From a virus, in IMG/VR virus record IMGVR_UViG_3300022871_001708, positions 1-23,245 of that record: a stretch of DNA of 23,245 nt. The stretch is one strand, 5' to 3'. The position numbers were made by a program, and so were the translations under genes. The notes under the pieces were generated by a model that was not told where the DNA came from, did not search any database, and saw nothing but the letters and a program-made list of their open reading frames with translations. Below are positions 1 through 23,245 of this stretch, in pieces; position 1 is the first letter of the stretch; each line of letters starts with the position of its first letter.

Positions 1-1032
1 TTGGTTATGTATGTTAAGGATAATATACTATTTGTCAAACCAAAGCCCAACACACCAGCCACCCCCACGCCCCCCCTCTCGAAAGTGACAGTCGAGAGAT
101 TGCGACTTTACACAGATGACAAAACTTGGCAATGCTGTCATGATAATTTACGAGGGTTGCATTATAGACGCTTAGAGCCAAAAGGCTTACCAACGCTTTC
201 ACAAGAAGCCGCCACCGCCCTAATCCGTTCGGCGACCGTCGAGGCGTTGAATGAGATGAGATATGAAGGACAAAGCGATTGGTTCTATTGTACGACGTAT
301 AACCGCTATGAATCTCACAACGATATTATAGTAATAGAATCACAATCCCAAGCCGATGCCCTAATCGCTAAATACACAACAGTACCCCTCTCGAAAGTGA
401 CAGTCGAGAGATTGAATAGGTATAGGTGTGAAGGGCGTAGTGATTGGTTATACGAGATATATACCGATACCAAAAGGACTGCGTATTTTCACAGTAACGA
501 TAATTCGTATGTGCTCTTTCAAGATGTTGCCGACGCCCTAATCCGTTCGGCGACCGTCGAGGCGTTGAATGAGATGAAACATGATGGGTATAGTGATTGG
601 GTATATTTTGAAGGACACTATGCTAATAAATTCAGATTTAGCAACTCAAAAGCCTATACTCAATCCGAAGCCGATTCCATAATCGAAGAGGCGGATGGCA
701 AGAGAGAATCATATATCACGGTTGACGTTGATCCAATAAAGCCACATATCACATATACTCTACAATACAAACACGGCGAGAGTGCAGAGCCATCTTATAG
801 GGCAATTATAAACCAACTTATTGAGAAGTGTTGTGATGTATTCAAGACTAACCAAACCGAACTCGATAACGCTGTCCGGTTAGCCAAGGATGTTGTCAAG
901 CTCAAATCAATGCTCGAATCCAACAAAACCGGTAACGCAAGAATGCGCTTAAAAATCCTTAACCAGCGGCAAGCCCTATCCGACCTCCAAAGAGCACACA
1001 ATAAACTTCTAACCGACTTGGGAGAGAAATAA
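1..1032 (+). CDS. Repeat-domain protein of unknown function (5' end uncertain)
   Basis: I do not recognise this family. The protein has four copies of a roughly 50-residue unit (about residues 30-78, 79-127, 134-183 and 185-231). Each starts with TVExL, has G-x-SDW-x-Y in the first third (degenerate in unit 1) and ends with ADALIxxAT or a variant. Units 1-2 and 3-4 are tandem duplicates about 315 bp apart and still share perfect 30-bp and 44-bp DNA matches. The last 100 residues are charged and look coiled-coil. One similar unit occurs in the late membrane-anchored protein at 18421-20154. The reading frame is open from base 1, so the start is unknown: TTG at 1, ATG at 7 or a start outside the window are all possible. 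Its stop overlaps the next start as TAATG. Confidence 0.75.
   Translation: MVMYVKDNILFVKPKPNTPATPTPPLSKVTVERLRLYTDDKTWQCCHDNLRGLHYRRLEPKGLPTLSQEAATALIRSATVEALNEMRYEGQSDWFYCTTYNRYESHNDIIVIESQSQADALIAKYTTVPLSKVTVERLNRYRCEGRSDWLYEIYTDTKRTAYFHSNDNSYVLFQDVADALIRSATVEALNEMKHDGYSDWVYFEGHYANKFRFSNSKAYTQSEADSIIEEADGKRESYITVDVDPIKPHITYTLQYKHGESAEPSYRAIINQLIEKCCDVFKTNQTELDNAVRLAKDVVKLKSMLESNKTGNARMRLKILNQRQALSDLQRAHNKLLTDLGEK
73..577 (+). repeat. Internal direct repeats inside the first gene
   Basis: A 30-bp stretch at 73-102 recurs exactly at 385-414, and a 44-bp stretch at 216-259 recurs exactly at 534-577. The offsets are 312 and 318 bp, so a two-unit segment was duplicated in tandem and the linkers then diverged. 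The identical stretches encode the unit boundary (end of one ADALI helix and start of the next TVExL helix). Confidence 0.9.
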
Positions 1033-1412
1033 TGGCAAAGTACCAGCATAGCAACTCCGAAATCGGATATATCGATTTAAGTAGAGTCGGTGGCTACGAT
1101 TTTAACGACGGCGAGCTCGGTGAAGACGTGTCCTTTGGACGACACATATCGTCGGAATTATTTGCACTATCTCAACAGTGTCTCGACGAGGTGAATATCA
1201 ACAGGATCGTAAAGCCATACTTTGAGCGGATAAACAGCCTTGCGCCTCCGGTTGTACAGCACGTAGATCATCCGAACTCCGGTCGGGTATGCAAACCCTA
1301 CACAGCTGAAGAGGACGATATTATCCTTAATGGCAAATGCCCTCGCGGGCGACGGAGACTTCCGGTCGAAAACCGTCGGAAGCTATTGATGAAAAAGCAA
1401 CGAAAGATATGA
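1032..1412 (+). CDS. Small hypothetical phage protein
   Basis: A 126-residue protein that I cannot assign. It starts at the ATG overlapping the previous stop (TAATG). The C-terminal third contains PYTAEEDDIIL followed by a very basic tail (GRRR, ENRRKLLMKKQRK). This resembles the start of a Myb/SANT-like or small DNA-binding segment, but the helices that would confirm it are not evident. The gene precedes the nucleotide kinase pair and is probably cotranscribed with it. Nucleic-acid binding is only a guess from the charge. Confidence 0.6.
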   Translation: MAKYQHSNSEIGYIDLSRVGGYDFNDGELGEDVSFGRHISSELFALSQQCLDEVNINRIVKPYFERINSLAPPVVQHVDHPNSGRVCKPYTAEEDDIILNGKCPRGRRRLPVENRRKLLMKKQRKI

Positions 1413-1440
1413 GTTCAACAACTAACAGGAAGGCGTAGCA

Positions 1441-2037
1441 ATGAATCTAATCGTAATCGAAGCGAATATAGGGGTCGGTAAGACCCACCTCACGGGCGAA
1501 ATAGCGGAGCTTCTCAGCGCAACCCCGTGGCTCGAACCAGTCGAAACAAATCCATACCTCGAGCTTTACTACAAAGACCCCAAACGATGGGGGCTTGAAA
1601 TGCAGTATTATCTCATGTCGAGGCGGTTTGAAGACCATCAGAAAGCGATTGAGTCTATTTGGAGAACACAAAAGCCCTGTGTGTTCGACCGGTCAATCTA
1701 CGGCGACCTTGCCTTTGCTATTCTCAATCACGAAATTGGCAATATCGATGACCTCGGCTGGAAAGCCTATACCAGAATGCGGAATATGATGTTCAGATTC
1801 CTGCTCGCACCGCAATTCTGTATCTATCTCGATTGCGAGCCAGGCGTTGCATTCGGTAGAATTCAGCATCGCGGTCGAGAATGCGAGACGGGCATCACAC
1901 TGGAATATCTCGAAGGGCTACAACGGGCTTATGCGGTAGTGTTAGAAGATTTGGAGAATCGCGGTACGAAGATAATCCGTATCGACTACAATAAATTTGT
2001 GCCCGCCGCCGATATAGTTGGGATGCTAAAGCTATGA
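1441..2037 (+). CDS. Deoxynucleoside kinase (dNK/dGK family)
   Basis: Phosphorylates deoxynucleosides to their monophosphates for dNTP supply. Visible motifs are the P-loop EANIGVGKT (residues 7-15), the family DRS motif in FDRSIYGD (residues 82-89) and an arginine-rich LID-like stretch RIQHRGRE (140-147). The 198-residue length fits the bacterial and phage dNK family. The start is supported by AGGAAGG seven bases upstream. It overlaps the thymidine kinase by ATGA, so the two salvage enzymes are translationally coupled. Substrate preference among dA, dG, dC and dT cannot be read from the sequence. Confidence 0.88.
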   Translation: MNLIVIEANIGVGKTHLTGEIAELLSATPWLEPVETNPYLELYYKDPKRWGLEMQYYLMSRRFEDHQKAIESIWRTQKPCVFDRSIYGDLAFAILNHEIGNIDDLGWKAYTRMRNMMFRFLLAPQFCIYLDCEPGVAFGRIQHRGRECETGITLEYLEGLQRAYAVVLEDLENRGTKIIRIDYNKFVPAADIVGMLKL

Positions 2038-2600
2038 TTGAGTTCTACTACGGTGTCATGGGTAGCGGTAAGAGCAAGCGGTTAATTGACCAATACAATA
2101 TTTCAATGACCCATAAACTATTTATTGGTTTCATCGCCTGCATTGCACATTATAACGACGCCGCCGATGACAATAAACTTATTACTACACGAGATAGCGA
2201 CAAGACTATAAAACCAGCGCATATAATAACACCTAATTTCAATCTTAAGCGAGTGCAAGGATTTGATATACTATATATCGACGAAGCCCACTTCCTAACT
2301 CCCGATGCCGTCCGCTATCTATCGAATTTGGACGACTATATAGAATGCTATGGATTACTTACCGATTTCACCAACAAGCTGTTCAAGGGTTCGCAAGCAT
2401 TGCTATACTACGCAGAGCAGAGCTATTGTTTGCCAGTGCAATGCGACTACTGCAATCGACGAGCAACCCACAACATTCGATTAGTGAACGGGACGCGGGT
2501 ATTCGAGGGCGATCAGTTCGTGCTGAAGACCGACGACAACGTGGAGTATAAGGCGGTTTGTGGGGATTGCTTTAAGTCAACAAAGACCTTGACTTTCTGA
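2034..2600 (+). CDS. tdk: Thymidine kinase (type II, TK1-like)
   Basis: Converts thymidine to dTMP. It has the P-loop GVMGSGKS (residues 7-14), the Walker B/catalytic segment YIDEAHFL (81-88, with E84 as probable catalytic base), the nucleoside-site stretch YGLLTDF (106-112) and the structural zinc site of two Cys pairs (C137/C140 and C176/C179). Length (188) and motif order match bacterial and phage TK1-type enzymes. It starts inside the dNK stop codon (ATGA). The 3' end of this gene carries the -35 box of the promoter that drives the pseudoknot leader. Confidence 0.93.
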   Translation: MIEFYYGVMGSGKSKRLIDQYNISMTHKLFIGFIACIAHYNDAADDNKLITTRDSDKTIKPAHIITPNFNLKRVQGFDILYIDEAHFLTPDAVRYLSNLDDYIECYGLLTDFTNKLFKGSQALLYYAEQSYCLPVQCDYCNRRATHNIRLVNGTRVFEGDQFVLKTDDNVEYKAVCGDCFKSTKTLTF

Positions 2601-2616
2601 TGGAAATGTCTATATT
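2589..2616 (+). promoter_or_regulatory. Promoter of RNA cassette copy 1
   Basis: TTGACT at 2589-2594 and TATATT at 2611-2616 with a 16-bp spacer. The 30 bases from TTGACT through TATATTTA match copy 2 (13766-13795) at 25 positions, including the block AAATGTCTATATTTA. The predicted start site, about 7 bases past the -10 box, falls at the base of the first stem of the pseudoknot RNA. Confidence 0.75.
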
Positions 2617-2621
2617 TACTC

Positions 2622-2720
2622 TTGCTAAGAAAGGCGGGAAATACCCCGCAAACCAAGATTTTGAATATGGAAACTCCCATGAAAGCCTAACCCGCTTTTC
2701 TTAGCAACATGGGAGTTTTC
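2622..2720 (+). ncRNA. Pseudoknot leader RNA, copy 1 (upstream of C5 methyltransferase)
   Basis: Stem A pairs 2622-2632 with 2697-2707 (11 bp). Stem C pairs 2671-2681 with 2708-2718 (11 bp, extendable by a GU and a GC pair). The strands interleave as A5', C5', A3', C3', which is an H-type pseudoknot with A and C directly abutting. A hairpin B (GCGGG 2634-2638 with CCCGC 2645-2649) sits in the first loop, and a weak hairpin around CAAGATTTTG (2654-2663) may follow. GCGGG can alternatively extend stem A by pairing with CCCGC at 2691-2695, giving a possible switch. Comparison with copy 2 shows compensatory changes in 13 of 22 stem pairs. No RNA class known to me fits this strand order and these loop bases. 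Confidence 0.8.
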
Positions 2721-2736
2721 ACTATTTGGAGTTATT

Positions 2737-2781
2737 ATGAACTTACCTGAAACAACAATAAACCCCCGCAATGTCGCATGA
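2737..2781 (+). CDS. 14-residue leader peptide coupled to the methyltransferase
   Basis: GGAG (2728-2731), a 5-base TTATT spacer and ATG (2737) open a short frame encoding MNLPETTINPRNVA. Its stop overlaps the methyltransferase ATG as ATGA (2778-2781). The same SD-TTATT-ATG arrangement is the start of the methyltransferase itself in copy 2 (13904-13915). The methyltransferase ATG at 2778 has no SD of its own (upstream bases are CCCCGCAATGTCGC), so its translation probably depends on ribosomes terminating on this leader. Confidence 0.6.
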   Translation: MNLPETTINPRNVA

Positions 2782-3896
2782 AGCACATCGACCTATTCTC
2801 AGGCATCGGCGGCTTTGCCTACGCCGCCCAACAGGTGTGGGGCGATGATTATGAGAACGTCCTATTTTGCGATATTGATAAATTTTGTCAAGCGGTTCTA
2901 CGAAAGAACTTTGGAGAGGAGAGCCTGATATATGGAGACATCAAAGAAATCACAAGGGAGCGGGTTCTTGCCGACACCAACCAAGAACGGCAATTACAAT
3001 CGAAAGGGAGCGAGCAAGAACAGCGGGGACGGTCTGATAACGGCATTGAACAGATCGATCTCCTTACCGGAAGCCCGCCTTGCCAACCTTTTTCCTGCGC
3101 AGGAAAGCGACGAGGTACAGCGGATGATCGCCATCTCTGGGGAGAAATGTTTCGAGTCATCCAAGAGTTTAATCCCCGATTCATCATTGCGGAGAATGTC
3201 AGGGGGCTTATTAGTATCGAAGACGGCGTGGTTTTCGAGACAATGTGTGCTGACCTGGAAAGTATCGGTTACGCCGTCCAGACGTTTATTATTCCGGCTT
3301 GTGCCAAAGGTGCGCCGCACCGGAGAGACCGAGTGTGGATTGTCGGGCATCTTACCGACACCGCAAACACAGGGGCTGAAGGTATGCGACAAGAACGGAA
3401 AAACGCAATACATGAAACTACTCAAAACCCCGTCCGCTTGCGAGACCGAGGGCGGGATAATGGAGATTCGACCGGGTGCGAACGCCCACTACAAACTCCG
3501 AGACCAGATAGCGATGATACCGACCCCAAGAGCAGGGGATTATCAGAGTCCGGGACTTCACGGCACCGGGGGCAAGGATTTAAGGACGGAAATATCAATG
3601 ATACCGACGCCGAATGCACGGGATTACAAGGGAGCAACGAAAGAACTCCGTCCCGGACGGAATCTAAACGATTCATTGGACACTACAATAGAGAATGGGA
3701 GCAATCATGGATTGAAGTTGCAACCGAACTTTGTAGAGTGGATGATGGGATTCCCGCGGTCATGGACGGACTTGAACTCTCCGCCGCAAAACACCGAACA
3801 GAACGACTCAAATCACTCGGCAATGCGATAGTGCCGCAAATAGCGATGGAGCTGATGAGGGCGATAAAAGATTGTATGGGAGATGTTGCATTATGA
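2778..3896 (+). CDS. DNA cytosine-5 methyltransferase
   Basis: Methylates cytosine at C5 in a specific DNA sequence using SAM. Motif I is IDLFSGIGGF (residues 4-13). Motif IV is TGSPPCQPFS with the catalytic C102 and is followed by CAGKRRGT. Motif VI is ENV (139-141), motif VIII is HRRDRVWIVG (181-190), and motif X is SLGNAIVPQ near residue 350. All catalytic parts are present at 372 residues, so the enzyme looks intact. An insert of about 25 polar residues (66-91) separates motif I from motif IV, and the target-recognition region (about 193-310) is low in complexity. Both stretches lie where a second frame is open (2932-3831). Translation is probably coupled to the leader peptide at 2737. 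It acts as phage DNA modification, for example protection against restriction. Confidence 0.92.
   Translation: MKHIDLFSGIGGFAYAAQQVWGDDYENVLFCDIDKFCQAVLRKNFGEESLIYGDIKEITRERVLADTNQERQLQSKGSEQEQRGRSDNGIEQIDLLTGSPPCQPFSCAGKRRGTADDRHLWGEMFRVIQEFNPRFIIAENVRGLISIEDGVVFETMCADLESIGYAVQTFIIPACAKGAPHRRDRVWIVGHLTDTANTGAEGMRQERKNAIHETTQNPVRLRDRGRDNGDSTGCERPLQTPRPDSDDTDPKSRGLSESGTSRHRGQGFKDGNINDTDAECTGLQGSNERTPSRTESKRFIGHYNREWEQSWIEVATELCRVDDGIPAVMDGLELSAAKHRTERLKSLGNAIVPQIAMELMRAIKDCMGDVAL
2932..3831 (+). CDS. Overlapping +1-frame ORF with repeated TPT motifs
   Basis: A 299-codon ORF lying entirely inside the C5 methyltransferase gene in another frame. It reads like a real protein. It contains FLPTPTKNGNYNRKGASKNS (residues 12-31), CVLTWKVSVTPSRRLLF (105-121), repeated proline motifs (LPTPQTQG 141-148, LKTPSA 164-169, IPTPRAGDY 196-204, IPTPNARDYKG 224-234) and the ending LKLQPNFVEWMMGFPRSWTD (261-280). 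From memory, very similar strings occur in database proteins encoded inside or beside phage and bacterial C5 methyltransferase genes; I could not check this. An SD-like AGGAG lies 10 bases before the ATG. Function is unknown; it may aid target recognition or regulate the methyltransferase. The alternative is that it is a by-product of the conserved methyltransferase frame. Confidence 0.5.
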   Translation: METSKKSQGSGFLPTPTKNGNYNRKGASKNSGDGLITALNRSISLPEARLANLFPAQESDEVQRMIAISGEKCFESSKSLIPDSSLRRMSGGLLVSKTAWFSRQCVLTWKVSVTPSRRLLFRLVPKVRRTGETECGLSGILPTPQTQGLKVCDKNGKTQYMKLLKTPSACETEGGIMEIRPGANAHYKLRDQIAMIPTPRAGDYQSPGLHGTGGKDLRTEISMIPTPNARDYKGATKELRPGRNLNDSLDTTIENGSNHGLKLQPNFVEWMMGFPRSWTDLNSPPQNTEQNDSNHSAMR

Positions 3897-4054
3897 AGAT
3901 AGACGTAAAAGGCAAAGCCGAACTGTACGTGGGGAACGCTATCGATGTTCTGAAAACATTCAAGCCGGAGACGGTCAACTGCTCGATGTCAAGCCCGCCG
4001 TATTGTTTATTTAATTTAGCACTTGACAATATGGCGGTTTATCCTTATATTTAG
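3893..4054 (+). pseudogene. N-terminal remnant of an N4-cytosine/N6-adenine DNA methyltransferase
   Basis: The ORF starts by ATGA overlap with the C5 methyltransferase stop. It encodes a typical beginning of a beta-class amino-methyltransferase: AELYVGNAIDVLKTFKPETV then motif IV SSPPY (residues 33-37, ending at base 4003). After SPPY the homology stops and the frame runs out at 4054. The matching C-terminal end lies at 5373-5524, beyond an HNH gene and a DUF5662-like gene. The middle of the enzyme (target recognition and the DPFxGSG part of motif I) is missing, so activity is not expected. Confidence 0.8.
4023..4051 (+). promoter_or_regulatory. Consensus promoter of the HNH endonuclease gene
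   Basis: TTGACA (4023-4028), a 17-bp spacer and TATATT (4046-4051), close to sigma70 consensus. It lies inside the inserted segment, after the SPPY break point. The expected start site, about 7 bases downstream, coincides with the ATG at 4058, so the transcript would be leaderless or nearly so. Confidence 0.7.
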
Positions 4055-4057
4055 AGT

Positions 4058-4681
4058 ATGAAAAACAAAGACAGAAATGACAAAGGACAGTTTATCAAGG
4101 GCAAGCGACCCTCGAAAAACACTGAGTTTCAAAAGGGTCAACATTGGAGAGAGCCACAACCCTATTGGAATAAGGACGTATTGGAAGATTTGTATATCAA
4201 ACAACAGAAATCGGCGACTGAAATTGCAGATATGTTTGAATGCAAGAGCGCAAATATACTCTATTTTCTCAAAAAAAATGGCATTCCCCGACGGTCAATT
4301 AAAGAGACAAGAGAAATAAAGTATTGGGGTCAAAGTGGGGAAGACAATCCAATGTTTGGAGTGACGGGCAAAGACAATCCAAATTGGCAAGGTGGACATA
4401 CTCCATTTCGACAACGGATGTATCAAAATCCACAATGGAAAGAACTCTACAAAATGGTTTTGGAAAGGGACGGTTACAAGTGCAAACTTTGTAAAAACAC
4501 AAAGAAGCTACACTTACATCATACCTTGCCGGTATGTCTCTATCCTGAGCTTATTTTAGAACCAGAATACATCATAACGGTTTGTTCTGAATGTCATAAG
4601 AAGCTACACAAAACCCGCTATTTGAGAGCCGATACGATAGAGGAGTTTAATCAACTGTTTTACGATGGGAAGATAAAATGA
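4058..4681 (+). CDS. HNH homing endonuclease with NUMOD3 motifs
   Basis: A probable selfish free-standing homing endonuclease. Basic N-terminal motifs (GQFIKGKRPS, FQKGQHW, residues 10-30) are followed by an HTH-like segment (about 39-80), NUMOD3 repeats GEDNPMFG and GKDNPNWQGG (94-113) and an HNH domain. That domain has Cys pairs C142/C145 and C176/C179 and the LHLHH core (151-155). The gene is more AT-rich than its neighbours and has its own promoter. No SD precedes the ATG. It sits exactly where the amino-methyltransferase gene is broken after its SPPY codons, as expected for insertion at a conserved target. Confidence 0.88.
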   Translation: MKNKDRNDKGQFIKGKRPSKNTEFQKGQHWREPQPYWNKDVLEDLYIKQQKSATEIADMFECKSANILYFLKKNGIPRRSIKETREIKYWGQSGEDNPMFGVTGKDNPNWQGGHTPFRQRMYQNPQWKELYKMVLERDGYKCKLCKNTKKLHLHHTLPVCLYPELILEPEYIITVCSECHKKLHKTRYLRADTIEEFNQLFYDGKIK

Positions 4682-4706
4682 AAACTACAAAACCAAAGGA
4701 ACTAAA

Positions 4707-5372
4707 ATGATAAAAATCAAAAAGTCACAAGGCGCTGATACACGAAGCGCCAAAAAAATGATTTCAAAGGGGGAGTTGCTTGTCAACTCGCAACGGCACA
4801 TCGAAGACGTTAAAAAGGCAATGACATGGTTTTCGATAAAATTAATCGAAATAGCTAAACACCATGACTATACTAAAATCGATAATATCGATGAATTTCA
4901 CGAGGACTTCAAAAGAACTCAGGAATTTGGAATTGAAGATTTTAAGACAATGCACTGGTTCAAAGATATTCACCTGAAGGAAAGACATCATTTGACGGAT
5001 CGATGTCCTGACGACGTTAATCTATTCGATGTTCTCGAAAGGATTGCCGATATTGTTATGGCGGCAATGGCAAGGACGGGCAAGATTTATGACGATACGC
5101 TTTCGCCGGAAATTTTAGAGAAAGCATATCACAACACAATCGAAATGTTGAAAAACAATGTTGAAGTTGAAGTTGGAAAAGGTACGCAGCTATGTGATAT
5201 TCCAACAGACCAACTTTACAAAATAGCAAAAAACCATGTCGATAATTTACACGGCACATTTGCAAAGGCAATGAATGACAAAACAACGCCGTCAATTGAT
5301 AGAGAAGCCTATATTGCACTTGACAGTGCGCAGTTAGCTATTGATGAACTTGAGCGTCGAAGCAAAGAATAA
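4707..5372 (+). CDS. DUF5662-like HD-type metal-binding protein
   Basis: A 221-residue protein with histidine-rich motifs spaced as in small phage proteins of the DUF5662 type: RHIEDVKKAM (30-39), AKHHDYTKIDN (50-60) and KERHHLTDRCPDDVNLFDVL (91-110). These suggest a helical metal-dependent phosphohydrolase-like fold; the reaction is not known to me. About 60 extra residues follow the core. AAAGGA six bases upstream supports the start. With the HNH gene it forms the AT-rich cargo that replaced the middle of the amino-methyltransferase. Its stop abuts the surviving C-terminal methyltransferase codons. Confidence 0.6.
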   Translation: MIKIKKSQGADTRSAKKMISKGELLVNSQRHIEDVKKAMTWFSIKLIEIAKHHDYTKIDNIDEFHEDFKRTQEFGIEDFKTMHWFKDIHLKERHHLTDRCPDDVNLFDVLERIADIVMAAMARTGKIYDDTLSPEILEKAYHNTIEMLKNNVEVEVGKGTQLCDIPTDQLYKIAKNHVDNLHGTFAKAMNDKTTPSIDREAYIALDSAQLAIDELERRSKE

Positions 5373-5524
5373 CAACAGGAGCAGAAGCTATCAAACAAGG
5401 CAAGCTATACATAGGGATCGATATTAGCCTGAAATATACAGAGGAATTTGCCGTACAGAGACTCGAAAAGGCTATTCGAGATAAGGAATATGCGGATCAA
5501 GTATTGAGTTTAGGTTTGGAGTAA
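5373..5524 (+). pseudogene. C-terminal remnant of the amino-methyltransferase
   Basis: No start codon, but the frame ending at TAA 5522-5524 reads TTGAEAIKQGKLYIGIDISL followed by KYTEEFAVQRLEKAI. This is the standard end of beta-class amino-methyltransferases: the tail of motif I (normally DPFxGSGTTG), then GRxxIGIDxxxEY and the final helix. Homology begins at about 5371, right after the DUF5662-like stop. The preceding codons of this frame are only a shadow of that gene. GGAG near its 3' end (5518-5521) serves as SD for the helicase, consistent with the original operon order of methyltransferase then helicase. Confidence 0.8.
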
Positions 5525-5525
5525 C

Positions 5526-6761
5526 ATGCCATTAGCGATAGAAAACAATATATTCAACAGCGAACAGCTCAACTCAGGTCGTCCCCCCAAATATATCCTT
5601 CGGGACTACCAACGAGAAGCGACCGACGCCGCGCTACGATATTTTGCCGATGATAAACAGACCAATCCGGTTCTTATCGTCATGCCGACCGGTTCGGGGA
5701 AATCCCTGATAATCGCTTCGATTGCCGAGAGCGTGGACGGCGACCTTTTGGTATTCCAACCGACAAAGGAGATTCTCAAGCAGAACTATCAGAAGATGCT
5801 CGATTACGGCATCCAGGGAGTGCGAATCTATTCGGCGTCCCTGAACTCAAAGAAAATCGGCAAGATAACGCTTGCGACTATCGGTTCGGTAGTTCGGAAC
5901 ACCGAGTATTTCAAACACTTCAAATACGTACTGGTTGACGAAGCCCACCTTGTGAACGCAAAGGGCGGCATGTACAAGGACTTTCTGTCGGTTGTCGGAG
6001 AGAAGGTCATTGGCTTGACCGCTACGCCTTATCGGCTAAACGTCGATGGATATGGTGGTTGTATGCTCAAGTTTCTAACACGAACCCGCCCACGTGTGTT
6101 TAGTCGGGTAATCCACGTGACGCAAACAATCGACCTTTCAAGGCAAGGGTATTTTGCAAAGACAGAATACTATCCGATTGATGGATTCAAGCGGAGCAAG
6201 ATTAAACTTAATTCGACGGGCGCAAACTATGACGACCGTTCCGAGCGGGCTTATTACAAGGCAATCCATTTCGAGAAGGATGTACTCAGTGTCGTTGAAC
6301 GCATTCTTGCCGCTGGCAAGACGCGGATCCTTGTGTTCACTAAATTTGTAAAGGAAGCGCAGAATTTAGCCAAGAAACTCGGAAAGTCGGCGGCAGTTGT
6401 TAGCGGTGACATGAAGGCGAAGGAGAGAGACGATATAATTAACAGGTTCCGGTCGGGTAAAATAAAGGTTGTTGCCAACGTCGGAGTGTTGACCGTCGGA
6501 TTCGACTACCCAGAACTTGAAGTCGTTGTGATAGCGAGACCGACCCGCTCCCTTGCTCTCTACTATCAGATGATGGGACGTGCCGTCCGACCACACCCCG
6601 AAAAAGAATCCGCTTGGATTGTAGATATGTGCGGAAACCACGAGATATTTGGTCGCATGGAGAATTTGAGATTGGTAGAATATAAAGATAATATATGGCA
6701 CATTGTCTCGAATGGAAAAGAGCTAACAAACGTATATCTTGACGATATTATGAAGGATTAG
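5526..6761 (+). CDS. SF2 DEAH-box helicase
   Basis: An ATP-dependent DNA/RNA helicase or translocase of 411 residues. It has the Q-motif-like LRDYQREA (25-32), Walker A MPTGSGKS (53-60), DEAH box VDEAHLV (137-143), motif III LTATPYR (164-170), and C-terminal motifs including VLTVGFDYPELEVVVIARPT and QMMGRAVRPH (motif VI arginines). The layout matches the compact phage UvsW/RecG-like or type-III-res SF2 helicases used in recombination or replication. It starts with a close SD GGAG inside the methyltransferase remnant. The exact role is not deducible. Confidence 0.9.
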   Translation: MPLAIENNIFNSEQLNSGRPPKYILRDYQREATDAALRYFADDKQTNPVLIVMPTGSGKSLIIASIAESVDGDLLVFQPTKEILKQNYQKMLDYGIQGVRIYSASLNSKKIGKITLATIGSVVRNTEYFKHFKYVLVDEAHLVNAKGGMYKDFLSVVGEKVIGLTATPYRLNVDGYGGCMLKFLTRTRPRVFSRVIHVTQTIDLSRQGYFAKTEYYPIDGFKRSKIKLNSTGANYDDRSERAYYKAIHFEKDVLSVVERILAAGKTRILVFTKFVKEAQNLAKKLGKSAAVVSGDMKAKERDDIINRFRSGKIKVVANVGVLTVGFDYPELEVVVIARPTRSLALYYQMMGRAVRPHPEKESAWIVDMCGNHEIFGRMENLRLVEYKDNIWHIVSNGKELTNVYLDDIMKD

Positions 6762-6776
6762 AGAAAGGATTGTATT

Positions 6777-7199
6777 GTGAGCGAAATAGTAGAAAAATGC
6801 AAACAGATCGCCATCAAAGCGCATAGCGGTCAGATTAGAACGATTGGGGATGACAAGGGGAAGCCATACATCATCCACCCGGAACGGATAGCGGCGAGAT
6901 TCGACGACGAGATATTGCAGTCGGTTGCATGGTTGCACGATGTCATCGAAGACACGTCGATTACAGAGGGTCGCCTTTGGGGTCGTGGTATTCCGGCAGA
7001 GATAGTACATGCTGTTGTCGCCCTGACAAGGCGTAAGAACGAGAACTATTTCTATTTCATCCTGCGGGTCAAGAAGAATGAATACGCCCGGCAGGTCAAG
7101 ATAGCCGATATACACGATAACATACAGAGCCTGAGCGAGGGTTCGCTGAAGGATAAATATCGATTTGCTTCATATTATTTGAAACAGGAGGCGAAATGA
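6777..7199 (+). CDS. HD-domain hydrolase, RelA/SpoT- or MESH1-like
   Basis: A 140-residue single-domain protein, GTG start preceded by AAAGGA. It carries the signature of (p)ppGpp hydrolase HD domains: AHSGQIR (15-21), GKPYIIHPERIA (28-39, metal ligand H34), AWLHDVIEDT (51-60, ligands H54/D55 and the catalytic-type pair E58/D59) and VKIADIHDN (107-115, ligand D111). Length and motif order fit stand-alone MESH1/small alarmone hydrolases. No synthetase domain is present. It may degrade host alarmones during infection or act on another nucleotide; the substrate is inferred from family only. Confidence 0.82.
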   Translation: MSEIVEKCKQIAIKAHSGQIRTIGDDKGKPYIIHPERIAARFDDEILQSVAWLHDVIEDTSITEGRLWGRGIPAEIVHAVVALTRRKNENYFYFILRVKKNEYARQVKIADIHDNIQSLSEGSLKDKYRFASYYLKQEAK

Positions 7200-7444
7200 C
7201 AAGGAAACAGGTTATCGAACAGACAAAAGAACTTCTCGGTTGCGATAGCGCAAGGATTACAAAGACGCTTGGTAAATTTTTTCTAATCATAGAATACAAT
7301 CGGAATACGAAGGATGACATGGGACAATGGCATAAGAACGGCAAGCCTATCGATTTTGATTATATGGATGGTACGATCATCGCTTCCGGTTGGACATTGG
7401 GAAAAATATGGGAGGAAGTTAAACAGTATAAGGAGGGCAGATGA
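7196..7444 (+). CDS. Small hypothetical protein
   Basis: An 82-residue protein starting by ATGA overlap with the HD hydrolase, with a strong SD AGGAGG upstream. It looks like a compact alpha/beta protein (VIEQTKELLG, FFLIIEYNRNTKDDMG) ending in a helix (LGKIWEEVKQYKEG). I do not recognise it. Tight coupling on both sides suggests coexpression with the HD hydrolase and the HTH protein. Confidence 0.6.
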   Translation: MTRKQVIEQTKELLGCDSARITKTLGKFFLIIEYNRNTKDDMGQWHKNGKPIDFDYMDGTIIASGWTLGKIWEEVKQYKEGR

Positions 7445-7998
7445 AACTAATCACCAAGCTAAAGGCACTGTTCACCGGAAAGCCATTGCTCGGCGGAGCG
7501 ACTATACCGAAATTCCATAGCTTCTCATATTATGAGATAACTACCAAGAAATGGGTTTTCTATGTATTTCCGATAAATCTGCTTGCTCGGTGGTATCGGG
7601 CGATAGCGTATTACTTTTTAGGGTTTGGCATGGATCATCGCTATAAATCCGAGAGAGTGGTCTTTTTCTCAGGTGTCGAGGAGGGCAAGCGCCTTGCCAA
7701 AAAAGACACAATCGAAACGATTATGAGTATTCAGGTCAGATCGTATCTCACCGCCGAAGAGACAGCGGAGTATGTCCGATGTTCGACGGCACAAATCTAC
7801 AAGCTCATCAAGGAGAACAAAATCCCACACTCGAATGATTTCGGGCGGGTTATAATCCAGCGGGACGACATAGACTTTCTTTTTCACGAGACAAGAATGG
7901 GGTTGTTTGATACATTAGGATCACAACCTACGCCGGTTCTCAGGCAACGGACCGACAACAACGACGAGAACAAGGAGAAAACAGATGAGCGAATTTAG
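7441..7998 (+). CDS. Excisionase-type HTH protein with hydrophobic N-terminal part
   Basis: 185 residues, ATGA start with AAGGAGG. Residues about 102-148 form a HTH_17/excisionase-like domain: YLTAEETAEYVRCSTAQIYK then LIKENKIP and RVIIQRDDIDFLF, the pattern of winged MerR/Xis-like DNA-binding modules. The N-terminal 70 residues include an aromatic hydrophobic stretch (WVFYVFPINLLARWYRAIAY, 38-57) that could touch the membrane or pack as a separate domain. It probably binds DNA as a regulator. A role as true excisionase is unsupported because no integrase is in the window. Confidence 0.68.
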   Translation: MKLITKLKALFTGKPLLGGATIPKFHSFSYYEITTKKWVFYVFPINLLARWYRAIAYYFLGFGMDHRYKSERVVFFSGVEEGKRLAKKDTIETIMSIQVRSYLTAEETAEYVRCSTAQIYKLIKENKIPHSNDFGRVIIQRDDIDFLFHETRMGLFDTLGSQPTPVLRQRTDNNDENKEKTDERI

Positions 7999-8212
7999 GT
8001 TTTTGAACAACGCAACCCGGCTAATCACAACACTACTCGACCCACTTTCGTTTGTAACTCTACCGGATGACCGGAAGATAACATACCTCAAGTGGTGCAA
8101 GCGAGAGAAAAAACGCATGAACAATATCCGCAGATTAATGACGGACAGCACCCCGGCTGAAATAGTAATGGATTGGTCTGGTAGGATTTGCGTAGCAGAT
8201 GTAATGCAATAA
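7985..8212 (+). CDS. Small hypothetical protein
   Basis: 75 residues, overlapping the previous gene by 14 bases, with AAGGAG seven bases before ATG. It is basic in the middle (KWCKREKKRMNNIRRL). No recognisable family. It is the last gene before the transcription terminator at 8375-8410 and so closes the upstream gene block. Confidence 0.5.
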   Translation: MSEFRFLNNATRLITTLLDPLSFVTLPDDRKITYLKWCKREKKRMNNIRRLMTDSTPAEIVMDWSGRICVADVMQ

Positions 8213-8374
8213 ATATTTTGTAGTGTATATCGGGGCGAGAACAAATCCTACTTAACAATCGCTCAGATTTGCAATACAACAGGAATAATGAAACAACACA
8301 GAACAATAAGGAGTTACAAATGCGCCTCCCTATGTAATGGGCGACTGTTAAAACTACAAGTAAATACGCGCCTC
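8213..8374. other. Intergenic stretch upstream of terminator
   Basis: No convincing gene. A tiny frame AAGGAG-N7-ATG encoding MRLPM (8320-8337) and a frame opened by ATG 8288 that reads through the terminator hairpin are present, but neither is supported. I see no strong hairpin besides the terminator that follows. Confidence 0.5.
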
Positions 8375-8410
8375 AAAAAGGACCCTCCGCCTTGGGGAGG
8401 GTTCTTTTAT
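8375..8410 (+). terminator. Intrinsic terminator ending the early/middle block
   Basis: ACCCTCC (8382-8388) pairs with GGAGGGT (8396-8402) around a 7-base loop. It is followed by TCTTTTAT and preceded by an A run (CAAAAAGG), so it could also work in the other direction. It separates the gene block ending at 8212 from the late promoter and terminase genes. Confidence 0.85.
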
Positions 8411-8420
8411 AAAATAAACC

Positions 8421-8448
8421 TTGATTTTATTAATTTTTTGTGTATTAT
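8421..8448 (+). promoter_or_regulatory. Putative promoter of the packaging/late operon
   Basis: TTGATT (8421-8426), a 16-bp spacer and TATTAT (8443-8448) in a very AT-rich stretch directly after the terminator, about 30 bases before the terminase small subunit start. The -10 box could alternatively be TATAGT at 8446-8451 with longer spacing. Confidence 0.55.
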
Positions 8449-8476
8449 AGTATAGAGGAACAGAGGAGGGATTATC

Positions 8477-9124
8477 TTGGGAAGACCAGTAAAGCGAAAA
8501 TCTAAATCTACGAAACCTACAGAATCTGCAAAACAACCGACAAAAACCGAAGAAATCCCTACAAAAGCACCCGAAAACAATACAGAAACCACCAGAAAAC
8601 TGACTAAAAAGCAACAGTTGTTTGTTGACGCTTATGATGGAAATGCCACAAGTGCCGCAATAACAGCAGGTTACAGCAAAAGGTCAGCGCGCTCGATTGG
8701 CGCCGAAAACCTGACACGACCTCACGTAATAAAAGCAATAGATGATCGAGCATCGAAACATAGATCGGATATCATTGCGGATCGCAAGCGCCGGCAGGCT
8801 TTCTGGTCGGGTATCATGGAGGGGGAGATAAAGGACGACGTTGTTGTTGGTAGTGGCGAAAGCAGGCAGGCTATTCAGATTCCCCAAAAGATGATGAATC
8901 GACTGAAAGCCAGTGAGCTTCTCGGTCGCTCCGAGGGCGATTTCCTTGACCGACAAGAGTTATCGTTACCGGTTGAGACTAAAGAGGCGTTACGCGCCCT
9001 TTCGGTGTTCCGCGATGGCTTGAATATGGCGTTTACGCACCTCCCGGACGATGTTAAGAAGGAGATCGTACAGTTTATGAAGGAACAGGATGCAACAGAG
9101 GAAACAAAAGGAGATAACCAATGA
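8477..9124 (+). CDS. terS: Terminase small subunit
   Basis: Recognises phage DNA for packaging. After a basic, low-complexity N-terminal extension (residues 1-40, KRKSKSTKPTES) comes the Terminase_2-type core: LTKKQQLFVDAYDGNATSAA (42-61), then AGYSKRSARSIGAENLTRP (64-82). It ends in a C-terminal region expected to oligomerise. The start is TTG, fixed by GGAGG at 8465-8469 seven bases upstream. It is the first gene after the putative late promoter and is coupled by ATGA to the next small gene. Confidence 0.9.
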   Translation: MGRPVKRKSKSTKPTESAKQPTKTEEIPTKAPENNTETTRKLTKKQQLFVDAYDGNATSAAITAGYSKRSARSIGAENLTRPHVIKAIDDRASKHRSDIIADRKRRQAFWSGIMEGEIKDDVVVGSGESRQAIQIPQKMMNRLKASELLGRSEGDFLDRQELSLPVETKEALRALSVFRDGLNMAFTHLPDDVKKEIVQFMKEQDATEETKGDNQ

Positions 9125-9345
9125 GCAAAGTCAGATTTGAAACCACGGGCAAGCGACGCCGTGCCTATATAGGCGGTGCAATGATCGCCGGATACTATCC
9201 GCTTGGCGACACCGGTAAATGGTTGTGCGTATCACTCGACGGCACACAGAGCATTCAGAGAAATCACACGTTGGCTTCCGAGGACGAGTGCAAGCGCAAG
9301 ATAGAGGAGATGTGGACGGAGTTCGAGAAGAGGATGGGGAGGTAG
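9121..9345 (+). CDS. Small hypothetical protein
   Basis: 74 residues starting by ATGA overlap with the terminase small subunit, preceded by AAGGAG. It looks like a small beta-rich fold (RRAYIGGAMIAGYYPLGDTG, WLCVSLDG) with a C-terminal helix (CKRKIEEMWTEFEKRM). Not recognised; small genes between terminase subunits are common in phages. Confidence 0.6.
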   Translation: MSKVRFETTGKRRRAYIGGAMIAGYYPLGDTGKWLCVSLDGTQSIQRNHTLASEDECKRKIEEMWTEFEKRMGR

Positions 9346-9349
9346 AATT

Positions 9350-9514
9350 ATGACCAGAATCAAAATCTATACCGGCAGATCAGACCGAGATGAGCTTATC
9401 GCAATCTTGGTAAATAACGGACAGAAAGTCCACACCGAGATTATCAAGAGTGAATTAGCATACGATGACAAAGATTATTACGTATGCTTCGAGCCGGTTA
9501 AGGATGTGAAATAG
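9350..9514 (+). CDS. Very small hypothetical protein
   Basis: A 54-residue frame, MTRIKIYTGRSDRDELIAIL then VNNGQKVHTEIIKSE and DYYVCFEPVKDVK. ATG at 9350 has GGGAGG about 7 bases upstream. It exactly fills the gap between its neighbours, and its TAG overlaps the next GTG by one base (TAGTG). The beta-alpha-beta look and tight packing suggest a real gene of unknown function. Confidence 0.6.
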   Translation: MTRIKIYTGRSDRDELIAILVNNGQKVHTEIIKSELAYDDKDYYVCFEPVKDVK

Positions 9515-9696
9515 TGGACAGCGGATTCATGCACTTAGGATATGCAATCGGTCGCCACGACCACCGGACATGCCAAATTAGTTCGGTCTATATAAAGCCA
9601 GTACCCCTAAAATGGTATCAAGAGCTATGGCGGAAGCTATGTAATTTATGGCAATCAATCAAAACCCGCCCGCCGATGACAAATAAGGCAAAATGA
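9514..9696 (+). CDS. Very small hypothetical protein
   Basis: 60 residues from a GTG start overlapping the preceding stop, ending by ATGA overlap with the large terminase. Contains a Trp-rich basic segment (LKWYQELWRKLCNLWQSIKT) that would form an amphipathic helix. No family recognised. Support comes mainly from its precise fit between neighbours. Confidence 0.45.
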   Translation: MDSGFMHLGYAIGRHDHRTCQISSVYIKPVPLKWYQELWRKLCNLWQSIKTRPPMTNKAK

Positions 9697-11561
9697 ATCA
9701 ACCCGCAGACCAAAAATCCTTAGTATTACAACAGCTCGAAATGGTCGAGACCACCCACCACATCGGTGAACACATGAGGTTCATTGACTGGGTTCTCAAG
9801 AACTATAGGTTCAGGGAGGGCTTGCCGTTCTCGTTTGCACAGCACGAATATCTGAGACCGATTTATGAGTGCGACGCTAAGGAAATATGGGTTATGAAAA
9901 GCTCACAATGTGGCATATCTGAGTGGCTGTTCGCAAACGCCTTCTACATCGGATGTGAGTTGAATGCGAACGTGTTCTATGCCTTCCCCAAGAAAACCGA
10001 CATGCAGGTTATGGTACAAGAGCGGGTGAATCCCGTGATTAGTTTTTCTCCTATGTTATTAGAATTAATGTCCAAACACGATATTGTAAATAATTTAGAC
10101 CTAAAGCAATTAGGCAAGAACTATATTAATTTTAGAGGTTCTCAAAACTATTCGGCGATCAGTTCGATACAAGCGGACGCTGTTCTCTACGATGAGCTTG
10201 ACCGGATGATCCAAGGACACGTCGGTATTATTGAGAAGCGTGCCGATGCGAGCCCGTTACAACTCCAACGGGGCGTATCGACTCCGACCTTCGATGAATT
10301 TGGTATCCAGAAGAAATTTACGGGCGGTACTCAAAAGAGTTGGTTCATAAAGTGTCCACACTGCGGGAAGGAACAGACACCGACTTTCAACGGCAACCTT
10401 GTAAAGAGCCAACGGCGCGGTGTGCTATTCGTATGCGAAAGTTGTGGCGAGGAGATAGACCGACTTATGAGAGGTCGATACATTTCAGGCAACCCCGGCG
10501 CTCCCTATGAATCATTTCATATTAGCAAACTCTACACAGGGCGAACAGACCTTGACAAACTCTATCACCGATACGAACAGGCAATGCGCGGGGAGCTATT
10601 GGAATTAACACTTCAAGAGTTCTACAACGCCGATATGGGCGTGCCATATACACCCAAGGGCGCACAGTTGACCGATAATGACCTACTTGCATGTATCACC
10701 GAGACAAGCCATAAGAACGAAGATATATTGCGAAATACAACGATGGGCGTCGATATACAGGGTTCGCTACTTCGCATTGTGATCGAGAAGAGCGTCGATG
10801 AGAGCAAGCGCCGTGTTATTTTCAGAACTATAAAATATGCAAACTCAATTGAAAGCGATTTAGATAGACTTGCCGTGCTGATGGAAAGGCACGATGTCAA
10901 CCTTGCTATTCTCGATGCGCAACCGGAGACAAGGTTTGTTAAGGAATTTGCTAACAGATATCCGGGACGGGTTCTGATATGCTACTATCCAAATGACCGG
11001 CATCTCAAATCATTCTGTCATGTCGATTACGATAAACACACGGTCTCGGTCCACAGGACATCGTACATGGACAGGGTGCGCAATCTTGTTATGATGAGAA
11101 AAATCATACTCCCGGCTGACGCCCGATCGACACGGGACGTGTTCAAACATCTCAAAGCGCCGATTCGAGTGATCGTCGAGGACGAGAAAACCGGTGATCG
11201 ATATTCGACGTACATCAAAAAGACACCGGACGATTATTTCCATGCGTTTTTATATGCCGAGGTCGCGAAAGAGATAGAGGACGGATCGGTTGTCGATTTG
11301 GACTTGGGCGATCACGGCGAGCGGACTATCGAAGAAACATTCGAAAAGCAAAACCTCACGCCCGAAGATATTCGTAAATTGTATGGGGAGTGGTTTGTAA
11401 TACAAAAGCGATTGCATAGAAAACTTAGGCGCCCGCCGGAAGATAACGAGATACGGGCTGAACTTAACGTTTCGGAAGAAACATACGCTATAATTTATGA
11501 TTTAGTTAATGGCTTAGAAGACGATATATTTAACGTCCCGGGCTTAGAAAACTCGTATTAG
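9693..11561 (+). CDS. terL: Terminase large subunit (GpA type)
   Basis: ATP-driven DNA packaging motor and nuclease. 622 residues with FSFAQHEYLRPIYECDAKEI (47-66), the divergent Walker A MKSSQCGIS (68-76) typical of the GpA family, and Walker B AVLYDELDRM (163-172). A treble-clef zinc site follows (C221/C224 and C248/C251 in CPHCGKEQ and CESCGEEI). The C-terminal nuclease domain begins at MGVDIQGSLLRIVIE with its first acidic residue. It starts by ATGA overlap with the preceding small gene. Confidence 0.92.
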   Translation: MNQPADQKSLVLQQLEMVETTHHIGEHMRFIDWVLKNYRFREGLPFSFAQHEYLRPIYECDAKEIWVMKSSQCGISEWLFANAFYIGCELNANVFYAFPKKTDMQVMVQERVNPVISFSPMLLELMSKHDIVNNLDLKQLGKNYINFRGSQNYSAISSIQADAVLYDELDRMIQGHVGIIEKRADASPLQLQRGVSTPTFDEFGIQKKFTGGTQKSWFIKCPHCGKEQTPTFNGNLVKSQRRGVLFVCESCGEEIDRLMRGRYISGNPGAPYESFHISKLYTGRTDLDKLYHRYEQAMRGELLELTLQEFYNADMGVPYTPKGAQLTDNDLLACITETSHKNEDILRNTTMGVDIQGSLLRIVIEKSVDESKRRVIFRTIKYANSIESDLDRLAVLMERHDVNLAILDAQPETRFVKEFANRYPGRVLICYYPNDRHLKSFCHVDYDKHTVSVHRTSYMDRVRNLVMMRKIILPADARSTRDVFKHLKAPIRVIVEDEKTGDRYSTYIKKTPDDYFHAFLYAEVAKEIEDGSVVDLDLGDHGERTIEETFEKQNLTPEDIRKLYGEWFVIQKRLHRKLRRPPEDNEIRAELNVSEETYAIIYDLVNGLEDDIFNVPGLENSY

Positions 11562-11575
11562 AACGGAGGCTTATT

Positions 11576-13486
11576 GTGGGCAATAAAAAGCGAGACAACA
11601 GACGGAAACATAAAAATGGAAACGAGCAAGGGCACAACCCTAATCATAGTTCAGAGTTCGATGACCTTACAATGGATAAAGCGCTTGAGTTTTTGACCGA
11701 GGACAAGCCCGAGAACATGTCCTTGACCGAGGCGATCTTATGGGATCCATCCTTTGCAAAGTCATTCGACTCCAAACTTGATCAACTGTCAGATATGGGC
11801 GCCAAGAAAACATCGGACACGATGCGAACAATGCTATTGGAAATGATAGCACTATCGGACGCGGACTACATGGGCGGCGCAACCCGGATAGACTCAAAGG
11901 ACGGCGATGAAATAACATTAGAGCCGGACTATTTCGGGCGGCGGTGTCGATTCATGCGACAACTATCATTAGCCTTTCCCATTCGACTAATTATACAGCA
12001 CAAGCAACTGGGACTAAGTGAGTTTGCGCGGGTGGGCGGCGACGATACCGCCGGATTCATTCTCAAAAAGAAGTTGTCATCGGAGAGCGTCTCCAAGACG
12101 GAGAAAAAAGAGATGGAGGAGTGGACACAGAAAATCATCAGCGGACTGTTCGGGGTGTTCGGGAACAAGAGCGCCGATTTCGGTGCTGTCCTGAAAGCTG
12201 GCTACGAGGATATGATAGCGGTAAATCGGTTGACCTTCATCATTGATAACGACAAAAAGAATGAACCGATATTCATGTGGCTTGTGGACCCAACGCAAAT
12301 ACGAGAACTCGCGCCTACGAACTACACAACGCTTCGATGGGACGAAGATGAGTATAACAAGGCGCTGGCGGCGAACAAGTATGTCAAGCGCGATCCACCC
12401 AAAAATAGCTATATTGTCTACAAAGACCTTGGCAGTCAAATCCAAAAGGTAGAGGTGCCGGATAGGTCTATTGTTGTCTCAAAATTCAATCACACCACAA
12501 ACTACAAGCGGCTATTCGATGTTAATTCGGTGCTTGAGTATTCTGCCGAAGCCGCTATCGCGATGCTCAAAGCGTTCGCATACAACGAGGGGCAGATTGC
12601 GAATAACAGGACACCACTTGGTATGCTGACTATTAGCGGTGCGCAAGCCAAGATAGGCGATACGTCGTTACGGAAATTCAAAGAGCGGTTGTGGACATAC
12701 TTAGAGAATCCGAAAATGCGACATCGAATACCGATATTCGGCGGACCGACCGGCGTCGATGTGAAGTTCCTTAACTTCTTGGCAAGCAACCGGGACATCA
12801 TGTATCACGAATGGATTTCACTACTTATGACCATTTGTTGCCAATACACCGGCACGGATCCGAACGAACTCAACTTTGCGAGCCATCGGGACGCTGTATC
12901 GGGCAAGGATAAATTCAATCAGACTCCGATAGATGGTATTGTCGTCGAATCGATAAAACTCGGTCGAGACAACTATCTCCAGTTCTTTGTCAAAACGATC
13001 AACGATAGCAAGGTGATCCAGAAGATAACCGGACACGACGACTGGGAGTTTTTCGTCACCGGACTTATGGTCGAGAACAAATCCCTTAAATTAGATGTAC
13101 AAAACAAAGAGTTTTCGACAACGAAGTCCTTGCAAGAGATACGTGCGGAGAACGACGATGAGAAAATCGACATCGAGAAGTATCCTTTCGCCGAGATACC
13201 CGGCTTCGGAAACCCATCGGTTGCACAATGGTTTATGCAAAAAGAGCAGATGGAGCAAATGAAGGAACAGCAAGAACAGCAAGCCCAAATGGGCGGCGGC
13301 GAGGGTATGACGGGAGCAGGGGGCGCACCTGAAGGCGAGCAACCACCCGGCGGCGAGGAAGACGGGGGAATGATAACGCCAGAGGACGCCGCTTTGATAG
13401 AGAAGATGGGCGGCGGTGCTGACGAGGGCGAGGAGAAAACCGAGAAGCCCGTCAAGAAAAGCATTGTAATAGAGTTGGTAGGTTAA
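11576..13486 (+). CDS. Portal protein
   Basis: Dodecameric portal at the capsid vertex. 636 residues from a GTG start with GGAGG six bases upstream. Position directly after the large terminase and length support the call. Family-like stretches include FMWLVDPTQIRELAP, DRSIVVSKFNHTTNYKRLFD followed by SVLEYSAEAAIAMLKAF, and RHRIPIFGGPTG. The C-terminal 100 residues are low in complexity (QMEQMKEQQEQQAQMGGG, then Gly/Glu/Pro-rich). The N-terminal 30 residues are basic and probably disordered. Assignment rests on context plus general similarity, not on an invariant motif. Confidence 0.78.
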   Translation: MGNKKRDNRRKHKNGNEQGHNPNHSSEFDDLTMDKALEFLTEDKPENMSLTEAILWDPSFAKSFDSKLDQLSDMGAKKTSDTMRTMLLEMIALSDADYMGGATRIDSKDGDEITLEPDYFGRRCRFMRQLSLAFPIRLIIQHKQLGLSEFARVGGDDTAGFILKKKLSSESVSKTEKKEMEEWTQKIISGLFGVFGNKSADFGAVLKAGYEDMIAVNRLTFIIDNDKKNEPIFMWLVDPTQIRELAPTNYTTLRWDEDEYNKALAANKYVKRDPPKNSYIVYKDLGSQIQKVEVPDRSIVVSKFNHTTNYKRLFDVNSVLEYSAEAAIAMLKAFAYNEGQIANNRTPLGMLTISGAQAKIGDTSLRKFKERLWTYLENPKMRHRIPIFGGPTGVDVKFLNFLASNRDIMYHEWISLLMTICCQYTGTDPNELNFASHRDAVSGKDKFNQTPIDGIVVESIKLGRDNYLQFFVKTINDSKVIQKITGHDDWEFFVTGLMVENKSLKLDVQNKEFSTTKSLQEIRAENDDEKIDIEKYPFAEIPGFGNPSVAQWFMQKEQMEQMKEQQEQQAQMGGGEGMTGAGGAPEGEQPPGGEEDGGMITPEDAALIEKMGGGADEGEEKTEKPVKKSIVIELVG

Positions 13487-13492
13487 TCTGAT

Positions 13493-13729
13493 ATGTGCGC
13501 GCGGAAAATGACACTCGAGGAGTTCATGGATTTTGAAGGTGTAAGACGGCAACTATTCTGTCAAGGACTTATGAAGGAACTGCAAGACAAACCAACGAAA
13601 ATGTCGCCGGATAAAGTCAATAAATACGTACAGGACGCCTTAATGGAGAACATCAAAGAGATATACGAAGACGATCAGATAATCTATGCGAGAATCAAAA
13701 TGTCGGGTAACTATGGGGCGGGGAAATGA
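13493..13729 (+). CDS. Small hypothetical protein
   Basis: 78 residues, helical and acidic/basic mixed (LEEFMDFEGVRRQLFCQGLM, KVNKYVQDALMENIKEIYED). Follows the portal gene with only a weak SD. No recognised family. Its stop overlaps an ATG (13726) that opens a 59-codon frame running through the pseudoknot RNA. Confidence 0.55.
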   Translation: MCARKMTLEEFMDFEGVRRQLFCQGLMKELQDKPTKMSPDKVNKYVQDALMENIKEIYEDDQIIYARIKMSGNYGAGK

Positions 13730-13765
13730 ACGATTGTACCGACGCTATTCTTGCAAAAAAAGGAT

Positions 13766-13793
13766 TTGACTTTTTGGCTAAAATGTCTATATT
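13766..13793 (+). promoter_or_regulatory. Promoter of RNA cassette copy 2
   Basis: TTGACT (13766-13771), 16-bp spacer, TATATT (13788-13793). Matches the copy 1 promoter at 25 of 30 positions, with the identical block AAATGTCTATATTTA. The predicted start site near 13800 coincides with the first base of stem A. It gives the methyltransferase and SNF2 helicase genes their own transcription within the late region. Confidence 0.75.
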
Positions 13794-13799
13794 TAACAA

Positions 13800-13896
13800 T
13801 GTAAAGAGCAGGCGGGAATCACCCCGCAACAAAACCATTTTGATATTGAAAAGCCCTGACAAGCCCCAACGCTTGCTCTTTACAACAGGGCTTTTC
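13800..13896 (+). ncRNA. Pseudoknot leader RNA, copy 2 (upstream of amino-methyltransferase)
   Basis: Stem A pairs 13800-13810 with 13874-13884. Stem C pairs 13848-13858 with 13886-13896. Hairpin B pairs GCGGG (13812-13816) with CCCGC (13823-13827), identical to copy 1. A further hairpin CAAAA-CCA-TTTTG (13830-13842) lies in the same loop. The strand order A5', C5', A3', C3' is a pseudoknot with one base between the abutting stems. The loop between C5' and A3' is 15 bases in both copies, with shared AAGCC and ACGCT/CCGCT elements. SD GAGG (13904-13907) and ATG 13913 follow eight bases after the fold. Confidence 0.8.
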
Positions 13897-13912
13897 TCTA
13901 TTTGAGGTTATT

Positions 13913-14689
13913 ATGCCAAAAACACTTTCAAGCAAACTTAGCATTATGAACCAACTAATCCACGCCGATTGTCTCGACGCTATGCAAGAGATAGCCGATA
14001 AGTCGATTGACCTTGTAGTTACAAGTCCTCCATACAATATGCGAACCCGTATAAGAAACGGGGAATACACTGAACGAGAAAAATCAGACCATTTCAGTAA
14101 GAAATATGATACTTTCCACGACGCTTATCCGATAGATACTTATTATGAGATACACAAAAGGGCAATTAATGAAATGCTTAGAATCTCAAAATTGGTATTC
14201 ATAAATATCCAAATTGTAACGGGTTCTAAGGAAGCATGGTTTCGACTTATCGGCGAATTTGCAACTAAAATCAGAGATATAATTATTTGGGATAAGGGCA
14301 ATGGACAACCGGCAATGCACGGCTCTGTAATAAACAAGGGCAGTGAACTCATATTAGCAATGGAATCTTCGGCGATAGCAGGGAGGGCATTCGACACAAG
14401 CTATTTTGAGCGGGGCAAAATGCAAGATATTTGGAGACTTGGCAGGGGAGACAGTAGTTTTGATGGACATAATGCAGTTTTTCCATTGTCATTACCTACA
14501 ATGATTATATCTAATTGGACAAAGCCGGATGACATTGTTTGCGATCCGTTTGCGGGCGTGATGACAACCGCAATAGCATGTATAAACCTTAAACGCCGAT
14601 ATATCTGCATTGAAAAGGATAAGGATATATTCGATAGAGGCGCGCAACGAGTCAACGATAGATTGAATCAAATGGAGTTGGAACTTTGA
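13913..14689 (+). CDS. DNA N6-adenine/N4-cytosine methyltransferase (beta class)
   Basis: Adds a methyl group to an exocyclic amino group in DNA. Motif IV TSPPYNM (residues 37-43) precedes motif I CDPFAGVMTT (210-219), the beta-class order. Between them lie IIIWDKGNGQPAMHG and ELILAMESS, typical of this group. Motif I has GVM where GSG/GTG is usual, which may weaken SAM binding. The ATG at 13913 is chosen because GAGG lies five bases upstream; recognisable homology begins at MNQLIHADC, 11 codons later. It overlaps the SNF2 helicase start by four bases (TTGA), so the two are translated together. SPPY alone does not distinguish adenine from cytosine as substrate. Confidence 0.88.
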   Translation: MPKTLSSKLSIMNQLIHADCLDAMQEIADKSIDLVVTSPPYNMRTRIRNGEYTEREKSDHFSKKYDTFHDAYPIDTYYEIHKRAINEMLRISKLVFINIQIVTGSKEAWFRLIGEFATKIRDIIIWDKGNGQPAMHGSVINKGSELILAMESSAIAGRAFDTSYFERGKMQDIWRLGRGDSSFDGHNAVFPLSLPTMIISNWTKPDDIVCDPFAGVMTTAIACINLKRRYICIEKDKDIFDRGAQRVNDRLNQMELEL

Positions 14690-17600
14690 GTCCATTCCTC
14701 CGCAACATATTCTCTCGCAAGCCCAAAGGGGCGCCGCCAGTGGGTTCTCCTTCTCCCACGCCAAAAGCGGCGCCCCGTCTCCCATCTTTGCCCACAGCAA
14801 CGGCAACACCGAAAGCGGGCGCGGCTTCGGCGGCGAACACGGCATCCGATCAGCAGAAGCGCAAGGCGATCCAACGACCGGGTAGTCGGGGCGGTAAGTT
14901 TTACATCGATGACAACGGCGTGGTCGTGTATGGCACACATCCGACGGGCAAGCGCACAATGTCATCGGACGACCCTAAGATTTCAGGATTTCTCAAACTA
15001 TACCACAAGGCAAAGGATTCCGGCGACGAGGCGGGCGCCAAGCGATGGCTCGACCGCATAAAAGCGTCGGGTACTGCGACCGAGGCTACAAAGGCGGGCA
15101 AAGAGCTCGCGGCTATCCAAGACCCCCGGACACTCGCATACAAGCGACCGGACGAGATTACTCGGACGGACTCGCTATCGTTGCTCGCGATGGGAATGCG
15201 ATCCGGCGTGATACAATTCGGCGAGGCGGGCGATCTCGAAATAGTGGGTTCGGCGGCTATCCGAAAACTCAAGGCATCGGTCGGCAAGCCCGATAAGGCG
15301 CTATACGATATACTCGCAAGTCTATCCGGCGGCAAGCGGGTCGGTCTCGACAAGCTATCGGTCAAAGATACTCTTGCCGGAATCAGTAGAGACACACTCA
15401 AAAAATACGCTGGCGATCTCGCTACACTTCAGGACGATTATCGTTCCGGCGAATCCGAGGAGATGAAACAGCTTGTCGATCAGGCGGCTGGCAAGAGCCG
15501 GGGCAAGAGCAAGGTCAAGCCGTTCTCGATGAGAGCAGTGAAACAAGCCACCGAGGAGCGCAAGCAACACCGCGAGAAGCTGATGAAAGCGCAACAAAAC
15601 GAGGAATTACCCGATATAAAGGGCATGGAGGGCGTTTCATTCTATCCTGTCCAGAAAAAGGGTATAAATTGGCTAACAACCGCCGGGCGTGGTGTGTTGG
15701 CTTTTGATACAGGCACCGGGAAAGCACAGCCATTGGATGCCAAAGTTCTTACCCCAAGCGGTTGGAAACTAATGGGCGACATTAAAGTGGGAGACAACGT
15801 TGTCGGAGACACCGGAAAACCGGCTCAAGTAGTAGGGGTTTATCCACAAGGCAAATTGGGTATTTATAAAGTTATGTTTAGCGATGGTACGAGTACAGAA
15901 TGTTGCGATCAGCACTTATGGCTTATAAATTCTTCTACAAGAAATTATCTAAATTACCCATGGAGGGTTAAGCCACTATATGACATACGAAATACTTTGT
16001 ATGAAAAATGTAAATTGGATAAATTGAGGCATTATATCCCACTGACGCAACCTGTTCAATTTGAGTCTATTGGAGAATTGCCCGTACACCCTTACCTAAT
16101 GGGTGCATTATTAGGTGATGGATGCCTAAGCCAAGATACTATTTCTTTTTCAACTGCGGATAAAGAAATGATAAATAGACTGAAAAATAAATTACCTGAG
16201 CAAGTCAAATTTAATAAATCAAAATCCGGGGAATATGACTACAGAATTGTGAAAGTTAAAAATAATGGCGGCTCAAATGAGTTAATGCAAGCATTGATTA
16301 AGTTAAATCTAAGCGGACGGAAAAGCCATGATAAATTTATTCCAAACATTTACAAATTCGCTTCGATTAAGGATAGAAAATATTTGTTAAGGGGACTTAT
16401 GGATACAGATGGTTCCATAACTCAAAAAAGTCATAATATTGAATATTCGACAGCATCAAAACAATTAGCAGATGACATAATATTTCTAATACAGTCATTG
16501 GGTGGAACAGCAAAACTGAAGATAAGGACTACAAGCTATACGTATAAAGGCGAAAATCTCGAAGGAAAACTATCGCATAGATTAAGTATTTCAATGCCTA
16601 AAAATATTAATCCATTCGCACTGCATAGAAAATCACAGATGTTTGCCCAAAGACAAAAATATTTTGCAAGCCGCAGAATAGTGGGCGTGGAGTACGTGGG
16701 CGTGAAATCGGCACAATGTATTTTACTAAATAATCGGAGTCATCTATATTTGACTGACAATTTTATAGTAACACACAATACCCCCACAGCGCTTGGTGCA
16801 GTCCAAAAACTCATGTCCGAGGGCAAGGTCAAGGGCGGGATCGTGTTCGCTACCAAGTCCGGTCTAAGCCAGTGGGGCGACGATGTGGACGGCGAGATAC
16901 GAAAGTTCGTACCGGACGCTAAGATTGTCATGGTGGACGGCACCAAAGCACAGAAGCTCAAGGCGCTCAAGAATGCAGGGGACGCCGATTATATCGTTGT
17001 CGGATGGAGCGCAATGTCGGTCGATGAGGACGACGAGGTTCTCAATGCGCTCGGTAACATGAACGACAGGGCGGTCGTACTCGACGAGGGCATTCGAGTT
17101 AAGAACATGGGTTCGCAACGAACAAGGAATTTCATCAATCAGTTCACCGATAAAGAGGAATACTTATTCAATCTCACGGCGTCACCGGGCGGAAATAATC
17201 CGATGGAGACCTATAATCTCGTGAATAGTTTATACCCGGGCGTACTCGGTACCGTCGAGGCATTCAAAAACCGATACTACAAAACCGTGAAAAGCGACGA
17301 CGGGCGGCGTGAGATCGAATACGTAAATCTCGACCAACTCCATAAGGATATCGAGCCATACATTTTCATCAAGAAGATGTCCGACCCGGATGTCGGTATC
17401 AATCTACCGCCGGTCGTAAGAACACGTGGGATATTGGACATGGACGCAAACCAAACCAAAGCATACGCTAAATCCGTCGAAGGTGCTAAATCGGCACTCC
17501 TGAAGGTCAAAGACCAAGACAACGTGACAGCACAGGAGAAGATGAACATATTAGCCGCCATCACCAAGTCTCGCCAAGCAGCGATAGACCCGTGGCTCGT

Positions 17601-18222
17601 GGACGATACCTATACCGGCGAGTCGGTCAAAATTAACGGGCTTATCGATTCCGTCGGTGACGCTCTGCTACAAGAACCGGACAGAGGCTCGCTATGTTTT
17701 TCGGATATGGGCAGCCGTGCATTCCCAAAGATTCAAGAGAAGATGGCTAAAAAGCTCGGACTCGATCCAAATGAGATCGGCATAATTAGCGGTCAGACCA
17801 GTAGCAAGGATCGAGACCGAGTGCGCAAAGGATTAAACGATGGGACAATCAAAGTCGCATTATTATCGATAAGGGCAGCATCCGAAGGATTAAATTTACA
17901 AAAGCGGTCAAATCGAGTCTTTTTACTTGACATGCCGTGGAATCCTGAGCTTATTAAACAGGCGATTGCACGAGTGTTTCGACGTGGACAAGAACGACAG
18001 GTTGTCTCGACATCATTCATCGCAAAGAATACTATCGACGAACACATGGTCAAGCTATTGGACAAGAAAAGCAAAATGTTCTCCGCAATAAAGGGGCAGT
18101 TGACCGACGCAGCACTCGCAAAGAATCTCACATTCGATGACTTTGCGGAACTGCTGGGGTTCACGAGGGAGCAGATTAAGAACGGGGAAACTGAGAGGAA
18201 CGGGGATAAAAATAATGGATAG
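14686..18222 (+). CDS. SNF2-family helicase interrupted by an intein
   Basis: A 1178-residue precursor; 826 residues after splicing. TTG start coupled to the methyltransferase, GGAG eight bases upstream. The N-terminal 60 residues are Pro/Ala-rich and disordered, followed by RGGKFYIDDNGVVVYGTHP (about 67-85), a motif I associate with phage virion or virion-linked proteins. SNF2 motifs are Walker A DTGTGK-T split by the intein, a variant motif II VVLDEGIRVKN, motif III LTASPGGN, C-terminal IRAASEGLNLQKRSNRVFLL and QAIARVFRRGQ (motif VI). The location between portal and minor head genes and next to a methyltransferase suggests a DarB-like injected antirestriction function (inference). Confidence 0.88.
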   Translation: MSPFLRNIFSRKPKGAPPVGSPSPTPKAAPRLPSLPTATATPKAGAASAANTASDQQKRKAIQRPGSRGGKFYIDDNGVVVYGTHPTGKRTMSSDDPKISGFLKLYHKAKDSGDEAGAKRWLDRIKASGTATEATKAGKELAAIQDPRTLAYKRPDEITRTDSLSLLAMGMRSGVIQFGEAGDLEIVGSAAIRKLKASVGKPDKALYDILASLSGGKRVGLDKLSVKDTLAGISRDTLKKYAGDLATLQDDYRSGESEEMKQLVDQAAGKSRGKSKVKPFSMRAVKQATEERKQHREKLMKAQQNEELPDIKGMEGVSFYPVQKKGINWLTTAGRGVLAFDTGTGKAQPLDAKVLTPSGWKLMGDIKVGDNVVGDTGKPAQVVGVYPQGKLGIYKVMFSDGTSTECCDQHLWLINSSTRNYLNYPWRVKPLYDIRNTLYEKCKLDKLRHYIPLTQPVQFESIGELPVHPYLMGALLGDGCLSQDTISFSTADKEMINRLKNKLPEQVKFNKSKSGEYDYRIVKVKNNGGSNELMQALIKLNLSGRKSHDKFIPNIYKFASIKDRKYLLRGLMDTDGSITQKSHNIEYSTASKQLADDIIFLIQSLGGTAKLKIRTTSYTYKGENLEGKLSHRLSISMPKNINPFALHRKSQMFAQRQKYFASRRIVGVEYVGVKSAQCILLNNRSHLYLTDNFIVTHNTPTALGAVQKLMSEGKVKGGIVFATKSGLSQWGDDVDGEIRKFVPDAKIVMVDGTKAQKLKALKNAGDADYIVVGWSAMSVDEDDEVLNALGNMNDRAVVLDEGIRVKNMGSQRTRNFINQFTDKEEYLFNLTASPGGNNPMETYNLVNSLYPGVLGTVEAFKNRYYKTVKSDDGRREIEYVNLDQLHKDIEPYIFIKKMSDPDVGINLPPVVRTRGILDMDANQTKAYAKSVEGAKSALLKVKDQDNVTAQEKMNILAAITKSRQAAIDPWLVDDTYTGESVKINGLIDSVGDALLQEPDRGSLCFSDMGSRAFPKIQEKMAKKLGLDPNEIGIISGQTSSKDRDRVRKGLNDGTIKVALLSIRAASEGLNLQKRSNRVFLLDMPWNPELIKQAIARVFRRGQERQVVSTSFIAKNTIDEHMVKLLDKKSKMFSAIKGQLTDAALAKNLTFDDFAELLGFTREQIKNGETERNGDKNNG
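15724..16779 (+). mobile_element. Intein with class 3 hallmarks and LAGLIDADG homing endonuclease
   Basis: 352 residues (347-698 of the precursor), beginning AQPLDAKVLTPSGWKLMGDI and ending LYLTDNFIVTHN, followed by extein Thr. It sits between K and T of the helicase Walker A motif, so splicing restores GTGKT. The first residue is Ala, not Cys/Ser. The WCT triplet of class 3 inteins is present: Trp in DQHLW (block B position 12), Cys in SAQCIL (block F position 4) and Thr in VTHN (block G position 5). Two endonuclease motifs are visible, YLMGALLGDGCLS and YLLRGLMDTDGSI. The DNA is clearly more AT-rich than the flanking helicase, consistent with recent transfer. Confidence 0.92.
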
Positions 18223-18424
18223 ACATGGGTTTCATATCCCGGATGATATTCCGATTAAATATTGCACACCGGAAGAAATGTCATTAGAAATAGCAAAACA
18301 GCCGGAGTCTATGCGGTATTTATATTGGAGACTGCAAATGATTTCGCGCTGGTTGATATTAGGTGGAACTTATTATCATGCTAATATCATACCTGAGAAC
18401 ACAACAGAAGGAGGGTCTAAGTGA
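18215..18424 (+). CDS. Small hypothetical protein
   Basis: 69 residues beginning MDRHGFHIPDDIPIKY; ATG at 18215 overlaps the helicase stop by 8 bases, with GGGG about nine bases upstream. A helical, Trp/Tyr-rich middle (MRYLYWRLQMISRWLILGG) could be amphipathic or membrane-proximal. A longer upstream start would overlap the helicase by 86 bases and has no better SD. Coupled by GTGA to the next gene. Confidence 0.6.
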   Translation: MDRHGFHIPDDIPIKYCTPEEMSLEIAKQPESMRYLYWRLQMISRWLILGGTYYHANIIPENTTEGGSK

Positions 18425-20154
18425 TACCACTATGGACAATTTTCGTAGGGATGGGGTTGCTTGTGATAGCGATTGCGATGTTGATCGTATTACTGAGAAG
18501 GACGAGGCGCATTGGAGATATACATATTCCAATCGATCAAGTTCACACAGAAATGTTGCGATTCAAGCAACAAATCATCGATAGGCTCGATTACATCATC
18601 GACACGCCGAAGCGGGAGCTTCACAAAGGTCTCGATTCGATAAAGAGTGACGTAACTCGATTATCTGAGCAAGGCAAAACGCACACAATCACAATCGATA
18701 TTCCACCTGACCCTGACATCCACGAGAAGACGGTGAACAGTCTAAATACGCTGAAATGTTTGGGGCATGACGATTGGAGACGATATCCTATGTCTGGCGG
18801 TGTAACAAGCTATGGTTTCAAGGGAGTTGCGGGTTATCATTATCAGGATGAAGTCGATGCACTCATCCGAGAAGCAACTCTCACGCCCGCACAACCGCCA
18901 ATCGACGAAAGCCCCCTAACCGACGAACAAGGTACATGGACGAAAAGGCTCAATAAAACGCTGGACATATCCGTACGATTGTTTGCCGCCGCCGGCGATC
19001 CCGACGAATTTGCCGCCGCCGCCGCAGAAATGAAAGCCCACATTAGTCAACCGAAGCCGGAACAGCCCAACGAAAAACCAATCCACGAATCCATATCGGA
19101 TTCCTATGGATTTCATGTTTTACAGGATAACATCGACAAAATCCACCCCGCCTTTGACTCGAAAGAATACCCCAAACCGGTGCGTGCTATAATAAATGCG
19201 AACGTTCGCCCCAAAAATATGACTGTCGAAGAATACATATCCGACAGGGAAAAGGTTTTAGAAGGTGTACTTAGATCAAGATTGCCAGAAGGCTTGTCGG
19301 GCAAACTTCATATCACAAGAAGCTCATCCTTTGTAAAGCCGATGTATTATGAGATTATGGTGGGATATAGCCCCGATATGGATACAAGGTCAGTTCCGCT
19401 TAGTCTGATAGAGAAAGACACAGCGACACCTACCACACCCCCCGACCCCGAGCTAATCGAGGACACAGCGCAAGAGATAGTCGGCGAGATTCTTGGTGAG
19501 TTCAAGCCAATGCCACCGCTAAAAGACCCATTACAAACTTTACTTTCAAATGAAATCTGTAATGCGTTTAGTGCACCCGACGAACCAGTCAACGAGATGA
19601 CCTTCTCGAAAATGTCCACGGACGCCCCCACCGACCGGATCGTAACTTTGGAGGTCGATTTATCGGACTGCCCCCCGGTTCTCGAACTATCGGAGTATTT
19701 GGAAGACATGAGAAAATTAGCCGTCGAGAAGCTATCGAAGGCATTTTCTATTAACGATACCGACAGGATAGTCATAACGATGGCAGACGCCCCGTTCTCC
19801 GATATCCAAATTATCACCGCTTCGCTTGTAGAGGAGGGCGACCACGTTCCTGTCGAGGAATCAAAGCAATCGGTGAGCGAGACGGAGAGCGAGGACGACG
19901 TTCTGGCATCAAAATCCAGCTACATAATTCACAAGCACGGCAAAGGCTATAACGAGGAATCGGATGAATTTGTAGAATCCGGTGCCAATTTGGATAATGC
20001 TACACGCTTCGAAACATACTGCCAAGCAGTTGAATGTTTAAGTAATATTATCGTCGAAGATGCCGGATATTGTGGAATACTCGGTATTCAATCGACCATG
20101 CTAAAGTCCGAACCTACCGAAATAAAGGTCAATAAAACCTTAATCGTGGAATAA
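18421..20154 (+). CDS. Membrane-anchored protein with SDW-type repeat unit
   Basis: 577 residues, GTG start with GGAGGG. Residues 3-25 form one transmembrane segment (IPLWTIFVGMGLLVIAIAML), followed by RRTRR, so the bulk is probably cytoplasmic or an anchor inside the particle. Residues 35-90 look coiled-coil. Residues 104-153 carry one copy of the unit repeated four times in the first gene: TVNSLNTLKCLGHDDW, then VDALIREAT. The rest is acidic and low in similarity to anything I know, with an Ala-rich patch (FAAAAAEMKA). It lies among head genes; the function is unknown. Confidence 0.7.
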   Translation: MIPLWTIFVGMGLLVIAIAMLIVLLRRTRRIGDIHIPIDQVHTEMLRFKQQIIDRLDYIIDTPKRELHKGLDSIKSDVTRLSEQGKTHTITIDIPPDPDIHEKTVNSLNTLKCLGHDDWRRYPMSGGVTSYGFKGVAGYHYQDEVDALIREATLTPAQPPIDESPLTDEQGTWTKRLNKTLDISVRLFAAAGDPDEFAAAAAEMKAHISQPKPEQPNEKPIHESISDSYGFHVLQDNIDKIHPAFDSKEYPKPVRAIINANVRPKNMTVEEYISDREKVLEGVLRSRLPEGLSGKLHITRSSSFVKPMYYEIMVGYSPDMDTRSVPLSLIEKDTATPTTPPDPELIEDTAQEIVGEILGEFKPMPPLKDPLQTLLSNEICNAFSAPDEPVNEMTFSKMSTDAPTDRIVTLEVDLSDCPPVLELSEYLEDMRKLAVEKLSKAFSINDTDRIVITMADAPFSDIQIITASLVEEGDHVPVEESKQSVSETESEDDVLASKSSYIIHKHGKGYNEESDEFVESGANLDNATRFETYCQAVECLSNIIVEDAGYCGILGIQSTMLKSEPTEIKVNKTLIVE

Positions 20155-20384
20155 TGAGCAGCAAATCCAACATCCAAGACGCCCTCAAATACTTCAACAT
20201 CCCACAGCACCGGTCTGTTGTGAAACCGAGCGGGCGGGCGCTCTTGCGGGAGCAGTGCGAGAAGCACGGTCTCCCCGTGCCGGTATGGTTACAGACCAAG
20301 GAGGTTGCGAAAGCGATGACACTCGCCGGCGGCGGTCTCGAATCGAAGGTATTTGATATAATGCACACAAAAAGGAGGAACTGA
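20154..20384 (+). CDS. Small hypothetical protein
   Basis: 76 residues, TAATG overlap with the membrane protein. Basic and helical (GRALLREQCEKHGLPVPVWL), ending in KVFDIMHTKRRN. Not recognised. Its stop overlaps the next ATG (TGATG), keeping the gene in the same translational chain. Confidence 0.6.
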   Translation: MSSKSNIQDALKYFNIPQHRSVVKPSGRALLREQCEKHGLPVPVWLQTKEVAKAMTLAGGGLESKVFDIMHTKRRN

Positions 20385-20881
20385 TGAAGGGATTAATTGC
20401 GGGGCTTATACTCGTAATGCTTTGCGGGCTTACGTTCGCAGACGACACCGATGACACATCGTGGAAGATACAACGACTGGTCGAGTCGTATGAGGAGGTG
20501 TGCCTGAAGGCGACAAAGGTTGTCTTGGACTATCACACCGGCACCGACAAGGTTGTTACCAGCGCATTCGGCAACGAACTACTCGAAAGCGAATTCTTGC
20601 GCTATGCAATCAGCACGGCAGCGTCACACCGCATGACAGCCGTGCCGATAGAACCGACGATAACCGACACCACAACCTACTTGGGACTGTACCAGAATTG
20701 GTATTGCAAGATAGTGGACTTCCCCGGCGGCTACAAAGACTCGCTCATGGTCATATTCAATATAAACGGATGTATCGATACAGTGCGGTCATCTACAAAG
20801 CGGGGACTCGTCGATAAGGCAACACAGTTCGTGCGAGACCATACCGTGTATGTGGACACGGAGGGGGGTGACGGACAATGA
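20384..20881 (+). CDS. Secreted hypothetical protein with signal peptide
   Basis: 165 residues with a classical signal peptide: MKG, hydrophobic LIAGLILVMLCGL, then TFA-DD as likely signal peptidase I site after residue 19. The cysteine is not in a proper lipobox. AAAGGAGGA precedes the start. The mature part contains WKIQRLVESYEEVCLKA and YLGLYQNWYCKIVDFPGGY with a few cysteines. A periplasmic or exported product in a structural operon might act in lysis, superinfection exclusion or envelope interaction; no family is recognised. Confidence 0.65.
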   Translation: MKGLIAGLILVMLCGLTFADDTDDTSWKIQRLVESYEEVCLKATKVVLDYHTGTDKVVTSAFGNELLESEFLRYAISTAASHRMTAVPIEPTITDTTTYLGLYQNWYCKIVDFPGGYKDSLMVIFNINGCIDTVRSSTKRGLVDKATQFVRDHTVYVDTEGGDGQ

Positions 20882-21399
20882 AGTACATCGACGAACCAGA
20901 CAAGCCGGGGATATATCTTGCGGACTCCGAACAACAAGACGGTACTTTTGAAAGGTGTTTAATCCAACTCACGGGGAAAGCACCGTTTATGAGAAATGAC
21001 CGTTTTGTATGTTTAGTTGCGAAAAATAAGGAATTTCCCTATAAATGCTACATGCCGCCAGACCATCACTTCTGGCTTGCTAAGATAAACTGGATAAAGG
21101 ATGTAACCGGTGTTTTCGGGGAAGCCTATCCACGAGAAGATGGTCAGGTTGTTAAGAAAGTCCCCGAATCCGGGACAGGATTTTATCGGGTTGAACAAGA
21201 CAGTAAATCCCTTGTCGTTTCGATACTCGGAGACGGGAATCGACTATCAATACACGGAAAAATCTTCATCGACGATGAAGGAATACTACGGAGCTGGATT
21301 TTTTATGGCTTTAATGATGAAATAAAACCAGGTGAGTTAGACCGATTTGAATATTTGCTGGATTGGTCGGAACTCATCGAAACCACAAACCCAAAATAG
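20878..21399 (+). CDS. Hypothetical protein
   Basis: 173 residues starting by ATGA overlap. Beta-rich, with DKPGIYLADSEQQDG near the start, SLVVSILGDGNRLSIHGKIF in the middle and an acidic C-terminal part (LDRFEYLLDWSELIET). No membrane segment or known motif. I do not recognise it; its context is the late structural region. Confidence 0.6.
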   Translation: MKYIDEPDKPGIYLADSEQQDGTFERCLIQLTGKAPFMRNDRFVCLVAKNKEFPYKCYMPPDHHFWLAKINWIKDVTGVFGEAYPREDGQVVKKVPESGTGFYRVEQDSKSLVVSILGDGNRLSIHGKIFIDDEGILRSWIFYGFNDEIKPGELDRFEYLLDWSELIETTNPK

Positions 21400-21410
21400 G
21401 AGGTAGATGT

Positions 21411-21662
21411 ATGCCAAACGAAAAAGAAAAAAGTTCTATTACTCTCTCTGAGAGAATAGGCGAAACGGAAAAGCTCGCATTTCAAGTCGAGACTCTCGCC
21501 GCAGATGTCGAGACTCGGTTTTTTGGTCAAAGACCGAGTACGCTCTCCGAAGGGGGAACCAAAGCCCCCCCGCAGGATGACTACTTCACCAAACACGAAA
21601 GATTGGCGAAACGCACTCAGGAAGCTCTCGTATTCATTCAAGATGTATTGCTGAGGTTCTAA
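21411..21662 (+). CDS. Small hypothetical protein
   Basis: 83 residues from ATG 21411, chosen because AGGAGG lies just upstream (21399-21404); the frame is open further upstream but without an SD. The protein looks helical/coiled-coil (LSERIGETEKLAFQVETLAA, ERLAKRTQEALVFIQDVLL) with a proline-rich middle. It directly precedes the MuF-like gene and could be a small structural or scaffold-like factor (guess). Confidence 0.6.
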   Translation: MPNEKEKSSITLSERIGETEKLAFQVETLAADVETRFFGQRPSTLSEGGTKAPPQDDYFTKHERLAKRTQEALVFIQDVLLRF

Positions 21663-21665
21663 ACC

Positions 21666-22925
21666 ATGTCAGAGATAAGGAAGCTCATCCTAAAAGGAAT
21701 TGACCAGAACGACATCGACATGATGTCCTACGACGACAGAATGACCATATCGAAAACGGTATCCACCGCACTCGGTATCGACGGCGTTTCGGATGAGCTT
21801 CTGAAATCTCACAAGAAGCCGCTCGGCGAGGGCGGCAAGCTACATTGGGAACATGCACTCCGACCCGCCGAGAAAGCCTTCTACGAAGCAATCGACTTCC
21901 AAGCGCTGTTGGACGGTATAATGGACAGGCTAACCCCCGTCGAGAAGTCCACCGCCGCCGGCAAGACACCATACAAGCCCGACGGTCAACCGTTCACCCC
22001 CGACGAACTCGACACACTCGACGCTTTCATCGCAGAATTCTTCGACGCCATAAAGGGTACCGAGCGGTCGCTTGCCATCCGTGCGTATCTTGTCGGTCGA
22101 ATGCTGGAGACCAAAGAACGCCGTGCCGTCAAATGGGATAAACTCCCCAAAGACTATTACGAACTCCGTGATAAGTTCGGACTGTCCGACGAGGAGATCA
22201 TAGCGATCAAGTGGGGCGAACTCCGGCTCGGAGAGCACATCCAACACATCGGCGAGAAAAGCCGGCACAAAGTACAAAACATTATACTCGAGGGTAGCCG
22301 GAAGCGTGTATCAATCGACAAGCTACGCCAACGCCTATTCGATGAGATGGTCAGCGAGGACGGCGATCTCAATCGCAACTGGCGAAGCATAACCATCTCC
22401 GAAACCAACCGCCTTGCGAACGAGGGGCGGATCGGATCGGTCAAGCGGTTCGATTATGTTATCGGCAAATCACACCACGACGCTTGCCCGTGGTGCATGA
22501 AGAACGTCAATAACAAGGTGCTTATCAAACTCGACGGACCACCGCCGGACTACGAAGACCTTGACCCCAACACACAAGCATACAAGGATATTGCGTTCCT
22601 ATGGGAGAACGCTACATGGTCGGGCAAAGACAATTTCGAGCGGTCAGGCTCGCCAAACAAGAAGATTTGGAACGATAAGACCGGCAAGTATCGGCTCGAA
22701 CCACGACTACACCACGAGCTTTCCATGCCCGGCGCCCTATGCCATACCAACGGTCGATGTGCGTGGACACGGTTCGTAGCGTCCATGATGTACGTCGGCG
22801 ACGACAACAAAACACATTTCAAGTCGGATAATATCGACGAATACAACAAATTTCAATCTGAACTCGCAAAGCGGAGGAACCGGGTCGAGCAGGTTGTGCA
22901 GACATATCAGAGGGAAGCGGCGTGA
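21666..22925 (+). CDS. MuF-like minor head protein
   Basis: A 419-residue minor capsid/head morphogenesis protein that usually associates with the portal. The C-terminal half carries the family pattern: ISETNRLANEGRIGSVKRF (244-262), HHDACPWCMKNV with C274/C277 (270-281), and LHHELSMPGALCHTNGRCAW (348-367), the counterpart of the family's HPxCRC motif. The N-terminal half (about 1-200) is helical and not recognised. It ends by GTGA overlap with the zincin gene. Confidence 0.8.
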   Translation: MSEIRKLILKGIDQNDIDMMSYDDRMTISKTVSTALGIDGVSDELLKSHKKPLGEGGKLHWEHALRPAEKAFYEAIDFQALLDGIMDRLTPVEKSTAAGKTPYKPDGQPFTPDELDTLDAFIAEFFDAIKGTERSLAIRAYLVGRMLETKERRAVKWDKLPKDYYELRDKFGLSDEEIIAIKWGELRLGEHIQHIGEKSRHKVQNIILEGSRKRVSIDKLRQRLFDEMVSEDGDLNRNWRSITISETNRLANEGRIGSVKRFDYVIGKSHHDACPWCMKNVNNKVLIKLDGPPPDYEDLDPNTQAYKDIAFLWENATWSGKDNFERSGSPNKKIWNDKTGKYRLEPRLHHELSMPGALCHTNGRCAWTRFVASMMYVGDDNKTHFKSDNIDEYNKFQSELAKRRNRVEQVVQTYQREAA

Positions 22926-23245
22926 TAACACAGAATGACTATGAGAAAATCCTTCAAATAGAGGGTATTTCAGATTGGAAAATCAGATGGAATACCGGTA
23001 GCGGTCTTTGTTGCTATGAAAGAAAAGAAATCTGGATGGGCGACGACCTAACCGATATTGCACTATTTCTACATGAAGTTGCCCATGCGCTATGTCCCAA
23101 AGAAGCCTGCGGAAATTGTTGGGTCGATATAGATAAGCGGAGTAAGTGTTTCGTGTCGCATAATGGCGGACACAATGCTATTTGGGGTGATTGTTTCACA
23201 AAACTTGTCAAAAAATATATGATATTAAAAGGGGATGTATTATGA
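22922..23245 (+). CDS. Zincin-type metalloprotein
   Basis: 107 residues, GTG start overlapping the MuF-like stop. Contains a clear HExxH motif in LFLHEVAHAL (H51, E52, H55) and a downstream GGHNAIWGDCFTKLV whose H84 is a likely third zinc ligand. This is the compact layout of small phage or toxin-associated zincin peptidases. Several cysteines (30, 31, 59, 63, 66, 76) are unusual. It may be a head-maturation or virion-linked peptidase (inference from position). Its stop overlaps an ATG at 23242, so another gene probably begins at the window edge. Confidence 0.72.
   Translation: MITQNDYEKILQIEGISDWKIRWNTGSGLCCYERKEIWMGDDLTDIALFLHEVAHALCPKEACGNCWVDIDKRSKCFVSHNGGHNAIWGDCFTKLVKKYMILKGDVL

Follow-up and report, generated by a model that had tools for sequence, protein, structure and literature searches.

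The locus analysed here raises the question of what a structured RNA leader does in front of a phage DNA methyltransferase gene, and why a second copy of this leader precedes another methyltransferase gene of the same genome. The window, that is, the whole stretch of DNA analysed, is an IMG/VR record of 23,245 bases, and corresponds to a fragment of a tailed phage genome (terminase, portal, helicases and nucleoside kinases are encoded). The methyltransferases behind copy 1 and copy 2 of the leader are unrelated enzymes (C5 cytosine versus N4/N6):

2778..3896, + strand: C5 cytosine DNA methyltransferase gene, behind copy 1 (PF00145, E 1.7e-47; phrog_363)
13913..14689, + strand: N4/N6 DNA methyltransferase gene, behind copy 2 (PF01555, E 1.4e-28)

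An earlier note on this DNA had described both leaders as pseudoknots formed by two crossing stems (A and C) with a hairpin (B), and had placed these elements where they are indeed present in both copies:

2622..2632, + strand: stem A 5' strand of copy 1, predicted to lie at about +1 of the transcript; perfect complement of 2697-2707
2634..2649, + strand: hairpin B of copy 1, GCGGG-AAATAC-CCCGC, from the sequence; copy 2 has the same stem, phage L115 has no hairpin B
2671..2681, + strand: stem C 5' strand of copy 1; perfect complement of 2708-2718
2697..2707, + strand: stem A 3' strand of copy 1; pairs with 2622-2632
2708..2719, + strand: stem C 3' strand and U4 run of copy 1, terminator-like, from the sequence and the pairing with C5'
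13800..13810, + strand: stem A 5' strand of copy 2; pairs with 13874-13884
13812..13827, + strand: hairpin B of copy 2, GCGGG-AATCAC-CCCGC, from the sequence
13848..13858, + strand: stem C 5' strand of copy 2; pairs with 13886-13896
13874..13884, + strand: stem A 3' strand of copy 2; pairs with 13800-13810
13886..13896, + strand: stem C 3' strand of copy 2, with a U4 run (13892-13895); pairs with C5'

All the pairs of stems A and C are Watson-Crick in both copies, and two perfect 11-bp crossing helices are possible in each leader. The loop between C5' and A3' measures 15 nt in copy 1 and copy 2, as had been claimed. Two other claims held in part: the stems abut in copy 1 (gap 0) and are separated in copy 2 by an unpaired base (13885) between A3' and C3'; and hairpin B, reported as identical, has the same stem in both copies and a different loop (AAATAC versus AATCAC). 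The compensatory double changes between the copies were recovered exactly as counted before, in 8 of the 11 pairs of stem A and 5 of the 11 pairs of stem C (13/22 overall), with no pair broken. Only 9 of the 22 bases of the 5' arms are identical between the copies, the loops and hairpin B having been conserved while the arms diverged. Pairs were counted with the stems anchored by constant spacers; MAFFT, whether run on the stems alone or on complete leaders, gave alignments that were not structure-true.

The pattern of changes bears on two alternative explanations. Some DNA methyltransferases control their own genes by binding promoter DNA, and the inverted repeats might accordingly act as DNA (cruciform, single-strand hairpin or methyltransferase operator); we consider this extremely improbable, since an operator read by its sequence would not allow changes in 13 pairs with the pairing kept, and since the repeats are located 3' of the promoter and are themselves transcribed. 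Conserved loops and hairpin B between diverged arms are, by contrast, what would be expected of a bound RNA, and a phage or host protein (e.g. the methyltransferase) might bind the pseudoknot and repress its own translation, like gp32 on gene 32 of T4, the phage precedent (PMC3014915). Such a protein operator is nevertheless unlikely, as the leader is common to two unrelated enzymes, so that self-recognition by each would be a coincidence, and hairpin B is missing in the third locus described below.

The fold was compared with chance by a blind topology search of both window strands for two crossing helices with an A3'-C3' spacing of at most 3 nt. The two leaders ranked first and second in the window (25.0 and 23.5; third score 20.5), and dinucleotide shuffles of the whole window (n = 10) gave top scores of 16.5-20.5. 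None of the dinucleotide shuffles of each leader (2000 per leader) attained the leader's score, and the nested MFE z-scores of the two window leaders against shuffles were -5.9 and -4.2.

A third locus, in phage L115, was found by a structural descriptor scan over contigs brought in by other searches. L115:177-262 has the same layout as the window leaders (promoter, A, C, a helix D described below, U6) with no sequence similarity, and the terminases of L115 and the window are 25% identical. The stems of L115 are:

177-189/236-248 of L115: stem A, 13 bp
212-224/250-262 of L115: stem C, 13 bp, one G-U

There is 1 nt between A3' and C3', and the T run stands directly after C. The promoter (TTGACA-17-TAAGTT, with a weak -10 box) lies just before A, the Shine-Dalgarno sequence GGGAGG is inside C3', the ATG follows the six T, hairpin B is absent, and the downstream gene encodes an HNH endonuclease (PF13392). 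With a promoter made compulsory at the 5' border of stem A, scores were 35, 34.5 and 33.5 for the three loci, 29.5 for the next real locus, and also 29.5 for the best locus of the reversed-sequence control. Over the three loci (two in the window plus L115) 66/66 cells were paired, a figure partly built in because the L115 register was picked from its own helices, and 18 of the 22 pairs showed changes on both sides; none of 500 shuffles reached this level of pairing, and slid registers were 33-53% paired. The earlier note had asked for further homologues with covariation, and L115 provides a further covarying case in another phage (a single locus, found by structure). Its central claim, a selected pseudoknot RNA structure in phage methyltransferase leaders, is well supported by the pairing and the covariation, and also by the shuffles: the leader structure is very probably real and selected.

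Two ORFs whose start codon overlaps the stop of the preceding gene (TGATG, ATGA) cross the window leaders at 2600-2704 (34 codons) and 13726-13905 (59 codons), and both include MSIF, encoded by the -10 region. Leader peptides were considered for these two ORFs and for L115:178-249, which likewise spans the leader, and were rejected, start, stop and sequence being unconserved.

The members known are three loci in two phages. No further locus was found with the structural descriptor in ~4 Mb of other phage DNA (with overlaps), no further case in the leaders of relatives (44 of the N4/N6 methyltransferase, 2 of the C5 methyltransferase, 80 HNH), and no new locus on the DNA flanking the methyltransferase relatives in Bacteroides BKO1-TP3, Pseudoalteromonas Y7 and Vibrio SHOU24. 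Whole or near-whole contigs of terminase and methyltransferase relatives gave only L115 again, and the search for relatives of the L115 primase returned only itself. Comparison of the window leaders with phages and plasmids by blastn yielded only chance words of ~19-31 nt, and sequence patterns (hairpin B, promoter, L115 stem C) across IMG/VR and one GTDB genome scan only unrelated chance sites. A terminator-like site of Buttiauxella from these pattern searches was discarded as unrelated, arising by chance. Several viral contigs (L244, L246, L248, L249 and others) share a recurring promoter, TTGACT...TATATTTA followed by GGCGGG, before one conserved coding sequence; it is superficially like the window promoter and comes without a pseudoknot.

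The earlier note could not match the structure to a known riboswitch or ribozyme; this agrees with Rfam 15, in which no family reached its gathering score for the window, for L115 or for L093 (a different phage leader described at the end), and there was no credible match below threshold among these three. The best sub-threshold scores were 18.2 bits (gathering 99) and 25.6 bits (gathering 67); the latter would make L115 a Spy779816 RNA, an assignment that was rejected as resting mainly on generic terminator pairing. The STAXI motif (Weinberg et al. 2010) also comprises pseudoknots near DNA-manipulating or antirestriction genes (PMC2864571), but it is built of pseudoknots repeated in tandem, two or three in number and in many cases with UUCG loops, whereas the window and L115 leaders are single, promoter-adjacent and without Rfam match. 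On the basis of three loci in two phages, and within the open-access papers compared, the leaders are a candidate new leader type and not yet an established class.

The extent of the repeated unit was delimited by the following features:

2589..2616, + strand: promoter of copy 1, TTGACT - 16 nt - TATATT, consensus match 10/12; same hexamers and spacing in copy 2; inter-copy homology starts here
13766..13793, + strand: promoter of copy 2, TTGACT - 16 nt - TATATT, from the motif
2728..2739, + strand: Shine-Dalgarno sequence GGAG and cassette ATG of copy 1, from the sequence; the Shine-Dalgarno is predicted to be paired at 0.95 or more in nested folding
2737..2781, + strand: 14-codon ORF from the cassette ATG of copy 1, from the sequence; its TGA overlaps the methyltransferase ATG (ATGA)
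13904..13915, + strand: Shine-Dalgarno sequence GAGG and cassette ATG of copy 2, from the sequence

The -10 box ends 5-6 nt upstream of stem A in the window copies, so that transcription should begin at, or 1-2 bases from, the first base of A. Identity between the copies is 73.5% over the stretch bounded by the -35 box and the cassette ATG, against 49.7% and 48.5% in the 150-nt flanks and a background of 46.7 ± 2.3%; since the homology runs from the -35 box to the ATG and the flanks are at background, the repeated unit comprises promoter, leader, ribosome site and start codon, and the cassette nature of the window copies is read directly from the sequence. The earlier note had mentioned neither the promoter at the 5' edge nor these boundaries, nor the U-run, the helix D described below or the 14-codon ORF of copy 1. 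The natural start of both methyltransferase genes probably lies elsewhere than at the cassette ATG, because in copy 1 it opens the 14-codon ORF and in copy 2 it puts 11 residues ahead of Met12 of the N4/N6 methyltransferase, where the alignments of relatives begin (mostly at residue 12-15); the native start of this enzyme is probably the ATG at 13946 (residue 12). A promoter, a compact pseudoknot and a hairpin with U4-U6 behind it would also make up a complete short transcription unit, as expected if the cassette encoded a discrete trans-acting small RNA with its own promoter and terminator, the downstream gene being expressed by read-through. We regard this as quite unlikely, since ribosome site and start codon follow directly, the homology between the copies extends to the start codon, and the L115 ribosome site lies within C.

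Other features of the window were noted around the two methyltransferase genes. A 299-codon open frame (2932-3831) on the same strand, in another frame, overlaps most of the C5 methyltransferase gene. At 3893-4054 there is the start of a further DNA methyltransferase-like ORF (MKIDVKGKAELYVGNAIDVL...SMSSPPY), which ends abruptly just past the SPPY motif, where an HNH gene and its promoter start; the remainder of this truncated ORF was not seen downstream. This third promoter of the same type (4023-4058, TTGACA-17-TATATT, 11/12) stands directly 5' of the HNH endonuclease gene (4058-4681), without a leader, which suggests a leaderless HNH mRNA whose predicted start is the ATG. The SNF2-type helicase at 14686-18222 includes a LAGLIDADG domain, apparently an intein in the helicase ATP-binding motif (GTGK/TPTALG).

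Besides A and C, folding of the leaders predicted a further helix, D:

2682..2698, + strand: hairpin D of copy 1 (2682-2686/2694-2698), from the MFE fold; directly after C5', with its 3' side partly common to A3'
13860..13875, + strand: hairpin D of copy 2 (13860-13864/13871-13875), from the MFE fold

Helix D is at the same place, after C5', in all three loci (L115:226-231/236-241 by folding, including G-U pairs), and a D-like helix was obtained in 1.0% (copy 1), 0.4% (copy 2) and 23% (L115) of shuffled loops. The 3' strand of D shares bases with the inner end of A3', which therefore has two possible partners: A3' and the bases just before it pair either with A5' or with D5', that is, one strand with two exclusive partners, as in a bistable RNA. 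Stem A can be extended inward by 6 (copy 1), 4 (copy 2) and 2 (L115) pairs; in copy 1, and in part in copy 2, this growth uses GGCGGG of hairpin B, excludes hairpin B, and was found in 0.4% (copy 1) and 2.1% (copy 2) of shuffles. The strand order of the leaders, A5'-(hairpin B)-C5'-D5'-D3'-A3'-C3', is a double pseudoknot. In the HDV ribozyme the strands follow the order P1-P2-P3-P3'-P1'-P2', with the P1 strand at the RNA 5' end, and this nested double pseudoknot order is present in all three loci. The likeness to HDV-like ribozymes is one of topology only, whereas P4 and J4/2 are lacking in the leaders and the A3'-C3' spacing is 0, 1 and 1 nt; identity as an HDV ribozyme was rejected (J4/2 with the catalytic cytosine missing, no Rfam match).

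In nested folding of growing transcripts of the three loci, the A fold (in its extended form in copy 1) was the best on the nascent RNA after A3' and before C3' was complete, followed by C+D, which at full length folds ~7-10 kcal/mol better than the best A folds en route; these energies come from nested folding only, the coexistence of A and C as a pseudoknot being outside its scope. The loop of C (25-27 nt) contains D, and C+D followed by the U-run (U4 in copy 1, U4 in copy 2, U6 in L115; the window runs are short) would resemble an intrinsic terminator. The ribosome site follows C3' and its U4-U6 within ~10 nt, and in L115 it is inside C3'. Pairing of the Shine-Dalgarno sequence in the stable fold is clear in L115 (inside C), predicted in copy 1 and weak in copy 2. 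For both window copies the predicted pairing of the ribosome site depends on an additional helix beyond C; shuffled tails did as well in 2.4% of cases for copy 1, where this helix is borderline, and in 43% for copy 2, where it is not significant.

We lean towards the view that this fold controls the downstream gene in cis, a regulatory role that is suggested by nested folding only and in which the start site, the switching and the direction of the effect are putative. Each window copy would be a portable expression cassette (host-type promoter, ~95-nt structured leader, ribosome site, start codon), with the leader as a default-off cis-acting switch whose transcript 5' end is one strand of the pseudoknot. 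During transcription A3' would be captured first by the RNA's own 5' end (stem A, extended inward in copy 1), and after C3' emerges the more stable C+D hairpin would take over and terminate transcription and/or cover the ribosome site (clearest in L115). The RNA 5' end would thus delay or oppose the C+D hairpin, and the A+C pseudoknot may be a locked form. Candidate triggers of the switch are timing, a small ligand or a protein.

The position of the 5' end also fits another role. Stem A starts at the expected transcript start in all three loci, and the A3'-C3' gap of 0-1 nt would put the 5' end at the joint of two stacked helices; the structure might then mainly shield the mRNA from decay that depends on its 5' end (RppH, RNase E/J) and insulate the gene, without switching. 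This role is rather unlikely, because a plain 5' hairpin would suffice for stability, and the U-run after C, helix D and the L115 ribosome site in C would be left unexplained. Sensing of a small molecule (e.g. SAM or SAH), with C+D as the expression platform of a riboswitch, is very improbable: both window enzymes should use SAM (by family), the unpaired bases are conserved between copies 1 and 2 and the layout is attenuator-like, but no Rfam riboswitch class matches, a binding pocket is not definable from two homologous copies, and the HNH nuclease behind the same layout in L115 is not a SAM enzyme, so that sensing specific to methyltransferases does not hold for the group as a whole.

To our knowledge, few phage leader RNAs with pseudoknots have been described. 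Here two unrelated methyltransferases of a single genome are preceded by a complete cassette, the fold of which is found again, with no sequence similarity, ahead of a nuclease in another phage; if the cis-acting switch proposed above is true, phages possess plug-in RNA units that control accessory enzymes possibly harmful at the wrong time. A doubtful but possible extension is that the leaders form a new class of regulatory RNA in phages, in which a portable unit of promoter, leader and start codon carries an HDV-type double pseudoknot devoid of the catalytic strand. The RNA 5' end would act as the switching strand, and the unit would gate accessory enzymes that modify DNA and might sense a ligand present in the infected cell.

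Among the known systems, the gene 32 operator of T4, T2 and RB69 resembles the leaders as a phage mRNA leader pseudoknot that precedes the ribosome site of a gene for a DNA-acting protein, and a 2010 review of T4 considered it perhaps the only viral example of a pseudoknot in translational autoregulation (PMC3014915). In gene 32 the ribosome site is part of unstructured, A+U-rich RNA that gp32 covers by binding cooperatively (PMC3014915), whereas the window and L115 leaders run from the promoter to a U-run, possess helix D and have crossing helices of 11-13 bp, with no gp32-like protein in view. The UUAA(A) repeats over the gene 32 ribosome site (PMC3014915) are absent in the three loci, and the genes behind the leaders encode C5 and N4/N6 methyltransferases and an HNH nuclease instead of a single-strand binding protein. 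A second group of phage genes, I-TevI and mobE of Aeh1, is silenced by RNA structure over the Shine-Dalgarno sequence, with T4 segB implicated and T4 gene e and soc controlled likewise (PMC3014915); the L115 HNH gene fits in function with the homing endonuclease leaders of this group. The late-promoter transcripts of T4 gene e lack the 5' strand of the structure (PMC3014915), whereas the promoter of the window and L115 leaders is just outside the structure, and their own transcript would keep the full pseudoknot.

A different phage leader with an attenuator-like layout was observed after a promoter in L093 (14900-15040, + strand). One strand of it, CCGTCAACT, pairs with an upstream strand or joins a terminator hairpin (GACCGTC-AACTA-GACGGTC) followed by TCTTTCTTT, and the predicted folding of this leader flips between the two forms as the transcript grows.
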